Shown here in pieces: positions 1-55,735 of a stretch of 55,735 nucleotides of DNA. Source of the DNA: a virus. The stretch's first letter is position 1. The number at the start of each line of letters is the position of its first letter. Both the position numbers and the translations under genes were made by a program. The stretch covers positions 1 through 55,735 of the IMG/VR virus record IMGVR_UViG_3300028790_000007; one strand, given 5' to 3'. Below the pieces are notes generated by a model. The model was not told the origin of the DNA, made no database searches, and was given only the letters and a program-made list of their open reading frames with translations.

Positions 1-11
1 GGGGCCGCCGC

Positions 12-136
12 CCCGACTCCGGGCAGGCGGGCGAGTTCGCTCACTTGCTGGAGGTGTCTCCGGCGCCCTCTACGACGAGGACCTGCACGGCGCCGTCGCG
101 GGTGGTGCCGCCGTGGGTGCGGTTGGCCTCTCCGCG
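12..136. repeat. terminal direct repeat, left copy
   Basis: These 125 bases are identical to 55611-55735 at the other end. The first 11 bases (1-11) do not match the bases before the right copy, so they may be an assembly tail. The minus-strand gene that ends at 41 overlaps by four bases the start of a gene whose body lies at 55092-55643, so the gene order is continuous through the repeat. The repeat reflects a circular assembly, a circularly permuted genome or a short terminal redundancy. Confidence 0.9.
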
Positions 137-211
137 GCGGGGGCCGGTGATGTAGTCGGCGGGGTCGTTGGAGATTTCCTTGACGGTGTACTTGTCGTCG
201 CTGTCAGCCAC
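41..211 (-). CDS. small connector-region protein
   Basis: A 56-residue acidic and polar protein with no recognised family. It starts at GTG 211, 9 bases after an AAGGAGG ribosome site. It lies in the head-tail connector operon: the SAP-domain gene upstream overlaps it by 8 bases, and its TGA overlaps the GTG of the next gene (the 55643 gene, through the terminal repeat). In head-tail operons this slot often holds a small virion or assembly protein, but nothing in the sequence proves that. The start is well supported; the function is unknown. Confidence 0.7.
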   Translation of the reverse strand: MADSDDKYTVKEISNDPADYITGPRRGEANRTHGGTTRDGAVQVLVVEGAGDTSSK

Positions 212-839
212 GGGGGGCCTCCTTGGTGGTGGTGTCCGCCGAGGCGGGGGTGGCCGGAGCCGGTTCGGCGTCCGGGGTCTGCGGGCCGGGCGCCTGCGTG
301 GACGGCGCCGAGGCGGGCGCGGACGGCGTAGCGGGCGCCGGGGTTGCGGGCTGTCCCGCGTCCGGGGTGTCATTCCCGGCCGTGTCGCTGCTCCTCCCGG
401 CCTCCGGGCCCTCGTCGGGGGTGTCCGGCCGGGCGGGTGGCTTGTCGGCGCTTAGGGCACCGCTCGGGGCGTCGTAGGAGGCGAGGAGCCGTTCGATGAG
501 TTCCGCTTTGCGGCCCTGCGTGGACAGGCGGCGTTCCCGCAGCAGCGGGATCAGCTCATCGTCCACCGTCATGTGCTCCAGGTCCTCGCGGGATCGGCGG
601 CCCTGGTAGCGGGCGGCGATGGAGCGGTCCGGGTTGCGGGACACGAAACGCATGAACTGGCGCTGGTCGTCGCGGTCCATGCCCGCGTACTCGTCGCGGA
701 GACGTTGCATCGTCTCGTCATCCAGCCCGGCGCGGCGCAGACGCTTGTCGGGGAAGCCGGGGGCGGCCGGGGCGAACGGGTCGTAGACGGCGCGCAGCGG
801 CAACGCCAGGAGGGCCAGTAGGCCCAGGAGCAGGATCAC
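204..839 (-). CDS. SAP-domain protein with N-terminal membrane segment
   Basis: A 211-residue protein. It begins at GTG 839, behind CCGGAGG, and the GTG overlaps the TGA of the adaptor gene. Residues 1-14 are strongly hydrophobic (VILLLGLLALLALPL). A central part resembles a SAP DNA-binding motif (LIPLLRERRLSTQGRKAELI). The last third is low-complexity Pro/Ala/Thr-rich sequence. SAP-like helix-extension-helix motifs bind DNA in other proteins. The position between the head-tail adaptor and the tail terminator suggests a virion or assembly role. An N-terminal hydrophobic segment is unusual for such a protein and could instead be a buried helix. Confidence 0.75.
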   Translation of the reverse strand: MILLLGLLALLALPLRAVYDPFAPAAPGFPDKRLRRAGLDDETMQRLRDEYAGMDRDDQRQFMRFVSRNPDRSIAARYQGRRSREDLEHMTVDDELIPLLRERRLSTQGRKAELIERLLASYDAPSGALSADKPPARPDTPDEGPEAGRSSDTAGNDTPDAGQPATPAPATPSAPASAPSTQAPGPQTPDAEPAPATPASADTTTKEAPRG

Positions 840-1567
840 GGTGCTGTCCTCCGGTAGGTGCGGGGCGAGGTGTCCGGGGACCATGCGCGGGCCCGGCGGG
901 TGAGCTTCGCGGGGTTGACGGTAGCGAGCCACGAGTCCACCGGCACCAGACCCGTCTGTCCGAGGGCGATGATCTGGGAGGCGGGGACGAAGGTCTGCGT
1001 GATGCCTTGCCGGGTGACGGAGGTGACGTTGGCGGGGAGGGCGCACGGCTGGCCGAGGGCGGACAGGGCGTATTCGCGGGCGAGGAGGGCGGCGGCGAGG
1101 CGGCCCCCGTCGGGCGGCTCCTGCCCGGAGGTGTAGGTGACGACGATGCCGGGCTCGCAGACGGGCCAGCCGGTGCCGGTGAGGTCCCGCAGGTAGGGGC
1201 CGCGCAGGTCGTAGGTGTCCGGGTCGCGGACCGCCTCCCGGTGGGACACTTCGGAGACGGCGACCGGGGAGCCGGGCAGCCGGACCTCGGTGGGGGCGGC
1301 GCAGCAGCCGTGGTTGATGATCTGGCCGTCCACGACGGCCGGGTGCATGGCCGTGCCCCAGGTCAGGTCCCAGCCGGAGGGGATGGGGTCACCGGGCGCG
1401 GGCGCCACCACCTCTACGGTGCGCGTGGTGATGCCACCCCAGCGGCGGCCGGACAGCGCCCACAGCACCTCGGAGGCGAGGGCGATGACCGGCACCCACT
1501 CCTCTGCGCCACCCAGCTCCGGCACCGGGGCGGGGATGGCGTCGAGGTCCGTCCACGGGGCGACCAC
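836..1567 (-). CDS. head-to-tail adaptor (putative)
   Basis: A 243-residue protein starting at GTG 1567, just inside the end of the previous gene. The N-terminal part reads EVLWALSGRRWGGITTRTVE, a pattern I associate with actinophage head-to-tail adaptor proteins, which sit on the portal and connect to the tail. It lies in the expected place, after the capsid and two structural genes and before the tail terminator. The stop overlaps the next GTG by four bases, indicating tight co-translation. Family assignment is by recall of the motif and synteny, not by alignment. Confidence 0.65.
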   Translation of the reverse strand: MVAPWTDLDAIPAPVPELGGAEEWVPVIALASEVLWALSGRRWGGITTRTVEVVAPAPGDPIPSGWDLTWGTAMHPAVVDGQIINHGCCAAPTEVRLPGSPVAVSEVSHREAVRDPDTYDLRGPYLRDLTGTGWPVCEPGIVVTYTSGQEPPDGGRLAAALLAREYALSALGQPCALPANVTSVTRQGITQTFVPASQIIALGQTGLVPVDSWLATVNPAKLTRRARAWSPDTSPRTYRRTAP

Positions 1568-1569
1568 GG

Positions 1570-2238
1570 TCAGACGGCGGCCGGGACCGCGATGAAGCCG
1601 TTGGCGGACAGGTCGGGCATGGTGGCCTGCCGGACGCGCTGCACGACACGGCCGGACTCCCACTCCCAGTCGTTCAGGGGCCCGTTGCCCCAGTTGGGGT
1701 TCTGGTTGCCCTGACCCTCGAACGCGGCGGCCATCGGATCGGCGGAGATGGAGACACCGGACGGCTTGAGGTACAGCCGGGGCAGCGTCCACCAGATGTA
1801 GGGCAGCTCGTCGTCCACCCCGTCGTCGGTGATCGCAGAGGACCACAGCTCCACGCCGATCCCGTTGGGGACGGGATCGGAGCCGACCTCGGGGGCGGCG
1901 TGGCCGATGGGGCGGCCGTCCTCGTCCAGCAGCACATCCCCCCCGCCCAGCATCTCCTCCAGCTCCGGGTCGGGGTAGCACAACTCCAGGGAGTCGATGA
2001 CGAGACGCTTCACGGTCGGCGGCGACGAGTAGTACAGGCACGCCTTGCCTTGGCCGTTGAGGCGTTCGACCTCGGTGCCGTCCCGGTACTCCAGGGTGTA
2101 GTCGAGCTTGACGAGGTTGTCCGACACGTACGCGTTGTCGGGGCCGACAACGGGGGCGCCGTTGGAGGCGATGCGGGTGAAGCGCCCACCGAGGGCGAAC
2201 ACACTGCCGGACTTGCGGACAGGGGTGGGCGTGGTCAC
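1570..2238 (-). CDS. virion structural protein, head-tail region
   Basis: A 222-residue protein starting at GTG 2238 behind GAGGAGC. It is rich in beta-type sequence with many Gly, Trp and Asp residues (PNWGNGPLNDWEWESG near the C terminus). It is the second gene after the major capsid gene and is followed two bases later by the adaptor gene. A head decoration, connector or tail-tube role would all fit. I do not recognise a diagnostic motif, so only a structural role is inferred from context. Confidence 0.65.
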   Translation of the reverse strand: MTTPTPVRKSGSVFALGGRFTRIASNGAPVVGPDNAYVSDNLVKLDYTLEYRDGTEVERLNGQGKACLYYSSPPTVKRLVIDSLELCYPDPELEEMLGGGDVLLDEDGRPIGHAAPEVGSDPVPNGIGVELWSSAITDDGVDDELPYIWWTLPRLYLKPSGVSISADPMAAAFEGQGNQNPNWGNGPLNDWEWESGRVVQRVRQATMPDLSANGFIAVPAAV

Positions 2239-2248
2239 AGGGGGCTCC

Positions 2249-3094
2249 TCAGCTCAGGGTGATGGGGACGGCGAAGTACGCACAGGTGTCGAACGTGGCC
2301 GCCACGCGTTTCCCTGCGGTCCGGCGGATGGTGTTGGTGCGGGTGTCGATGACCTCCGCGTCGTTGGCGGAGTCGAGGACGAGGGGGCTGCGGCGGACCA
2401 CGACGGGCCCGGTGGCGTACATCCACGACACGTTGGCGGCGGCGGAGGTGCCCTCCGGGGGGGTGCCCGGATATCCGGCGTCGGCCACCACCACATTGTC
2501 CAGGTTGGTGTAGAGGAGGTTCCCCACCTTCGCCAGGTCGGGACCGAACATGGTGATGGCGTCGCGGGCGATGTGGAGGAACACCTGCTGGCCGTGGAAG
2601 GCGTCCCCGGCTGCTTTCTGGAGGAGGCCGAGGCCGCGCCGGGGGGAGACGGGCCCGGAGCCGAGGACGGTGGGGTCCTTGGCGAGGTACAGGTTGGGTT
2701 CGGCGCCCCCGCCGATGGCGGCGGCTTCCTGCTCGGACAGCTCCCCGGTCCACAGCTCGCGGGCGATGGCGTAGGACTCGATGGAGTCGGCGGCGCGGCG
2801 TAGCCGGGCCGTCACCTCCGCCTCCTGGTAGCCGAAGGTGGTGGGGCAGGGGTCCTGCACCTGGAGGTCCCACGGCCGGTACACGACAGCGTCGGCGACG
2901 CCTGCGGCGGCGCCCTGGTCCAGCTCCTCGGCGGTGCAGTCGGAGAGGGCCCGGTAGCCACCGCAGGTCTCCGACACGTACTGGAGGCCGCGCACCCACT
3001 CACCGCCCGCGTCGTCGTCGCGGTTGGTGATGGCGGCGCGGAGGAGCGAATGCGGGGGGGCGGCCGCCGGGGGGGCGGTGACGGTGACGGTCAT
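2249..3094 (-). CDS. virion structural protein next to major capsid gene
   Basis: A 281-residue protein starting at ATG 3094 behind GAGGAGCACCC. It contains several Cys residues near the N terminus and a helical middle (EVTARLRRAADSIESYAIAR) followed by beta-rich sequence. It lies directly downstream of the major capsid gene, separated from it by a strong hairpin at 3130-3168. This position suggests a minor capsid, penton or tail protein made at a different level from the capsid. No motif decides between these. Confidence 0.65.
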   Translation of the reverse strand: MTVTVTAPPAAAPPHSLLRAAITNRDDDAGGEWVRGLQYVSETCGGYRALSDCTAEELDQGAAAGVADAVVYRPWDLQVQDPCPTTFGYQEAEVTARLRRAADSIESYAIARELWTGELSEQEAAAIGGGAEPNLYLAKDPTVLGSGPVSPRRGLGLLQKAAGDAFHGQQVFLHIARDAITMFGPDLAKVGNLLYTNLDNVVVADAGYPGTPPEGTSAAANVSWMYATGPVVVRRSPLVLDSANDAEVIDTRTNTIRRTAGKRVAATFDTCAYFAVPITLS

Positions 3095-3129
3095 GGGTGC
3101 TCCTCGCGGTCGGGATGCCTGTCAGGGAA

Positions 3130-3168
3130 CCCGGCGCCAGCCAGCGGGGGTCGAGAGCTGGCGCCGGG
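3130..3168 (-). terminator. GC-rich hairpin after the capsid gene
   Basis: A perfect 12-base inverted repeat (CCCGGCGCCAGC / GCTGGCGCCGGG) with a 15-base loop lies between the capsid stop (3177) and the next start (3094). There is no T-run. It is a likely terminator or mRNA-processing/stabilising hairpin that sets the capsid to downstream-gene ratio. Confidence 0.7.
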
Positions 3169-3176
3169 CGTACCTG

Positions 3177-5153
3177 TCAGGCGGCGAGGATGGCCGCCGT
3201 GTCGGCGGTGCCCGCGGTCATGCCGGTCGGCTGGAGGTCGGTGACCAGCCGGACAGCTTCGACGCCGCGGTGGGCGACACCCTCAAAGGTCTCGGAGAAC
3301 TGCTTGTAGCGGTTGACCTGGTTGAGGGAGGAGTCGCGGACGACACCCAGGTCCATGCTGCCGCCGTCGAGGTGCAGCATGTCCCCTTCGCGCCACAGCA
3401 GGGTCTCCACCTGGGCGGGGAAGTCGGGCACGGCCGCGTTGTCGGTGAGGGCGGCGTAGAACTGGTTGGCCATCGTCACCTCGGAGCCCCCGGCGACGGT
3501 CGCGGGGCGGCCGTCCAGGTGCCAGGTGATGTTGATGTTGCGGGCGGCGAACCAGGAGTTGATGGTGGCGTTGGCGACGGCGAACGCCTCCCGGATGTCC
3601 GTGCCCGACCCCACCCCGGCGCCCAGCATCAGGTCGGCGCGGATCGCGTCACGCCACCAGATGGGCTTGACGGCGCGGAGGGCGATGGCCTCGTCCAGGC
3701 GGTAGAAGTTGCGGAACGCGGCGATCAGCCGGTCCGTGGCGAGCAGCTCGTCCCGGATCGCGGACACGACCACCCCGGCGGTGACGGTGGTGGACAGAGC
3801 GGCGATCTGGGTGAGCAGACGGTTCTCCGTCAGCCGGGCGTGCGCGATCTGGGATGCCTGCACGTTGGCGGCGGTGGCCTGCGGGTCGAAGCGGGCCGTC
3901 ATGTTGGAGAAGGTCATGCACATGGTGATGGCCTCCACGTACGCCTCGGCGTCGTCGGGGCACTCCACGTCGATGCACGGTTTGACCTTGGGCTCGGTGT
4001 CCGGGTCGCCGGTGACGGCGGCGTCGTCGGCGAGGGTCCAGATACCGGTGGCCCCGGCGAAGTCGCCGAAGGAGACGTGCTGCCGCCAGCGGATACCTCC
4101 CCCACCCTGGCCCTGGACACCGAAGTTGGTGAGGGCGTCGCGGACGGGGCGGGCGACGGAGCCGAGCACGGGCACGTCGTAGTCGAGGTTGAGGGGGGCG
4201 CACAGCCCCCCGGCGGCGACGATCGCGCCGTTGGCGAGGGCGGCCTGCGCCGAGGCGACGAGGGTGGCCTGGTCGGTGGCGGCGTCGATGAGCTGCGTGT
4301 TCTGCGCGGCATCGTCACCGAGGAAGCGCTCCGCCGGGTAGGAGGTTCGCAGCGAGGCGACGGGCACCTGCTCGCCGTCGCCTCCGCTGGTGTTGCGGAG
4401 GGCGTGGCGGCGAAGGTTGATGGCCTCCCCGAGCTGGTCGGCGGTGGCGATGGTCGCCCCCACCTCCAGCCCGGCGCGCTGGTTCCCGGCGGAGGCGACG
4501 AGGGTGGCGGTGGCGCGGGGGGCGACGAACCCGGCGGGCTCTCCCCCGGCCGAGTTGGCGGCGCGGTTGCGGGTCGAGGTGGAGGAGGAGGGGACAGCTC
4601 CGGGCCGCCCGGCGGCCTGCACACGGCGACGCTGGCCCGCGGAGGCCGCGACGGGCTCAGGGGCGGCCTGCGAACCGGCGGGCTGGCTGTCGCCCTCACC
4701 CTCACCGTCCGAGCCGTCTCCGGTGCCCTCGTCGCCTTCCTCGTCGTCCTCCGGGCCGTCCTCGGAGCGGGGGGCGAGGCGGGCCAGGGCCTCGTCACGC
4801 TGCCGCTGCGCCTCCTCCGCCTCGGCGGCGATAGCACCCTGCCGCTCCTCGGCGACCTCGCGGGCGTCGGCGAGGGCGTTGATGCGGGCCAGCACCTCGG
4901 GGGTGATCGGGTCGTCGGAGGCGCCGATGGCCTGGCCCTCCGCGACGGCGGCGTCGATGACGGCGGCCAGCTCGTCGGCGGACAGCCCGGTGAGGGCCTC
5001 GGTGATCTGGTCGCGGGTGGGGAGGGGCTGGCCCTCCTCTACGTCGAGGAACGCCAGCGGGTCGGGGGTGTCCTCGCCGTCGGCGATGAGGGCGAGCAGG
5101 CGGCCGTCCGCGGCGAAGGCGGCGCGGGGGGTGGCGGTGCGGGTGCAGTACAT
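3177..5153 (-). CDS. major capsid protein with N-terminal scaffold-like domain
   Basis: A 658-residue protein starting at ATG 5153 behind AGGAGG. Residues about 1-215 are acidic and helical with a coiled-coil-like stretch (ADAREVAEERQGAIAAEAEE), then a Ser/Pro/Ala linker. The remaining roughly 400 residues look like an HK97-fold capsid core ending in a beta-rich region. A charged N-terminal scaffolding (delta) domain removed by the head protease is known for HK97-type capsids, and a candidate protease lies at 9879-11366. Hairpins flank the gene on both sides (5256-5299 and 3130-3168), as expected for a very highly expressed single-gene transcript. No obvious CCCCCC/TANNNT or TGTGTGCATAAT promoter lies directly before it. 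Confidence 0.85.
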   Translation of the reverse strand: MYCTRTATPRAAFAADGRLLALIADGEDTPDPLAFLDVEEGQPLPTRDQITEALTGLSADELAAVIDAAVAEGQAIGASDDPITPEVLARINALADAREVAEERQGAIAAEAEEAQRQRDEALARLAPRSEDGPEDDEEGDEGTGDGSDGEGEGDSQPAGSQAAPEPVAASAGQRRRVQAAGRPGAVPSSSTSTRNRAANSAGGEPAGFVAPRATATLVASAGNQRAGLEVGATIATADQLGEAINLRRHALRNTSGGDGEQVPVASLRTSYPAERFLGDDAAQNTQLIDAATDQATLVASAQAALANGAIVAAGGLCAPLNLDYDVPVLGSVARPVRDALTNFGVQGQGGGGIRWRQHVSFGDFAGATGIWTLADDAAVTGDPDTEPKVKPCIDVECPDDAEAYVEAITMCMTFSNMTARFDPQATAANVQASQIAHARLTENRLLTQIAALSTTVTAGVVVSAIRDELLATDRLIAAFRNFYRLDEAIALRAVKPIWWRDAIRADLMLGAGVGSGTDIREAFAVANATINSWFAARNINITWHLDGRPATVAGGSEVTMANQFYAALTDNAAVPDFPAQVETLLWREGDMLHLDGGSMDLGVVRDSSLNQVNRYKQFSETFEGVAHRGVEAVRLVTDLQPTGMTAGTADTAAILAA

Positions 5154-5255
5154 GGGTGGGCCCTCCTGGGCGTCGTCAGAGGTCGCGGACGGATCACGCG
5201 GTCTGAGCTGTCCCCAGGGCTTGGCCTCCGGGGCGACGGTCGGCCCACTAGGTGG

Positions 5256-5299
5256 CTCCGGCCGCTGCTCTACGGAGGACCGTAGGACAGCGGCCGGAG
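5256..5299 (-). terminator. long hairpin upstream of the capsid gene
   Basis: A nearly perfect 20-base stem. The outer arms are CTCCGGCCGCTG / CAGCGGCCGGAG and the inner arms CTACGG / CCGTAG, with a 4-base loop and a 2-base internal mismatch. It lies between the stop at 5321 and the capsid start. It probably ends the upstream accessory transcript. Bases 5154-5255 otherwise show no gene. Confidence 0.75.
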
Positions 5300-5320
5300 G
5301 TGGCGTGCTGAGTTGCGGGA

Positions 5321-5689
5321 TCAGAAGGGCGGGTCAGGGACGGGGCCGTCCACGATCCACGGGTTGGGGATGTCCGGCACGTCGGCGTAGGCGAGCTGCC
5401 GCCGGTCCGGGCCGACGCACACTTCCTCGGCGTCCTCCCCGGTCTGGCCGACGGCGTAGAGGAGCCGGTGCTGCTCCCCCTCGGCGGGCGCCCGGCCGCA
5501 CAGCCCACACACCTCCACCATGTGGGTGTCCGAGGTGGCGTGCTCCTCCCAGAAGCCGAGGGCGGCGTTGAGGGTGGTGGCGCTCGGGCACAGGCAGGCC
5601 CGGCAGGGCTGGCAGTACACCAGCACAGAGCCGTCCCCGGCGCCGATCAGCTTGCAGTCGGCGGGGGTGACGTTGGGGCGGTGGTCCAT
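5321..5689 (-). CDS. zinc-ribbon-like hypothetical protein
   Basis: A 122-residue protein starting at ATG 5689. Its leader contains the recurrent CCACGCCGACGAGAGGA element, which supports the start. Cys pairs (CQPCRAC, CGLCGRAP) and a nearby His suggest a zinc-binding fold. It is the last gene of the accessory block inserted before the major capsid gene, and a strong hairpin follows it. The function is unknown. Confidence 0.65.
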   Translation of the reverse strand: MDHRPNVTPADCKLIGAGDGSVLVYCQPCRACLCPSATTLNAALGFWEEHATSDTHMVEVCGLCGRAPAEGEQHRLLYAVGQTGEDAEEVCVGPDRRQLAYADVPDIPNPWIVDGPVPDPPF

Positions 5690-5780
5690 CGGGGTCCTCT
5701 CGTCGGCGTGGGGTAGGGCGGCGGTCGGCCGTCCTCCGCGGGCGCCGGGCGGGGTCAGGGCCTGGCGGCCACGGAGGGCG

Positions 5781-6107
5781 TCAGACGAAGCAGTCGGTGA
5801 AGTGGGGGCCCTCGGACTGTCCGCAGGTGGGCTGCGGGTCGTCGTGCTCGGCGCACTCGTAGCCGTTGTGGGAGACGGTCCGGCCGCACCAGCAGCGGAC
5901 ACGGGCGGCGCGTTCCTTCGCGCCCTCCTCGGCGGCGATGCGGCGCCAGTCGGCGGCGGTGGCGAGATAGGTGGCGGCGTGGGCCCGCAGCTCGCCGGAG
6001 AGGCCGGGGCCGCGGAGGTCGTCGGCGCGGTCGGCGGCGGCGGTGAGGCGGGCGGCTTCGGCGTCGCAGCGGGCGGCTGCCTGGTAGGCGCGGATGGAGC
6101 GGGTCAT
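5781..6107 (-). CDS. hypothetical helical protein with Cys/His C terminus
   Basis: A 108-residue protein starting at ATG 6107. It follows a promoter copy at 6136-6163 and a leader with CCACGTCAACAGGAGGA. Residues 1-70 are Ala/Arg-rich helix (AYQAAARCDAEAARLTAAAD). The C-terminal third has a CWCGR...C..H..PQPTC pattern that may bind zinc. No family is recognised. The gene appears to be the first of a two-gene unit with 5321-5689. Confidence 0.65.
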   Translation of the reverse strand: MTRSIRAYQAAARCDAEAARLTAAADRADDLRGPGLSGELRAHAATYLATAADWRRIAAEEGAKERAARVRCWCGRTVSHNGYECAEHDDPQPTCGQSEGPHFTDCFV

Positions 6108-6135
6108 GGGGTCCTCCTGTTGACGTGGGGGTGTG

Positions 6136-6163
6136 CTGTCCCCCCTATTATGCACACACCTAC
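6136..6163 (-). promoter_or_regulatory. repeated phage promoter, copy a
   Basis: Minus strand: TAGGTGTGTGCATAAT, with -10 CATAAT at 6152-6147, then GGGGGGACAG. Unlike most copies it has no TAGACA-like -35, so it may be weaker or need an activator. It overlaps the stop codon of the GIY-YIG gene (6160) and drives the gene starting at 6107. Confidence 0.75.
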
Positions 6164-6675
6164 TGACAGAGCGGGGGGCGGGCTCGCCGTAGCAGCGTCC
6201 CCTCCAGTCCGGGACGGCACACGGGGCAGGCGCGGGCGTGACCGCGGGCCTTCATGCGGCGCTCCAGGCTCCGGTCGCCCGCCCAGGTGCGGACCAGCTC
6301 CCAGCCGATGCCCGCCTTGCCGACATGTCGCAGCAGGTTGGCGCCGGTCCCGGAGGCGTGGTGCGCGAGGCGCCGCTCCAGATTGCCATCCGATGCCCAC
6401 CCCATGTAGTGCCGGGCGTGCCCGAACGGCTGGTCGAAGTGCAGCAGGTAGACGGTGCCTCCGGGGTGCTCGGTGGCGAGGAGCCGCAGCCGGGCGCGGA
6501 GCACCGCAGGCAGCAGGTCCCACTCCGGGCCGGGCTGCCCGAGGGGCGGGTGCCCGGCGCCGAGACAGCGGGGGCGGCGCCCGTCCGGCAGTGCAACGGG
6601 GGCGCGGTGCCACCAGACGAGTCCCCGCCGGGTGAGGGCGGAGGAGCGCCAGCACACCCGGCAGGGCGCCCTCAC
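6160..6675 (-). CDS. GIY-YIG-type nuclease
   Basis: A 171-residue protein. Residues 75-80 (VYLLHF) and 89-94 (HYMGWA) match the two halves of the GIY-YIG motif. Arg101 and Glu138 lie where the catalytic Arg and Glu are expected. C147/C150... forms part of a possible small zinc site (ACPVC), and CRVCW near residue 5 is another. The pattern is the common actinobacterial one (VYLLHF..HARHYxGW). It may nick or cut DNA in host DNA breakdown, recombination or phage competition. The GTG start overlaps the TGA of the gene before it, and its own stop overlaps a promoter. Confidence 0.75.
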   Translation of the reverse strand: MRAPCRVCWRSSALTRRGLVWWHRAPVALPDGRRPRCLGAGHPPLGQPGPEWDLLPAVLRARLRLLATEHPGGTVYLLHFDQPFGHARHYMGWASDGNLERRLAHHASGTGANLLRHVGKAGIGWELVRTWAGDRSLERRMKARGHARACPVCRPGLEGTLLRRARPPLCQ

Positions 6676-6983
6676 TCGGACAGCTCCACGGGCTCCTCGG
6701 TGACGGTGCCGCAGTAGCCCTGAGAGTGGGCCTCCCGCCACAGGCTGGCGGGCTTCCAGTCGGCGGACGGGCCGAAGGAGTAGGACAGCCCGGCGTGGCC
6801 GAGGGCGGGGTGGTCCCACTCCTGGCGCATCGCGGCCTCCAGCGCTTCCTCCGCGGCCTCCCGGTCGGTGTGGAGGGACAGGTGGAGGGGGCGCCCGGAG
6901 ACGGCAGCGGAGCCCTCTACCAGGCCGACGGTGCCCATGCCGGTCTGGTGGGTGAGGAGGGCGAGGAACACGGTGGGGGTCAT
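6672..6983 (-). CDS. hypothetical protein
   Basis: A 103-residue protein starting at ATG 6983. The leader has CCACGCCACGAAAGGA, matching the recurrent start-associated element. The sequence is mixed alpha/beta with an acidic C terminus (TVTEEPVELSE) and no recognised domain. The stop overlaps the GTG of the GIY-YIG gene, so the two are co-translated. Confidence 0.6.
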   Translation of the reverse strand: MTPTVFLALLTHQTGMGTVGLVEGSAAVSGRPLHLSLHTDREAAEEALEAAMRQEWDHPALGHAGLSYSFGPSADWKPASLWREAHSQGYCGTVTEEPVELSE

Positions 6984-7040
6984 GTGAGGTAGATCCTTTC
7001 GTGGCGTGGATCGTGACAGTGGGGTCTGACGACTCCCCTG

Positions 7041-7065
7041 GCCGCCCGGCACGAGGCCGGGCGGC
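7041..7065 (-). terminator. compact GC hairpin
   Basis: A 10-base perfect stem (GCCGCCCGGC / GCCGGGCGGC) with a 5-base loop, directly after the stop of the 63-residue gene at 7077. It is a probable terminator, without a clear T-run. Confidence 0.65.
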
Positions 7066-7076
7066 GTAGGCAGCGG

Positions 7077-7268
7077 TCAGGCGGAGTGGGTGGCCCACTC
7101 GGCGGAGGCAGCCTCGGCGTGCGCCTTGGCCTTGGCGACCTGAACGGTCTTGGGGAGGTAGGCGAAGCGGACGCCGAGGTGGCCGCAGGAGCAGACGGCC
7201 CGCATGGCCTTGGCGCCGCCGTTGCAGACGGTGATGACCTTGACGGTGTGGGTGGCGGTGGCGTTCAT
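7077..7268 (-). CDS. small protein with CxC motif
   Basis: A 63-residue protein beginning MNATATHTVKV. The start is set by the leader CCACGCCACCGAGGAG and by the promoter at 7298-7339. It contains CSCGHLG, a half zinc site. The first codons (MNAT) are shared with the genes at 8308 and 40828, suggesting that the promoter-leader-start block was duplicated. The gene sits alone between a promoter and a terminator. The function is unknown. Confidence 0.65.
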   Translation of the reverse strand: MNATATHTVKVITVCNGGAKAMRAVCSCGHLGVRFAYLPKTVQVAKAKAHAEAASAEWATHSA

Positions 7269-7297
7269 GGCGGGCTCCTCGGTGGCGTGGGGCGTTG

Positions 7298-7339
7298 CTG
7301 TCCCCCGTATTATGCACACACCTAACCCTGTCGTGTCTA
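7298..7339 (-). promoter_or_regulatory. repeated phage promoter, copy b
   Basis: Minus strand: -35 TAGACA (7339-7334), a 19-base spacer, extended -10 TGTGTGCATAAT ending at 7309, then GGGGGACAG. It drives the gene starting at 7268. Confidence 0.85.
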
Positions 7340-7354
7340 GTACCTACGCGGCGC

Positions 7355-7390
7355 GGCGCGCCGTCTCCCCCGGAGGAGGGACGGCGCGCC
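7355..7390 (-). terminator. GC hairpin ahead of promoter copy b
   Basis: Arms GGCGCGCCGT (7355-7364) and ACGGCGCGCC (7381-7390) can pair perfectly. It lies just after the stop of the gene ending at 7400 and before the next promoter, as expected for a terminator. Confidence 0.65.
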
Positions 7391-7399
7391 GGGCGGCGG

Positions 7400-8308
7400 T
7401 CAGGCCGTCATCCACGCGGACCGGAGGAACGCGTGGAGGCTGTTGCGGTCGGTGACGGTCAGGGTCGGCTCCGCGGCGGCCTCCTCGGTCGTCAGCCGGT
7501 CGGCGACGAGGGCCCGGAGGGCGTCCCGGTCGGCGGCGGTCGTCGGGATCGACCGGCCCCCGTCGGTGAGGGTCTTGGCGGCGGCGAGGCGGGACAGGAC
7601 GGGGGCGGCCGGGCCGTCGAGGACGGCGAGCGGGCCGAGAAGGAGCGTGTGGACGCGGCCGTGGAAGCGAACCGCCTTGGCCTTCTCAGCAACCTGCTCG
7701 GCGACCGGCTCGGCGGCGGGGCGGGCCGGACCGAGGATCGCCACGGCGACCTCCTCAGCCTCCTCCTCGGTCATCGGCTCCGCGAACTCGGGGAGGTGTC
7801 CGTTCACGTCCACCAGCGAGGAGGCCGGGGAGACGGCCTCGGCGGCGTTGAGCTGCGCGGCGCGCTCCTCCGCCTTGGCGCGGGAGGCGTGGGTGGAGAC
7901 GTAGGCGGCGCCGGGGGTGAGGCCGTCGGGGGCGGCGTCGATGATGGCGCCGTCGATGACGCGGTAGCGGCCGTCGGCGCGGGAGGCGTAGTAGCGGGCG
8001 GCGGGCGCCTCGGCGACAACGGCGGTGATCTCGTCGCGGACGGCGGCGGCGGCGGAGACACGCTTGGGAGCGGCGGCGACCTCGGCGGGGGCCTGCTCCT
8101 CGGCGCGGGCGGCGGCGGCCTTGAGGCACTTGGTGCAGGTGGCCTCGGTCCCGGCGGGCTGGCGGGTGATGGAGCGGGTGGTGATGTTGCGGTAGCGGAC
8201 GGCGCCGCAGTCGACGGAGGGGCCGTAGCCGTCGCCCCGGTCGGCGCCGAGGTGGACGGCCTTGCCGTTGCCGACGGTGACGGGGAGGTAGGTGGTCGTG
8301 GCGTTCAT
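7400..8308 (-). CDS. hypothetical protein, MNAT-start family
   Basis: A 302-residue protein starting at ATG 8308 behind CCACGCCAGAAGGAG and promoter copy c. The N-terminal 60 residues hold a Cys cluster (DCGAV, CTKCLKA) that may bind zinc. The centre is Ala/Glu-rich, and a conserved-looking RYYASRADGRYRVIDGAIID segment lies near residue 100. No known family is recognised. It is monocistronic, with a promoter before it and a hairpin after it. It lies inside the block that separates the protease and capsid genes. Confidence 0.65.
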   Translation of the reverse strand: MNATTTYLPVTVGNGKAVHLGADRGDGYGPSVDCGAVRYRNITTRSITRQPAGTEATCTKCLKAAAARAEEQAPAEVAAAPKRVSAAAAVRDEITAVVAEAPAARYYASRADGRYRVIDGAIIDAAPDGLTPGAAYVSTHASRAKAEERAAQLNAAEAVSPASSLVDVNGHLPEFAEPMTEEEAEEVAVAILGPARPAAEPVAEQVAEKAKAVRFHGRVHTLLLGPLAVLDGPAAPVLSRLAAAKTLTDGGRSIPTTAADRDALRALVADRLTTEEAAAEPTLTVTDRNSLHAFLRSAWMTA

Positions 8309-8337
8309 CGGGGGGCTCCTTCTGGCGTGGTGTCGTG

Positions 8338-8378
8338 CTGTCCCCCGTATTATGCACACACCTAACGTGGAAAGTCGA
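8338..8378 (-). promoter_or_regulatory. repeated phage promoter, copy c
   Basis: Minus strand: -35-like TCGACT (8378-8373), an 18-base spacer, TGTGTGCATAAT (-10 at 8354-8349), then GGGGGACAG. It drives the gene starting at 8308. Confidence 0.8.
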
Positions 8379-8410
8379 GGAGGTGTCCAGCGCGGCGCGG
8401 CGCGGCGTGT

Positions 8411-9856
8411 CTATCTCCCCCGGACGGGTGTCAGCGGCGGCGCCGCGTACCGCCGGGACAGCTCCACCAGGTCGCCGTCGGAGGCGTAGGCGAAGCGGGC
8501 CCGCACCGGCTCCGGGGAGTCCTCCAGCACCACGTAGCCGATGCCCGGCGAGGCGGTGGGGATGCGGTCGGTGACGGCGCCGCGGTCGCGGGCGCCCTTC
8601 CCCAGCACCATGTCGGCCATGCCCGGTTCGGCGGTGCGCAACGCAATCCGGCCGGGGAACAGGTCCCGCATGCCGACGGTCTCCTTCCGCACATCCTGGG
8701 AGGCGGCGACGACGGCGACACCGGGCGCCCGGCCCTGGGAGAGGAGGAGGGACAGGGCGTCGGCGGCCCGTTTCCGCAGGGCGGGGTCGGTGATGTAGGC
8801 GGTGAGGGCGGCCAGCTCGTCCACGACGACCACGGTCAGCGGATCGTCCGGGGTGGGGACATGGACCCGTAGCCCGGCGGCGCGGAGTCGGGCGGCCCGC
8901 AACTGCATGCCGCGCACCGCATCCTCCAGCAAGACGACCAGCGGTGTCTGCCACGCCTCATCGGCGGATGGCTCACCCCAGACGAGGCGGGTGAACAGGT
9001 CGGCGGCGGCGCCCAGCTCCATGCCGCCCTTCGGGTCGGCACCCCACACGCGCACGGCGCCGGTGTGGATGAGGGGGGCGATGCCGCCGAGGAGGGACCA
9101 CAGCACGGAGCCCTTCCCGGAGCCGGTCTCGCCTCCGATCAGCCAGTGGGTGGCTCCGCGGCCGGGCCGCCACAGCGGCAGCGTCAGCACATCCCCGTCC
9201 TCGCGGCGGCCGACGGGGATAGCGGCGAGATCCACGGCGGTCACGGCGGGGAGCGGTAGGGGGCGGCGCAGCGGGTCGGCGGTGATGCACCGCAGGATCA
9301 GTTCGCGGTCGCGGCGGCCGGTGGTGGGGCGGGTGTCGAGGAGTCCGAAGGTGGTGCGGAGGGCGGGGGCGGCCGCGGTCCAGTGTTCGATGGTTTGGCC
9401 GGGGGCGAGGCGGATCGTGAGCAGGTCCACGTCGGGACCGCTTCGGATAGAGCGGAGGACGGGCATGGTGGCGGGGCGGTCCTCGGCGGCGAGGCCGGTG
9501 CGGACCATGAGGGGCTCCCACCAGCGGCCGTAGACGGTGCGGCGGCGCCAGGCGGCGCGCAGCGGCCACCACACCCAGCGGCGGAACGAGGCGGGGTGCA
9601 GCAGCAGCCAGGCGGTCAGGGCGACAACGGTGAGGGCGTGCGGCCACGCCCCCCAGTAGTGCCACAGCAGGAGGTGGGCCGCGAGCGCCGCGAGTAGCCG
9701 CAGGTGACGTGCGCACCACACGGTGAGGGCGAGGGCCCGGCGGAGCAGCCACAGCAGCAGGAGGAGCTTCCAGCGGCGCGCGGCGGCGTCCACCGTGCGG
9801 GCCTCGCGGAGCGGGCCACGCAGCGGCGGCCCCATCGTCTTCCGCAGCACCCCCAC
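8411..9856 (-). CDS. FtsK/SpoIIIE-like DNA translocase with membrane anchor
   Basis: A 481-residue protein. Residues about 31-87 form two or three hydrophobic segments in an Arg-rich setting, so it is probably membrane anchored. The Walker A is GGETGSGKGS (241-250) and the Walker B VVVVDEL (342-348), followed by a ...LLSQGRAPGVAVVAASQ sensor-like region, as in FtsK/SpoIIIE/TraB motors. Relatives move double-stranded DNA through septa or between mycelia (Streptomyces Tra). In a phage it could move DNA at entry or within hyphae, but this is inference. The start chosen is GTG 9856, seven bases after a TACTGT -10 box with no ribosome site (leaderless). ATG 9835 is an alternative. It lies between the protease and capsid genes. 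Confidence 0.8.
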   Translation of the reverse strand: MGVLRKTMGPPLRGPLREARTVDAAARRWKLLLLLWLLRRALALTVWCARHLRLLAALAAHLLLWHYWGAWPHALTVVALTAWLLLHPASFRRWVWWPLRAAWRRRTVYGRWWEPLMVRTGLAAEDRPATMPVLRSIRSGPDVDLLTIRLAPGQTIEHWTAAAPALRTTFGLLDTRPTTGRRDRELILRCITADPLRRPLPLPAVTAVDLAAIPVGRREDGDVLTLPLWRPGRGATHWLIGGETGSGKGSVLWSLLGGIAPLIHTGAVRVWGADPKGGMELGAAADLFTRLVWGEPSADEAWQTPLVVLLEDAVRGMQLRAARLRAAGLRVHVPTPDDPLTVVVVDELAALTAYITDPALRKRAADALSLLLSQGRAPGVAVVAASQDVRKETVGMRDLFPGRIALRTAEPGMADMVLGKGARDRGAVTDRIPTASPGIGYVVLEDSPEPVRARFAYASDGDLVELSRRYAAPPLTPVRGR

Positions 9857-9877
9857 AGGGGGGACAGTAGCGGGGGG
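9857..9877 (-). promoter_or_regulatory. leaderless promoter of the FtsK-like gene
   Basis: Minus strand: AACCCCCCGC, then TACTGT (9869-9864), then 7 bases, then GTG 9856. It matches the CCCCCC + TANNNT + 6-7 nt + start pattern seen at several other genes, and it overlaps the last codons of the protease gene. Confidence 0.65.
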
Positions 9878-9878
9878 T

Positions 9879-11366
9879 TCAGCTCCGGGGGCGGGTGAGG
9901 CGCTGCAACGAGGACCGGGCGGCGGAGGCGAGAACGGGACGCAGGGCCCGGTTGATGGCGGCTTCGACGGCGGCGGCGTCGGTGCCGCCGTGCCGGGCGC
10001 GGCGGGCCAGCGGCGCCGATCCGGCGGCGACGAGGGCGCGCGCTCCGGAGGCGGCGATGTGGGCCTTGGCGCCGATGTTGAAGCCTGGGGTGTTGACGGA
10101 GAGGGCGGCGACGAGCCGCACGTTGCGGTCACCGGGGTTGGCCCGCCAGTCCCCGGAGAGGGGATGGGAGGCGAAGTCCTCGATCTGCGCGCGGGTCAGC
10201 ATCGGGGAGAACGCCCCGGCGAACCAGACGCCGAAGTCGTCCTCCCCGGCGCGGCACTTCACGTAGGCGGTGCCCGCGTTGTCGTAGTGGGCGAGGGCGG
10301 GCGCCACCCCGGCGTTCATGTTCATCAGGTGCCCACCGCCGAAGGTGAGGAGGCCGCAGGACAGCTCCTCTCCTTCCTCGGTCATGACGGCGCCCTGCGA
10401 CAGGAACGTGCGGTACCCGGCGTCGCCGAGGCGCGGCGCCTCCACGTAGCGGTCCTGTACCCCGGAGTGCGGCACCCCCCATTCGGCGATGTAGCCCCAC
10501 ACCTGCCCGGTGGGGGTGCCGTCGGGGCGGCGGCCGACGTACACATGCCGGGACGGGTTGAGCTGCTCCACCCGCTCGAACCAGGCGCGGGGCGGGGCGA
10601 CGGGGGAGATGCCGGTGGGCTCCTGCGGGACGGGGGAGGAGGCGATGAGGGTGAGGGCGCGGGCCGACTCGACCGGCGGCAGCTCCTCGTCGGTGAGGGG
10701 CTCCTCCTCCGCCAGTTCGATGTAGGCGCCGGGGAACGCGGCGAACGGGCAGATGGTGGCCTGGCCGATGGAGCCCTGCGTGATCCGCATCCGCACCTTC
10801 TCGGGGAAGCCGTCCTCGTCCTCCTCCAGGACTTCGATGTCGGCTTCGACCTCGCCCATGTCCACGGACACGCCGCGCAGCGATTTGCTGCGCACGTAGT
10901 CGAGGGTGGCCTGCGAGCCGGGCTGGTCGGCGTTGGGGATCAGCCAGCCCTCCGCGGACCACGCCCACACGCCGTCCCCGAACGGCTGCCCGGTTTCCCG
11001 GTTGATGACGGCGGAGGCGTCGTACCGTTCCATGCGGTCGATGCGCCCGGCGACGAGGGCGGCGTCATGTCCCCAGCCGCCGTCCGGGTTGCGGACCATC
11101 GCCATGAGGGACTGCGGCAGGTCGCGGCGGCCGAGAGAGCCTGCCTCGATGAGGCGGCCGTCGGAGGTCTCCCAGCCCTCCAGCACGAAGATGGGCATGC
11201 GCCACCGCACCCCGCCCTCCGGGTCGGGCAGGTCCGTGTCGTCCAGGGGGGTGCGTTCGGCGGGCGGCGGGGCCTGCGGCTCCTCCTCCACGACGGGGGC
11301 GGTGGCGATGAGCGCCAGAAGGTTGCCGTCGTCGGCCCAGCGGGCGTACAGGGTGGGTCGCTTCAC
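9879..11366 (-). CDS. capsid maturation protease (putative)
   Basis: A 495-residue protein starting at GTG 11366 behind GAGGAGACACCC. The middle contains SKSLRGVSVDMGEVEADIEV, resembling the conserved core of actinophage prohead proteases, and QGSIGQATICPFAAFPGAY farther on. The C-terminal half (residues 260-495) is an additional domain, about 200 residues more than a minimal protease. It directly follows the portal gene (17 bases away), the normal place for a prohead protease. It would cleave the N-terminal scaffold part of the capsid protein. The catalytic residues are not certain from reading alone. Confidence 0.6.
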   Translation of the reverse strand: MKRPTLYARWADDGNLLALIATAPVVEEEPQAPPPAERTPLDDTDLPDPEGGVRWRMPIFVLEGWETSDGRLIEAGSLGRRDLPQSLMAMVRNPDGGWGHDAALVAGRIDRMERYDASAVINRETGQPFGDGVWAWSAEGWLIPNADQPGSQATLDYVRSKSLRGVSVDMGEVEADIEVLEEDEDGFPEKVRMRITQGSIGQATICPFAAFPGAYIELAEEEPLTDEELPPVESARALTLIASSPVPQEPTGISPVAPPRAWFERVEQLNPSRHVYVGRRPDGTPTGQVWGYIAEWGVPHSGVQDRYVEAPRLGDAGYRTFLSQGAVMTEEGEELSCGLLTFGGGHLMNMNAGVAPALAHYDNAGTAYVKCRAGEDDFGVWFAGAFSPMLTRAQIEDFASHPLSGDWRANPGDRNVRLVAALSVNTPGFNIGAKAHIAASGARALVAAGSAPLARRARHGGTDAAAVEAAINRALRPVLASAARSSLQRLTRPRS

Positions 11367-11382
11367 GGGTGTCTCCTCGGTG

Positions 11383-14300
11383 TCACACGTCGGGGATGCG
11401 GTTGATGAGGGCCTTGAGGGCGTTGAGCCGTCGGCGGGCGGTGGCCTTCTGCTCCCGGTCCATGTAGTTGGAGTAGGCCAGCTCGTCCTCGTAGATGCTG
11501 GCGCGGTCCTGGAGGGTCCGGCGGGCGGTGTGGGCGTCGCTGATGTAGATCTCGCCGTCGCGGATGCCCAGGCCGTGCGCCTCCCCCGAGTCCTCCATGA
11601 CCTCCATGGAGTAGCGCACCTCATCGAGGATCTCGGGGGTGGGTTTGCGGCCGCCCACGCGGGTCAGTTCCCGCTCCGGCGCCGCGGGCACGCCGGGGGC
11701 GGGCGGCGGGGGCTGCTCGCGGGCCCGTTTCGCAGCGGACGCCTCGCAGCGGCGGCAGGTGGCTTTGACGGGGTCGTCGCCGGGCCCGATGTAGGTGTTA
11801 CGCGGGGTCTCCGAGTTGCACAGCGATCTCCAGGCGTGGTGGTTGTCCTCGTCAATCTCCACGAAGTGGGTTTTCTCGCCGGTGATGGTGCGGGTGACGA
11901 GAAGCGGGATGCGCTGGCCGAGGAGGTCGGCCCGGTCGCGGGCCTCATCGATGCGGGTCAGTTCGATCACCCGGTTCGCGGCTCTCACCTGGTCGAAGGT
12001 GCCCGCGGTGGCGGTGGCGGCGGTCTGTTCGGCGGCGCGCCGTTCCAGGGCGGAGCGGGTCCGCGCGGAGTCCTCGGCGAGGGCGGTGGGCGGGGCGACG
12101 GGTTCGGCGGCGACGGGGCGCCTCAGGTCGGGCATCCGGTTGTCGTGGGAACTGATCCGCGGGTCCACGGTGGCGGTCCAGCCGGGAACGAGCTGGTCGG
12201 GCTTCTGCTCCCGGTAGGCGGCGCGGCCCAGCTCGTCCAGTTCGGCGCGGGCGCGGGCGCCGTCGGAGTAGATGGGCATGTAGTCGCAGTGGCAGCCCTT
12301 GTGGTCGCCGGGCGCCATGCTGCGGCCGATCCAGTTGGCCTCCGTGGGGGTGGCGAGCACCGGGTCATCCCAGGAGGTGAATACCTGGCCGTCGAGGTCG
12401 CGGTGCGGCTTGAAGGGGCGGGAGGAGATGCCGTACGCCCACTCATTCTCGTGGGCGACCACGTTGCGGTCGGCGAGGAACGTCTGGAGGAGGCGACCGG
12501 AGGTGAGGCCGGACAGCGGGGGGAGGCCGGTGGCGTCGGAGGCGAGACCTCCGGCGACGGCGAGGGCGGAGCGCAGCACACCGGGAGGGACGCGGGTCGC
12601 GGGCACCTCACCGCGGTCGGGCAGGCTCAGGTCGGGTTCGTAGAGGGCGCCCTCCGCGACGGTCAGCAGCTCCCCTTCGAGGGCGGGCCAGGACAGCTCC
12701 ACGGCGTCGGCGAAGGTGTCGCGGAGGGAGGCGACGGCCCGCATCACGGTCGGGTCGTCGCGGCGCAGCCCGGTCAGTTCGGCGGCCGTGTCCATTGCCT
12801 CCTCGGCGGCGGCCAGCGTCCACTCGGTGTACTGGCCGCGGAACCGTTCGAATGCCTCCGCGAGTAGCTCCTGCTCCTCGGCGCCGAGGGCGGCGACGAG
12901 GGTGCGGCCCATGACGGCGGCCACCCGTTCACCGGGCACCCCGGCGGAGGCGGTGCGGGCCTCCGGGTTGCCGTTGGCTTTGGAGCGGAGCCGGTTCCCA
13001 GCCCGTTCGAGGGCCCGGTTGAGGGCGGCGTCGGCGGCGGTGGTGAGGCGTTCCCGGAGCTGCCGATCAATGTCGAGGAGGCGGCGGGATAGGCGGCGGG
13101 ACCGGTCGGTGACGGGGGCGGGCGGGTCGGGGGCGGCGGCGGTGATCGCGGGCTGCTCGTTGCCGACGGTGCCGGGCGGCCCGGCGGGGGTGGCGCCGGG
13201 CACGATGCCGGTGTGCGGCAGGTCGAGGCCGAGGGCGGCGCCGACGCTGTCCGGTTCGTATCCGGCGCGCAGCAGGTTCCCGGCGATCACCGCCACCTGG
13301 GCGAGGAGGGCGGCGGACATGCCGGTGGTGCCGATGGCCTCGTCGGGGGCGGCCTGCGCCTCCTCGGGGGCGTCGGACTCGTCGAAGCCGAGGATGCGGC
13401 GGTGGGCTTTGCCGGAGATGGTGCCGCGGTCGTAGGCGTTGTTGGCGGCTTCCCGCTGGTCGGGGGGGGTGACGAGGGAGGCGGCGTCGTAGCCGATGAC
13501 GACGCGCTCGATCTGCTCGGTGGTCCAGGATGCGACACCCAGGTCCACGGCTGTCTGCAGCCGGGACCGCATGTAAGCGAGGGTGAGGGCCTCGCAGCCG
13601 TTGATGGTGATGGGCTCCTGGTGGTGCTTGAAGGTGTCGGAGTCCACCTGCCACACGTTCCAGTGGTTCACGTCGGCGTAGCCGGTGATGACCTCGGGGG
13701 GCACGTCGAGGCCGATGCCGAGGCGGGCCAGCAGCCGGGTTTCGAGGGCGGCCAGCTTCTCGTCCATCGGCCGGTCGACGGTGAGGTGCCGGATTTTGTC
13801 GAGGTATTCGGCGGGGCCGCGGAGGACACCGGGGACGACGGAGGCGGCGGAGCCGTCCTGGGAGAGGGGGGTGATGAGCTGGGTGGTGAGGTCGGCCTGG
13901 AACTCGTCGGCTTCCTCGTCGGCCTCGTCGTCGGTGTTGGGCGGGGGGGACAGCTCGTCGGGGACGAGCATGAAGCCGTTTCCGGCGGCGCGGGACCGCA
14001 GGGCGGCGTCGGTGGCGCGCTCGATCAGCAGCAGCCGTTCGCAGACTCCGGCGAGGGATCGCATCGGGGAGGACGGTTCCGCTGACCATTGGGTGTCGGC
14101 GGTCCACATGCGGTGCACGGTGGTGTAGGCCGGGTCGAGGTCTTGGGCCTCGGAGTCCTTGCCCTCCCCGGTGACCAGCCGGTAGTAGCCGGGCGGCCCG
14201 TCCGGGTCCATGGTGGGCAGGCGGCCGTCCTGGAATCTGACTTCGGACTTGGAGTAGATGCCCCACGATTCGCGGTCGCTGTCCGGGTCGTAGGTGCCGA

Positions 14301-14799
14301 CCAGCCACGCCTCCCCGGCGAGCTCGAAGTTGGCGACGAGGGGGGCGAGGATCGCGGACCCACCGCCGGAGGGGGCGGAGCCAGTGAGGACAGCGAGGGC
14401 ATCGCGGGCGGCCTCCACGAGGTCCTCGGGGAGGGCGTCGGGGTCGCGGGTGACGGTGGTGCCGTCCTCGGAGCGGATCAGGCCGTAGTCCTCGTCCAGC
14501 TCCACCACCTGGTCGGCGCCGCGGGGCCGGTCGGCGGCGGTGAGGCGGATGTGCGCCGAGTTGTGGGCGAGGAAGCGGATGACGTAGCCGACCTCCGGGA
14601 GGGCCCGCTCGTACACGAAGGCGGCGTCCTGCCAGGCGCGGGTGCGGCTGCCCTTGGCGATCTTGGCGCCCAGTTCGGGGGTGATCTGGCGGGCGGCGGC
14701 GGTGAGGGTTTTGGTGCGGGCGAACACGGCCGCCGTCAGTGTCGGGGGGGCCTCGGGGGCGGGCGGGCGGAACAGGTCGAGGAGCTTGGGTCGGGCCAC
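11383..14799 (-). CDS. portal protein fused to a MuF-like head domain
   Basis: A 1138-residue protein starting at GTG 14799 behind GGAGTGACCC. Residues about 1-520 look like a portal (ARTKTLTAAARQITPELGAK, later a TWQVDSDTFKHHQEPITING-like region). Residues about 750-900 hold a MuF-type segment ending in GDHKGCHCDYMPIY, the typical His/Cys cluster of MuF minor head proteins. The last 240 residues add a Cys site (CNSE...CRRCEAS) and a helical tail. Portals are usually about 500 residues and MuF a separate gene, so this is a natural fusion. It forms the DNA channel of the head and probably carries a head-internal domain. Confidence 0.8.
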   Translation of the reverse strand: MARPKLLDLFRPPAPEAPPTLTAAVFARTKTLTAAARQITPELGAKIAKGSRTRAWQDAAFVYERALPEVGYVIRFLAHNSAHIRLTAADRPRGADQVVELDEDYGLIRSEDGTTVTRDPDALPEDLVEAARDALAVLTGSAPSGGGSAILAPLVANFELAGEAWLVGTYDPDSDRESWGIYSKSEVRFQDGRLPTMDPDGPPGYYRLVTGEGKDSEAQDLDPAYTTVHRMWTADTQWSAEPSSPMRSLAGVCERLLLIERATDAALRSRAAGNGFMLVPDELSPPPNTDDEADEEADEFQADLTTQLITPLSQDGSAASVVPGVLRGPAEYLDKIRHLTVDRPMDEKLAALETRLLARLGIGLDVPPEVITGYADVNHWNVWQVDSDTFKHHQEPITINGCEALTLAYMRSRLQTAVDLGVASWTTEQIERVVIGYDAASLVTPPDQREAANNAYDRGTISGKAHRRILGFDESDAPEEAQAAPDEAIGTTGMSAALLAQVAVIAGNLLRAGYEPDSVGAALGLDLPHTGIVPGATPAGPPGTVGNEQPAITAAAPDPPAPVTDRSRRLSRRLLDIDRQLRERLTTAADAALNRALERAGNRLRSKANGNPEARTASAGVPGERVAAVMGRTLVAALGAEEQELLAEAFERFRGQYTEWTLAAAEEAMDTAAELTGLRRDDPTVMRAVASLRDTFADAVELSWPALEGELLTVAEGALYEPDLSLPDRGEVPATRVPPGVLRSALAVAGGLASDATGLPPLSGLTSGRLLQTFLADRNVVAHENEWAYGISSRPFKPHRDLDGQVFTSWDDPVLATPTEANWIGRSMAPGDHKGCHCDYMPIYSDGARARAELDELGRAAYREQKPDQLVPGWTATVDPRISSHDNRMPDLRRPVAAEPVAPPTALAEDSARTRSALERRAAEQTAATATAGTFDQVRAANRVIELTRIDEARDRADLLGQRIPLLVTRTITGEKTHFVEIDEDNHHAWRSLCNSETPRNTYIGPGDDPVKATCRRCEASAAKRAREQPPPPAPGVPAAPERELTRVGGRKPTPEILDEVRYSMEVMEDSGEAHGLGIRDGEIYISDAHTARRTLQDRASIYEDELAYSNYMDREQKATARRRLNALKALINRIPDV

Positions 14800-14802
14800 G
14801 GG

Positions 14803-15102
14803 TCACTCCGCCGATGCGAGGAGGCCGGTCACGGATGACCAGGCGAGGGCGGCTCCGGCGGCCGCTGCGACGGTCGGGGCGGCGACGGTGAGGGCGGCCC
14901 ATCCGGCGCCAGCCCACATGGACACGCACCAGGGGCAGGTGACGAAGTAGGCCAGGCGGCCCTCCGGGTCGGTCTGCTCCACCCGCTCCCGCCACGGCCG
15001 GGTCACCTCGTCGGTGGTGATGAGCCGGGTGATGCGGTGGGTGGCGAGGGCGCCGAGGACGAGGACTGCCGGGTCGCGGAGCGAGGACAGCCGGGCACCC
15101 AT
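14803..15102 (-). CDS. DUF1360-like membrane protein
   Basis: A 99-residue protein with the pattern LATHRITRLITTDEVTRPW near residue 20, then VTCPWCVSMWAGAGW and a hydrophobic C-terminal helix pair. These are features I know from DUF1360 proteins, which occur in actinobacterial phages and hosts. It is membrane associated and of unknown function. The start is ATG 15102. There is no ribosome site, but a TAGCGT -10 lies eight bases upstream, so it may be leaderless. It is located directly before the portal gene (stop 3 bases upstream of the GTG). Confidence 0.7.
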   Translation of the reverse strand: MGARLSSLRDPAVLVLGALATHRITRLITTDEVTRPWRERVEQTDPEGRLAYFVTCPWCVSMWAGAGWAALTVAAPTVAAAAGAALAWSSVTGLLASAE

Positions 15103-15110
15103 AGGTGGGG

Positions 15111-15116
15111 ACGCTA
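15111..15116 (-). promoter_or_regulatory. possible leaderless -10 box
   Basis: TAGCGT on the minus strand, 8 bases before ATG 15102, which has no ribosome site. This copy lacks the CCCCCC tract and is a weaker match to the family. Confidence 0.35.
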
Positions 15117-15127
15117 CCGGCGGACGG

Positions 15128-15529
15128 TCAGGAGGCGCGGTGGGTTGCGGGCCGCCCGGCGGTGCGGGGGAGGGGAACGGGCTGGGATGGGTGGCGGGCG
15201 GCGCGTAGGGGGGCGGTGTCCACGCAGGTGCAGCGGACGAGGGCGTGGAGGCGGCGGACCTCCTGCCGTAGCCAGTCCACCTCGGCGCGGAGGGCGGTGA
15301 CGCGCCCTTCCTCCTCCTCCCGTTCGATGCGGCGGCGTTCCGCGCGCAGGGCGGCCTCGTGGCGGAGCTGCCGGACCTCGCGGTCACCCCACCACTTGGC
15401 GACCTTCGTGGCGGGTCCGACGAGGCCGGTGACGCGCTCCACGACGACACCGACGGCGCCGAGGGCGAGGAGGCCGGACGCCAGCCACGGCACGCTCGTC
15501 GCGTACTCCATCAGGTCGGCCTCGGTCAC
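15128..15529 (-). CDS. single-span membrane protein with coiled coil
   Basis: A 133-residue protein. Residues about 12-32 form one membrane helix (WLASGLLALGAVGVVVERVT). Residues 50-90 are a charged coiled coil (RAERRRIEREEEEGRVTALR), then a basic tail. This layout resembles some holin/antiholin or spanin-like lysis proteins and also membrane adaptor proteins. The endolysin gene is far away (46268), so a lysis role is only a guess. The start GTG 15529 lies 6 bases after TAGCGT and has no ribosome site, suggesting a leaderless transcript. Confidence 0.65.
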   Translation of the reverse strand: MTEADLMEYATSVPWLASGLLALGAVGVVVERVTGLVGPATKVAKWWGDREVRQLRHEAALRAERRRIEREEEEGRVTALRAEVDWLRQEVRRLHALVRCTCVDTAPLRAARHPSQPVPLPRTAGRPATHRAS

Positions 15530-15535
15530 CGGATG

Positions 15536-15541
15536 ACGCTA
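15536..15541 (-). promoter_or_regulatory. leaderless -10 box
   Basis: TAGCGT on the minus strand with 6 bases to GTG 15529. It is identical to the box before ATG 15102. Confidence 0.5.
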
Positions 15542-15615
15542 TCCGGCCGGACCTGTTCCGCCGGGGCGGACAGTCGGGCAACAGTCGCCAGGGTTCCGCT
15601 GTCCGGTAGGCAGGT

Positions 15616-15945
15616 TCAGCCGGTGCCCTTGCGGTAGGGCCGCCACGGTGTCCAGCCCTTCAGCCGGTTGCCGCAGCCGCAGCCGCGCTGCCCCTCCACG
15701 ATGAGGGAGGAGCCGTCACCGAGGACGAGGGCGGTGGGGCGGCTGCGGGGGGCGTTGAGCGGGGGCACCTCGGAGGCGGCCGCGTCGTAGGCGAACGCGG
15801 CGGCGGGGGTACCGGGTGTGGTCCACACGTAGACGCGGGAGCGGGTGATGACGGCGCGGGCGGAGCGAAGAGTGGAGGGGCCGAAGCGGACGACGGCGGG
15901 GAACACGTCGCGGATCACGACGGCGTCCGGCTCGGGCCAGTCCAT
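15616..15945 (-). CDS. hypothetical protein with CGCG motif
   Basis: A 109-residue beta-rich protein starting at ATG 15945, which overlaps the previous stop (TGATG). The C terminus carries GQRGCGCGNRLKGW, a pattern common in small Streptomyces phage and host proteins. It is the last gene of a run of short overlapping genes at 15616-17918. Bases 15542-15615 downstream show no gene. Confidence 0.6.
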   Translation of the reverse strand: MDWPEPDAVVIRDVFPAVVRFGPSTLRSARAVITRSRVYVWTTPGTPAAAFAYDAAASEVPPLNAPRSRPTALVLGDGSSLIVEGQRGCGCGNRLKGWTPWRPYRKGTG

Positions 15946-16157
15946 CAGCGCACCGTACCGGCGGACGCCTCGGCGGCCTCTGCGATGGTGGGCTCGGGCA
16001 GCACCTCCCACACGTCCACGGTGGCGCCGAGGTCCTGCCAGCGGGTGATGCAGCGGTCGAGGCCGGGGCGGGTCTTCGCGGAGGCGTTGCCGATGAAGTG
16101 GCGGAGGCCGGGGCCGAGGGGGATGAAGGCGACAGCGCGCCACGGCCGGGCGCTCAT
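15945..16157 (-). CDS. small hypothetical protein
   Basis: A 70-residue protein starting at ATG 16157, in an ATGA overlap with the gene before it. It contains LGPGLRHFIGNASAKTRPGL and ends with an acidic/Ala region. No recognised family. Its place in an overlapping operon supports that it is coding. Confidence 0.55.
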   Translation of the reverse strand: MSARPWRAVAFIPLGPGLRHFIGNASAKTRPGLDRCITRWQDLGATVDVWEVLPEPTIAEAAEASAGTVR

Positions 16158-16366
16158 CTGTCCTCCTGAGCGCGTCTCTGTAGTCGGCGGAGCCTGGCCT
16201 GGCCCTCTGCCCTCCGGGCGTCGTCTGCGGCGCGCTCAGCGGGCGACAGGGCCGCCAGGCGGGCCTGCTCCTGCTGCGCGGCGAGGTCCGCGAGGGTATC
16301 TACGGCGGACAGCTCCTCCGCGGTGAGGGGGGCCCGGCCGCAGACGCGGATGCCGCCGGGGGTCAC
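16154..16366 (-). CDS. small helical hypothetical protein
   Basis: A 70-residue protein starting at GTG 16366, chosen because AGGAG lies seven bases before it. GTG 16381, which overlaps the previous stop, is possible and adds five residues. The C-terminal half is a highly charged helix (AERAADDARRAEGQARLRRL). No family recognised. Confidence 0.5.
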   Translation of the reverse strand: MTPGGIRVCGRAPLTAEELSAVDTLADLAAQQEQARLAALSPAERAADDARRAEGQARLRRLQRRAQEDR

Positions 16367-16377
16367 CTGCACGCTCC

Positions 16378-16563
16378 TCACAGCTCCGGCACCTCCTCCA
16401 GGGGGATGGAGTCCGCGCGGTGCTCGGCGTGGCTGGGGCACAGACGCAGCCAGCGGCCCGTCTGGCCGAGGGGGGCGGCCTCGGTGGCGGTAGCGAGGCA
16501 GTCCCCGGCGGGGTTGGTCTTGGACGGCTCCACCGCCGGGTACTGGCACAGGGGGCAGGTCAC
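16378..16563 (-). CDS. zinc-ribbon small protein
   Basis: A 61-residue protein starting at GTG 16563 (GTGA overlap). It has CPLCQ at residue 3 and CLATATEA..LCPSH later, a four-ligand arrangement typical of zinc ribbons. It probably binds nucleic acid or stabilises a complex. The function is unknown. Confidence 0.6.
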   Translation of the reverse strand: MTCPLCQYPAVEPSKTNPAGDCLATATEAAPLGQTGRWLRLCPSHAEHRADSIPLEEVPEL

Positions 16564-16853
16564 CGGTGCCCCCGGTCTCCGCGGCAGCGGCGGTACAGGA
16601 GCTGTGGGGACAGCTCCTCTTCGCAGCGGTAGCAGCCGGGCGCCAGGCTCATCATGTTCTCAGCATCCAGCATGGGGGTGACGGGCTGCCCGGTGGCGAG
16701 GGCGCGGGCAGTGTCCTCGGTGATGGCGTAGGCGACGGCCACCATCCACACGTGCTCGCCGAGGCGCTCCGCCCGGTCCATCCGCTCATCGAGGGCGCGG
16801 TGGGCGGCGGCGATCTGGGTGGGGCCGACGTGGCGGCCGTCTGTGGCGGTCAC
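16560..16853 (-). CDS. hypothetical protein with CYRCE motif
   Basis: A 97-residue protein starting at GTG 16853, which overlaps the TGA of the gene before. The first 60 residues are helical (AAAHRALDERMDRAERLGEH). The C-terminal part has GCYRCEEELS, a half zinc site. Part of the same overlapping operon. No family recognised. Confidence 0.6.
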   Translation of the reverse strand: MTATDGRHVGPTQIAAAHRALDERMDRAERLGEHVWMVAVAYAITEDTARALATGQPVTPMLDAENMMSLAPGCYRCEEELSPQLLYRRCRGDRGHR

Positions 16854-17263
16854 GCTGTCACCTCCGCCGGGTAGCGCCAGATGTAGTCGTCTCCGGTCCA
16901 CTCGATCTCGATGCGGTGCCGTCCGGGGCGCAGGTCCGTCGCCTCCATCTCCCGCTCCCCGCCCACGTCAGGCTCATCAACCCAGCCGCTGTCCTGCCAG
17001 CCGACGGCGTCCAGCCAGGTCATCTCCCGGCAGGACGACTGCCCGATCTTCGGGTCCGGCGCCCACTGGTGGATGTCGTCCGGTACGCGGTCCGCGGGCA
17101 CCCGGTTGGGCCACAGCACGATGTCGCGGGCCAGGCAGGACTCCTCGCAGCCCTCGGCGCACCACTGGCGGCAGCCGTCCTCGTCGCGCCCGGCGCAGAC
17201 GAAGCGGACGGAGGCGTAGCCGTCGGCCAGTATGTCGGCATCGGCGTAGTGCTCGGCGGTCAC
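16850..17263 (-). CDS. Cys-rich hypothetical protein
   Basis: A 137-residue acidic protein starting at GTG 17263 (GTGA overlap). It has a cluster CRQWCAEGCEESC around residue 35-50, which suggests metal binding or disulfides. The C-terminal part is beta-rich (RHRIEIEWTGDDYIWRYPAE). No recognised family. Confidence 0.6.
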   Translation of the reverse strand: MTAEHYADADILADGYASVRFVCAGRDEDGCRQWCAEGCEESCLARDIVLWPNRVPADRVPDDIHQWAPDPKIGQSSCREMTWLDAVGWQDSGWVDEPDVGGEREMEATDLRPGRHRIEIEWTGDDYIWRYPAEVTA

Positions 17264-17595
17264 GGCTGCTGCCCGATCTTGCCGGGGCGGGGGAGGCGGA
17301 CGGCGGGGCGCATCCGTGTCGGGGCGTCCTGCACCGCCAGGTCCTCCGTCGGCGGTCCGAGGAGGGCGGGCTGCACTCGGGGGGCGGCGGGGGCTGTCAG
17401 GGGCTCCTGCGGGCTCTCGTGAGGCTCGCGGTGGCGTGCGGCGCGGCGCTCCTCCGCGCCCTCGGCGTGGGCCTTGCGGTGCGCGAACAGCTCGCGGCGG
17501 CAGGTGATGGCCTCGGAGCGGGCGAGGACAGCCACCCACAGGGCGGCGGCGGCTATCCCGAGGGCGAGAGCGGCGACGATGACGGCGGCGATCAT
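17260..17595 (-). CDS. N-terminally anchored membrane protein
   Basis: A 111-residue protein starting at ATG 17595. Residues 2-26 form one membrane helix (IAAVIVAALALGIAAAALWV), followed by a basic stretch and a Pro-rich cytoplasmic tail. The ATG overlaps the previous stop. Topology would be N-out/C-in by the positive-inside rule. The role is unknown. Confidence 0.6.
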   Translation of the reverse strand: MIAAVIVAALALGIAAAALWVAVLARSEAITCRRELFAHRKAHAEGAEERRAARHREPHESPQEPLTAPAAPRVQPALLGPPTEDLAVQDAPTRMRPAVRLPRPGKIGQQP

Positions 17596-17918
17596 GCGGG
17601 TACCTCCAGGTCGGCGTGGATGGGCGGTTCGGGCGGGTCGGTGAACGGGCGGTGGCGGAGGCCGGTGGGCTCCCCGGCGAGCTTGCGGAGCTGCCGCCGT
17701 CGGGCGGAGGCGGAGGCGGCGGCGTGCTGCGTCTCCTGCTCCTGGTCGATGACGGCCCGGTAGAGCTGCATGCCGAGCCAGCGCAGCTCCGCCGGGTCGG
17801 ACAGGACGATGCGCTCACCGTCGGCGGGGCGGGTGAGGACGAGGCGCCCCCGGTCCACCGTCACCAGCCAGCCGAAGCCGGAGGCGTCGGTGAGGGTGCG
17901 GGTCTGCGGGAGCGCCAT
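17592..17918 (-). CDS. hypothetical protein
   Basis: A 108-residue protein starting at ATG 17918 behind AAGGATCACCGGC. The first 50 residues look like a beta-rich domain (FGWLVTVDRGRLVLTRPADG), and the second half is helical and basic. It is the first gene of the overlapping 17918-15616 run and follows the strong hairpin at 17941-17981. No family recognised. No clear promoter is visible directly upstream, so read-through or a weak promoter must supply transcription. Confidence 0.6.
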   Translation of the reverse strand: MALPQTRTLTDASGFGWLVTVDRGRLVLTRPADGERIVLSDPAELRWLGMQLYRAVIDQEQETQHAAASASARRRQLRKLAGEPTGLRHRPFTDPPEPPIHADLEVPA

Positions 17919-17940
17919 GCCGGTGATCCTTCCAGGAAAA

Positions 17941-17981
17941 GGCGCCGCCCCCAGGCTGTGGAGAAACCTGGGGGCGGCGCC
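17941..17981 (-). terminator. Rho-independent terminator of the DUF932 gene
   Basis: A perfect 15-base stem (GGCGCCGCCCCCAGG / CCTGGGGGCGGCGCC) with an 11-base loop, followed on the minus strand by TTTT (17940-17937). It is the clearest intrinsic terminator in the window. Confidence 0.9.
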
Positions 17982-17998
17982 ATCGGTGGGGAGGGGGG

Positions 17999-19183
17999 TC
18001 AGAGGGCGGCGGCCAGCTCCCAGGCGCGGGTCTTGGCCCGGTCCAGCTCGCCGGTCATGATCCGCTCGTAGCGGCGGGTGGAGGGGCTGTCCCCACCGCG
18101 GACGGTACCGAAGAAGTCCATGTGCTCGATGACGGCCTGCACTCCGGCGTAGGCGGTGCCCCGACCGAACTCGCAGGTCTGCGAGGCGAGGATGGCCAGC
18201 AGCTCCTCGTCGCGGGCCTTGGCGAGGGTCAGGGACCGCTTGCTCAGGTCCTCGTCGTCGGTGGACACGCCCCACAGCTCGCGGGCGAACACCACGAACC
18301 CGTCCTTGGTCATGGGCTTCGCCAGCAGCTCCTCGGACTCCTCGCGGAGCACCTCCTCGTACTGCTTGGTGAGGCCGAGGATGCGGCGGGCCTCGTCCAG
18401 CTTGAACTTGGCCTCGCCGACGTGGCGGATGGAGAAGCGGGGGGTGGCGCGGCGACCGAAGGTGGCGTTGGTCTGGTTGGTGCAGCCGAGGCGGATCGGC
18501 GCCATCAGCCCGTAAGTGCCGGTGCCGTCGTGGGAGGTGACGAGGGTGACGAAGGAGCGGTAGGGGTCTCCGGCGATGTCGAAGCCGTCGCCCAGCTCCC
18601 AGGCGCCGTACACCTTGGCCCGGTTGTCCCAGGCGCCGAGGGCGACCAGCTTGCCCTCGGACAGGCTGTCGCCGACCTCCAGGGCGGCCTCCGTCTGGAT
18701 GATGGTGTAGCGGGGGGAGCAGGGGGCGATCCCGAAGGGGGTGCCGCCGTCGTTGGGGTAGCCGACGGTGGCGACCCAGCGGGGGCGCATCGGCACCTGC
18801 GCGCCGGAGGGCTGCCGCTCCATCGTGAGGGAGCCGTTGTCACCGACCACGGCCACATCCTCGGACACGTTGATGGCGAGGCTGTCGAGGCGCACCTCGA
18901 AGTCGAGGCCGGTCTGACGGAGGGCGTCGGCGACGTTGAGGCCGCGGGTGTCCTCGATGTAGACGCCTCCGGTGCGCTCGGCGAGGCCGAGGAACGCGGG
19001 CACGCGGCCCTGGGTGGGGGCGGCGGAGCCGAGGTCGGCGCCGAAGAAGCCGAGGGTGCCGGTGCCGCCGTCGCGGCCCTTGGCGCCGTTGCCGTCGAAG
19101 GTGATGGCCTCACCGGAGTCGACGCGGGCGGCGTCGGCGAAGGGGGTGGCGTCGATGGGGCGGTAGCTGGAGTGGTTGGACAC
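17999..19183 (-). CDS. DUF932 family protein
   Basis: A 394-residue protein starting at GTG 19183. The start is fixed by the leader CCACGCCAAGACAGGAG and promoter copy d. The pattern (LGFFGADLG... RLGCTNQTNATF... SIRHVGEAKFKLDEARRILG) fits the DUF932/phage-plasmid-like family. Members are common in actinophages and plasmids and have no settled function. They are often strongly and early expressed. Here the gene is monocistronic with its own strong promoter and a true terminator, so it is probably an abundant protein. Confidence 0.8.
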   Translation of the reverse strand: MSNHSSYRPIDATPFADAARVDSGEAITFDGNGAKGRDGGTGTLGFFGADLGSAAPTQGRVPAFLGLAERTGGVYIEDTRGLNVADALRQTGLDFEVRLDSLAINVSEDVAVVGDNGSLTMERQPSGAQVPMRPRWVATVGYPNDGGTPFGIAPCSPRYTIIQTEAALEVGDSLSEGKLVALGAWDNRAKVYGAWELGDGFDIAGDPYRSFVTLVTSHDGTGTYGLMAPIRLGCTNQTNATFGRRATPRFSIRHVGEAKFKLDEARRILGLTKQYEEVLREESEELLAKPMTKDGFVVFARELWGVSTDDEDLSKRSLTLAKARDEELLAILASQTCEFGRGTAYAGVQAVIEHMDFFGTVRGGDSPSTRRYERIMTGELDRAKTRAWELAAAL

Positions 19184-19224
19184 GGGGTGCGCTCCTGTCT
19201 TGGCGTGGTGACCGGCCGTCCGGC

Positions 19225-19265
19225 CTGTCCCCCCTATTATGCACACATAACGTGCGGCGCGTCTA
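19225..19265 (-). promoter_or_regulatory. repeated phage promoter, copy d
   Basis: Minus strand: TAGACG (19265-19260), an 18-base spacer, TGTGTGCATAAT (-10 at 19241-19236), then GGGGGGACAG. The -35 is part of the hairpin at 19255-19288. Confidence 0.85.
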
Positions 19266-19288
19266 CCCCGGACGGGATAGACGCGCCG
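19255..19288 (-). terminator. hairpin overlapping a promoter
   Basis: Arms CGGCGCGTCTA (19255-19265) and TAGACGCGCCG (19278-19288) pair perfectly with a 12-base loop. It follows the stop at 19297. The left arm contains the -35 of promoter copy d, so termination and initiation signals are merged. Confidence 0.75.
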
Positions 19289-19296
19289 AGTTTCTG

Positions 19297-19542
19297 TCAG
19301 GGGTGTGACAGCCGGACCGGCCTCCACGGGGGGGGGCGGCGGGGACGCACCACCGACGGCGGCAGCGGCGGAGCCCTCAGCGGCCCTGTGGGCTCCTCGG
19401 CGGGGGACACCCACAGGAACCCGGCACAGCGCCAGGACACGCCCTCCGCGGGGTGCTCGGGGTAGGGGACGCCGCAGCCCGGCCGGGCGCAAAGCACCGG
19501 CCGGGCTGCAAGCGAGGGCCCCACCTGGGGCTGGCGGGTCAT
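19297..19542 (-). CDS. small Cys/His protein
   Basis: An 81-residue protein starting at ATG 19542, in an ATGA overlap with the lipoprotein/secreted-like gene before it. It contains VLCARPGCGVPYPEHP, a zinc-binding type motif seen in short actinobacterial proteins, followed by a Pro/Arg-rich tail. The function is unknown. Confidence 0.55.
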   Translation of the reverse strand: MTRQPQVGPSLAARPVLCARPGCGVPYPEHPAEGVSWRCAGFLWVSPAEEPTGPLRAPPLPPSVVRPRRPPPWRPVRLSHP

Positions 19543-20000
19543 GCAGTCGCCGCACCGTACGCCGCAAGGGCGCAATCGATAATCTTGCCCGCCTCGTCCG
19601 GGGAGAAGCCGGTGGTGAGGGACGGCTGCGGCAGGGTCAGCGACGCCACGACGGCCTCGCGGGTGGGGATGTCGGCGCCGGGCGGCACCGAGGCCGGGTT
19701 GGTCAGCAGGTCCGCGATCCGGCGACCCACCTGGGTCAGGGCCTCCCCCTGCTCCGGGGTGTAGTCGACGCCGGGCCCGAACAGGTCCGCGAGGAACGCC
19801 GCGTCCGCCTCGTCGGCGGCCTCGGAGGGGCGCATGGCCTCAGTGTGCGGGGCGGCAACGGCGAGGGCGAGAGCGGGCTGCTCGTGGTGCCGGGTGGGCT
19901 GCACGGCCCCGGCAGAGGCGGGGAGGAGGACGGCGGCGAGGGCGATGAGGGCGACGAGGACGGCGAGGAGGAGGACGACGGTGGTGAGGTGGCGACGCAT
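19539..20000 (-). CDS. exported or membrane-anchored protein
   Basis: A 153-residue protein starting at ATG 20000. The leader has CACGCCAAGGGAG, a match to the recurrent start element. Residues 1-30 are a classic signal sequence or anchor (MRRHL then a long Leu/Val/Ala stretch and ASAGAV). The rest is soluble, with FLADLFGPGVDYTPEQ. It may act at the cell envelope, for example in exclusion of other phages, but this is a guess. Confidence 0.65.
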   Translation of the reverse strand: MRRHLTTVVLLLAVLVALIALAAVLLPASAGAVQPTRHHEQPALALAVAAPHTEAMRPSEAADEADAAFLADLFGPGVDYTPEQGEALTQVGRRIADLLTNPASVPPGADIPTREAVVASLTLPQPSLTTGFSPDEAGKIIDCALAAYGAATA

Positions 20001-20076
20001 GGGGTGCTCCCTTGGCGTGTCCGCGAGGTGCGGAACATGGTGGCGTGGAAGGTGTGACGGGTGATGCGGGTGGGGC

Positions 20077-20112
20077 GAACTGCCGCCCCCGCGTGACCGG
20101 GGGCGGCAGTTC
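20077..20112 (-). terminator. strong GC hairpin
   Basis: A perfect 14-base stem (GAACTGCCGCCCCC / GGGGGCGGCAGTTC) with an 8-base loop, between the stop at 20127 and the start at 20000. There is no T-run. It is a probable terminator of the 20741-20127 gene. Confidence 0.75.
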
Positions 20113-20126
20113 GTGACTGTCCGGGG

Positions 20127-20741
20127 TCAGGCCCACAGCTCCGGGTTGGTGAGGGTGACCGTGGCGGGGGTGAGCGCGTAGCTGGCGGTCAGCTCCTCGC
20201 AGTCGGGCCCGCACTCCGGGCCGCGCTCAATGTGCTGCACGCAGCCGTAGGCGGGCTCCTCGGCGGGCTCCGGCAGCTCCTCGGTGAGGAGGGCGCCGTA
20301 CTCGTCTCCGGTGGCGAACCCGGCGGCGTGGGCCTCCTCCTCCCAGGCGGCGTCGGCGGCGAGGCGGACGGCGAGGACCGGGGCGGAGGCCAGCAGCTCG
20401 CCGTAGCGGGCGTCGGCGACCTCGGCGCGGGCTGCTTCCAGGGCGGCGGCGCGGGCGGTCTCCTGCTCGGCGATGGCGGCCTCACGGGCGGTCTCGTCAG
20501 TGACGTTGATGACGATCTTGCCGTTGCGGGCGCGGCCCCAGGTGGTGGTCATGCCGTCCAGGGCGCAGATGGCGTCGGAGGCGGCGCGGCCCAGCACGCT
20601 GTCCGTGGTGCCGTTGGCGTCCATGAGAACCACACGGAAGGAGTAGGGGCCCTGGCTGGTGGTGACCCAGCGGGCGGCGGTGACGCGCTTGGCGGTGGCG
20701 GTGATGGTGCGGGCGGTGCGGGTGGCGGTGAGGCTGCTCAT
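20127..20741 (-). CDS. hypothetical protein
   Basis: A 204-residue protein starting at ATG 20741, behind CCACGCCACCCCCAGGAG and promoter copy e. The N terminus is basic and Thr-rich (TATRTARTITATAKRVTAAR). The middle is a long Ala/Glu helix, and the C-terminal part has CVQHIERGPECGPDCEE, a Cys/His cluster. It is monocistronic between its promoter and a hairpin. No family recognised. Confidence 0.65.
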   Translation of the reverse strand: MSSLTATRTARTITATAKRVTAARWVTTSQGPYSFRVVLMDANGTTDSVLGRAASDAICALDGMTTTWGRARNGKIVINVTDETAREAAIAEQETARAAALEAARAEVADARYGELLASAPVLAVRLAADAAWEEEAHAAGFATGDEYGALLTEELPEPAEEPAYGCVQHIERGPECGPDCEELTASYALTPATVTLTNPELWA

Positions 20742-20769
20742 GGCGGGCTCCTGGGGGTGGCGTGGCGTG

Positions 20770-20811
20770 CTGTCCCCCTTATTATGCACACACCTAACGG
20801 GGGTTTGTCTA
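20770..20811 (-). promoter_or_regulatory. repeated phage promoter, copy e
   Basis: Minus strand: TAGACA (20811-20806), a 19-base spacer, TGTGTGCATAAT (-10 at 20786-20781), then AGGGGGACAG. It drives the gene starting at 20741. Confidence 0.85.
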
Positions 20812-20851
20812 GCACCCGTCTGGCGCGGCGCGGCGTGTCCTCCGAAAGGGG

Positions 20852-21292
20852 TCAGCAGGTGCGGCGGGCCCGCACGCGGGACGCCACCAGGCTGTCCGGT
20901 CTGTACCGCTTCCCGGCGGGGGACAGCATGTAGCCGTCCGACAGCTCCACCCACTTCTCGGGGGCGTGCGTGTGGGGGTGGTTGCGGCGGCGCTTCTTCT
21001 CCAGCTCATCCAGCACCGGCTCCGCGGGGTGGGTGGTTCCGGCGGCGTAGGCCTCTGCCGGTATCTCCTCCTCCGTCTCCGCGAGGTCGTACAGGACACC
21101 GCGCCAGCGGGCGTACATGGCGCATGCCACCTCCGCGTAGGCGGCCTCGATGGCGCGGGCGAGGTCGGAGGGGCGGCGGGCGCAATACGCCCAGCCGGGC
21201 GTGAACGGGGTGCGCAGGACCAGACCACCCTCGGGGGCGCGGGTGACGATCAGCCGCAGCTCCTCCGGCTCATGCGGTCGCTGCGCTGTCAC
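20852..21292 (-). CDS. hypothetical protein after large terminase
   Basis: A 146-residue protein starting at GTG 21292, which overlaps the terminase TGA. The N-terminal half is a small alpha/beta domain. The C-terminal part is Lys/Arg-rich (ELEKKRRRNHPHTHAPEKW) and then VELSDGYMLSPAGKRYRPDS. Translational coupling to the terminase suggests a packaging-related role, but no motif supports it. Confidence 0.6.
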   Translation of the reverse strand: MTAQRPHEPEELRLIVTRAPEGGLVLRTPFTPGWAYCARRPSDLARAIEAAYAEVACAMYARWRGVLYDLAETEEEIPAEAYAAGTTHPAEPVLDELEKKRRRNHPHTHAPEKWVELSDGYMLSPAGKRYRPDSLVASRVRARRTC

Positions 21293-23160
21293 CGGCGGTC
21301 ACCCACACCGGGGAGGGTAGTGGCGGCGCTGGTGGTTGTCCTGGCGCGGCGGACAGCCAGCAGGTGCGTCACCAGCCACACGTAGGCGTCCATGCGGCCG
21401 GGGGAGGCGGCGCCTTCCTGCCATTGGGTCAGCTCCTGCTCCAGTTCGGCGAGCACACCGATGTGGGAGACCTTGCCGGTTTCGACGGCGACGGCGATGG
21501 GGGTGGCGCGGGCCCGTTTGCCGACGGAGGCGTGGACGGCGACGAGCCGCGCCGGGGGTGTCTCCAGTACGCCACCGGACAGTAGGCCGGAGGTGATGCG
21601 GTCGTACACCTCTCCCAGCTCGCGGAGGTCGTCGGGGGACACCTCCACTTCCAGGATGGACAGCCGCTGTTCGGCGGCGGCCCAGATGCGGGCGGCGTGC
21701 CGCAGCGCGTCGTCGCGGACCTCCGGCCGGTCGAGGTCGAGGGGTTCGGGGGCGCGGCCGGTGAACGGGTCAGCGTCCTCATCGGGGCGGAGGAGGGTGA
21801 GGAGGGTGCGCCACTGGCGGACGATCCGCGCCCAGGCGTCCTGCAACTGGGAGCGCATCAACGGCCCGGCCAGGTTGGCCTCCCAGACAAGGTCGTCGGC
21901 GGCGAGGTCGAGGACCATCAGCCAGGCGCGGCGGGCCCACTGCGCGGCGGACATGGCGCCGGAGCGGTCGGTGGTGATGTAGGCGCGGCCGTCGGTGCCG
22001 CGGTAGCCGCCGATCAGCCCGGCCTCGTCGTCGCCCCCGGCGGATGTGTCGACGGCGACAGCGGTCCGGCTACGGGTGGTCTCCCAGTCGGCGGGGCGGC
22101 GGCTGCGGCTGATGTGCTCGTAGGCGAACACGGCGCCCGTCGGTGGGGTGGGGTGCTGCTGGTAGAGGGAGCCCCACACCATCTCGCCGACGGCGGCGCG
22201 CTGCGCGGCCCACTGCTCGGGGGTGCGGCCGCGGGCGGACACAAGGTAGGTGCCCGGGTCGCGGTTGAGGGAGTCAGGTAGCCAGGTGCGGTCGTCCTCG
22301 CGGCGGCGTTCGGCTTGGGCGGGCACGTTGACGTACCGCCAGGTGCGGGCCTCCTCCGGCAGGTTCAGCTCGTTGCCGACGATGTACCCGGCGAGGTCGT
22401 CCGGGTGCCAGCGGGTCTGCACGACGATCAGCAGGGACGCGGACGGCAGTCGGGTGAGGGCCACATTCTGGTACCAGTCCACGACGGCCTTGCGGTGCTT
22501 GGGGCTGTCCGCGGCCTCCCGGTTCTTGTACGGGTCATCGATGACGAGCACGTCGAGGGGGCGGCCCGTCAGCCCACCCTTCATGCCGACCGCGTAGACG
22601 CCTCCGGCGTGCCCGGCGAGGCCGAACCGGGACTTGGAGGTGGAGTCCCAGCGCAAGGTGATGCCCAGCAGGTCGTCGTCCAGGGAGCGGGGGTTGAGGG
22701 GGGTGCCGGAGCCGTGCTCGGCGATCCAGTTGCGGATGGGGGAGGAGAACTCGGCGGCGATCTCCGATTCGAAGGAGGCGATACCGACACGCCAGTTGGG
22801 GTTGCGCAGCAGCAGCCACAGCACCCCGGCCATGGTGACGCGGCGGGACTTGCCCTCCTGGGGGGGCATGAACACGCCGAGGCGGACAGCCTCCCCGGCC
22901 TCTAGGCGGGTTGCGGCCTGCACCAGTTCGGTGTCGAGGAGCCGCAGGGCGGGGGTTTCGACAGTGACCAAAGGGTCGAGGCGGTGGGCGAGGGCGCCGG
23001 GCGACGGGTAGCGCATGCGGCGCTGCCGGTGGGCGACCTCGCGGGCGACCCGTTCGGCGACGGCGACACGCTCATGCGGGGGGAGGTCGCGGGTGGCGTC
23101 CTCCAGTGCGGCGCGGAGCTGCGCTCGGGACAGCCCGGCGAGGCGGGCGGGGATGGTCAC
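21289..23160 (-). CDS. terL: terminase large subunit
   Basis: A 623-residue protein with an N-terminal ATPase and a C-terminal nuclease. The Walker A-type loop is MPPQEGKS at residues 98-105 and the Walker B VLVIDDP at 204-210. VQTRWHPDDL follows (coupling region). AVAVDTSAGGDDEAG near residue 400 is the start of the RNase H-like nuclease, with its first catalytic Asp. It cuts phage DNA and pumps it into the head through the portal. The start is GTG 23160, which overlaps the previous stop. The length is normal for the family. A probable small subunit lies at 26995-27720, unusually far away. Confidence 0.9.
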   Translation of the reverse strand: MTIPARLAGLSRAQLRAALEDATRDLPPHERVAVAERVAREVAHRQRRMRYPSPGALAHRLDPLVTVETPALRLLDTELVQAATRLEAGEAVRLGVFMPPQEGKSRRVTMAGVLWLLLRNPNWRVGIASFESEIAAEFSSPIRNWIAEHGSGTPLNPRSLDDDLLGITLRWDSTSKSRFGLAGHAGGVYAVGMKGGLTGRPLDVLVIDDPYKNREAADSPKHRKAVVDWYQNVALTRLPSASLLIVVQTRWHPDDLAGYIVGNELNLPEEARTWRYVNVPAQAERRREDDRTWLPDSLNRDPGTYLVSARGRTPEQWAAQRAAVGEMVWGSLYQQHPTPPTGAVFAYEHISRSRRPADWETTRSRTAVAVDTSAGGDDEAGLIGGYRGTDGRAYITTDRSGAMSAAQWARRAWLMVLDLAADDLVWEANLAGPLMRSQLQDAWARIVRQWRTLLTLLRPDEDADPFTGRAPEPLDLDRPEVRDDALRHAARIWAAAEQRLSILEVEVSPDDLRELGEVYDRITSGLLSGGVLETPPARLVAVHASVGKRARATPIAVAVETGKVSHIGVLAELEQELTQWQEGAASPGRMDAYVWLVTHLLAVRRARTTTSAATTLPGVGDRR

Positions 23161-23345
23161 CGGGGGCCGCGGACGCGGGCGCGGCGCGGGTCGTCGGGGG
23201 CGAGCATGGCGACCTCGCGGCGGGTGTAGGTGCGGGTGGCGAGCCAGCAGCCGATGCAGGGCGACGGGACAGGCACCCAGTGGCCGCAGCCGCCGGGACA
23301 CGGGTACTGCTCCAGGGCGGTCTGGTGGCGGGGGAGGCCGGTCAT
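23157..23345 (-). CDS. zinc-ribbon small protein before terminase
   Basis: A 62-residue protein starting at ATG 23345 (ATGA overlap). It has CPGGCGHW and CIGCW, a four-Cys ribbon, then a basic tail (DDPRRARVRGPR). Its stop overlaps the terminase start, so the two are co-translated. It may bind DNA or the terminase, but no family is recognised. Confidence 0.6.
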   Translation of the reverse strand: MTGLPRHQTALEQYPCPGGCGHWVPVPSPCIGCWLATRTYTRREVAMLAPDDPRRARVRGPR

Positions 23346-23491
23346 GCGTTTCGGCCGAGGGCGATGCAGCCCGCGACGGCGACGATCACCACGATCCAGC
23401 CGAGGGCGGGGTGGGCGGAGTCGAACACGGCGAACCGGTAGCCCAGCCACATGGCGGGGGGAATGCAGCAGAGGGCCAGCCACCACGTCAC
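23342..23491 (-). CDS. tiny two-helix membrane protein, leaderless
   Basis: A 49-residue protein starting at GTG 23491: VTWWLALCCIPPAMWLGYRF, then ...HPALGWIVVIVAVAGCIALGRNA. Two hydrophobic segments separated by a short loop predict a hairpin membrane protein. There is no ribosome site. A TACAGT -10 box lies exactly six bases upstream with a CCCCCC tract before it, so translation is probably leaderless. The TGA overlaps the next ATG. Holin-like size, but nothing proves a lysis role. Confidence 0.6.
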   Translation of the reverse strand: MTWWLALCCIPPAMWLGYRFAVFDSAHPALGWIVVIVAVAGCIALGRNA

Positions 23492-23511
23492 GGGGTCACT
23501 GTACGGGGGGC
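23492..23511 (-). promoter_or_regulatory. leaderless promoter
   Basis: Minus strand: GCCCCCCG, TACAGT (23503-23498), six bases, GTG 23491. The -10 box lies in the last codons of the upstream gene. Confidence 0.6.
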
Positions 23512-23666
23512 AAGCTGGCTCCGTTGTTGGCGGTGCGGCGGTGGTGGTCGTGGTCGTCTAGGACCAGGGCCTGACTGTCGGGCCCGCTGAACCAGCCCTC
23601 CCATTTGCCGCAGCGGCACCACACCAGGTATCCGGCGGCGGTGGTGCGGCCGTGGAGGGTGTGCAT
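23496..23666 (-). CDS. small zinc-ribbon-like protein
   Basis: A 56-residue protein. The start is placed at ATG 23666, behind GAGGAGGACGACACC. ATG 23687, which overlaps the TAA of the small ORF upstream, would add seven residues. It contains LVWCRCGKWEGWFSG, and the C-terminal part is His/Asp-rich (DDHDHHRR). The function is unknown. Confidence 0.5.
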   Translation of the reverse strand: MHTLHGRTTAAGYLVWCRCGKWEGWFSGPDSQALVLDDHDHHRRTANNGASLPPVQ

Positions 23667-23686
23667 GGTGTCGTCCTCCTCGTCCA

Positions 23687-23755
23687 TTACCGCCACCAGC
23701 GGAGGGAGTGGAGGACGGCGACGGCGGCGCCGACCGCACCGAGGAGGACCCCCAC
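23687..23755 (-). CDS. possible 22-residue membrane peptide
   Basis: GTG 23755 opens a 22-codon frame (VGVLLGAVGAAVAVLHSLRW then WR). It consists almost entirely of one hydrophobic helix with a basic/aromatic end. Its TAA overlaps ATG 23687 of the next gene (TAATG). There is no clear ribosome site. Similar micro membrane proteins occur elsewhere in the genome. Confidence 0.3.
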   Translation of the reverse strand: MGVLLGAVGAAVAVLHSLRWWR

Positions 23756-23784
23756 GCAGGTGTCGGTGCCGGGCGGTGGGGGTC

Positions 23785-24003
23785 TCAGAGGATGACGCCG
23801 TTTCGGGTGCGCGTTTCTAGGCCGAGCAGCCATGACTCCACCTCGGACAGGGCGACGATGCGAACGATGTGCCCGTCCACGACGGGCAGGTCAGCGGTGT
23901 CCAGCTCGCTCAGGTGGTTGTGGAGGGCGTGGATGACGTTGGCGGCGGCCTGGAAACCGCGGTCCAGCTCCTGATTGTCGGGGCGTCCCCGGCGGTCAGG
24001 CAT
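23785..24003 (-). CDS. small helical hypothetical protein
   Basis: A 72-residue protein starting at ATG 24003. Residues 10-35 are a helix (ELDRGFQAAANVIHALHNHL) followed by an acidic region. No family recognised. It lies between the DUF1353 gene and the small membrane/ribbon genes before the terminase. Confidence 0.55.
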   Translation of the reverse strand: MPDRRGRPDNQELDRGFQAAANVIHALHNHLSELDTADLPVVDGHIVRIVALSEVESWLLGLETRTRNGVIL

Positions 24004-24053
24004 GGCCGGGCTCCGGGCTCGGGGAGGGGGTGCCGGGCACAGGGCTCTCCTTC

Positions 24054-24602
24054 TCATGCGACTGCGGCGGTCAGCTCATCCTGCCCGAGGGGGTCGAGGG
24101 GGCGCCGGGTGGAGCGGGCGGCGGGCTCGATCAGGTCGAGGACGGCGACGGCGAGGGTGCAGATGAGGGTGGGGAGGACGACCCACAGGTTGGCGACGAT
24201 CAGGGCGGCCATCATCGGCAGGTCGGCGGCAATGCCGGGCCGTCGGGTGGCGGAGACGAGGGCGCCGAGGCGGACCCCCAGCCACATCATCCAGCGGCGG
24301 ATGACGCCCATGCCGAGGTCGCGGAGGTCCTGCCGGAAGGCGCGATCGGTGGTGCGGCTGTCTACCGGGGGGCGTCCGGCGTTGAGGGCGTCGCAGCGCA
24401 CGTCGTGGCGGACGGCGGCGGCCTCGTAGGGCCCGGCGGGGGGGATGAGCCAGTGGAGGGCGCGGGGGATGGAGGCGAGGTCGGTGCGGTAGCCGGACGG
24501 CACCGTGTCGCCGTCGGAGTGGGTGAGGGCGCCGACCAGCTTGTAGGTGCGGGCCTCTCCGAGGGGGCGGGTGAGGTGGGGGAGGGGGGCGAGGAAGGGC
24601 AT
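24054..24602 (-). CDS. DUF1353-like protein with membrane segments
   Basis: A 182-residue protein. Residues about 35-75 carry PSGYRTDLASIPRALHWLIP and YEAAAVRHD, the DUF1353 signature found in many phages. The C-terminal half has two hydrophobic segments (ADLPMMAALIVANLWVVLPT, then CTLAVAVLDLI), so this looks like a DUF1353 domain fused to a membrane part. DUF1353 has no firm function. The start is ATG 24602, with a weak ribosome site. A perfect palindrome lies 17 bases upstream. Confidence 0.75.
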   Translation of the reverse strand: MPFLAPLPHLTRPLGEARTYKLVGALTHSDGDTVPSGYRTDLASIPRALHWLIPPAGPYEAAAVRHDVRCDALNAGRPPVDSRTTDRAFRQDLRDLGMGVIRRWMMWLGVRLGALVSATRRPGIAADLPMMAALIVANLWVVLPTLICTLAVAVLDLIEPAARSTRRPLDPLGQDELTAAVA

Positions 24603-24618
24603 GGGGTGAGCTTGCGGT

Positions 24619-24636
24619 CCGCTCCGTTCGGAGCGG
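24619..24636. promoter_or_regulatory. 18-base palindrome, possible operator
   Basis: CCGCTCCGTTCGGAGCGG is an 8+2+8 perfect palindrome in the short gap between two genes (24603-24657), just upstream of ATG 24602. It could be an operator for a dimeric repressor or a small terminator for the gene ending at 24658. Confidence 0.4.
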
Positions 24637-24657
24637 TTGAGGAGAGTTGCCCGTGTC

Positions 24658-25428
24658 TCAGCGATCCACTGGCAGCTTGTGCCTGTCGGCCTGCATGCCG
24701 GAGAAGGTGCGCCCGGCCTGGCGGCGCTGGTAGTGGGGGATGCGGTTGGCGACGATGCCGATGCGCAGCGAGGGGGCGAGGACGCACAGGGCGTCGTGGG
24801 CCTCCTGGTCGTAGTACCCGGCCTCCGCGAGAGCGGCCGCGGTGGGGAACACGTCGGCGTGCCGCATCGTCTCCCGGTCCACCCGGCCGTCCTGCCGTCC
24901 GCCGAGGGAGTAGACCCACAGGAAGTTGGGGGGCGCCTCCCGGCCGACCCGTTCCAGCAGGCCCACCTCCTTCGTGTACGCGTAGAACAGGGCGTGGGGG
25001 GTGACGGCGGCGATGGTGAGCCACGCCCGCAGGTAGCCCTCGGCGAAGAAGTCCCCGGAGTCGTGGATGCGGACGAGGGGGCTGCCGGTGTCGAGGAGCC
25101 GGGTCACCTCGGGGGTGAGGTGGGCGCGGTCGAGGTCGGGCAGGTGCGGGATGCCGGTGGCGCGGTAGCGGCGGCGCCGCAGCTCATGTCCCATGCGGGT
25201 GACGAACGCGGGGTGCATGGCCTGCCGGAGGTTGTCGAGGTGCGCGGCGCGGGAGGCGGGGAACAGGTAGGTGCCGTTGAGGGCGTAGCAGGCGGACGCG
25301 CACGCCCCGGCGGACGGGCAGACGTTGAGTTTGCGGCCGTCGGACAGTTCCACCACCCAGGCGGGCAGGGTCCAGTTCCAGACGCCGAGGTCGCGCAGCT
25401 CCGAGTTCTGGGTGAGGAGGAGGGTCAC
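24658..25428 (-). CDS. GP88-family protein
   Basis: A 256-residue protein beginning VTLLLTQNSELRDLGVWNWT, followed by CPSAGACASACYALNGTY at residues about 36-53. The Cys spacing and the opening LLLTQNS..NWTLPAW match the mycobacteriophage gene-product-88 family. Its biochemical role is not established. A Cys cluster near the N terminus may bind a metal or Fe-S centre. GTG 25428 overlaps the stop of the SNase-like gene. Confidence 0.75.
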   Translation of the reverse strand: MTLLLTQNSELRDLGVWNWTLPAWVVELSDGRKLNVCPSAGACASACYALNGTYLFPASRAAHLDNLRQAMHPAFVTRMGHELRRRRYRATGIPHLPDLDRAHLTPEVTRLLDTGSPLVRIHDSGDFFAEGYLRAWLTIAAVTPHALFYAYTKEVGLLERVGREAPPNFLWVYSLGGRQDGRVDRETMRHADVFPTAAALAEAGYYDQEAHDALCVLAPSLRIGIVANRIPHYQRRQAGRTFSGMQADRHKLPVDR

Positions 25429-25847
25429 GGCCGGGGCCAGGGCGGCTTGGGCGGGGCGCCCCGGCCGTTCCAGGGGGCGGCCCACAGGTCCGCGATCAGC
25501 TCCGTGGCCACGTCCACGGAGCCGCGCAGCGGGTCGTGGGCGATGACGCGGGCTAGCTGCCGGTCGCCGTACTTGTCGGGCTTGACGGTGGCGAGGACGA
25601 GGGGGGTGCCCGCGGGCCAGCGGCGGGTGGCTTCGGCTTGGGCCTCGGGGCCGCCGGGCTCGCCCTTGGTGAAGGGCGGGTTGGGGACCTCGCGGGCGGA
25701 GGAGCCGAGGACGCGCACCGACCAGGTGGAGTAGTCGCGGCGTCCGCGGTCCACCCGGCAGAGGACGGTGTCGGCGTCGTGCCACTCCAGTACCCAGGCG
25801 TTGAAGTAGAACGGTGCCGGGACCGGGGGGAGGGCTGTCACGCTCAC
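25425..25847 (-). CDS. SNase-like nuclease (putative)
   Basis: A 140-residue protein. WHDADTVLCRVDRG near residue 20 resembles the DGDT core of staphylococcal-nuclease-type domains. VRVLGSSAREVPN matches the RLxGxxAPE region. TPLVLATVKPDKYGDRQLAR resembles the DKYGRxLA motif. The Arg/Glu catalytic set is plausible but not certain. It may degrade DNA or take part in recombination. GTG 25847 overlaps the previous TGA. Confidence 0.6.
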   Translation of the reverse strand: MSVTALPPVPAPFYFNAWVLEWHDADTVLCRVDRGRRDYSTWSVRVLGSSAREVPNPPFTKGEPGGPEAQAEATRRWPAGTPLVLATVKPDKYGDRQLARVIAHDPLRGSVDVATELIADLWAAPWNGRGAPPKPPWPRP

Positions 25848-26050
25848 GCGGCGAGGATCGCACGGAGGCAGGCGGGGCACAGGTGGGCGCCGTCCTCCTC
25901 GCGGACACGCCACCCCGCGGCGTTGACCTCGGCGGTCATCGCGTCGGCGTCGGCGAGGCGCAGCGACAGGAACGCGCGGCAGGATTCCAGGGCCATGAGT
26001 GGCCGGTCGGCGGGGGTGCCGTCGCAGCAGACGAGGATGCGCCACGTCAT
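25844..26050 (-). CDS. small CDG/CPxC protein
   Basis: A 68-residue protein starting at ATG 26050 (ATGA overlap). It reads VCCDGTPADR near the N terminus, AGWRV in the middle and LCPACLRA at the end, a likely zinc site made by the two Cys pairs. The gene at 29517-29720 encodes a protein with the same layout (TCDG... AAGWRM ... LCP), so the two look like paralogues. The function is unknown. Confidence 0.6.
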   Translation of the reverse strand: MTWRILVCCDGTPADRPLMALESCRAFLSLRLADADAMTAEVNAAGWRVREEDGAHLCPACLRAILAA

Positions 26051-26160
26051 GGGCGGTACTCGTTGAGCCAGGTGCCGATGAGCCAGCCGGTGACGGCTCC
26101 GGCGCCGAGGGTGCAGCCGACGACGGCGGCGAGGACGGCGAGGGCGGCGGGCAGGCTCAC
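26047..26160 (-). CDS. 37-residue membrane peptide
   Basis: GTG 26160 overlaps the TGA of the previous gene, and the TGA overlaps ATG 26050 of the next, so it fits exactly into the operon. The product (VSLPAALAVLAAVVGCTLGA then GAVTGWLIGTWLNEYRP) is one long or two short membrane helices. The coupled overlaps at both ends are strong evidence for coding. The function is unknown. Confidence 0.6.
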   Translation of the reverse strand: MSLPAALAVLAAVVGCTLGAGAVTGWLIGTWLNEYRP

Positions 26161-26369
26161 TGGAAGGGAAGCTCCTCGCCGGTCTCCTCCGCGGTCTCCT
26201 CGGTCTCCAGCTCCTCCTCCTCGTCGTCCCAGGTGGTGACGCGGAGGGACACGTCACGGGCGCCGTTGCGGACGAGGGTGGAGACAACGGCGGCGAGGGC
26301 ATTGGCGACGGTTTGGGCCTCGTCGGCGTCGCGGGCGGCGACGGTGAGGGTGACGTGGGTGTTGGTCAC
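26157..26369 (-). CDS. small acidic-tail protein
   Basis: A 70-residue protein starting at GTG 26369 behind AAGGAGCCCGCC. Residues 1-47 are a small alpha/beta domain (VTLTVAARDADEAQTVANAL). The last 23 residues are almost all Asp/Glu/Thr and end in ELPFQ. This is reminiscent of acidic tails such as that of SSB, which recruit partners, or of DNA mimics. No family recognised. Confidence 0.6.
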   Translation of the reverse strand: MTNTHVTLTVAARDADEAQTVANALAAVVSTLVRNGARDVSLRVTTWDDEEEELETEETAEETGEELPFQ

Positions 26370-27002
26370 GGCGGGCTCCTTGTTACTGGCGGGTAGGTAG
26401 CTGCTCGATCTGGTGCCCGGCGAGCTGTTCGACGTGCTGCCACAGGAGGTGGCCGGGGGTGAAGTACTCGCGCTCGACTCGCAGGTGGGCGAACTGCCGG
26501 TGGCGGGTGGACTCCAGCCGCCGGTCGCCGGGCTCGGTGGCGAGGAGGTCGCAGCCGAGGGAGGACATGCGCTTGTGGACGCTGGCTGAGTAGCCGATCT
26601 TGACGAGTCCCCCGACGCGGGGGCGCTCCTCGGGGGTCCAGGCGTAGTAGACGACGGCAGTGGAAGGCGGTTGCGGCGGTACCAGGACAGCAGCCACGGC
26701 GGCGCGGTGTACGGGGCAGAGCCAGACACTAACGGCGACCTCCTCTCCGGGGGCGGTGCAGCCGTAGGCGACGCAGGGGCGGGTGTCTCGCATGGAGACA
26801 GCCTAGCGGGGGGTTGAGTCCCCATGATCATTCTTGCGACCTGCGGGTTTGTCGATAGATTGATCTTGGTCAGGTCCAGGGACAGCCCGCGCGTGGCCTG
26901 CTCTGTGAGCGCTTCGTAGGCGGCGGTGCCGGGCTGCACCGCGGTCGTGATCACGCCCGTCTCCGGAGTCCAGCCGGTGACGATGATGGCCGGGTCAGGC
27001 AT
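26157..27002 (-). CDS. open frame without its own stop; N-terminal 61 residues plausible
   Basis: ATG 27002 overlaps the end of the small terminase gene (ATGCCTGA). It opens with MPDPAIIVTGWTPETGVITT and about 40 more protein-like residues (LSLDLTKINLSTNPQVARMI). The frame then runs without a stop through the leaderless promoter and the whole T5orf172 gene in another frame, ending only at the stop of the small acidic gene (26157). The Ser/Pro/Thr-rich middle looks like a shadow translation. Either the gene is truly long and nested, or a stop was lost by a mutation or sequencing error near 26820. Confidence 0.3.
   Translation of the reverse strand: MPDPAIIVTGWTPETGVITTAVQPGTAAYEALTEQATRGLSLDLTKINLSTNPQVARMIMGTQPPARLSPCETPAPASPTAAPPPERRSPLVSGSAPYTAPPWLLSWYRRNRLPLPSSTTPGPPRSAPASGDSSRSATQPASTSACPPSAATSSPPSPATGGWSPPATGSSPTCESSASTSPPATSCGSTSNSSPGTRSSSYLPASNKEPAVTNTHVTLTVAARDADEAQTVANALAAVVSTLVRNGARDVSLRVTTWDDEEEELETEETAEETGEELPFQ
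26383..26793 (-). CDS. T5orf172/MUG113-type GIY-YIG nuclease
   Basis: A 136-residue protein. Residues 47-52 (VVYYAW), 65-69 (KIGYS), Arg75, Glu94, His98 and EYF (109-111) follow the T5orf172 variant of the GIY-YIG fold. C7, C12, C26 and H29 may form an N-terminal zinc site. It probably cleaves DNA. Small phage members of the family are thought to be free-standing endonucleases. The start ATG 26793 lies six bases after a TAGGCT -10 box with no ribosome site, so it is probably leaderless. Confidence 0.75.
   Translation of the reverse strand: MRDTRPCVAYGCTAPGEEVAVSVWLCPVHRAAVAAVLVPPQPPSTAVVYYAWTPEERPRVGGLVKIGYSASVHKRMSSLGCDLLATEPGDRRLESTRHRQFAHLRVEREYFTPGHLLWQHVEQLAGHQIEQLPTRQ
26794..26816 (-). 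promoter_or_regulatory. leaderless promoter
   Basis: Minus strand: TCAACCCCCCGCTAGGCT, then six bases, then ATG 26793. It is a model example of the family (CCCCCC, GC, TAGGCT at 26805-26800). Confidence 0.7.
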
Positions 27003-27720
27003 CGCCATCCTCATCGCCCCACTCGTCGTCACTGTCGAGGTCGAGGGAGGCCGGGTCATCGTCGGCCGCGAGGAGGGCGCCCTCCATCTGCTCGGTGTCG
27101 ATGCCGACGGCGCCGAGGACAGCATCCGTGGCGGCCTCGATGCGGCGCTCCGCCTCGTCCTGGCTGATTTGGACGCGGGTGGTGGCGGCCCAGGCCTGCG
27201 GGTTCTTGCGGACGAGGAAGTCGCGGGCGGCGCGCCAGTCGTCGGCGAACGCGGCCCGCCAGTGGGTGACGGCGGCGACCTCGGCGGAGGTCTGCGCTTG
27301 CGTGATGGCGGCCAAAAAGTCCAGGTAGGGGACCTCCGCGGGGTCGAGGGCCCACATGGCGGGCGGGTCGTCGGAGTGGCAGGACGGGCACGGGTCGAGG
27401 GTGGCGTAGGAGCGGGTCTCCCCCGGCCCTAGGGGGCGATCGTCGGCCTCCAGGTTGAGGCGGTGCACCTCCTGCACCTCCTCGGTGCGCTCGGTGTCGC
27501 AGGTGGGGCAGTAGAGCCCTCCGGGGTCGTGCCGGTCGCGGAGGGCGAGGGCGGCGCGGCCGCGTTGCAGCCACAGCTTGAGGGTGGACTCGCCGATGCC
27601 GCAGTACTGGGCGGCGGTGTTGAGGTAGTTCCCGGCCTTGACGACGCGGACGATGCGGTCTTGCAGTTCGGGGGTGAGGAGGGATCGGCGGCCCATGCGG
27701 GGTGGGGGCTCCTCGGTCAT
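26995..27720 (-). CDS. terminase small subunit (putative), HTH protein
   Basis: A 241-residue protein. Residues 15-53 (LTPELQDRIVRVVKAGNYLN, then TAAQYCGIGESTLKLWLQRG) are a clear helix-turn-helix. They are followed by an inserted zinc-binding loop (CPTCDTE ... CPSCHSD) and a helical C-terminal half with an acidic end. HTH plus an oligomerising C terminus is typical of small terminases, which recognise the packaging site. A transcription factor is the alternative. The start is ATG 27720 behind GAGGACAGAAACC. The large subunit is 4 kb downstream. Confidence 0.65.
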   Translation of the reverse strand: MTEEPPPRMGRRSLLTPELQDRIVRVVKAGNYLNTAAQYCGIGESTLKLWLQRGRAALALRDRHDPGGLYCPTCDTERTEEVQEVHRLNLEADDRPLGPGETRSYATLDPCPSCHSDDPPAMWALDPAEVPYLDFLAAITQAQTSAEVAAVTHWRAAFADDWRAARDFLVRKNPQAWAATTRVQISQDEAERRIEAATDAVLGAVGIDTEQMEGALLAADDDPASLDLDSDDEWGDEDGDA

Positions 27721-28004
27721 GGTTTCTGTCCTCGGGTGACCTCGGTGAGGTGGGCGGCGGCGTCCTTGACGCGCTGGCTGCCTTTGGGGGTGGGGGCGGT
27801 GAGGGCGTCGGCGAGGGCGAGGACGGTGGTGACGAGGGCGCCGGTGGTGTCGTCCGGCGGCGGGGTGTCCGGCGGGGCGGGGGCGGGCTGGGTGCGGTCC
27901 ACCTCCACGAGCACGATGGGGTCGCCTTGCGGGTCGGGGCTGGTGACGATCACGTCACCGGGGAGGAGCTGCCCTCGGGGCGCCCATACGCGGCGGGTGG
28001 TCAT
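27717..28004 (-). CDS. hypothetical protein
   Basis: A 95-residue protein starting at ATG 28004 (ATGA overlap on both sides). The N-terminal half is beta-like (GQLLPGDVIVTSPDPQGDPI), followed by a Pro-rich linker and a C-terminal helix. No family recognised. Confidence 0.55.
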   Translation of the reverse strand: MTTRRVWAPRGQLLPGDVIVTSPDPQGDPIVLVEVDRTQPAPAPPDTPPPDDTTGALVTTVLALADALTAPTPKGSQRVKDAAAHLTEVTRGQKP

Positions 28005-28465
28005 CGGGGGCGGGCCTCTCCGAGGTAGGTGGAGGGGTGGCTGGCGCGGGAGTGGCAGCGGCGGCAGTTGATGGCGGTGCAGGGGGCGGCGCTAGTGGTG
28101 GAGTCGGCGGTGAGGACGAGGCGGACACCGCAGGCCGTGTCCGCCATGCCGGTGCCGCGGACGGGCCGGGCCAGGTGCCAGTCGTTCTCGGCGGTGAGCT
28201 GGGCGGCTAGCGGCCAGTCGGGGTGCTGGGCGAGGGTGGGGTAGAAGTAGCCGTCAAGGACGACGTACCCGGCTGTCGTCTCCTCCACGGTGGGAACGGC
28301 GTACAGGGGGGCGGGCCCGTCGCTGGTGAGGTCGTCGGTCAGGTGCAGGTCGGCGGCGGGGCCTCGCGGGTGCGCTGCCTGGGCGCGTTCCAGGATGGGG
28401 GCGGGCGGGTCGAGCTGGTCGGCGGCCCAGCGGAGGACGGCGGCGGTGGCGTGGGGGATGCTCAT
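28001..28465 (-). CDS. hypothetical protein with CxxC end
   Basis: A 154-residue protein starting at ATG 28465 (ATGA overlap). It has a helical N terminus (HATAAVLRWAADQLDP), a beta-rich middle and a C-terminal ACGVRLVLTAD...CTAINCRRCHS motif. This resembles small actinophage proteins with C-terminal zinc sites. The function is unknown. Confidence 0.6.
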   Translation of the reverse strand: MSIPHATAAVLRWAADQLDPPAPILERAQAAHPRGPAADLHLTDDLTSDGPAPLYAVPTVEETTAGYVVLDGYFYPTLAQHPDWPLAAQLTAENDWHLARPVRGTGMADTACGVRLVLTADSTTSAAPCTAINCRRCHSRASHPSTYLGEARPR

Positions 28466-28815
28466 GCGGGCCACCCGGCCAGCCACGCCTCCGGGTCGGC
28501 GCGTTTGTCGCGGGGCGGCATGATGATGGGTTTGCCGCCGAGGCGGTAGCCGACCACGTCGCCGGTGGTGACGCGGGGGTTGCCCTGGGAGATGCCTCCC
28601 GCCTCGCCCACGTCGGCGTCACCTTCGTGGCGGCCGTTGGGGTTGCGGTCGAGGTCGGACCACAGGGACTGCCAGGCGCGGAGCCGGGTGATTTCCTGCT
28701 GCCGCTCCTCGGCCAGCTCGCGCCAGGTGAGGCGGCGCCAGGTGTGTTCGCCGTTGACGGTCTCCCCCACGCTGCTGTCGGAGTAGACGGCCGGGTCGTA
28801 GTCAGTGTCGGTCAC
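28462..28815 (-). CDS. hypothetical protein
   Basis: A 117-residue protein starting at GTG 28815, inside the end of the 31-residue peptide gene. A charged helix (TWRELAEERQQEITRLRAWQ) is followed by a Gly-rich region. No family recognised. It is probably co-translated with the leaderless peptide upstream. Confidence 0.55.
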   Translation of the reverse strand: MTDTDYDPAVYSDSSVGETVNGEHTWRRLTWRELAEERQQEITRLRAWQSLWSDLDRNPNGRHEGDADVGEAGGISQGNPRVTTGDVVGYRLGGKPIIMPPRDKRADPEAWLAGWPA

Positions 28816-28897
28816 GCTGTCTCCGTTCCATGCGGTAGCCCCCTATCAGGCAGGCGATCCCTGCCAGTCCGGCGGCGGCGGCGAGGGCGAGGGTCAC
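28802..28897 (-). CDS. 31-residue membrane peptide, leaderless
   Basis: GTG 28897 lies six bases after a TAGGGT -10 box with a CCCCCC tract upstream and no ribosome site. The product is one membrane helix (VTLALAAAAGLAGIACLIGG) followed by a very basic tail (YRMERRQRDRH). It overlaps the start of the next gene by 14 bases. The strong promoter match and the clean hydrophobic-plus-basic design support a real peptide of unknown role. Confidence 0.55.
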   Translation of the reverse strand: MTLALAAAAGLAGIACLIGGYRMERRQRDRH

Positions 28898-28918
28898 CCC
28901 GGGACCCTACAGGGGGGT
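28898..28918 (-). promoter_or_regulatory. leaderless promoter
   Basis: Minus strand: CTCACCCCCCTG, TAGGGT (28909-28904), six bases, GTG 28897. It overlaps the last codons of the kinase gene. Confidence 0.65.
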
Positions 28919-29524
28919 GAGGTTGGTGTGCAGGGTGCCGCGGGCGGTGCCGATGATGGCGTCGTGGTAGTCGTGGTCGGACACCAGGCGGGCGGCATCC
29001 ACGAGCAGCACCTCCACACCCCAGGCGGAGGCGTGGAGGGCGAGGTTGGCGGCGGCGGTGCGGCGGTTCTTGATCCACGTCTGGTTTTCGGGGCGGTCGA
29101 GGACGCGGGTGCGGGCGGACCGGCGGTGCGCGGCCAGGTTGGGGCCTTGGAGGTGGAGGAGCTGCACCCGCCATCCGGCCTGCACGGCGTCGGTGAGGAA
29201 GCGGCGGTGGGCGAGGTGGGAGCCCTCGGCGAGGATCAGCGACGACTCGCGGGCGGCCTGCCCGGAGTGCAGCCACGTTTCGGCTTCGGTGATGCAGGAC
29301 GCTTCGAGGGCGTCGGTGCCGGAGGCGGATTCGCGGAGGCGGCCGAGTTCGACGGCGCAGCACACGTTGGGGGTGCCGCGGTCGAACAGCAGGTCCCGGT
29401 GGGGGGCTTTGCCGGGTTCTTTCGGCAGGTAGATGCGCTCCCAGTCGGCGGTGATCTCCCGCATGAGGGTGGATTTGCCGACACCGGGTTCACCGGACAG
29501 GTAGACGAGGCGGAGGTCACTCAT
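28907..29524 (-). CDS. P-loop nucleotide kinase-like protein
   Basis: A 205-residue protein. Residues 11-19 (GEPGVGKST) are a Walker A loop near the N terminus, and ...LFDRGTPN... and a later Arg-rich lid (RTRVLDRPENQTWIKNRR) resemble AAA_33/polynucleotide or nucleoside kinase-type proteins. It may phosphorylate a nucleotide, a modified base precursor or a DNA end. It lies about 1.1 kb downstream of the DNA-hypermodification cassette, separated from it by four other genes. The start ATG 29524 overlaps the end of the small gene before it. Confidence 0.65.
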   Translation of the reverse strand: MSDLRLVYLSGEPGVGKSTLMREITADWERIYLPKEPGKAPHRDLLFDRGTPNVCCAVELGRLRESASGTDALEASCITEAETWLHSGQAARESSLILAEGSHLAHRRFLTDAVQAGWRVQLLHLQGPNLAAHRRSARTRVLDRPENQTWIKNRRTAAANLALHASAWGVEVLLVDAARLVSDHDYHDAIIGTARGTLHTNLTPL

Positions 29525-29720
29525 GGGGGGTGGGTTCCTGGTCGTGTCCGGGGGAGGGGCAGAGGACGGCGGGGAAGCCGTGCGGGTCCATCCTCCATCC
29601 GGCGGCGACGGCGCGTGCGGTGGCGTCGTCGGTGTCGGTGGCCTGGGGGAGGGTGAACGCTGCCCGGCAGGGCTGTCCGAGGCGGGTGCCGTCGCAGGTG
29701 ACGACGGCGTACACGGTCAT
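29517..29720 (-). CDS. small CDG protein, paralogue of the 25844 gene
   Basis: A 67-residue protein starting at ATG 29720 (ATGA overlap). It reads VVTCDGTRLGQPCRAAFTL, then AAGWRMDP and VLCPSPGH. It shares the CDG, AGWR and LCP landmarks with the protein from 25844-26050. A zinc-binding mini-domain is likely. The function is unknown. Confidence 0.6.
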   Translation of the reverse strand: MTVYAVVTCDGTRLGQPCRAAFTLPQATDTDDATARAVAAGWRMDPHGFPAVLCPSPGHDQEPTPHE

Positions 29721-29896
29721 CGTGTCCGCTTCCGCAGGAGGAGGGTCAGGCCGAGGTGGGTGCGGCTGCCGCCCATCGGCCAGTAGTCGGGGAGGCGGAT
29801 GCCGACGCCGAGGGCGTGCCCGGTGCGGATCAGCCACAGGCGGGGCATGGTGTCGGTGATGGTGACGGTGGCGGCCAGGAAGTGGGGTCGTCTCAT
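29717..29896 (-). CDS. small hypothetical protein
   Basis: A 59-residue protein starting at ATG 29896 (ATGA overlap). It is beta-like (HFLAATVTITDTMPRLWLIR) and ends in a short basic segment. No family recognised; coding is supported only by the coupled overlaps. Confidence 0.5.
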   Translation of the reverse strand: MRRPHFLAATVTITDTMPRLWLIRTGHALGVGIRLPDYWPMGGSRTHLGLTLLLRKRTR

Positions 29897-30285
29897 TCGA
29901 TGACCTCGGACAGCCGCAGCGGGGTCTCCCCGTCGGCCATGGCTTTGGCCTGGTTCTCGGCGTACACCCAGGGCTGGTGGCGGGGCAGCATGTGGGCGCA
30001 CTGCGCGAGGTGGAGGGCGACGAGCCGTCTCAGCTCCCCGTAGGTGAGCGTGATGCCGTCCTCGGGCCAGATCCCCCCGTCGGGTCGGTGGCGGCGCTCC
30101 TGCGGCTGCTCGTGAGGCTCGCGGGGCCCTTCCGCGAGGGTGGGGGGCTGCCAGCCGGGGCGGGTGTCGGGGACCTCGGTGAGGACGGGGAGGGCGTCGA
30201 GGTCGGTGGGGCGGAGGACGAACCCGGCGACTCCCTGCCCGGCGAGGGCCTCGGAGGGTAGTGGGGTGGGGTCGGGGGTTGTCAT
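29893..30285 (-). CDS. hypothetical protein
   Basis: A 130-residue protein starting at ATG 30285 behind GAGGAGGACACCC. A Pro-rich N terminus and a helical C terminus (TYGELRRLVALHLAQCAHML). It is the first gene of a minus-strand unit and is divergent from the plus-strand gene at 30333. The 47-base gap between them (30286-30332) holds the plus-strand -10. Confidence 0.6.
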   Translation of the reverse strand: MTTPDPTPLPSEALAGQGVAGFVLRPTDLDALPVLTEVPDTRPGWQPPTLAEGPREPHEQPQERRHRPDGGIWPEDGITLTYGELRRLVALHLAQCAHMLPRHQPWVYAENQAKAMADGETPLRLSEVIE

Positions 30286-30320
30286 CGGGTGTCCTCCTCG
30301 CCGTAGGCTGTCGGGGGGTT

Positions 30321-30326
30321 TAGTGT
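30321..30326 (+). promoter_or_regulatory. leaderless -10 box, plus strand
   Basis: TAGTGT followed by six bases and ATG 30333. Six G lie directly upstream (CGGGGGGTT), so the homopolymer is on the opposite strand compared with the minus-strand members. Confidence 0.5.
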
Positions 30327-30332
30327 GTGGGT

Positions 30333-30635
30333 ATGTCGTCGCCGATGTCCACGCCACTCCCCCGTCGCCGTCACTCCGAGGGTGCCAGGGTCACCGACCG
30401 CACGCGCCGCGGGTCGTCCCCGGCGTCCGCCCGCACCGGCCGGTCGCAGTTCGCCCCCTACTTCAAGCTGGCCACGTTCGTACCCCGGACGTGCGCGTGG
30501 CAGGAGACGAAGGGCACCTACTGGACGGTCGAGGAGGCGAAGGGGGCGGCGCGGCGCGGCGTCGAGACACGGCTGGTGCGGGTCGCCCCCGGCCTGCCGG
30601 GCGGCCGCGAGGTGCTGGAGACGTTCACGGTCTGA
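30333..30635 (+). CDS. plus-strand hypothetical protein
   Basis: A 100-residue basic protein starting at ATG 30333. GTG 30327 is possible. The first half is Arg/Ser-rich and disordered. The second half is an orderly small domain (YFKLATFVPRTCAWQETKGT, then YWTVEEAKGAARRG) ending in a beta strand. It is one of very few plus-strand genes and converges on the PIG-L gene (2 bases between the stops). The function is unknown; a regulator or DNA-binding role would suit the basic part. Confidence 0.6.
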   Translation: MSSPMSTPLPRRRHSEGARVTDRTRRGSSPASARTGRSQFAPYFKLATFVPRTCAWQETKGTYWTVEEAKGAARRGVETRLVRVAPGLPGGREVLETFTV

Positions 30636-30637
30636 CC

Positions 30638-31234
30638 TCACAGCGTGGCGCGGCGGACGGTCCGGTAGGCCTCCGCCCTGGCGTGCCCGATCCGATGCGC
30701 CCAGCGTTCGGAGCGGGCACGCAGCGCGCCCGGCTCCACGTAGGGATGCCCGGCCTGGGAGGTGTGCTCGGCGACGGCGTCGAGCTGCCGGGTCAGGGAC
30801 TCCTCCGCCAGCGGCACGATCGTGTCCGGCGCCCACTCGGGCGGGGTGGAGGGGGTTTCGTACTCCACGACGGTGAGGGCGCTGCGGCGGGTCGCGGAGC
30901 GGATGGCGTGGGCGACGGCCCGATGGTCCTGGTGCTCATCGAGGAGCGGGGGCCCGGCGACGATCCGGGCGCGGGTCTGCTCGATGCCCCATTCGATGGC
31001 GGCGATCAGCAGCGGCATGTCCTCTCCCAGCCGCCCATCCTCCAGGTGGCGTTGGATCAGGTCGCAGCCCGCGGCCTTCGCCCCCAGGACGGCCTCCGCG
31101 GCGCGCCCGGTTGTCGCCGCGGACAGGCAGAGGACGGTCGAGGAGGAGCCGAGGAGGTAGGCGCAGCCCAGTTCGGCGTCGTCCGGGTGGGGGGAGACGA
31201 GGAGCGCGCCGTACTCGTTGTCGGGGTATCTCAC
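30638..31234 (-). CDS. PIG-L-type deacetylase
   Basis: A 198-residue protein. SPHPDDAELG (residues 14-23) and DEHQDHRAVAH (99-109) are the two zinc-binding motifs of the GlcNAc-PI/PIG-L de-N-acetylase family. The His and two Asp of HPDD and His104 supply the metal and catalytic residues. It removes acetyl groups from N-acetylated sugars. Because its GTG overlaps the stop of the glycosyltransferase gene, the likely substrate is an N-acetyl sugar placed on phage DNA. It is the last gene of the hypermodification cassette. Confidence 0.85.
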   Translation of the reverse strand: MRYPDNEYGALLVSPHPDDAELGCAYLLGSSSTVLCLSAATTGRAAEAVLGAKAAGCDLIQRHLEDGRLGEDMPLLIAAIEWGIEQTRARIVAGPPLLDEHQDHRAVAHAIRSATRRSALTVVEYETPSTPPEWAPDTIVPLAEESLTRQLDAVAEHTSQAGHPYVEPGALRARSERWAHRIGHARAEAYRTVRRATL

Positions 31235-32007
31235 CGGGCGGCGGCCTTGGGGCGGCGGTCCCGTAGCCGGACCTCGGTGAACGGGCGGGACTTCTTGGCG
31301 GTGTTGACGGAGGCGAGGTCTGGGTAGCGGCGGGCCAGTTCCCGCGCCGACCAGTCGATGCGCTCGGGGGTGCGGGTCGCCTGGAGACCGCCGGGCTCGG
31401 TGTAGTAGTTCGCCCGGAACGTGTAGTAGTCGATGCGGACGACGGCGCCGTCATGCAGGTAGTGCCGGATGGACCGCTCGTAGTCTTCCTTGTCGTCCAG
31501 GGTGACCTGCTGGTAGTCGCCCCCGTCGAGGATCGTCCCGAAGATGCCCGCCTCGATGTAGCGGAGGTCGGTGCGGACTCCGGGCCGCATGAAGTACGGG
31601 TTGGGCACCGGGTAGATGCCCCACAGGGTGGCGCCCGCGGCGCGGCAGTGCCCGAAGCCCTCCTCGAACAGCTCGGGGAGGGAGGCGACCGGCACGGTGG
31701 TCTTCGGGTCGATCCACTGCATCACGTCCGTCAGGTCGTCATCGACCTCCATGACGGGCCCCCGCCAGTTGTCGGCGATGAAGTTGCGGGTCCGCATGAT
31801 GGAGCCGGGGGCGCCGGACACGGCAACAGCAGGTAGGGGCAGGTCGGCGGTGCGGATGGCGTCGGTGTAGCTCGCCTCCTCCTCGGCGGTGCCGACGACG
31901 AGGACCACGTCAGCGGGCCGGACACCGCGGGCGTACAGCAGGGGGAGGGTTTTCCGGGTCAGGCACCGCTCCCGGCGGTAGGACGGGACGATGACGGGGA
32001 TGCTCAC
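31231..32007 (-). CDS. TET-associated-type DNA glycosyltransferase (putative)
   Basis: A 258-residue GT-A-like glycosyltransferase. IPVIVPSYRRERCLTRKTLP (residues 3-22) is the nucleotide-sugar-binding start, VEVDDDLTDV (88-95) carries the metal-binding DxD, and DDKEDYERSIRHY (171-183) fits the acceptor/base region. It resembles the phage family that glycosylates oxidised pyrimidines beside TET/JBP enzymes. GTG 32007 overlaps the stop of the dioxygenase gene, so the two are co-translated. It would transfer a sugar to 5-hydroxymethylcytosine in phage DNA. Confidence 0.75.
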   Translation of the reverse strand: MSIPVIVPSYRRERCLTRKTLPLLYARGVRPADVVLVVGTAEEEASYTDAIRTADLPLPAVAVSGAPGSIMRTRNFIADNWRGPVMEVDDDLTDVMQWIDPKTTVPVASLPELFEEGFGHCRAAGATLWGIYPVPNPYFMRPGVRTDLRYIEAGIFGTILDGGDYQQVTLDDKEDYERSIRHYLHDGAVVRIDYYTFRANYYTEPGGLQATRTPERIDWSARELARRYPDLASVNTAKKSRPFTEVRLRDRRPKAAAR

Positions 32008-32951
32008 GGCGCCATCAGCGCCGGGTCGTCGGGTCCGGCGGCCACGTCCGCCTCGGAGGGGAGGAGCAGCGGCGGGGCGGGGGTGATCGTGTGCGCCCTG
32101 GGATCGGCGGCGAAGCCCTGCCCGGCGGCCATAGTGCGTTCCCGTTCGGTGCGGCGAACCTGGGCGGTACGGGTCTCCTCCGCGAAGGTGTGGCAGTCCT
32201 TCATGCCGCGCAGCGCGTAGTAGACGACGGAGAAGCGGTAGCCGTCCGACCGCGTGAGGCGCATGGGGGTGACGCCGTGGACGAGGGCGTGGCCGCAGAA
32301 GAACACGGCCCACCCGTCCCGGCAGGCCACGGTCAGGTCGTACTCGGGCAGGTGCAGGTGGCCGCCGTCGCAGGCGCGGCGGATGACGGGCATCGCCGAC
32401 CAGGTGGGGAAGTTGAAGCCGTCGCGGTGGTACGGCAGTTGGCTGTTCTGGTTGACGACACCGGAGGTCCAGGTGGTCCCGGCCATCTTCCACTCGGGCA
32501 GGACCTCCCGCATGGTCTCCTCGTCGCGGTCGGCAATCGTGGGGTCGATGCCGCGGAGCATGTCAAGGAGGCGGACGGCGTAGGCGTCAAGGGTGGCCTG
32601 CTCGGCGGGCTGCTCTTTCGCGAAGCTGGTCGAGTTGCAGGCTTCCCGGCGCTGCACGGGGCGGCGCGGGGACCAGCCGAACACGCGGGAGGCGTTGCGG
32701 CGGCCGGAGGCGGCCCGGTACGTCTCCCGGATGTCGACGGCGCGGACGGCCCGGCGGAGGTCCGCCACATCCCCCAGCGGCAGATACGCCAGGACCGGGT
32801 CGCTGGTCTCGGCGTCGGTGAACACGGTCGGGGCGGTGACGTTGGGGACACGCTCACCCACGTCGGTGCCGACCAGCTCCGTGGCGTCCTGGGCGGGCAG
32901 GACACGTTTGACCTCAGTGCGTTCGAGGGCGGCGGTGTCAGCTCTGTTCAT
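32004..32951 (-). CDS. TET/JBP-family 2-oxoglutarate/Fe(II) dioxygenase
   Basis: A 315-residue protein. The Fe(II) ligands appear as H175-x-D177 (YHRDGFNFPTW) and H225 (HGVTPMRL), and Arg239 (GYRFSVVYY) would bind 2-oxoglutarate. GGHLHLPEYD and the C-terminal strands complete a double-stranded beta-helix of the TET/JBP type. Phage members oxidise 5-methylcytosine in DNA to hydroxymethylcytosine. The start is ATG 32951, behind GAGGAGCCCC and inside the end of the ParB-like gene. It is followed by the glycosyltransferase and deacetylase genes, which would act on its product. Confidence 0.85.
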   Translation of the reverse strand: MNRADTAALERTEVKRVLPAQDATELVGTDVGERVPNVTAPTVFTDAETSDPVLAYLPLGDVADLRRAVRAVDIRETYRAASGRRNASRVFGWSPRRPVQRREACNSTSFAKEQPAEQATLDAYAVRLLDMLRGIDPTIADRDEETMREVLPEWKMAGTTWTSGVVNQNSQLPYHRDGFNFPTWSAMPVIRRACDGGHLHLPEYDLTVACRDGWAVFFCGHALVHGVTPMRLTRSDGYRFSVVYYALRGMKDCHTFAEETRTAQVRRTERERTMAAGQGFAADPRAHTITPAPPLLLPSEADVAAGPDDPALMAP

Positions 32952-33732
32952 GGGGCTCCTCGGCGGCCTTCTCGGCGACGGCCTCCGCGGCGGCGACGGC
33001 CTCCTCACTGATGGTCGCATCCGGGGCGGGTGGCTCCTCCCCGGTGCGGTCGGAGACGAGGGTCAGCAGCAGCGCCGAGTTGGATTCGACGCCGAGGTCG
33101 GCGGACAGCTTCGCCATGGACTCCACCACCCAGGCGTACTGGGCGAGGGGGAAGATGAGGGCGAGGAAGCGGGTGGCGCGGGACGCGTACCCGGCCTGGT
33201 ACTCGGCGTAGGAGGGGGTCTGCCGGACGTTGGTGCCGTCGGCGGAGCCGCCCTCCCCGTAGGAGGAGCCGGGGGCGCCGACATGGGCGGCGAGGCCCAG
33301 CGGCTCGTCGGGCGGGAAGTCGGCGTCGGCCTCCTCCAGGGACGCCAGCAGGTCGTCGTAGTCGTCCAGGTCGTAGCCGGTGCCCTCCAGGTCCTCCCCC
33401 AGCTCGCGGAGGAGGGTCACCAGGGCCCGGTCGTCGTAGGTGCCGAGGTCGCTGGTGCGGTTGTCGGCGATGACGATGCGGCGGGCGGCGGCGTCGTCCA
33501 CGTCCAGCCACTTGACCTCCGCCTCTACCCAGCCTTCCTGCTGCATGGCGGCGAGGGTGTTGTTCCCGGCGAGGACGTGGCCGGTGCGGTACTGGACGAT
33601 CAGCGGCCGGTACTGGCCGTTGCGGCGGAGGCTGTCCCGGATGGCGTCGAGGTCCCCGCGGCGGGCGTTGCCGGGGTAGGTGGTGAGGGAGTCGAGCGGC
33701 ACCATCTCAGTGCCGGTGGAGGGTGCGGTCAC
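32938..33732 (-). CDS. ParB/Srx-domain protein
   Basis: A 264-residue protein. Residues 10-95 match a ParB/Srx-type fold (LTTYPGNARRGDLDAIRDSL, QYRPLIVQYRTGHVLAGNNT, then VKWLDVDDAAARRIVIADNR). The rest is acidic, with a helical segment (FLALIFPLAQYAWVVESMAK). In many phages this domain is fused to, or next to, a DNA methylase; here no methylase domain follows. It is co-translated with the TET-like gene and probably positions the modification machinery on DNA or acts as a CTP- or nuclease-type switch. GTG 33732 overlaps the previous stop. Confidence 0.75.
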   Translation of the reverse strand: MTAPSTGTEMVPLDSLTTYPGNARRGDLDAIRDSLRRNGQYRPLIVQYRTGHVLAGNNTLAAMQQEGWVEAEVKWLDVDDAAARRIVIADNRTSDLGTYDDRALVTLLRELGEDLEGTGYDLDDYDDLLASLEEADADFPPDEPLGLAAHVGAPGSSYGEGGSADGTNVRQTPSYAEYQAGYASRATRFLALIFPLAQYAWVVESMAKLSADLGVESNSALLLTLVSDRTGEEPPAPDATISEEAVAAAEAVAEKAAEEPHEQS

Positions 33733-34070
33733 AGTTCGATCCGCCGGAGGATGGAGCGGATGGCGCGGTTCAGGTTGAGGATGCGGTCGCCGTCCTCCAT
33801 GAGCCGGTTCGCCAGCGGCGACAGGTCCTCGCTCTGGCGGACCTCGCCGAGGGCGGGCTCCGGGCGCTCCGGGCCGAGGATTGGCTCCAGGCGGCGGTAA
33901 AGCTCCCCGATGGCCTCGTCCAGGGTGCTGATGGCCTCCGCGGTGCGGTCCAGCTCCCGCTCCACGGGGGCGCGGTCGCGGTCGCGCAGCTTGGCGGCCT
34001 TCATCTCCCGCTCGTCCGGGTCACGCATGGGGGCCTCCGAGGTGCTGGCCTCGCTGTCTCCGTAGTTCAT
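33729..34070 (-). CDS. helical hypothetical protein
   Basis: A 113-residue, highly charged helical protein starting at ATG 34070 (ATGA overlap, GGGAGAG ribosome site). KLRDRDRAPVERELDRTAEA suggests a coiled coil. It lies between an HTH-like small protein and the ParB-like gene, at the head of the modification operon. No family recognised. Confidence 0.55.
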   Translation of the reverse strand: MNYGDSEASTSEAPMRDPDEREMKAAKLRDRDRAPVERELDRTAEAISTLDEAIGELYRRLEPILGPERPEPALGEVRQSEDLSPLANRLMEDGDRILNLNRAIRSILRRIEL

Positions 34071-34342
34071 AGCTCTCCCAGCCCCTCGGCGCGACGCGCC
34101 TCTCGATGGATCTTGTAGATGGTCTGCTCGGTGGTGGGGACGGCGGCGGCGATGACGGAGAACAGCACGGGCGGCTCCCTCCGCCGGAGCCGCAGCACGG
34201 TGCGCATGCGGGTCTTGGACAGGGACTCCACTGCGTCCTGGTGTTCCCAGATGGCGGTGGAGGTGTCGCGCAGGGTGGCCAGGTCGGCGTCGGCCTCCGG
34301 GTCACCCGTGGAGGGGATCGGCGTTGGGATGGTCACGGTCAC
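34067..34342 (-). CDS. HTH-like small protein, leaderless
   Basis: A 91-residue protein starting at GTG 34342, seven bases after a TAGGTT -10 box with no ribosome site. The C-terminal half (PVLFSVIAAAVPTTEQTIYK, then IHREARR) looks like a helix-turn-helix. As the first gene before the ParB-TET-glycosyltransferase-deacetylase run, it may regulate the modification operon. TTG 34351 is an alternative start but lies inside the -10 box. Confidence 0.6.
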   Translation of the reverse strand: MTVTIPTPIPSTGDPEADADLATLRDTSTAIWEHQDAVESLSKTRMRTVLRLRRREPPVLFSVIAAAVPTTEQTIYKIHREARRAEGLGEL

Positions 34343-34368
34343 GGGCTCCAACCTAGCGGGGGGGACAG
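34343..34368 (-). promoter_or_regulatory. leaderless promoter of the modification operon
   Basis: Minus strand: CTGTCCCCCCCGCTAGGTT (-10 34355-34350), seven bases, GTG 34342. It is the only clear promoter before the ParB-TET-glycosyltransferase cassette. Confidence 0.65.
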
Positions 34369-34397
34369 TCGGGTGGGGAGTAGTTGCGGGGACGGGA

Positions 34398-34434
34398 CCG
34401 CCCCCCGCCCCAGGATCAGGGGGACGGGGGGCGG
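34398..34434 (-). terminator. GC-rich hairpin
   Basis: Arms CCGCCCCCCG (34398-34407) and CGGGGGGCGG (34425-34434) pair perfectly, with a further CCCC/GGGG pairing inside. It separates the stop at 34453 from the modification operon promoter. No gene is visible between 34369 and 34452. Confidence 0.7.
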
Positions 34435-34452
34435 CGTGTGCGGGGTTGCGGG

Positions 34453-34809
34453 TCAGGAGAGGAGGTCCGCGAGAAGGTCCGGGCCTCGGGTGAGGGAGTC
34501 CACCTCCCCGGCCAGGGCCTCCCAGTAGATGGGCTCCCGCCGGTAGTCGGCGGAGCGCACCACCACCACCCCGGCGTCCCCGGTGATGACCACCGCCTCC
34601 CCGTAGGGGACGGGCTGCCCGTTGTTGCGCAGCTCGGAGCGGTCTACCGCATCAGCGAAGGAGGTGGCGGCGGCCTCCAGCAGTTGCGCCTCCTGCTGCC
34701 TCTCGCGGCGGACGTTGGCGGGGCGCTCCGGGGCGGAGGTGGCGAGGGCCATGACGCGGCGCTGCACGAGGGCGTCGAATCCGGCCCGGTCGAGGGCAGG
34801 GGTGGTCAT
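34453..34809 (-). CDS. hypothetical protein
   Basis: A 118-residue protein starting at ATG 34809 (ATGA overlap). A helical N terminus (ALVQRRVMALATSAPERPAN), then a small beta domain (GEAVVITGDAGVVVVRSADY). No family recognised. It is the last gene of a three-gene unit 35644-34453. Confidence 0.55.
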   Translation of the reverse strand: MTTPALDRAGFDALVQRRVMALATSAPERPANVRRERQQEAQLLEAAATSFADAVDRSELRNNGQPVPYGEAVVITGDAGVVVVRSADYRREPIYWEALAGEVDSLTRGPDLLADLLS

Positions 34810-35150
34810 TCGTACACCTCCACGGAGGTGACGGTGAGGTGCTCGCGGATGCGCATGCCGGGGAACCGCCAGATGGCCTGCTGCGCCTCGCGGGGCCCGT
34901 AGTGGAACGCCCAGGCGGTGCCGTACAGGTCGAGGGCGATCCTGCGGACCAGCTCCCGTTTCGTCTCGTCGGACAGCGGCGTGCCGTCGTCGGTGCGGTC
35001 GGGCAGGACCACCTCCGTGAAGGTGCTCTGCGCGGGCTTGCCGAAGCCGAAGGTGATGAACCAGGAGCGGGACTCGCTGCGGCCGCCGGGGCGGGCGTGG
35101 CGGTCCGGCTCGGCCAGCGTGGCGGCGTAGCTGAGCGTGGGGGCAGTCAC
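34806..35150 (-). CDS. hypothetical protein
   Basis: A 114-residue protein starting at GTG 35150 (GTGA overlap). It has a mixed alpha/beta sequence (SWFITFGFGKPAQSTFTEVV; FHYGPREAQQAIWRFPGMRI). No family recognised. Confidence 0.55.
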   Translation of the reverse strand: MTAPTLSYAATLAEPDRHARPGGRSESRSWFITFGFGKPAQSTFTEVVLPDRTDDGTPLSDETKRELVRRIALDLYGTAWAFHYGPREAQQAIWRFPGMRIREHLTVTSVEVYE

Positions 35151-35644
35151 TGCCCACCGTCCATGCGGGCGTTGTGGGCGCTCCCGGCGGCGTGCGCGAG
35201 GACGCGGGCGTCGGCGGTGTGCAGGTCGGCGAGGGAGGCGTAGGTGGCGGTGGTGCGCACGTCACCCTTCTCGGCGGCATCGGTGGCGGTGCGCAGGTGG
35301 GACAGGGCGTTGGCGAGGTGCGCGTCGGCGGTGGCGGCGAGGTCCTTCCGCTGCTCCTGCCGTCCCTGCATGCGGCCCCGCAGGTAGGCCTCGGTGACGG
35401 CGACCTCCAGCGCGGCGTCGTGGCTGTCGGCCCCGTCGTAGCGGTCGGAGAAGCGGTCCTTGGTGTCCTGCACCACCTGCTCGCCGTGGCTGTCTAGGCG
35501 GGGCCAGGGGGTGAGGGTGTCGGGGTTGATGGCGCCGAGGCGGGCGCATTCGGGGCAGCCCGCGATGGCGGTGTAGTTGCCGAGGTGGGTGTGCTCCTCG
35601 GTGGGGGCGGTGGGCATGGTGTCCTCCGTTGGCGTGGCGGTCAT
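35147..35644 (-). CDS. hypothetical protein with two possible starts
   Basis: A protein of 165 residues from ATG 35644, or 156 from ATG 35617 in the same frame. ATG 35644 lies six bases after a TAGTCT -10 box (leaderless). ATG 35617 is preceded by CCACGCCAACGGAGGACACC, the recurrent ribosome-site element, which here is itself translated. The body has a CPECARLG Cys pair and a helical region (EAYLRGRMQGRQEQRKDLAA). Both starts may be used. The function is unknown. Confidence 0.6.
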   Translation of the reverse strand: MTATPTEDTMPTAPTEEHTHLGNYTAIAGCPECARLGAINPDTLTPWPRLDSHGEQVVQDTKDRFSDRYDGADSHDAALEVAVTEAYLRGRMQGRQEQRKDLAATADAHLANALSHLRTATDAAEKGDVRTTATYASLADLHTADARVLAHAAGSAHNARMDGGQ

Positions 35645-35666
35645 ACCGGGAGACTAACAGGGGGGA
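35645..35666 (-). promoter_or_regulatory. leaderless promoter
   Basis: Minus strand: CTATCCCCCCTGT, TAGTCT (35656-35651), six bases, ATG 35644. Confidence 0.65.
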
Positions 35667-35677
35667 TAGACGCGCGG

Positions 35678-36466
35678 CTATCCCTGGGGTCGGACGCGCC
35701 GGTCGGGGGCGTCCGCGGGCCAGGAGACGATGCGGCCCAGCCCATTGAGGCGGGAGGCGACACGGCCACCCAGCCGGTCGCGGAGGGTTGTGCCGGGCGC
35801 ATTGAGGGTGATGATCGTCGGCAGGCAGGCGTTCCACCGGGCGTTGATGAGCCGGTATACGACCTCCTCCGTCCACTCGGAGACACGCTCCGCTGACAGG
35901 TCGTCCAGCAGCAGCAGCTCCGCCCGCTCCACCTCCTCCAGCGGCACCCGGGGGGTGCGGCCGGGGCGGAGGCTGTCCAGGAACGCGGGCACGTCCACGG
36001 CGACGGCCCGGCAGCCGGTCTGCTGCGCCACCGTGCGCCAGGCGCCGTACGCCTGCCAGGTCTTGCCGCAGCCGACGGGCCCGTTGAGGACGAGTCCTTG
36101 CGCGGCGAGGACACCGCCGCGGAGGGTGCGGGTCACCCAGTCGGCGACGGCCGGATGGTCGGCGGTGGCGTCCCGGTAGCGGGGCGGCACCTGCGCGGCG
36201 GACAGCTCGCGGTTGCGGGCCTGCCGGATCTCGCGGCGCTGCTCCGCCAGGATGCGCTCGCGGCGTTCGCGAGCCTTCCGCTGCTCCTCGCGGTGGGGGC
36301 GGGAGCGCTCCGCGATGCGGTCCACCGCGGCCTTCCAGTCGATGGCCTCCGGCGTGGGTTCCGGCCGCGGGGCGGGGCGGGGGGCGTCCGGGCGGGGAGG
36401 GGAGGCCGCAGCGGCGGCTTCTATCTCCTCCAGGCTGGGGCGGACGGTTCCATTGGCGTGGGTCAC
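35678..36466 (-). CDS. DnaC-like helicase loader ATPase
   Basis: A 262-residue protein. Residues 129-136 (GPVGCGKT) are a Walker A and 184-190 (LLLLDDL) a Walker B, followed by sensor-like TIITLNAPG and an arginine-rich end (DRLGGRVASRL). The N-terminal 100 residues are Pro-rich and then a charged helix. The AAA+ core fits DnaC/IstB-type loaders, which place the replicative helicase (here presumably the host DnaB) on the origin. It follows the replication initiator, whose stop is two bases before GTG 36466. The ribosome site AGGAG lies in the end of that gene. Confidence 0.8.
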   Translation of the reverse strand: MTHANGTVRPSLEEIEAAAAASPPRPDAPRPAPRPEPTPEAIDWKAAVDRIAERSRPHREEQRKARERRERILAEQRREIRQARNRELSAAQVPPRYRDATADHPAVADWVTRTLRGGVLAAQGLVLNGPVGCGKTWQAYGAWRTVAQQTGCRAVAVDVPAFLDSLRPGRTPRVPLEEVERAELLLLDDLSAERVSEWTEEVVYRLINARWNACLPTIITLNAPGTTLRDRLGGRVASRLNGLGRIVSWPADAPDRRVRPQG

Positions 36467-36468
36467 GG

Positions 36469-37296
36469 TCAGAACTCCTGACTGAATGCGTCTGGCGTGG
36501 ACGGCGGCGGATCCTGATAGGGCTGGTGAGGACCATAGTTGGAGCGGGTGACAGAGCGCCCCCGGTTTGCTGCCGCGACGGCATCGAGGTCGTCCTCCCA
36601 GCACCCCGCGTTGAGCCAGGTGGCGGGGTCCTTGATGAACTGCTTGTCGGGGCGGAACGGGTAGCGGGCCACCACCTCCACGATCTTGTCGGGGTCGGCG
36701 CGGCGGGCTGCCTTGGCCCAGGCTCGCCGGGCGGCGTCCTTGCTGACCTTCTTCGGGTAGGCGGCCCAGAACGTGTCGAACAGCTCCGCGACGGAGTGAT
36801 GGGTGACGAGGGCCAGTTGCCTCGCCTCATCGACAGGAGAGTCCGAAGGACTCTCCTTGGTGTTCTCTTCTTTGTCTTCTATAGGGCTGATTATCCGCCG
36901 CGGGTTATCCGCCGCGGATAATCCGCTCCGGCGGGTTTCCGGCTGATCTACCGCGTCGGATCGGCTGGTTTCCCGCCCCCTCGCGGGGAGGAGTTGCCCG
37001 GCGGCGTCGAACGGGTCGGACAGCACGTAATCCACCTCGCCCCACCGGCCGCCGTTGGCGCGTCCGCGGACGCGGGTGAGGTACCCGGCGTTCTCCAGCT
37101 CCGTGAGACCGGAGCGGACAGCCTCCTTGCCGTCGGTGCCGTCGCGGATGATCTGCGCCAGGGACAGCTCGTAGCCCTCGTTGTGAGTGTGCAGGTAGGC
37201 GAGGAGGCCGCGGGCCTTGTAGCCGAGGCGGCGATCACGGGCCCACTCGTTGCGTATCTGGACGAAGCGCACCGTGGGTGGGCGCGTAATCCTCAC
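36469..37296 (-). CDS. replication initiator-like protein
   Basis: A 275-residue protein. Residues 1-95 form a winged-helix domain (LGYKARGLLAYLHTHNEGYE ... GLTELENAGYLTRVRGRANG). A variable linker follows, then a C-terminal domain (FDTFWAAYPKKVSKDAARRA ... IKDPATWLNAGCWEDD) of the type found in phage replisome organisers/DnaD-like proteins. It should bind the origin and recruit the DnaC-like protein encoded next. The linker is encoded by an AT-richer segment with iteron-like repeats (36891-36921). The start GTG 37296 overlaps the stop of a small upstream frame; GTG 37302 is possible. Confidence 0.75.
   Translation of the reverse strand: MRITRPPTVRFVQIRNEWARDRRLGYKARGLLAYLHTHNEGYELSLAQIIRDGTDGKEAVRSGLTELENAGYLTRVRGRANGGRWGEVDYVLSDPFDAAGQLLPARGRETSRSDAVDQPETRRSGLSAADNPRRIISPIEDKEENTKESPSDSPVDEARQLALVTHHSVAELFDTFWAAYPKKVSKDAARRAWAKAARRADPDKIVEVVARYPFRPDKQFIKDPATWLNAGCWEDDLDAVAAANRGRSVTRSNYGPHQPYQDPPPSTPDAFSQEF
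36891..36921. other. candidate replication origin (iterons)
   Basis: TTATCCGCCGCGG occurs twice in tandem (36891-36903 and 36905-36917). The second copy runs into a 17-base palindrome TTATCCGCCGCGGATAA (36905-36921). The flanking bases 36841-36890 are clearly T-rich for this genome. Iterons inside the linker of an initiator gene are the lambda O arrangement, and TTATCC resembles the start of a DnaA box. Confidence 0.5.
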
Positions 37297-37388
37297 CGCC
37301 ACGACGCACCCCGGTGGGTGGCGCTGTCGGGTTGCCGGTCAGCTATCATGAGGTTGGCTCCTTCGGGTCGGACCTTCGGGTTCGGCAC
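37293..37388 (-). CDS. 31-residue leader-peptide-like ORF
   Basis: GTG 37388 is preceded by CCACGCCAATGAAAGGAG, a full match to the recurrent start-associated element. It opens a 31-codon frame (VPNPKVRPEGANLMIADRQP ...). Its TGA overlaps GTG 37296 of the initiator (GTGA). An internal ATG (37349) has its own GAAGGAG. Translation of this short frame would couple to, and may control, initiator synthesis. Confidence 0.5.
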   Translation of the reverse strand: MPNPKVRPEGANLMIADRQPDSATHRGASWR

Positions 37389-37419
37389 CCTCGGTGCTCC
37401 TTTCATTGGCGTGGAAGGC

Positions 37420-37455
37420 GAGTGGCGCCCGGCCCGGTTCCCCCGGCCGCCACTC
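37420..37455 (-). terminator. hairpin before the replication unit
   Basis: GAGTGGCG (37420-37427) pairs with CGCCACTC (37448-37455), with GC-rich sequence between. It lies after the stop at 37491. GGGGGGACAG (minus strand, 37467-37458) and a TAGGCT-like box lie just upstream, so a weak promoter for the replication genes may overlap this interval (37389-37490). Confidence 0.45.
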
Positions 37456-37490
37456 TCATGTGCGGGCTGTCCCCCCGGAGAGGGAGGAGC

Positions 37491-38057
37491 CTATGCCCCC
37501 CGCTCCGCGGGCCCGGCGAGGAGCCGCACCGCCTTGTCGGACAACACCCAGACGGTGTGCTCCCGGCCGTGGTGGATGCGGGTCCGGCCGGAATCCTCCA
37601 GCCACCCGCCGTCCACCAGCTCCCCGCGGCGGGGACGCAGCGAATTGGGGCGGATGCCGGTGGCCGCGCTCAGCTCCACATCGGTGAGGCCGACGAGGGC
37701 GGGGTTACGGGCGACAGCGGCAACGGCGGCGAGGAGCCGGTGCCGCTGGGTGCCTGTCCGCGGTTCGACGGCGGCGGCCGCCGCGATCGAGGTCCGGCGG
37801 GCCGCTCGTTGCCGCTGTCCCGGCCCGGGACGGTCCGGCGGGGGGAGGACACCGGCGGACGGGTCGGAAGCCGTTAGCGAAGCGCTCGCGGCGTCGGCGG
37901 CCGCCGCCCGGAGGAACCGGTGCCCCCGTTCGAGTCCGCGGGCGGCGTCGTCCAGGGTCTTCGCCCAGGCAGCGAGCTGCCGGGCGTTCGCTGTCCCCGC
38001 CCCGCGCATGCGGCGGGCGGTAGCGCGGATAGACTTAACCTCCCCGTCGAGGGTCAC
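37491..38057 (-). CDS. winged-helix DNA-binding protein
   Basis: A 188-residue protein starting at GTG 38057 (GTGA overlap). The N-terminal half is helical and basic (SIRATARRMRGAGTANARQL). The C-terminal half is a winged helix (LVGLTDVELSAATGIRPNSL, RPRRGELVDGGWLEDSG, then HTVWVLSDKAVRLL). It is probably a transcription regulator of the early genes. No closer family is recognised. Confidence 0.65.
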   Translation of the reverse strand: MTLDGEVKSIRATARRMRGAGTANARQLAAWAKTLDDAARGLERGHRFLRAAAADAASASLTASDPSAGVLPPPDRPGPGQRQRAARRTSIAAAAAVEPRTGTQRHRLLAAVAAVARNPALVGLTDVELSAATGIRPNSLRPRRGELVDGGWLEDSGRTRIHHGREHTVWVLSDKAVRLLAGPAERGA

Positions 38058-38257
38058 CGGGTCACGTCCAACAGGTGCCCGGCGGAGGCGTCGCGAGCGG
38101 ACAACGCCCACCGGCAGTCGCAGGCCCACCCGCAGGAGCACGACACCTGCCACCGCACGCTGCTCAAGTTGCGAACACGGGTGTCATGGTCGGGCACGAC
38201 GGCCCGCGGCCCGCGGCGGGCCCGGCCGATGGCGCGACCACGGCCATGCCGGGTCAC
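38054..38257 (-). CDS. small Cys-rich protein
   Basis: A 67-residue basic protein starting at GTG 38257 (GTGA overlap). VSCSCGWACDCRWAL near the C terminus is a Cys cluster like those of small actinobacterial zinc proteins. The N terminus is Arg-rich, so it may bind nucleic acid. The function is unknown. Confidence 0.55.
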   Translation of the reverse strand: MTRHGRGRAIGRARRGPRAVVPDHDTRVRNLSSVRWQVSCSCGWACDCRWALSARDASAGHLLDVTR

Positions 38258-39114
38258 TTCGCGTCCTCGCGGGTGATGCGGACGCCGCGGTACTGGCGCA
38301 GGCCGACGGAGCGCACCTGCCGGAGGACAGCGGCGTCGGCGTCGCGACCCAGCCCGGCGAGGCGCTTCCGCTCCGCCTCCAGCAGCTTGATGCCGGGCGT
38401 GTAGGTGCCGAGGCGGCGGAGCTTGTCGATAGCGTCCCGACACAGACTCACCGCCTCCTCGTTCGTCCAGACAGGAACCTCCGACGGCTCCTCCCCCGGC
38501 GCCAGCATCGCGGGCTCCGGCTTGCGGCCCTCGTCGGCCACCACCGTCTCCGCGATCCACGCCGCGAGTGTGTCCACGTCCCAGGTGGAGCCGCCCGGCT
38601 TCCAGTCGGGGGTGACAGCGATCCGCTGCCCGGTGCCGTCGGGCACGAACAGGGACCCGGCGGGCGCCTCTTCGTAGCCGGGCAGGCCCCCGTTGGCGGT
38701 CAGCGCCTCCTCCTCCAGGAGGGCGGTGCACTCCCTGGCGGCGGCGGTGAACGCCTGCGCCCACTGGGTCAGGACCTCCTGCGCAGCGGTGACCCGGCGC
38801 ACCAGCTCGAAAACATCTTCCGGCACGACGACCGTGCCTCGGGCCTTGCGGAACGCTGCGGCGGAGGCCCGCAGCTCCTCCACCAGCCGGTCACGGACGA
38901 CGGGCGCCAGGCGCCGCATGTCGTCTACCTCCAGCACGAACGATCCGAGGTCGATGCGGCCCAGGGGGACAGCGGGCAGGTTGGCGGCGTAGCGAGGGCA
39001 CTCCGGGTAGTGGCCGCCAACGGCGGTGCAGCCACGGCAGTCGGCGGTCATGAATTCGGGGTAGCGGCCCTCGGCGGCGTTCTGCTCGGCGGTGCGGGGG
39101 GTTGTCTCGGTCAT
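38254..39114 (-). CDS. hypothetical protein of the early region
   Basis: A 286-residue protein starting at ATG 39114 (ATGA overlap). CRGCTAVGGHYPECP near residue 26 is a possible zinc site. A long helical region follows (LVEELRASAAAFRKARGTVV). The C-terminal part is charged (KLLEAERKRLAGLGRDADAA). No family recognised. It lies between the DUF4192 gene and regulators. Confidence 0.6.
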   Translation of the reverse strand: MTETTPRTAEQNAAEGRYPEFMTADCRGCTAVGGHYPECPRYAANLPAVPLGRIDLGSFVLEVDDMRRLAPVVRDRLVEELRASAAAFRKARGTVVVPEDVFELVRRVTAAQEVLTQWAQAFTAAARECTALLEEEALTANGGLPGYEEAPAGSLFVPDGTGQRIAVTPDWKPGGSTWDVDTLAAWIAETVVADEGRKPEPAMLAPGEEPSEVPVWTNEEAVSLCRDAIDKLRRLGTYTPGIKLLEAERKRLAGLGRDADAAVLRQVRSVGLRQYRGVRITREDAK

Positions 39115-39542
39115 GGCGTGGATGGCTCCTCAATCAGGGTGTTGCCCTCCGGCGGACAGCAGGAGGGGTTGGTGCAGTCCAGCGAGCGCCAAGTGGTGCC
39201 GCTGGGGGTTCGGGACACGATCAGGGCGTCGTGCACGGTGAGGTCGTAGCGGACAGCAGCGGCCACCATCCACCGCAGCCAGGCAGACAGCTCCGGGCTG
39301 GTGGGGTGCGGCTCCCCGGTGTAGACGACGAGGGCGCAGCGGGTGGCCCCGTCCTCCCACAGGCGGGCGATGGCGTTGACGTGATCGGCGGGCCACAGGT
39401 CCGGGGGGAGGGCGACAGCGACGGCATGCGCGCGGTCCTCGTCGTTCCAGCCGAGCAGGATGGTTTCGGCGGTGACCGGCCTGCGGCCGAGGACCTGGGG
39501 CAGGGTGCGCAGCAGCTCCGCCGGACCTCGGAGCGGTGTCAC
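39111..39542 (-). CDS. DUF4192 family protein
   Basis: A 143-residue protein starting at GTG 39542 (GTGA overlap). It has the DUF4192 layout: ELLRTLPQVLGRRPVTAETI at the N terminus, ALVVYTGEP in the middle and the hallmark WRSLDCTNPSCCPPEGNTL at the end. The family is typical of actinobacteria and their phages, with unknown function. The protein is short compared with host members (about 350 residues), so it is a trimmed version. Confidence 0.8.
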   Translation of the reverse strand: MTPLRGPAELLRTLPQVLGRRPVTAETILLGWNDEDRAHAVAVALPPDLWPADHVNAIARLWEDGATRCALVVYTGEPHPTSPELSAWLRWMVAAAVRYDLTVHDALIVSRTPSGTTWRSLDCTNPSCCPPEGNTLIEEPSTP

Positions 39543-39799
39543 GGCAGGAGGTTGGCGAGGAGGGCGCCGTCACGCCAGGCGGCCCGGCGGGCGGCGAGGA
39601 CAGCCCGCTGACGGCGGGTGGCGGCCAGCCGCTGCTCGTACTCGATCTGCGAGGCGAGAGCGATCGGGCAGGACAGGGGGGCGCGTCCGCGGCAGCCGTA
39701 GTGGCCGCAGCCGAGACGGTCGGCGGGGCAGATACAGCCGGTGCGGCAGACGTGGCAGCCCACCGGGGGGGCGAGGGGGAGGAGCGGGCGGGTGGTCAT
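39539..39799 (-). CDS. Cys-rich small protein
   Basis: An 86-residue protein starting at ATG 39799. The start is fixed by the leader CCACGCCGAAGGAGACCC and promoter copy f. The first half has nine Cys/His residues (CHVCRTGCICPADRLGCGHYG), so it probably binds two metals. The second half is a basic helix. It is the first gene of the 39799-37491 unit. Confidence 0.65.
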   Translation of the reverse strand: MTTRPLLPLAPPVGCHVCRTGCICPADRLGCGHYGCRGRAPLSCPIALASQIEYEQRLAATRRQRAVLAARRAAWRDGALLANLLP

Positions 39800-39822
39800 G
39801 GGTCTCCTTCGGCGTGGGCGGG

Positions 39823-39852
39823 CTGTCCCCCCGATTATGCACGCACACTAGC
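39823..39852 (-). promoter_or_regulatory. repeated phage promoter, copy f
   Basis: Minus strand: CTAGTGTGCGTGCATAAT (-10 at 39839-39834), then GGGGGGACAG. It is a diverged copy without TAGACA; upstream GCTAGC repeats may be an operator. It drives the gene starting at 39799. Confidence 0.75.
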
Positions 39853-39889
39853 GCGGGAGCTAGCTTGCGGGGGGCCCAGCCTAGAACCG

Positions 39890-39925
39890 ACAGTGCCCCC
39901 CGCCTGTCTCGGCGGGGGGCACTGT
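39890..39925 (-). terminator. strong hairpin terminator
   Basis: A perfect 15-base stem (ACAGTGCCCCCCGCC / GGCGGGGGGCACTGT) with a 6-base loop, after the stop at 39941. Confidence 0.8.
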
Positions 39926-39940
39926 GTCCGGCGGGTCAGC

Positions 39941-40828
39941 TCACCAGTCGGCCTTCTTGGCGCAATCCGGGCCCAGGCCCGCGGACCGTGAGGTCTCATC
40001 AGTCAACTCCCGGCCGCACCGCCCGCAGCAGCCAATGAGCTGACCGTAGAGGGCGGCGGCCTCGCGGGGGTTGGCGGCGATCCAGCGCAGGGCGTCGGTG
40101 TCGGTGCCGCGGTAGGGGTGCTCGGAGGGCCCGGCCTGCGAGTAGACGCGACCCGTCCGGCTGACCCGCAGGAACATGGCCTGCGCGTCCTCCGGCTGAA
40201 AAGCGTAGCGGCCCTCGCGGATGCCGTGGGCGGAGGTGGCGGCGGTGGCGCGGGGGCGCTTAGACAGCACGTCGATGGCGAGGGAGGCGTCCGCGAAGGA
40301 CAGGGTGGCCGGGTCGATCAGGGCGTAGTCGGAGCCCTCGGGGGCGACGCGGGTGGCGAGGAGGTCCGTCAGGTAGCTGATCTGGCCCTCGGTGGCCTTG
40401 CGCTCCGGGCGGACGGCGGCGGTGCCCTCGCGGCGGGCCTTGTCGAGGGCCTTCTTGGCGCCGTCGATGATGAGGGAGGCGTGCGACTTGTCGCGGGGGG
40501 TCTGCAGCTCGTAGCCGAGGTCGCGGGCAAGGGAGGCGAGGAAGCGGATCTGCCCGTCGGTGGGGGCGTTGCGGTTGCCGCCGGTGCTGTTGCCGGAGCC
40601 GGTGCCGCGGAGCGCGGGCGCCTCGTCGGCGGTGGCGCGCTCGGTGGTGGTGCCGACCTCGGCGGCGGCGTCCTCGCAGGCGGCCAGGTAGGCGTCCAGG
40701 TAGATGTCGGTGGCCTGCTCTTCGACGGTGACACCGGGGTTGGCGCGGCGGAAGGCCTGCGCCTCCCGCATCCGGGCGAGGGACCAGGAGTCGGTGGTGA
40801 CGGTCCAGCGGGGGGTGGTGGCGTTCAT
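39941..40828 (-). CDS. DUF6011-type protein, MNAT start
   Basis: A 295-residue protein starting at ATG 40828 behind CCACGCCAAGGAG and promoter copy g. It has two similar helical segments (PTDGQIRFLASLARDLGY and ATEGQISYLTDLLATR), which look like an internal repeat. The C terminus is GCCGRCGRELTDETSRSAGL, then GPDCAKK, the DUF6011 zinc motif. The family is frequent in Streptomyces phages near replication genes. Its role is unknown, and its own strong promoter suggests early, abundant expression. Confidence 0.75.
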   Translation of the reverse strand: MNATTPRWTVTTDSWSLARMREAQAFRRANPGVTVEEQATDIYLDAYLAACEDAAAEVGTTTERATADEAPALRGTGSGNSTGGNRNAPTDGQIRFLASLARDLGYELQTPRDKSHASLIIDGAKKALDKARREGTAAVRPERKATEGQISYLTDLLATRVAPEGSDYALIDPATLSFADASLAIDVLSKRPRATAATSAHGIREGRYAFQPEDAQAMFLRVSRTGRVYSQAGPSEHPYRGTDTDALRWIAANPREAAALYGQLIGCCGRCGRELTDETSRSAGLGPDCAKKADW

Positions 40829-40854
40829 GGTGTGCTCCTTGGCGTGGAGGGGGC

Positions 40855-40896
40855 CTGTCCCCCGTATTATGCACACACCTAACCCTGTTGTGTCTA
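40855..40896 (-). promoter_or_regulatory. repeated phage promoter, copy g
   Basis: Minus strand: TAGACA (40896-40891), a 19-base spacer, TGTGTGCATAAT (-10 at 40871-40866), then GGGGGACAG. Confidence 0.85.
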
Positions 40897-40925
40897 TCCG
40901 GCGCGCCGCGCGTCGTCCCCCGAGC

Positions 40926-40970
40926 GAGTGATGGCCCGGCTCCCAGGGAAGGAGAGCCGGGCCATCACTC
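40926..40970 (-). terminator. strong hairpin after ssb
   Basis: A perfect 17-base stem (GAGTGATGGCCCGGCTC / GAGCCGGGCCATCACTC) with an 11-base loop between the ssb stop (40983) and promoter copy g. It isolates the two transcripts. Confidence 0.85.
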
Positions 40971-40982
40971 AGTGTGCATGCG

Positions 40983-41441
40983 TCAGAACGGAGGCTCCTC
41001 CGAGGCGGCACCCGCCATGGACGACCCCCACGGGTCATCCAGTCCGCCGGACCGCTGCGCCGGGGCGGAGTCCCGGCGGGCGGCGCGCATAACCTTGGCA
41101 TCCGCGAACTTCAAGGACGGGCCGACCTCCTCCACGTCCAGCTCCACGACGGTGCGCTTCTCCCCTTCCTTCGTCTCATAGGAGCGCTGCTTGAGGCGGC
41201 CCTGGACGATGACCCGGCTGCCCTTCGTCAGGGACTCCGCGACGTGCTCGGCGGCGTCCCGCCACACACTGCACCGGAGGAACAGGGCGTCCCCGTCCCG
41301 CCACTCCTGGCTCTGCTTGTCGAACGTGCGGGGGGTGCTCGCGACGGTGAAGTTGGCGACGGCCGCCCCGGACGGGGTGAAGCGCAGCTCAGGGTCGGCG
41401 GTCAGATTTCCGACGACGCAAATCGTTGTCTCGCCTGCCAT
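40983..41441 (-). CDS. ssb: single-stranded DNA-binding protein
   Basis: A 152-residue protein. It has the typical SSB OB-fold start ([20 protein letters not shown], then VANFTVAST) and the [23 protein letters not shown] region. It ends in the SSB-type tail ...SEEPPF that recruits partner proteins. It covers single-stranded DNA in replication and recombination and probably works with the ERF protein encoded upstream in the same operon. The start is ATG 41441 behind AAGGAGCCTGAC. Confidence 0.92.
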
Positions 41442-41442
41442 G

Positions 41443-41880
41443 TCAGGCTCCTTTTCGGTCGGTGGTGCCGGGGTGGGTGCGCGGGCGGCGTGTCCGCCCG
41501 GCCGCCGGGCGGGGAGGCCCGGTGGATCGGTTGCCCCGCGCCCACAGGGCACGGGCGCGGGGGTCGGCCGGTGGCTCCTCGCGGAGCTGTCCGGCGTCGC
41601 GGAGGGCGGCGCGTAGCCGCTCCATGTGCGGGAGGGTGCCGTTGATGGCTTCCGCCATCTGCCGCATGACGGCCTGGAAGGAGTCGCGGACGGCGCGCCA
41701 GCGGGCGAGGGAGGCCGCCAGCGGCTCTCCGGTGTAGAGCGACCACTGCCGGGCGAGGGGGAACAGCTCCGGCTCGGAGGCCCGTAGCCGCTCCGCCTCC
41801 GCGGCCGCGTGGAGGGCGACAGCGGAGACGGACGGCGGTGCCGCGTGGCAGGGACAGGCGAGGTCGGCGCAGGTCCTCAT
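41443..41880 (-). CDS. hypothetical helical protein
   Basis: A 145-residue protein starting at ATG 41880 (ATGA overlap). [15 protein letters not shown] at the start has three Cys and a His. A long helical centre ([20 protein letters not shown]) and a basic, disordered C terminus follow. It lies between ERF-linked genes and ssb, so a recombination accessory role is possible. No family recognised. Confidence 0.6.
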
Positions 41881-42098
41881 CCGCCACCCACCTCGGGGAG
41901 GGGGCGGACGCGGGGGTCGTGGCGGCTGCCCGCCTTGACGAGGGTGTGCGTGATCGTGACGACCTCCGCGGCCGCCAGGTCGGAGTAGCGGTCCGCGGAG
42001 GACAGCTCCCGCTGGACGACGAGCCAGCGGGAGCCGTCCGGCATGGTCAGCTCCCCGACGAGGGGGGCGGTGGATTCGCCCCATAGGTCGGCGATCAC
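41877..42098 (-). CDS. small hypothetical protein
   Basis: A 73-residue beta-rich protein starting at GTG 42098 (GTGA overlap): LVGELTMPDGSRWLVVQREL, then AAAEVVTITHTLV. No family recognised. It is part of the ERF-ssb operon. Confidence 0.55.
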   Translation of the reverse strand: MIADLWGESTAPLVGELTMPDGSRWLVVQRELSSADRYSDLAAAEVVTITHTLVKAGSRHDPRVRPLPEVGGG

Positions 42099-42724
42099 CC
42101 GAAGCCACCGCCCCCCCGCATGGCCTCGCGGATGGAGGACAGGACGGACTGGAGGACGTTGGCCTTGGTGCGGAGGTTATGCAGCCCCTCTTTCGCTGTC
42201 CGGCACGTCATCTCCAATAATTGCCATTCTTCGTACTCGTCGCGGCAGGCCAGCAGGGCGTCGTCCTCCCGTTCGCCGACGGTGCGCCGCTCCGAGGTGA
42301 AGCGGGCGCGGGCGAAGTCCAGCTCGTAGCGGACCTTGGCGGCGGAGCGGGCCTCCTCCTTTGTGGTGAGGAACCCGGCGCCGCGTTCGATCCGGTCGAG
42401 GGTGTCCACCAGTTCCAGCTCCACCTCCTCCGGGGTGTACGGGCGGGAGGAGGCCGGGTTGGTCGGGTCCCAGGTGACGTGCCGGAGGCCGCCGACGGAA
42501 CGCTCATCGCCCTCCCGCTGGGTGGGGTCGGTGGTGCCCGGCCGGTCCTTCGGGACGATGGCCTGGTGGGCGGCGGCGGGGACCTCCTCCCCGCAGGCGG
42601 TGCACACCTGGACGCGGCCGCCCACCACCTCCGCGAGGCGCCGGGCTCCGGCCGGGTGCGGGCAGCCGCTGTCCTCCTCCTCGGGCGGGGACACCTCGGC
42701 GCCCGTCTCGTCGATGACGGTCAC
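42095..42724 (-). CDS. recombination-operon hypothetical protein
   Basis: A 209-residue protein starting at GTG 42724 (GTGA overlap with the ERF gene). An N-terminal zinc-like part (CPHPAGARRL ... VCTACGEEVP) is followed by a long helical C terminus (GHITT-type charged helix, SERRTVGEREDDALLACRDE). It is directly downstream of the annealing protein and may be a partner for it, but no exonuclease motif is visible. Confidence 0.6.
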   Translation of the reverse strand: MTVIDETGAEVSPPEEEDSGCPHPAGARRLAEVVGGRVQVCTACGEEVPAAAHQAIVPKDRPGTTDPTQREGDERSVGGLRHVTWDPTNPASSRPYTPEEVELELVDTLDRIERGAGFLTTKEEARSAAKVRYELDFARARFTSERRTVGEREDDALLACRDEYEEWQLLEMTCRTAKEGLHNLRTKANVLQSVLSSIREAMRGGGGFG

Positions 42725-43533
42725 GCGGGCTCACCCCCGGCCTGGCCCTCCAGGGCGGCGCGGCGCTGGTCGAACAGCACGGACAGCGGAACCACGGAGC
42801 CGTCCTCCAGGGGCACGGGGACGGTGAGCAGTTCCAGGGCGCGGCGGCGCACCCCGGCGAGGGCGTCCACACCCGTGCAGCCGTCAGCGGCCTGCGCGGC
42901 GGTGATGGCGCGGGTGACCTCCTCCGCGGTGAACGGGCGGGCGGCCTCGTTGGTGGCGTCGGCCTCGTCGTCCGCGGACTGCTCGGTGGGAATGGTGAAC
43001 GCCTGGAACACGAGGGTCTTGTAGGACTGGCTGTGCGCCTTCTGGGTGGCTTTATCGCCGGAGTCGGCACCCTCCCCCCACGCGGCGGCGGGCAGGGTGG
43101 AGCCGTCCGGGCCCATGAATGTGTAGCCGACGAGGAGTCGGGCCACGTTGAGGGTGCCGCCCTTGGCGGTGGCCCGGGTTTCCCACTGCTCCCGGACCAC
43201 CTGACCGGGCACGATCACCAGACCCACGTCACCCAGGATGGGGTGGAGGGCGGCGAGGGCCTGATCTATGCCGCGGAAGCGGTAGCCCTCCGTGGATCGG
43301 CCCGTCTTCTCGATGGCGCCGATGCGGCGGGTCACCTCTGCGATGGCCTCGCCGACGGACAGGGGGAACTCCTGGCCGAAGAAGCCGATGCGGCGGGAAG
43401 TGTGCGGTTCCTCCGGCGCGGGCTCCGGCGCCGGGGCGGGCGGGGCTGTCGGCGGGACCTCCTCGATGGGAACGGGGGCGGGCTCCCCGGCGGGGGAGGG
43501 ATCGGTCTTGGTGTTGGTGCGTTGGCCAGGCAT
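42721..43533 (-). CDS. ERF-family single-strand annealing protein
   Basis: A 270-residue protein. A Pro/Ala-rich N terminus of about 45 residues precedes the ERF core: GEAIAEVTRRIGAIEKTGRS, then YRFRGIDQALAALHPIL, LVIVPGQV, YTFMGPDGSTLPAAAWGEGA and DSGDKATQKAHSQSYKTLVF. This order is diagnostic of ERF. It anneals complementary strands for phage recombination and for circularising or concatemerising DNA. The C-terminal 80 residues are a separate helical domain. ATG 43533 overlaps the previous TGA (TGATG). Confidence 0.88.
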   Translation of the reverse strand: MPGQRTNTKTDPSPAGEPAPVPIEEVPPTAPPAPAPEPAPEEPHTSRRIGFFGQEFPLSVGEAIAEVTRRIGAIEKTGRSTEGYRFRGIDQALAALHPILGDVGLVIVPGQVVREQWETRATAKGGTLNVARLLVGYTFMGPDGSTLPAAAWGEGADSGDKATQKAHSQSYKTLVFQAFTIPTEQSADDEADATNEAARPFTAEEVTRAITAAQAADGCTGVDALAGVRRRALELLTVPVPLEDGSVVPLSVLFDQRRAALEGQAGGEPA

Positions 43534-43781
43534 CAGTGGCTCCTACGGTGGGAGTCGGCGTTCGGGCAGGTGGCGAAGTGCGAGGTGTAGCGGGTGGAGC
43601 TGGGGTCGCGCTCCGAGGAGACGACGGCCAGCGGGGAGTCGTAGGACTCCAGCGGGGGGACGAGGGTGACGTTGCCGTCCGGTGTCGGCTCCGCGTCCAC
43701 CGGCATGCGCTTCCCGGCGGGGGTGCGGGCCCAGATGATCGGCGCCGGACAGCTCCCGCAGGTTGTGGTCCGGTAAGGCAC
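43533..43781 (-). CDS. zinc-ribbon small protein
   Basis: An 82-residue protein starting at GTG 43781. TTCGSCPAPIIWARTPAGKR resembles the N-terminal Cys/His motif of small actinophage proteins, and HFATCPNADSHRRSH at the end completes a Cys/His set. It is coupled to the ERF gene (TGATG). The function is unknown. Confidence 0.6.
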   Translation of the reverse strand: MPYRTTTCGSCPAPIIWARTPAGKRMPVDAEPTPDGNVTLVPPLESYDSPLAVVSSERDPSSTRYTSHFATCPNADSHRRSH

Positions 43782-43783
43782 CG

Positions 43784-44005
43784 TCAGTCCTCCGGCGGGG
43801 TGGCGGCGTAGGCGTCCAGCTTGCCCGCGGCGTAGGCGGCCATGAGGGAGCGCAGCACGTCGGTGTAGTCACCGTGGTCCTTGCGGGCGGCCCGCTCCTC
43901 CCCCTTGCGGCGGTGCTCGGCGTTGACGTACAGACCCCAGCGGGCCCGGTTCTTGATCTTCGGGGGGCGTCCGGCGGGGCGCTTCGCGACGGGTGGTGCG
44001 GTCAT
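43784..44005 (-). CDS. ribbon-helix-helix-like DNA-binding protein
   Basis: A 73-residue basic protein starting at ATG 44005. The start is fixed by CCACGCCGAGGAGGACACC and promoter copy h. KRPAGRPPKIKNRARWGLYV, then NAEHRRKGEERAARK and VLRSLMAAYAAG, suggest an RHH (CopG/Arc-like) or AT-hook-like DNA binder. As the first gene of the recombination operon, it could autoregulate the shared divergent promoter region with the HNH gene. Confidence 0.6.
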   Translation of the reverse strand: MTAPPVAKRPAGRPPKIKNRARWGLYVNAEHRRKGEERAARKDHGDYTDVLRSLMAAYAAGKLDAYAATPPED

Positions 44006-44029
44006 GGTGTCCTCCTCGGCGTGGTACAA

Positions 44030-44068
44030 CTGTCCCCCCGATTATGCACGATAGGAACCGAGGGGGAC
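44030..44068. promoter_or_regulatory. divergent promoter region, copy h
   Basis: Minus strand: CGTGCATAAT (-10 at 44046-44041), then GGGGGGACAG, drives the 44005 gene. On the plus strand a GATAGG box is followed by GGGGGACAG (44060-44068) before the HNH gene. CTGTCCCCC and GGGGGACAG flank the region as inverted repeats. Confidence 0.65.
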
Positions 44069-44078
44069 AGCGTTGGGG

Positions 44079-44459
44079 ATGCGCGAGTTGCGGCGGGCCG
44101 CGTGGCAGCGGGAGGACGGTCGGTGCGCGATCACCGGGGCTCTCCTCGGCGAGGTGGACGGCGACCTGTGGCAGCTCCACCACCGGCGGCCGGGCGGCAT
44201 GGGAGGCACCCGACGACCCGATCAGGACAGCCTGCCGAACGTGATCGCGTTGCTGGCGCGGGTCCACAACTTCGGGGCGCCCGGCCTGATCATCGACGGC
44301 GAGGACGGTCGCTCCGTCCACGGCGACCCCGCATGGTCCGGGCCGCGCGGCTACCTGCTGTCCCCGAGTGAGCCTGATCCGGGGGCGGTGCCGCTGCTGC
44401 TGCGCGGGCGGCGGTGGGTGTTCCTCACCCCGGAGGGCGGCTACGAGCCGGTCACCTGA
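44079..44459 (+). CDS. HNH endonuclease
   Basis: A 126-residue protein. GRCAITG (residues 14-20), LHHRRPGGMGGT (33-44), N54 and HN (63-64) follow the HNH layout, with HH34-35 as metal/catalytic residues. It may nick DNA in packaging or act as a free homing nuclease. The start is ATG 44079; TTG 44073 is possible. The gene is on the plus strand, divergent from the recombination operon, and its stop is one base from the stop of the last tail gene. Confidence 0.8.
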   Translation: MRELRRAAWQREDGRCAITGALLGEVDGDLWQLHHRRPGGMGGTRRPDQDSLPNVIALLARVHNFGAPGLIIDGEDGRSVHGDPAWSGPRGYLLSPSEPDPGAVPLLLRGRRWVFLTPEGGYEPVT

Positions 44460-44460
44460 C

Positions 44461-45000
44461 TCAGTACGGCATGGCGGACAGCCGCCGGTTGGTGATGCCC
44501 CCATAGGGGGCGACAGCGGTGGACGAGTAGGTGAGGGCGTAGCGGGCGGCGACGGTGTACCAGCCGGGGGCGAGGCCGGTGTGCAGGCCGAAGGTGGAGG
44601 CGGCGCCGCGGGCGTCCTGGCCGGTGCCGGAGTGCTGCACCTCGTAGGAGCGGTCGTAGGCGGGGGCGACGACCTGCGCGGCGGTCAGCGACAGGGCGGC
44701 GGTGGCGGCGGGGCCGAGGACGGCGTACGAGGTGTACACGGAGCACTTGTTGCCGGAGGCGACCTGGGAGGCGGCCACGTCCACGCGGAGGCGGCCGGAG
44801 GCGACGTACAGGGAGACGAGGGGGGTGCCGGACACCCAGCCGACGCTGCCGACGGTGCTCGGCGTCCCCCACAGCTCCACCAGCGCCAGGTCGACGGCGG
44901 TGATCTGACCGAACGGGTTGGCGGTGCGCAGGGCCCGCAGCCCGGTCTCCAGCTCGCCGAGGCGCGCCTCCAGGGTGTCGTCCAGGGTTTGCGCCATCAC
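44461..45000 (-). CDS. tail-associated protein, last of tail operon
   Basis: A 179-residue protein starting at GTG 45000 (ATG 44997 is equally possible, TGATG). A helical start (LEARLGELETGLRALRTANP) is followed by beta-rich sequence (GTPLVSLYVASGRLRVDVAA; GWYTVAARYALTYSSTAVAP). A short coiled coil plus a beta domain suits a trimeric tail-tip or fibre protein. It is the last gene of the tail operon. Confidence 0.6.
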   Translation of the reverse strand: MMAQTLDDTLEARLGELETGLRALRTANPFGQITAVDLALVELWGTPSTVGSVGWVSGTPLVSLYVASGRLRVDVAASQVASGNKCSVYTSYAVLGPAATAALSLTAAQVVAPAYDRSYEVQHSGTGQDARGAASTFGLHTGLAPGWYTVAARYALTYSSTAVAPYGGITNRRLSAMPY

Positions 45001-46271
45001 GTCACCGAACCCTGAATGTCGAGGGTGACCTGCTCGGTGGTGTCCTGCTCCGGGGGGGAGATGGATCGGCCGACGATCTGCCCGATGATCTGGGTGGTCT
45101 GCCCGGTGGTGGTCTCCCCGATGCGCAGGGTGGCGTCGTCGCCCACGTCGTACATGAACACGGTGGGGGCGAGGTCGCCGCGGACCTTGATGCCGGACAC
45201 CTTCGTCTCGGAGGAGAGCTGCGCGAGGAGGGCGCCGCGGGCGTGACCGGTGACGGAGTCCTGGGTGCGGAGATCCTGAGTGGAGGAGCCCAGCGACGCC
45301 TCGTAGACGGGATACCCGGCGGCGCTCTCGTCGCGGGTGGTGGTGGAGGAATCCACGACAGCGCGGAGCTGGTTGGGGCCGGTGCCCTCCCCGAGGGCGG
45401 TCACCCGGTTGTGGACGCCCCCACCGTCCTCGGCGATCGTCAGGTCATCGACGTAGCCCCAGCGGGACCGCATGTCGGCGCGTTCGGTGGACCAGCGCAG
45501 GTCGGCGGGCGCGGTCCGGCCCAGCCGCGGGTAGCCCATGTCGAGGCGGACACGGAGGGTGGTGAGGTCTCCGGGGGTGCCCCACTCGGGGACGAGCCGC
45601 CAGTCGAATCCGGCGCCGGAGCGGGACAGCTCCAGGCAGTTCTCCAGGACCGGTTTGAGGTCGGCGGCGAGGTAGGTGCGGTCGGCGACGACACCGGACG
45701 TGTTCCACGGCGGCGAGGGGAGGGCGCCCGCGAGGGCGTAGTCCAGCCCGGCGGTGTGCGGGCTCATCGACGGGTACAGGCCGGTGGAGGTGGGCTGCAT
45801 GAAACCCTCGGAGACGAGCCACCGCATGATCAGGAACTTGTCGGCGGCGGCCCAGGTGGAGTCGCCGGACAGCCGCCGTTGCAGGTAGGACTCCCAGGAC
45901 ACGGCGGTCAGCTTCATGGTGCGGGCGGCGTGCTGCCGGGCGCGGCCCATGATGACGCCTCCCCACATGATGCGGGTGTCGATGACGGTGCGGGTGGCGG
46001 GGTCCCGTTCCTGCCGTTCCGCCCACAGGCAGGAGCGGCGGGGGACGGTGGAGCCGAACGGGTCTCGGCGGCGGACGGCCTCGGAGGCGAGGGGGACGGT
46101 GCCGGAGGCGGAGGAGGCGCCGGACAGCACCGTATCGAACGTGGTGTCGGTCATCGGCAGGGTGGCGAGGAGACGGCCGGAGCGGAAGTCGGTGAAGTGG
46201 TAGCGCCAGCGCACCAGCCGGGGGTCGGCGCGTGCCAGCAGCCCGGCCGGTGCGGTCAGCAGCGAGGTCAC
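44997..46271 (-). CDS. minor tail protein (tail-tip, Gp37-like)
   Basis: A 424-residue protein starting at GTG 46271 (GTGA overlap with the endolysin). It resembles actinophage tail proteins of the ReqiPepy6 Gp37-like type: RYHFTDFRSGRLLATLPM, then SWESYLQRR and a C-terminal beta region with GDDATLRIGE. It probably belongs to the baseplate hub. Assignment is by pattern and synteny. Confidence 0.65.
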   Translation of the reverse strand: MTSLLTAPAGLLARADPRLVRWRYHFTDFRSGRLLATLPMTDTTFDTVLSGASSASGTVPLASEAVRRRDPFGSTVPRRSCLWAERQERDPATRTVIDTRIMWGGVIMGRARQHAARTMKLTAVSWESYLQRRLSGDSTWAAADKFLIMRWLVSEGFMQPTSTGLYPSMSPHTAGLDYALAGALPSPPWNTSGVVADRTYLAADLKPVLENCLELSRSGAGFDWRLVPEWGTPGDLTTLRVRLDMGYPRLGRTAPADLRWSTERADMRSRWGYVDDLTIAEDGGGVHNRVTALGEGTGPNQLRAVVDSSTTTRDESAAGYPVYEASLGSSTQDLRTQDSVTGHARGALLAQLSSETKVSGIKVRGDLAPTVFMYDVGDDATLRIGETTTGQTTQIIGQIVGRSISPPEQDTTEQVTLDIQGSVT

Positions 46272-47023
46272 CAGCGGGCGCCGCGGGCGCCGAACGCGGC
46301 CTTGGTGCGGGGGCCGACGGTCTCCCCGTTGGCGTCGGCGCCGGTGATGCCGCACTGCTTCTGGGCGGCCTTGACCACGTCACGGGTCTGGTTGAGGTAG
46401 TTGCCGGTGGCGGGGAGGAGGGGGAGGGCGGGCACCCAGTTGTAGCGGTTGAGGAAGCCTTGGAGGGCTCTCACCCCGGCGTCGTTCCGCATGCCGTAGG
46501 TGAGGGTGCGGAGGCTGTTGGGGTCGAAGCCTGCGGCCGGGGGGGCGTGGGGGGCTTCGGTGACGGCGGCGTAGGCGGGATGCCCGTAGCCGACGACGGA
46601 TGTCTGGGAGCGGCGGCGCCGCCACACGCCTCCCCCGTCGGACTGGTTGCCGCCCGTGCCGGAGGTGGTGTTGCCTTCGATGGTGGTGAGGGTGCCGTCC
46701 TCGTTGACGGCCTCCACGATGCCGACGTGCTGGATGCGGGGCACGCTGTCCGGCCAGTCGTAGAAGACGAGGGAGCCGACGCGGGGCTGGCGGCTGGCCT
46801 GCCCTTTCTGTACGAACCAGTTGTAGAAGGTGGGGGTGTAGGCGGTCTTGGGGATGAGGTCGGACGCCCCGGCCTCCCGGAACACCCACCACTGGAACTC
46901 GGCGCACCAGGCGACGCCGTTCATGCCGTAGGCGGCGCCGTACGGGGTGTTGCCGTCGCTGTCCTCAACGGTGCCGAGTTGGGAGCGGGCCACGTCGAGG
47001 ACAGCTCCGGGGGTGGCGGTCAC
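46268..47023 (-). CDS. endolysin: CHAP domain plus peptidoglycan-binding domain
   Basis: A 251-residue protein. The CHAP amidase/endopeptidase core has Cys40 (GVAWCAEFQWW), His99 (IQHVGIVE) and Glu116/Asn118 (IEGNT). Residues about 165-250 form a PG_binding_1-type module (LTYGMRNDAGVRALQGFLNR ... TRDVVKAAQKQCGITGADAN). It lyses the host wall, or as a tail-operon gene may act at entry. GTG 47023 overlaps the stop of the small gene before it. No holin gene is adjacent. Confidence 0.85.
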   Translation of the reverse strand: MTATPGAVLDVARSQLGTVEDSDGNTPYGAAYGMNGVAWCAEFQWWVFREAGASDLIPKTAYTPTFYNWFVQKGQASRQPRVGSLVFYDWPDSVPRIQHVGIVEAVNEDGTLTTIEGNTTSGTGGNQSDGGGVWRRRRSQTSVVGYGHPAYAAVTEAPHAPPAAGFDPNSLRTLTYGMRNDAGVRALQGFLNRYNWVPALPLLPATGNYLNQTRDVVKAAQKQCGITGADANGETVGPRTKAAFGARGARW

Positions 47024-47181
47024 TTCGTCTCCTCGGCGGCGGTCTGCGTGCCCGGCGGCAGCCAGGCGGGGTCCTGCTCGATCGGCTCAACGTCGTCCGG
47101 GTCACCGGGCTTGGGGCCGTTGTCGGTGTACTCCACCCGCCGGTCGTCGGCGGTGAGGTCGTCCTGCTTGCGCTGAGCCAT
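47020..47181 (-). CDS. 53-residue acidic protein, leaderless
   Basis: ATG 47181 lies seven bases after a TAGGCT -10 box with no ribosome site, so translation is probably leaderless. The product is very acidic (KQDDLTADDRRVEYTDNGPK ...) and ends ...AEETK; the TGA overlaps the endolysin GTG. It probably serves to start a separate transcript for the endolysin and tail-tip genes. No family recognised. Confidence 0.6.
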   Translation of the reverse strand: MAQRKQDDLTADDRRVEYTDNGPKPGDPDDVEPIEQDPAWLPPGTQTAAEETK

Positions 47182-47204
47182 GGCGGGCAGCCTATCGGGG
47201 GGTT
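47182..47204 (-). promoter_or_regulatory. leaderless promoter upstream of the endolysin
   Basis: Minus strand: TCAACCCCCCGATAGGCT (-10 47194-47189), seven bases, ATG 47181. It gives the lysis/tail-tip genes their own promoter. Confidence 0.65.
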
Positions 47205-47215
47205 GAGGGGCAGGG

Positions 47216-48343
47216 TCAGGAGTTACCGATCCACGTCATCTCGAAGCGGGGGGTGATCTCGACACCGGCCGCGATGAAGTTCAGCGTTCCGGCGACGGAG
47301 ATGTAGAGCAGGAACTCCACGTAGTCTCCGGCGGCGAGCTTCATGGTGGTGTCCGACTGCACCTCGGCGGCCTGGTTGGTGATGTGCCCCAGGGAGTTGC
47401 TGCGCCGCGAGAGACCGTCGCTGCCCTTGCGGAACGCGGTGAACATGTCGAGGTTTCCGTGACCCTGTGCGATCGAACCGATCCCCGAGCAGTGGTAGAT
47501 GCCGTCAATGGGGGCGATCATGCGGGTGGGCTGCGCCGCGGACCACATGCTCGTGTCAGTCGTGTCCGCGGTGATCATCAGCTCCCAGATGGTCGGGGTC
47601 CACACCTGCCCGACGATCCCGCCAGTCGTGGTTGTCCGGCGGACGACGCAGGTGGGGATCGGCCCGGTGCTGAACAGCCATTTGGTGCCGTTCCACAGCC
47701 ACACGCGGCCGGTGGAGAGGGCGAGGACCTCCAGGCCGGGGTAGCGGTCCGCGGAGGGGATGGCGAGCCGGGCGGCCTCGTCGGTGACGGGGTAGACCTC
47801 TCCACGGATGACTGTCCGCGGGTTGTACGGGGTGAGGGTGACGGTCTGCCCGGTGGGGGGGATGAGGATCTCGCCGAGGGCGAGGGAGTTGGCGGGCAGC
47901 GCAGGCAGGGCGGCGGCGCCGGAGGTGGCGGCGAGGGCACCGTCCAGCGGGTACAGGCGGGCCCGGTCGGTGGTGCCGGAGGATCCGACCCCGGCGGTCT
48001 GCGAGTCGTTGACCTCGATGAGCACCAGGGATTTGCGGAACTGGGTGGCGTGCTGCGCGGTGACGGCGAGGGTGACGGCGGCGTCGTTGGTGACGAGGGC
48101 GGGGCCCGCGGTGAGGTCCTGCGTGTTCTGCACGACAGCGCGGAACGGCTGCACGGTGCAGGTTGTCGGGGTCGGCAGCGTCACCTCGCCGTTCTGGCCG
48201 GTGGGCCCGACGATGCAGCCGGAGCGGGTGGTGATCCCGGCGCCGAGGGGCATCGCCATCGCGCCGATGTTCTGCCGGAGGAGGCGGCCGGACAGCACCT
48301 GACCGGCGGCGCCGAGGGCGTACGGGGGACTCAGGACAGCCAC
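47216..48343 (-). CDS. minor tail protein with C1q-like end (receptor-binding candidate)
   Basis: A 375-residue protein starting at GTG 48343. The first 230 residues are beta-rich and Thr/Ala-rich. The C-terminal 130 residues (IWELMITADTTDTSMWSAAQ, APIDGIYHCSGIGSIAQ, YVEFLLYISVAGTLNF) look like a C1q/TNF-type jelly roll, as found in phage adhesion proteins. It probably contacts the host surface. It ends the transcript before the leaderless promoter at 47182-47204. Confidence 0.65.
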   Translation of the reverse strand: MAVLSPPYALGAAGQVLSGRLLRQNIGAMAMPLGAGITTRSGCIVGPTGQNGEVTLPTPTTCTVQPFRAVVQNTQDLTAGPALVTNDAAVTLAVTAQHATQFRKSLVLIEVNDSQTAGVGSSGTTDRARLYPLDGALAATSGAAALPALPANSLALGEILIPPTGQTVTLTPYNPRTVIRGEVYPVTDEAARLAIPSADRYPGLEVLALSTGRVWLWNGTKWLFSTGPIPTCVVRRTTTTGGIVGQVWTPTIWELMITADTTDTSMWSAAQPTRMIAPIDGIYHCSGIGSIAQGHGNLDMFTAFRKGSDGLSRRSNSLGHITNQAAEVQSDTTMKLAAGDYVEFLLYISVAGTLNFIAAGVEITPRFEMTWIGNS

Positions 48344-48350
48344 GGGGCGC

Positions 48351-49274
48351 TCACTTCCAGGAGGGGGCGGTGGTCACGGTCAGGCCAGCGGCCTGGTCGG
48401 TGCCGCCGGTTGCGGACCGCAGGCGCACCTCGTCGCCTCCGGCGGGGATGAGGGGGAAGGTGGATCCGGCGCCCCAGGCGTCGTAGCGGTTGACGCCGTT
48501 GACGGTGGATGTTCCGGCGGCGGTGTCCACCACCCACACGTCGAGGGCTCCGAGGTCGGTGTTGAGGGCCACGTAGGGGCCGCGCCCCAGTTGGATGCGG
48601 GGGCGGGGGACGGGCCCGGTGACGGTGTAGATGGCGTGGGAGTCCTCGTCCCCGGCGTTGGGGACGGTGACGACGGTGACGGCGATGGTGCCACCGGCTG
48701 AGGTCCACGGCATGACGGCGCCGCTGGCGCCCATCGGGTAGCCGCCCTCCCCCCCGACGGTGGGGAGGCGGACGGGCCCGTAGACGGCGGCGGAGCCGGT
48801 TTTGATGGGGTCCTCGGCGACGAGGGTGAACGAGAAGTCCGCCACCCGATCATCGAGGACCCGCCAGCGGGGTTTGCCGGTGGGCCGCACCCACAGCCCC
48901 ATCGCGGCCGGTGTCTCGTCCAGGTGCGTGTACCGCAGGAAGCTGCTGAGTTGCCCCAGGAGGGCCCGCAGGAGCCTCCGGTAGGCGTCGTCCAGGGCGG
49001 CGGGTGTCGGGGCGGTGACGGTGCCCTCGAAGGCCAGGACACGCTCCTCGTAGGTGGACTCCCCGAGGTAGGAGCCGTGACCGCCCTGCCGCCGGTCGGA
49101 GGGGGTGGTCACCTCGGGGGAATCCCAGCCGTCCGGCACGTCGCACGCCCACATGCAGCCGTAGGTGTCGGCGTCGTTGAGGACGATCAGCGGCGCCTCG
49201 GGGAGGCCGAGGGCGTAGCGGGTGCGGCGCCCGGCGGTCAGGTAGGCGCGGTCGTCGGCGGCGAGGACGCTCAT
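48351..49274 (-). CDS. distal tail protein (Dit-like)
   Basis: A 307-residue protein starting at ATG 49274 (ATGA overlap with the tape measure). LGLPEAPLIVLNDADTYGCM at the start, then a region with FEGTVTAPTPAALDDAYRRL and FSFTLVAEDPIKT, is typical of Dit/tail proteins that follow the tape measure. It forms the ring between the tail tube and the tip. Confidence 0.7.
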   Translation of the reverse strand: MSVLAADDRAYLTAGRRTRYALGLPEAPLIVLNDADTYGCMWACDVPDGWDSPEVTTPSDRRQGGHGSYLGESTYEERVLAFEGTVTAPTPAALDDAYRRLLRALLGQLSSFLRYTHLDETPAAMGLWVRPTGKPRWRVLDDRVADFSFTLVAEDPIKTGSAAVYGPVRLPTVGGEGGYPMGASGAVMPWTSAGGTIAVTVVTVPNAGDEDSHAIYTVTGPVPRPRIQLGRGPYVALNTDLGALDVWVVDTAAGTSTVNGVNRYDAWGAGSTFPLIPAGGDEVRLRSATGGTDQAAGLTVTTAPSWK

Positions 49275-51817
49275 GCGAGGGCTCCGGTGGCGCCGATGCG
49301 GCGGGTGATGCCCGCGTTGAGCCGCCACACGGTGTCCTGAGTGACGCGGGCGGCGAGGACGGCGCCGGACTCGCCCGGCTGCTGCGTGATCTCGTTGTGC
49401 ACGGTGAGCCCTCCGCCGGTTGCGGCGTCCATCGCTGTCCCGGCGGCGATGGTGCCGGACAGCAGGTCACCCAGCAGCCGGTCGGCGATGAGCCGCTGCT
49501 GTGGGGTGATGACCCGCTCCTGGTCGCGGAGCAGCGCCAGGCCCTCCCCCTGCCCGGAGTCGAAGATGCCGCCGGAGTGCAGTTTGGGGATGGAGGGGAT
49601 GTGCGGCACGTCGGAGAACGGATTGACCAGGTTGACGCCGTCGATGAGGACGTTGACCCCGCCGATGACGAACTTGTTGATGGTGCCGATGATCCCGTTG
49701 ATCGCGGTTTTGATGGCGGCGCCGATGCCGTCCCAGACGGCGCCGACGGTGGAGGCGATGCCGGAGAACACGGAGCCCACGAAGTCTTTGATCTTGTTGA
49801 AGGCGCCGGTGATGATGCCCCAGATCCAGTCGAGGGCTCCGCGGATGGCGTTGCCGATCGTGTTCCAGACGGTGGTGACGACGGTGACGACGGCGTTGAA
49901 CACGGTGGAGATGACCGTCCACCACATGTTCAGGTACCACTTGATGGCGTCCCCGATGAAGCCGAGGGCGGCGGAGATGGCGCCCTTGATCCACTCCCAG
50001 ACGCCTTGGATGAAGCCCCAGATGGCGGTGAAGGCGGCGATCGTCCAGCCTTTGACGGTCTCCCAGTTGGCGATGATCAGGGCGACGAGGCCGATGACGG
50101 CGGCAATGATCCAGCCGATCGGGCCGAGGGCGATGAACCAGGCGGCGGCCATGCGGGCGGCCTGGATGAGGGACTGCGCGGCCATCAGCACCCATCCGGC
50201 GACGACTCCGGCGACGGTGGCGGCGACGGAGGCGACCATGACGGCGCCCTGCGCGACGAACCCGGCGGCCATGACGGCGAGGGAGATGACGGTGCGGATC
50301 TGCGCGGCCACCCAGGCGGCGGCGGTGCGGGCGGCGGAGGCGGCGGCCTGAATCCCCATCCACACCCATTGGGCGACGACGACGGCGGCGGAGGCGACGG
50401 CCTGCGCGCCGAGGGCGATCCAGCGGACGATCATTCCGGCGATCTGCGCGGAGTGGACGGCGGCGGCCTGGATGGCGCCCACCTTGGAGGCGACCCACAT
50501 GGCGGCGGTGGTGGCGCCGGTGAGGACGGCCTGCGCGGCGAGCGCCAGCAGGTGGGGGATGAAGACGGCGGCGATGACGGCGGCGATGACGCTGATGGTG
50601 GTGGAGTTGTCGTCCACCCAGCCGGTGAAGTCCTTGACGGCGGGGATGATGTCGTCGGTGATGATCCCCGCCACGTAGGAGACGGCCGGGCCGAAGTGGT
50701 CGTTGAGCCAGCCGGACACCTCCTGCACCTTGGGGATGACCTGGCCGCCGAGGAAGTCCACGGCGAGGGACTGCGCGGTGCGCATGAACTGGGTCATGTT
50801 GGTGGAGGCGTTGTCGTTGAGGGTCTGCCCCATGCGGTCGGCGGCGCCGGACACGTCCCCCAGCCCTCCCCCGGCGGCGGACAGTGACTTGAGGAACTCG
50901 GGCACCTTCGCGGTGCCGATGTCCTCCAGGGGGGTGCCGAACAGGGCGATGGCGGTGTTGGCCTGGGTGGCGGGGTCCTTGATCTTGAGGAGGCCGTCGA
51001 TGATCTTCTGGGTGGCGCCCTTGGCGGTGTCTCCTCCGGCGAGGATGCGGTTGGCCATCGTCTGCGCGTCGAGGCCGATGGAGTCGTAGGCGGCGGTGGA
51101 GCTGGCGGACATGTCGGTGGCGCGGATGGTGAATTCTTTGATCGCGTCCCCGGCCTTGTCGATGCCGTACATGCCCTGCTCGGCGCCCTTGACGAGGGTG
51201 CCGAACGCCTCGGAGCCGGAGTAGCCGAGGGACGCGAAGAAGGTGCCGTACTCGTCGGCGGCGTCCAGCACGTCCTCGCGGAGGGCGGCGGGCACCTTCT
51301 GGGAGGCGGCGGTGAGCAGGTCGAACGCCTCGGTGCCATCCTTGGCGAGGCCGGTGCGCATGAGCTGCCCGGCGATCTGCGTGGCCCGGTTCACGTCCAC
51401 GTCGAAGGTGGTGGCGAAGTTGAGGGCGGTGCCGGTCAGCGCCTCCAGGTCCGCGGAGGAGGCGGTGGCCATGCCATCGATGGAGGTCATGACGGCGCCG
51501 ACGGCGGCGTTGACGGTCTCCATGCTGTCGCCGTAGGCGTTGGCGAACAGGTTCCCGGCGACCTTGCCGACCTCGGCGGATTTGCCTTCGGTGAGGCCGA
51601 GGGAGGCGGCGAGCCGGTCGGACAGGGCGCCCCGTTCGAGGGCCTGGGAGAAGCCTTCGCCGATGGCGAGGGCCCCACCGATGGCGGCCCCCATGGCGGC
51701 GGCGCCCTTGCCGCCGAGTTTGCTCATCGCGCCGACGATGCCGCCCTCGGCGTCGTCCTCGAACTTGTCGGTGTCGGGGCGGACGCGGACGGCGGCGTCA
51801 CCGACGACGACAGCCAC
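49271..51817 (-). CDS. tail tape measure protein
   Basis: An 848-residue protein starting at GTG 51817 behind GAGGAGG. It has an Ala/Gly-rich helical N terminus, a long hydrophobic middle rich in Ala/Val/Trp helices (AAAWVAAQIRTVISLAVMAA), and repeated Trp-containing segments (AFTAIWGFIQGVWEWIKGAI; VWNTIGNAIRGALDWIWGII). This is typical of tape measures. It sets tail length (about 125 nm by the usual 1.5 angstrom per residue rule) and is injected with DNA. It follows the two tail chaperone frames. Confidence 0.92.
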   Translation of the reverse strand: MAVVVGDAAVRVRPDTDKFEDDAEGGIVGAMSKLGGKGAAAMGAAIGGALAIGEGFSQALERGALSDRLAASLGLTEGKSAEVGKVAGNLFANAYGDSMETVNAAVGAVMTSIDGMATASSADLEALTGTALNFATTFDVDVNRATQIAGQLMRTGLAKDGTEAFDLLTAASQKVPAALREDVLDAADEYGTFFASLGYSGSEAFGTLVKGAEQGMYGIDKAGDAIKEFTIRATDMSASSTAAYDSIGLDAQTMANRILAGGDTAKGATQKIIDGLLKIKDPATQANTAIALFGTPLEDIGTAKVPEFLKSLSAAGGGLGDVSGAADRMGQTLNDNASTNMTQFMRTAQSLAVDFLGGQVIPKVQEVSGWLNDHFGPAVSYVAGIITDDIIPAVKDFTGWVDDNSTTISVIAAVIAAVFIPHLLALAAQAVLTGATTAAMWVASKVGAIQAAAVHSAQIAGMIVRWIALGAQAVASAAVVVAQWVWMGIQAAASAARTAAAWVAAQIRTVISLAVMAAGFVAQGAVMVASVAATVAGVVAGWVLMAAQSLIQAARMAAAWFIALGPIGWIIAAVIGLVALIIANWETVKGWTIAAFTAIWGFIQGVWEWIKGAISAALGFIGDAIKWYLNMWWTVISTVFNAVVTVVTTVWNTIGNAIRGALDWIWGIITGAFNKIKDFVGSVFSGIASTVGAVWDGIGAAIKTAINGIIGTINKFVIGGVNVLIDGVNLVNPFSDVPHIPSIPKLHSGGIFDSGQGEGLALLRDQERVITPQQRLIADRLLGDLLSGTIAAGTAMDAATGGGLTVHNEITQQPGESGAVLAARVTQDTVWRLNAGITRRIGATGALA

Positions 51818-51829
51818 CCGGCGGCCTCC

Positions 51830-52761
51830 TCACATCGGCGCGTTCTTCATGGCCCGCTGGTGGGCTGGCAGCTTGCCCCAGGTGGCCCGGTCGGGTTTGC
51901 CGGTGGACTGCGAGTCGAGCGCTGCGTCCACCTTCTCCCGATGGTCTCGGGCCTCCTTGGTGTCCTCCACCACCAGGCAGTAGATCAGATCCCACAGGGC
52001 AGTTGCGGGGAGCGCGGTGAGGTCGGTGCAGTGGAGGCGGGTCAGCGCTTGCGACCGGACCCACGGGGCGTTGACTGCGGCCCACGCCCAGAGGACGCGG
52101 GCCGCCCCGTAGGGCGTCCCCCGGACTGTTCGATCAGCCACTTGGAGGTGTCGATGAGGGCGTCCAGCTCCACCCGGTAGTAGGTGCTGGACATGATGAA
52201 CGCGAAGCGTCGGCGGGAGGAGCCGTCCCGGAACTCGTCGTAGCCGAGGTCGTCGTAGGGGACCAGTTCGCCGTCCCACCGCTCGTACAGCAGGGGGCCC
52301 TCCGGATCGACCTCGGTGGGTTCGCCGCGGAGGGCGCGGGAGTCCAGGTCGCCCTCGTCCTCCAGGGCGGGCTCGTCGATGCCGGGCGGGGACCAGTCGG
52401 TGGGGACACCGTCGTCATCCAGCAGGGAGGTCGCGAGGACGAACGCGGTGGCGTTGGCCTGCTCCATCTCGGTCTGGGCCTGCATGAGACGGAGGATGCC
52501 TCCGGCGTCGAGCTTGGTGTAGACGGTGAACGGCACCTGCTCGGTGACCTTCTTGCCGCGGTGCCGGTAGCGCACCTCCAGCCCGAACTGCTTGGTGGGG
52601 ACGGCGACCCGGTCGTCCACCTTGCCGAACACCGGCACCCCGTCGGGCAGCGGCTGCGGCGGGTCGAGGGGGGCGGGCGCGGTCCGGCCGGTGACCGGCG
52701 GGTAGGCGGGCAGCGGCGGCGTCGGCGGCGCGGGGGGTGCGGAGGTCTCGGGGGTCGTCAC
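51830..52761 (-). CDS. tail assembly chaperone, -1 frameshift product (gpGT-like)
   Basis: The chaperone frame can pass at a CGGGGGA site (52123-52117) into the -1 frame. That frame continues as GGTPYGAARVLWAWAAVNAP ... RATWGKLPAHQRAMKNAPM and stops at 51830, 13 bases before the tape measure start. The product would have about 310 residues. Siphoviruses make a short and a frameshifted long chaperone just before the tape measure; both coat that protein during assembly. A GGACGC / GCGTCC stem could form immediately after the site. Confidence 0.7.
52042..52761 (-). CDS. tail assembly chaperone (gpG-like)
   Basis: A 239-residue protein from GTG 52761. ATG 52779 would add six residues but has no ribosome site, while GTG 52761 lies seven bases after a TACGCT -10 box (leaderless). 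A Pro-rich N terminus (about 45 residues) is followed by a domain with QFGLEVRYRHRGKKVTEQVP and an acidic region. It ends SGGRPTGRPASSGRGPQS..., downstream of the slippery site. It binds the tape measure during tail assembly. Confidence 0.7.
   Translation of the reverse strand: MTTPETSAPPAPPTPPLPAYPPVTGRTAPAPLDPPQPLPDGVPVFGKVDDRVAVPTKQFGLEVRYRHRGKKVTEQVPFTVYTKLDAGGILRLMQAQTEMEQANATAFVLATSLLDDDGVPTDWSPPGIDEPALEDEGDLDSRALRGEPTEVDPEGPLLYERWDGELVPYDDLGYDEFRDGSSRRRFAFIMSSTYYRVELDALIDTSKWLIEQSGGRPTGRPASSGRGPQSTPRGSGRKR
52117..52123 (-). other. probable -1 slippery site
   Basis: Minus strand CGGGGGA. The zero frame reads TCC GGG GGA; slipping back one base re-reads CGG GGG. It is located where the second chaperone frame opens. 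Confidence 0.6.
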
Positions 52762-52779
52762 GGCGGTCAGCGTAACCAT

Positions 52780-52899
52780 GCCGGGGGGTGAGTTGCGGGG
52801 GGTAGGGGGGAGCGCTCTGGTCGGAGCGGTTCACCCTTTCGGGGGGTGCCCCCGCGTGCCCGGCTAAAGGGGGGGACAGTTTCGGCCGATGGTAGGGAC
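52780..52899. promoter_or_regulatory. divergent intergenic region, tail genes versus plus-strand island
   Basis: About 120 bases without a gene. It contains two CCCCCC/GGGGGG tracts toward the chaperone gene. On the plus strand GCTAAAGGGGGGGACAG (52863-52879) resembles the GGGGGACAG start region of the phage promoters, then a 20-base leader to ATG 52900. A CGGAGCGG half-site like that in the palindrome at 24619 is also present. Confidence 0.5.
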
Positions 52900-53196
52900 A
52901 TGACCACGACTACCGCCCCCCGCGTTACCGCTGCCGCCCTCTCCGCGGCCGCCACCCGCCTCCTCGGCACCGTCGTCCTGGACGTGGCCGACGGCCTGGC
53001 GGGCCCGGCCATCTACCAGCCGCGCCTCGCGGCGTTCCTGACCATCGACGGCGAGGACCTCGGCGAGGACGACGGCACCCTGATCGTCCTCGTGCCGGTG
53101 GGTCACGCCACGGAGCTGATCGCGGAGCACGGCTCCGCCGGTCGGGCCGCCGCGGTCGTCAACGCGGAGCTGCGCCGCGAGTGGCGCGCCGTCTAG
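52900..53196 (+). CDS. plus-strand hypothetical protein
   Basis: A 98-residue protein starting at ATG 52900. A Thr/Ala-rich N-terminal helix is followed by a beta-rich small domain (FLTIDGEDLGEDDGTLIVLV, then PVGHATELIAEHGSAGRA). It ends in a basic segment, and its TAG is the first three bases of the -35 box of the next promoter. No family recognised. Confidence 0.6.
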   Translation: MTTTTAPRVTAAALSAAATRLLGTVVLDVADGLAGPAIYQPRLAAFLTIDGEDLGEDDGTLIVLVPVGHATELIAEHGSAGRAAAVVNAELRREWRAV

Positions 53197-53224
53197 ACAT
53201 CCCCCCGTTAGGTGTGTGCATAAT
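53194..53224 (+). promoter_or_regulatory. repeated phage promoter, plus-strand copy i
   Basis: TAGACA (53194-53199), a 19-base spacer, TGTGTGCATAAT (-10 53219-53224). The GGGGGACAG block that follows the -10 in the other copies is absent. The -35 overlaps the stop codon of the upstream gene. Confidence 0.85.
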
Positions 53225-53261
53225 GAGCGCGCACGATCCCACGCCACCGAAGGAGATCACC

Positions 53262-53417
53262 ATGGCCCGCAGCCGACGCATTGCCGCCCGCATCACCAAC
53301 GTCCACCCGACACCCCGCATCTGCGAGGTATGCCCGGACCCCATCGTCAACGGTCAGGGCGCCTACGTCACCACTGACGAGCGCGCCACCCACCTCGCCT
53401 GCCCGGCCGTCCGATGA
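53262..53417 (+). CDS. small Cys-pair protein
   Basis: A 51-residue protein starting at ATG 53262. The leader CCACGCCACCGAAGGAG fixes the start. It has a basic N terminus (ARSRRIAARITNVHPT), then CEVCPDP and a C-terminal HLACPAVR: a mini zinc-binding protein. It is the first gene of the plus-strand unit and overlaps the HTH regulator by four bases. Confidence 0.65.
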   Translation: MARSRRIAARITNVHPTPRICEVCPDPIVNGQGAYVTTDERATHLACPAVR

Positions 53418-54067
53418 CCGCCGTCGTGTACGACCTCGCGGTGGTGCGGGGCGCGATCGGCGCGGCCCGGCCGATGAGCCAGGCGGAGATTGACGCCGAG
53501 GTTGCGGCGATCCGCGCGGAGCTGGTCCGGCCGTTGCAGCGGCTCGCTGTCCTCCGCGAGGCGGGGGCGCACCTGACCTCGTTCGGCCCGGACACGCTGT
53601 GGCATGAGGCGTGCCTGCGGTGGTTCGGGGACCTCGCGGACCTGCGGCTGACCGGCACCAAGGCGGCCATCGCGGAGCGGGAAGCCCTCATCTGGTCGAT
53701 GCGGGAGGCGGGGGACTCCACCCGCGTCATCCGCGACCGGCTGGGGGTGGGCGCCTCGGCGGTCGCGGATGCGCTGGCGAAGCACGATCCGGCGCCGGAC
53801 ACGATCATCGCCACCGACGGGCGGGTGCTGTCCGCGAGGACGGGCCGCCGGGCGCCGGAGCCGGTGACCGGGCCGAAGTGGCGGCGGGCGGCGGCGCTGC
53901 TGCGGCAGGCGCCGGACGGCCTCACCATCGCCTCCCTGGCGAAGGCGGGGGGCTGGTCGGAGGGGTCCGCGTCGGGGCTGCTGTCGGACCTGCTGCGGCG
54001 GGGTCTCGCGGTCCGCTCCGAGGACCGGCGGGACGGCATGCGGGTGCACCGGGCGGTGGAGTCGTGA
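53414..54067 (+). CDS. helix-turn-helix regulator
   Basis: A 217-residue protein starting at ATG 53414 (ATGA overlap). Residues 103-121 (TRVIRDRLGVGASAVADALA) are a helix-turn-helix, and residues 156-208 (WRRAAALLRQAPDGLTIASL ... LRRGLAVRSED) a winged helix. The N-terminal 95 residues are helical and may dimerise. It is the best candidate for a phage transcription regulator, on a strand of its own. It might control the repeated promoter, one copy of which drives it. Confidence 0.75.
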   Translation: MTAVVYDLAVVRGAIGAARPMSQAEIDAEVAAIRAELVRPLQRLAVLREAGAHLTSFGPDTLWHEACLRWFGDLADLRLTGTKAAIAEREALIWSMREAGDSTRVIRDRLGVGASAVADALAKHDPAPDTIIATDGRVLSARTGRRAPEPVTGPKWRRAAALLRQAPDGLTIASLAKAGGWSEGSASGLLSDLLRRGLAVRSEDRRDGMRVHRAVES

Positions 54068-54207
54068 GCGACTGCGGCGAGGTATTCCGGGCGTGCCTGC
54101 GGCGCATCGAGCGGCCCGCCTGCCCGCGGTGCCCGCTGCCGCTGGGTGACGGGGACCGGGTCACGTACGGCATGCACTGGGTGTGCCTGCGGAGGTGGGA
54201 GCGGTGA
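54064..54207 (+). CDS. small zinc-ribbon protein
   Basis: A 47-residue protein starting at GTG 54064 (GTGA overlap). VSDCGEVFRACLRRIERPAC, then PRCPLPLG and HWVCLRRWER, with six Cys residues. Its stop overlaps the next GTG. It is too short for automatic calling, but the coupled overlaps support it. Confidence 0.55.
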   Translation: MSDCGEVFRACLRRIERPACPRCPLPLGDGDRVTYGMHWVCLRRWER

Positions 54208-54398
54208 CCGTCCTCGATCAGCCTCGGGATGAGGTGGGCCGGTTCGCCACGAAGGCCTGCCCGGCGGTGTACGCGCTGCTGGATGAGCTGGCGCCGGTGG
54301 AGGGGACGGAGGGCCGGTACCATCGGGTACCGGCGCCGAGGTGTCCGCACAACCACTTCGCCCGGTGGGCGGCGCGCAATTGCAAGCAGTGCCGGTAG
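54204..54398 (+). CDS. small protein, end of plus-strand operon
   Basis: A 64-residue protein starting at GTG 54204. VLDQPRDEVGRFATKACPAV near the start, and PRCPHNHFARWAARNCKQCR at the end with a Cys/His set. This is probably another zinc mini-protein. It is the last plus-strand gene before the convergent hairpin. Bases 54399-54545 show no gene that I can support. Confidence 0.6.
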   Translation: MTVLDQPRDEVGRFATKACPAVYALLDELAPVEGTEGRYHRVPAPRCPHNHFARWAARNCKQCR

Positions 54399-54560
54399 GC
54401 TGGCCGTCCACCGTTTGAGTCACGGTAAGGCCGGGGCCCTGCATCTCCCACACGCTGCGGCGGGGAGGGCGGGGCTCCGGCGCGTCTACGCTGTGCCGTG
54501 TCCGGCGGGGACCCAAGCGCACCGTAAGTCCCACGGGCGGGTGTAGCCCTCCGCGCCGAC

Positions 54561-54618
54561 AGCAGGGCCCGTCCTTCTGCCGCCCATCTGGGCTCCCGGC
54601 AGGAGGCGGGCCCTCGCT
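54561..54618. terminator. bidirectional hairpin between convergent genes
   Basis: Arms around AGGGCCCG (left) and CGGGCCCT (right), extended by TTCTGCC / GGCAGGA with small mismatches, form a long stem between the plus-strand stop at 54398 and the minus-strand stop at 54623. It can serve both directions. Confidence 0.7.
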
Positions 54619-54622
54619 GCGT

Positions 54623-54955
54623 CTATCCGCGGGCCAGGTGCAGGTTGTCGGACAGGAAGCGGTTACCAGGCCAGCCTCGGGTGTTGCCCTCGTGATGCCA
54701 GTAGCCGTAGGGCACGCCCTCGGAGACGACGAGGATGAACGGGCCCTTGGCGTCCACGCCCTGCCGTTTGACGATGCTGCGTTCGAGGCGGCGGGTGTCC
54801 TTGCCGACCTGGCGGCGGGCTCCGGCCTGCACGCGGCTGGCGCGGCGGTCGAGGTCGCGGAGGATGGGGCCTCCGCCGTCGCGGACGTAGGCGGCCAGCT
54901 TGTCGGGATCGATGTAGACGTAGCTCCCATCACTGGCTACTCGTCCCTTGACCAT
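54623..54955 (-). CDS. HK97 gp10-like neck/tail completion protein
   Basis: A 110-residue protein starting at ATG 54955 behind GGAGGTCCTG. YVYIDPDKLAAYVRDGGGPI, then RRASRVQAGARRQVGKDTRR and VPYGYWHHEGNTRGWPGNRF, match the gp10-type neck/tail completion family. The site between the tail terminator and tail chaperones is as expected. It finishes the head-tail joint. Confidence 0.7.
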   Translation of the reverse strand: MVKGRVASDGSYVYIDPDKLAAYVRDGGGPILRDLDRRASRVQAGARRQVGKDTRRLERSIVKRQGVDAKGPFILVVSEGVPYGYWHHEGNTRGWPGNRFLSDNLHLARG

Positions 54956-55095
54956 CAGGACCTCCAGTGGCGCCACAGGGCGGGCAGGTTCCACCAGGAC
55001 GGGCGGAGCGCGCACGGCCCTTCGTGGCCGCGGAGACGGGAGCACCACCAGCCGGGCGCGGCCAGCAGGCAGCGGGGTTCGGCGCGGACGGTCAC
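54955..55095 (-). CDS. 46-residue Trp/Cys-rich protein
   Basis: GTG 55095 overlaps the TGA of the tail-terminator-like gene, and its TGA overlaps ATG 54955 (TGATG), so it fills the gap exactly. The product is Trp-, Cys- and Arg-rich (CLLAAPGWWCSRLRGHEGPC, then ALRPSWWNLP). Coupling at both ends supports coding. The function is unknown. Confidence 0.5.
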   Translation of the reverse strand: MTVRAEPRCLLAAPGWWCSRLRGHEGPCALRPSWWNLPALWRHWRS

Positions 55096-55643
55096 AGCAG
55101 GGGGACGGTGAGGCCCACGGCGGCGGCGGCCGCCCCCCCGTCCGGGCCGAGGGTCACCAGGTCATCGACGGTCACCCCGGCCTCGCCGACGGGGGCGCGG
55201 GTGAGGGCGCCGGAGTTGGCGACGGCGAGGACGGCCCGGATGAGGTAGCCCGCGTCGGCGGTGACGAGGAGGCCGTGGGCGTGGAGCGCGTCGGCGGGGG
55301 CGAGGGCGGGCGCGCACCGCACCACCTGCACCTCGAAGGAGGCGGTCTGCGTGTAGCGGCCGGAGTTGGCGGGGGAGGCGCGGGGGACACGCACCGGCTG
55401 CTGGGAGCGGGTCGAGTCGAGGCCGACGAGGATGCGGCCGAGGGTGACGGTGACCTGCCCGGCGGTGTCGTCCCAGGCGACGGCCCGCGGGTCGCCTCCG
55501 GCCACGTAGCGGCGTGCGGGGAGGGCCGGGTAGTCATCGGGGGTGTTGTCGGCGAACCAGCCCACCACGCCGTCGAGGAGGGCCTGCGCCACCGCATCCG
55601 GTGACGCAGGCCCGACTCCGGGCAGGCGGGCGAGTTCGCTCAC
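55092..55643 (-). CDS. tail terminator-like protein
   Basis: A 183-residue protein starting at GTG 55643, which is position 44 in the left copy of the terminal repeat. A helical N terminus (PDAVAQALLDGVVGWFADNT), then a beta-rich core (QTASFEVQVVRCAPALAPAD; HGLLVTADAGYLIRAVLAVA), is consistent with tail terminator proteins that cap the tube. It follows the small 41-211 gene when the genome is circular. Confidence 0.55.
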   Translation of the reverse strand: MSELARLPGVGPASPDAVAQALLDGVVGWFADNTPDDYPALPARRYVAGGDPRAVAWDDTAGQVTVTLGRILVGLDSTRSQQPVRVPRASPANSGRYTQTASFEVQVVRCAPALAPADALHAHGLLVTADAGYLIRAVLAVANSGALTRAPVGEAGVTVDDLVTLGPDGGAAAAAVGLTVPLL

Positions 55644-55735
55644 TTGCTGGAGGTGTCTCCGGCGCCCTCTACGACGAGGACCTGCACGGCGCCGTCGCGG
55701 GTGGTGCCGCCGTGGGTGCGGTTGGCCTCTCCGCG
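55611..55735. repeat. terminal direct repeat, right copy
   Basis: Identical to 12-136. The last 125 bases re-read the start of the window, including the overlap of the 41-211 gene and the 55643 gene. Confidence 0.9.

Follow-up and report, generated by a model that had tools for sequence, protein, structure and literature searches.

The window, which is the whole stretch of 55,735 nucleotides analysed here, carries a compact gene cassette that probably hypermodifies thymine in the DNA of the phage itself, by a proposed route in which a TET-type dioxygenase, a glycosyltransferase (GT) and a PIG-L deacetylase act in succession. We infer an order of reactions directed at DNA rather than protein. 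Following replication, the TET/JBP dioxygenase would convert thymine in DNA to 5-hydroxymethyluracil (5hmU) by hydroxylating its methyl group. The GT, a member of the TET-associated glycosyltransferase (TAGT) family, would then place an N-acetylated amino sugar on the hydroxymethyl group, the donor being most simply GlcNAc from host UDP-GlcNAc, and PIG-L would strip the acetyl group to leave a free, positively charged amino sugar. The result would be a base related to base J and bearing an amino sugar. The first gene encodes a ParB-like protein, predicted to bind DNA and to assist the modification module, and the likely benefit would be protection from host nucleases. In its most specific form, the proposal that virion DNA contains 5-(amino-hexosyloxymethyl)uracil, a new positively charged base produced by oxidation, GlcNAc transfer and deacetylation, has in our judgement an even chance of being correct.

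Table. Genes of the cassette and the nearby kinase, with positions in the window.
Feature	Length	Position	Strand	Start..stop	Remark
ParB-like protein	264 aa	33732-32938	-	GTG..TGA	first gene of the cassette
TET/JBP 2OG-Fe(II) dioxygenase	315 aa	32951-32004	-	ATG..TGA	
GT-A glycosyltransferase, TET-associated (TAGT) family	258 aa	32007-31231	-	GTG..TGA	
PIG-L/LmbE zinc N-acetyl-sugar deacetylase	198 aa	31234-30638	-	GTG..TGA	
P-loop nucleotide kinase (Ploopntkinase3)		28907-29524	-		PF18751, 1.7e-33; pathway membership uncertain

An open reading frame list, together with checks of start and stop codons, defines the cassette as four overlapping minus-strand genes spanning 30638-33732. The ParB and TET genes share 14 bases, TET and GT share 4, and GT and PIG-L share 4; the gene upstream of ParB (34070-33729) likewise shares 4 bases with it. 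Third-position GC of the cassette genes (0.92-0.96) is typical of coding sequence in this 73% G+C genome. The record is a linear virus contig of 55,735 bases lacking end repeats, so the absence of a gene from it is not final. Genes for terminase, portal, major head protein, tape measure, SSB and an Erf-like annealing protein identify it as a tailed phage. The nearest terminases are those of Rhodococcus and Gordonia phages (35-38% identity), and the host is thus probably an actinobacterium. A Streptomyces host, as assumed in the first-pass annotation, has no support beyond G+C content; the hosts of the nearest phages are Rhodococcus, Gordonia, Mycobacterium and Arthrobacter.

Identification of the four genes as ParB-like, TET, GT-A and PIG-L, overlapping end to start, was originally made by reading the sequence and is confirmed by open reading frames, Pfam, tblastn and predicted folds. 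Best tblastn E values in cultured phages were 8e-82 for TET, 4e-43 for GT, 1e-26 for PIG-L and 1e-22 for ParB, and the numbers of records with a match were 91 for TET, 20 for GT and 19 for PIG-L. Considered with the Pfam and fold results, these gene assignments are far beyond chance. The structure-prediction check suggested in the first-pass annotation was run for TET and GT, whose models matched TET-family enzymes and GT-A transferases, respectively. The metal-binding and catalytic residues named there are invariant or nearly so in relatives, as detailed below for each enzyme.

The TET protein matches Pfam Tet_JBP at E=4.8e-8, slightly under the curated cut-off. It contains the HxD...H iron triad (H175, D177, H225) and 2OG-binding arginine (R239) of TET/JBP dioxygenases, all four residues being invariant in an alignment of 36 relatives, and has Leu247 at position +8 from the arginine. 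Its AlphaFold model (pLDDT 86.5) has CcTet, TET2, NgTet1 and CMD1 as top PDB fold matches, all of which are TET-family enzymes. For proteins of this type (RefSeq gp2 of Nigel, Acadian and others) the label queuine tRNA-ribosyltransferase is widespread, and PHROG 6059, which carries it, matches the window TET (32004-32951) at 1.8e-85. Pfam finds Tet_JBP in proteins so labelled; the label is a propagated misannotation.

The GT combines a PF20691 match, a GT-A fold and an Asp-rich motif, the features of the TAGT family. Its own PF20691 match (E=8e-5) is below the 27.5-bit cut-off, and its homologue Rich gp3 matches the family at 1e-39. Within the DDD motif at 89-91, D90 and D91 are invariant in relatives and D89 is nearly so. 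GT-A matches to the AlphaFold model (pLDDT 92.1) are led by POMGNT1, a UDP-GlcNAc transferase; the list also includes GnT-I, TarS and TarP, among enzymes with other donors, and is not donor-specific. A sequence search of the PDB returned a weak POMGNT1 match alone (E=0.14). PIG-L scored 42.5 bits against a Pfam cut-off of 28.2 (E=1e-10) and has both zinc/catalytic motifs of the PIG-L/LmbE family, HPDD and HxDH, with H16-x-D18-D19 and H101-Q-D103-H104 invariant in 4 homologues. Its profile matches are TT1542, the GlcNAc-malate deacetylase BshB1 and teicoplanin pseudoaglycone deacetylases. The ParB-like protein has no Pfam match at E<=1; it matches PHROG ParB-like families at E values down to 5e-45 and is 33-40% identical to ParB-like genes preceding TET in Gordonia, Mycobacterium, Rhodococcus and Arthrobacter phages.

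Distribution of the deacetylase bears on its substrate. Of 29 records searched for PIG-L, 5 had the gene, each of them GT-type; it was found in none of the six records in which TET is paired with an amino acid:DNA transferase (ADDT) or a kinase. Confinement to GT-type operons fits deacetylation of the sugar transferred by GT and, in combination with GlcNAc-type profile matches and the GT fold, suggests that an N-acetyl sugar is transferred and then deacetylated. No nucleotide-sugar gene was found among the window genes scanned, which are part of the gene set, and this fits use of host UDP-GlcNAc. The literature searched yielded no report of amino-sugar DNA or of DNA modification involving a phage glucosaminyl deacetylase, and the predicted product of the cassette is apparently uncharacterised. 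One IMG/VR contig (L008, 9360-12600) displays a variant gene order of ParB, GT, a weak TET match and PIG-L.

Thymine is favoured over cytosine as the modified base because C5-methyltransferase genes were not found in this record or in seven complete relatives, ADDT occurs in sister operons, and Leu or Ile occupies the base-contact position in most TETs of the clade. The closest cultured TET, Tonitrus gp3 (47% identical), lies in a five-gene thymine hypermodification system (PMC11955845). The enzyme following TET in Tonitrus is ADDT (PF18724). Among 93 TET loci, 27 have ADDT and 20 have GT, and the two never co-occur (chance 4e-4, relatedness ignored). The cassette lacks the ADDT/aGPT-PPlase of thymidine hypermodification operons, and GT and PIG-L occupy its slot. 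On the TET tree, ADDT and GT types are interspersed, with 7 changes of which at least 4 are forced, and a single GT clade is rejected (p=1e-70). One ADDT-type locus (L007) groups with a GT-type locus (L009; support 99/93), and another (L176) groups with the TETs of Arthrobacter GT-PIG-L phages (support 100/100). Bacterial genomes provided 3 TET matches, all ADDT- or kinase-type. The interspersion of ADDT and GT types suggests that a single TET activity probably supplies both branches. ADDT is reported to act on a 5hmU-derived base (Lee et al. 2018, 2022). If it does, the simplest reading of the shared lineages is that the TET lineage of the window always makes 5hmU; in principle, a TET lineage could change base.

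The main alternative is that 5mC, made by the host or by an unseen phage methyltransferase, is oxidized to 5hmC, which is then glycosylated and deacetylated. Phage TETs characterised by Burke et al. in 2021 are said to be 5mC dioxygenases that work together with a phage C5-methyltransferase, in clusters that include glycosyltransferases. Host 5mC could serve as substrate, and a methyltransferase gene could be missing from a linear contig without end repeats. Nonetheless, we consider the cytosine route unlikely. C5-cytosine methyltransferase (PF00145) was found neither in this possibly incomplete record nor in any of 7 complete relatives, including the whole-cassette carriers Rich, Altadena and Lilmac1015, by a search that was positive in 10 of 14 control genomes; 6 of 49 further records had the gene. 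Genes of this type are present in 5 related IMG/VR records and do not lie beside TET where they could be located. One of these records, L055, has TET-GT-PIG-L, and its methyltransferase gene lies ~5 kb away on the opposite strand. Presence of a methyltransferase on a contig showed no association with the base-contact residue, and the same TET lineages are common to ADDT-type operons. L010, tried as a route to the 5mC-type TETs, appears to derive from a large virus of eukaryotic type, and no TET was seen in it; on this contig (7783-10090), a TAGT-like glycosyltransferase directly follows a C5-methyltransferase-like gene. TETs of the MED4-184 type were too distant to help with the question of the base. 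In that cyanophage (L091, 4614-5255), a 'DNA methylase' near TET reads as ParB-like, making a ParB-TET pair.

Substrate choice may also be reflected in the residue that contacts the base, which is His1904 in TET2, His297 in NgTet1 and Arg393 in CcTet (PMC11040006). This position lies eight residues after the 2OG arginine. Of 91 readable TETs, 80 have Leu there, 9 have Lys and 2 have Ile; the His or Arg of 5mC-type TETs occurs in none, and the window has Leu. Because the comparison covers TETs and no JBP sequence, the residue is weak evidence for thymine on its own. The Lys-bearing TETs form a subclade (L045, L046, L060, L068-L071, L088, L089) whose substrate may differ. The first-pass annotation had proposed that the pathway starts with conversion of 5mC to 5hmC. 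Lack of a C5-methyltransferase, occurrence of ADDT in the TET clade and lack of the polar base-contact residue of solved 5mC dioxygenases speak against this start, while the oxygenase, GT and PIG-L logic of the hypermodification cassette stands on domains, gene order and restriction of PIG-L to GT-type operons. The description of the cassette as complete-looking is accordingly apt for a thymine route and not for a cytosine route.

Participation of the nearby kinase in the pathway, with additional phosphorylation of 5hmU or the amino sugar, is a doubtful extension of the thymine route. The kinase shares 48% identity with Tonitrus gp7, which is named a 5-hmU DNA kinase (PMC11955845); in 23 loci a homologue is paired with ADDT, and another homologue, Rich gp5, directly follows PIG-L. 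However, the complete TET-GT-PIG-L phages Altadena and Lilmac1015 have no kinase. A homologue adjoins terminase in Newman (Pegunavirus), where there is no neighbouring TET, and also in the preQ0-type phage Saguaro, such that the kinase may belong to packaging. These occurrences beside terminase also led us to reject the kinase as proof of thymine chemistry. PF18751 P-loop kinases (window 28907-29524, Nigel gp3, Newman gp1) carry the labels terminase small subunit or adenylate kinase.

ParB-like genes accompany 89 of 93 TETs. Saguaro gp1 is also ParB-like (40% identical to the window protein over the N-terminal part) and precedes a queuine/preQ0-type cassette; thus, ParB seems to be shared by modification modules that differ in their chemistry. 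PreQ0 has been measured in DNA of the related phage Rosebush (PMC6884629). Comparison of Saguaro (L179, 1-4772) with Rich (L002, 1-3594) revealed that the Bclasvirinae slot between ParB and kinase/terminase holds either TET-GT-PIG-L or a queuine/QueC/QueD/QueE/GTP cyclohydrolase set, indicative of modification chemistries swapped in place.

That GT and PIG-L instead act on structural proteins of the phage or on a glycan of the host, with TET alone acting on DNA, has a precedent in mycobacteriophages, whose own glycosyltransferases are reported to glycosylate capsid and tail proteins (PMC12363180), but is improbable for a GT that belongs to a TET-associated family, shares 4 bases with TET and occupies the place of ADDT in sister operons.

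If the proposed thymine route is correct, bacterial viruses make a base-J-like nucleotide bearing a free amino sugar, and a single TET lineage supplies two tailoring branches that can replace each other, one adding an amino acid (ADDT) and the other a sugar (GT). Gene context would then provide a rule by which the substrate of a phage TET, thymine or cytosine, could be predicted, and the enzymes could serve as tools to attach charged sugars to DNA. Cultured relatives with the same cassette, whose hosts are non-pathogenic, make the proposed base directly testable.

The cassette is already known from cultured phages of Mycobacterium (Acadianvirus) and Arthrobacter, and the window is a further member. 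Acadianvirus phages (Acadian, Rich, Baee) encode ParB, TET, GT and PIG-L in the same order within gp1-gp5, with 35-50% identity per protein. Their P-loop kinase gene directly follows PIG-L, whereas that of the window is 1.1 kb beyond it. No measured DNA modification of Acadianvirus phages was found in the literature searched. The Arthrobacter phages Altadena and Lilmac1015 also have ParB, TET, GT and PIG-L in order, the last three annotated as Tet-like J-binding protein/oxidoreductase, glycosyltransferase and glucosaminyl deacetylase. They differ from the window in having a short additional gene between ParB and TET and a genome devoid of the kinase. PIG-L in the Acadianvirus and Arthrobacter records is mostly annotated as glucosaminyl deacetylase. 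The phage clusters of Burke et al. resemble the window in uniting TET and glycosyltransferase; they reportedly act on cytosine methylated by a phage methyltransferase, none of which was found in the window record. The operon of the Rhodococcus phage Tonitrus (PMC11955845) shares ParB, TET and a homologous kinase with the window, and has an amino acid:DNA transferase and an additional enzyme where the window has GT and PIG-L. Base J of kinetoplastids, formed by JBP1/JBP2 and a glucosyltransferase, follows a similar logic, a likeness drawn independently of sequence comparison: thymine is oxidized in DNA and then glycosylated, as proposed here, although the sugar of base J is glucose and is not deacetylated.
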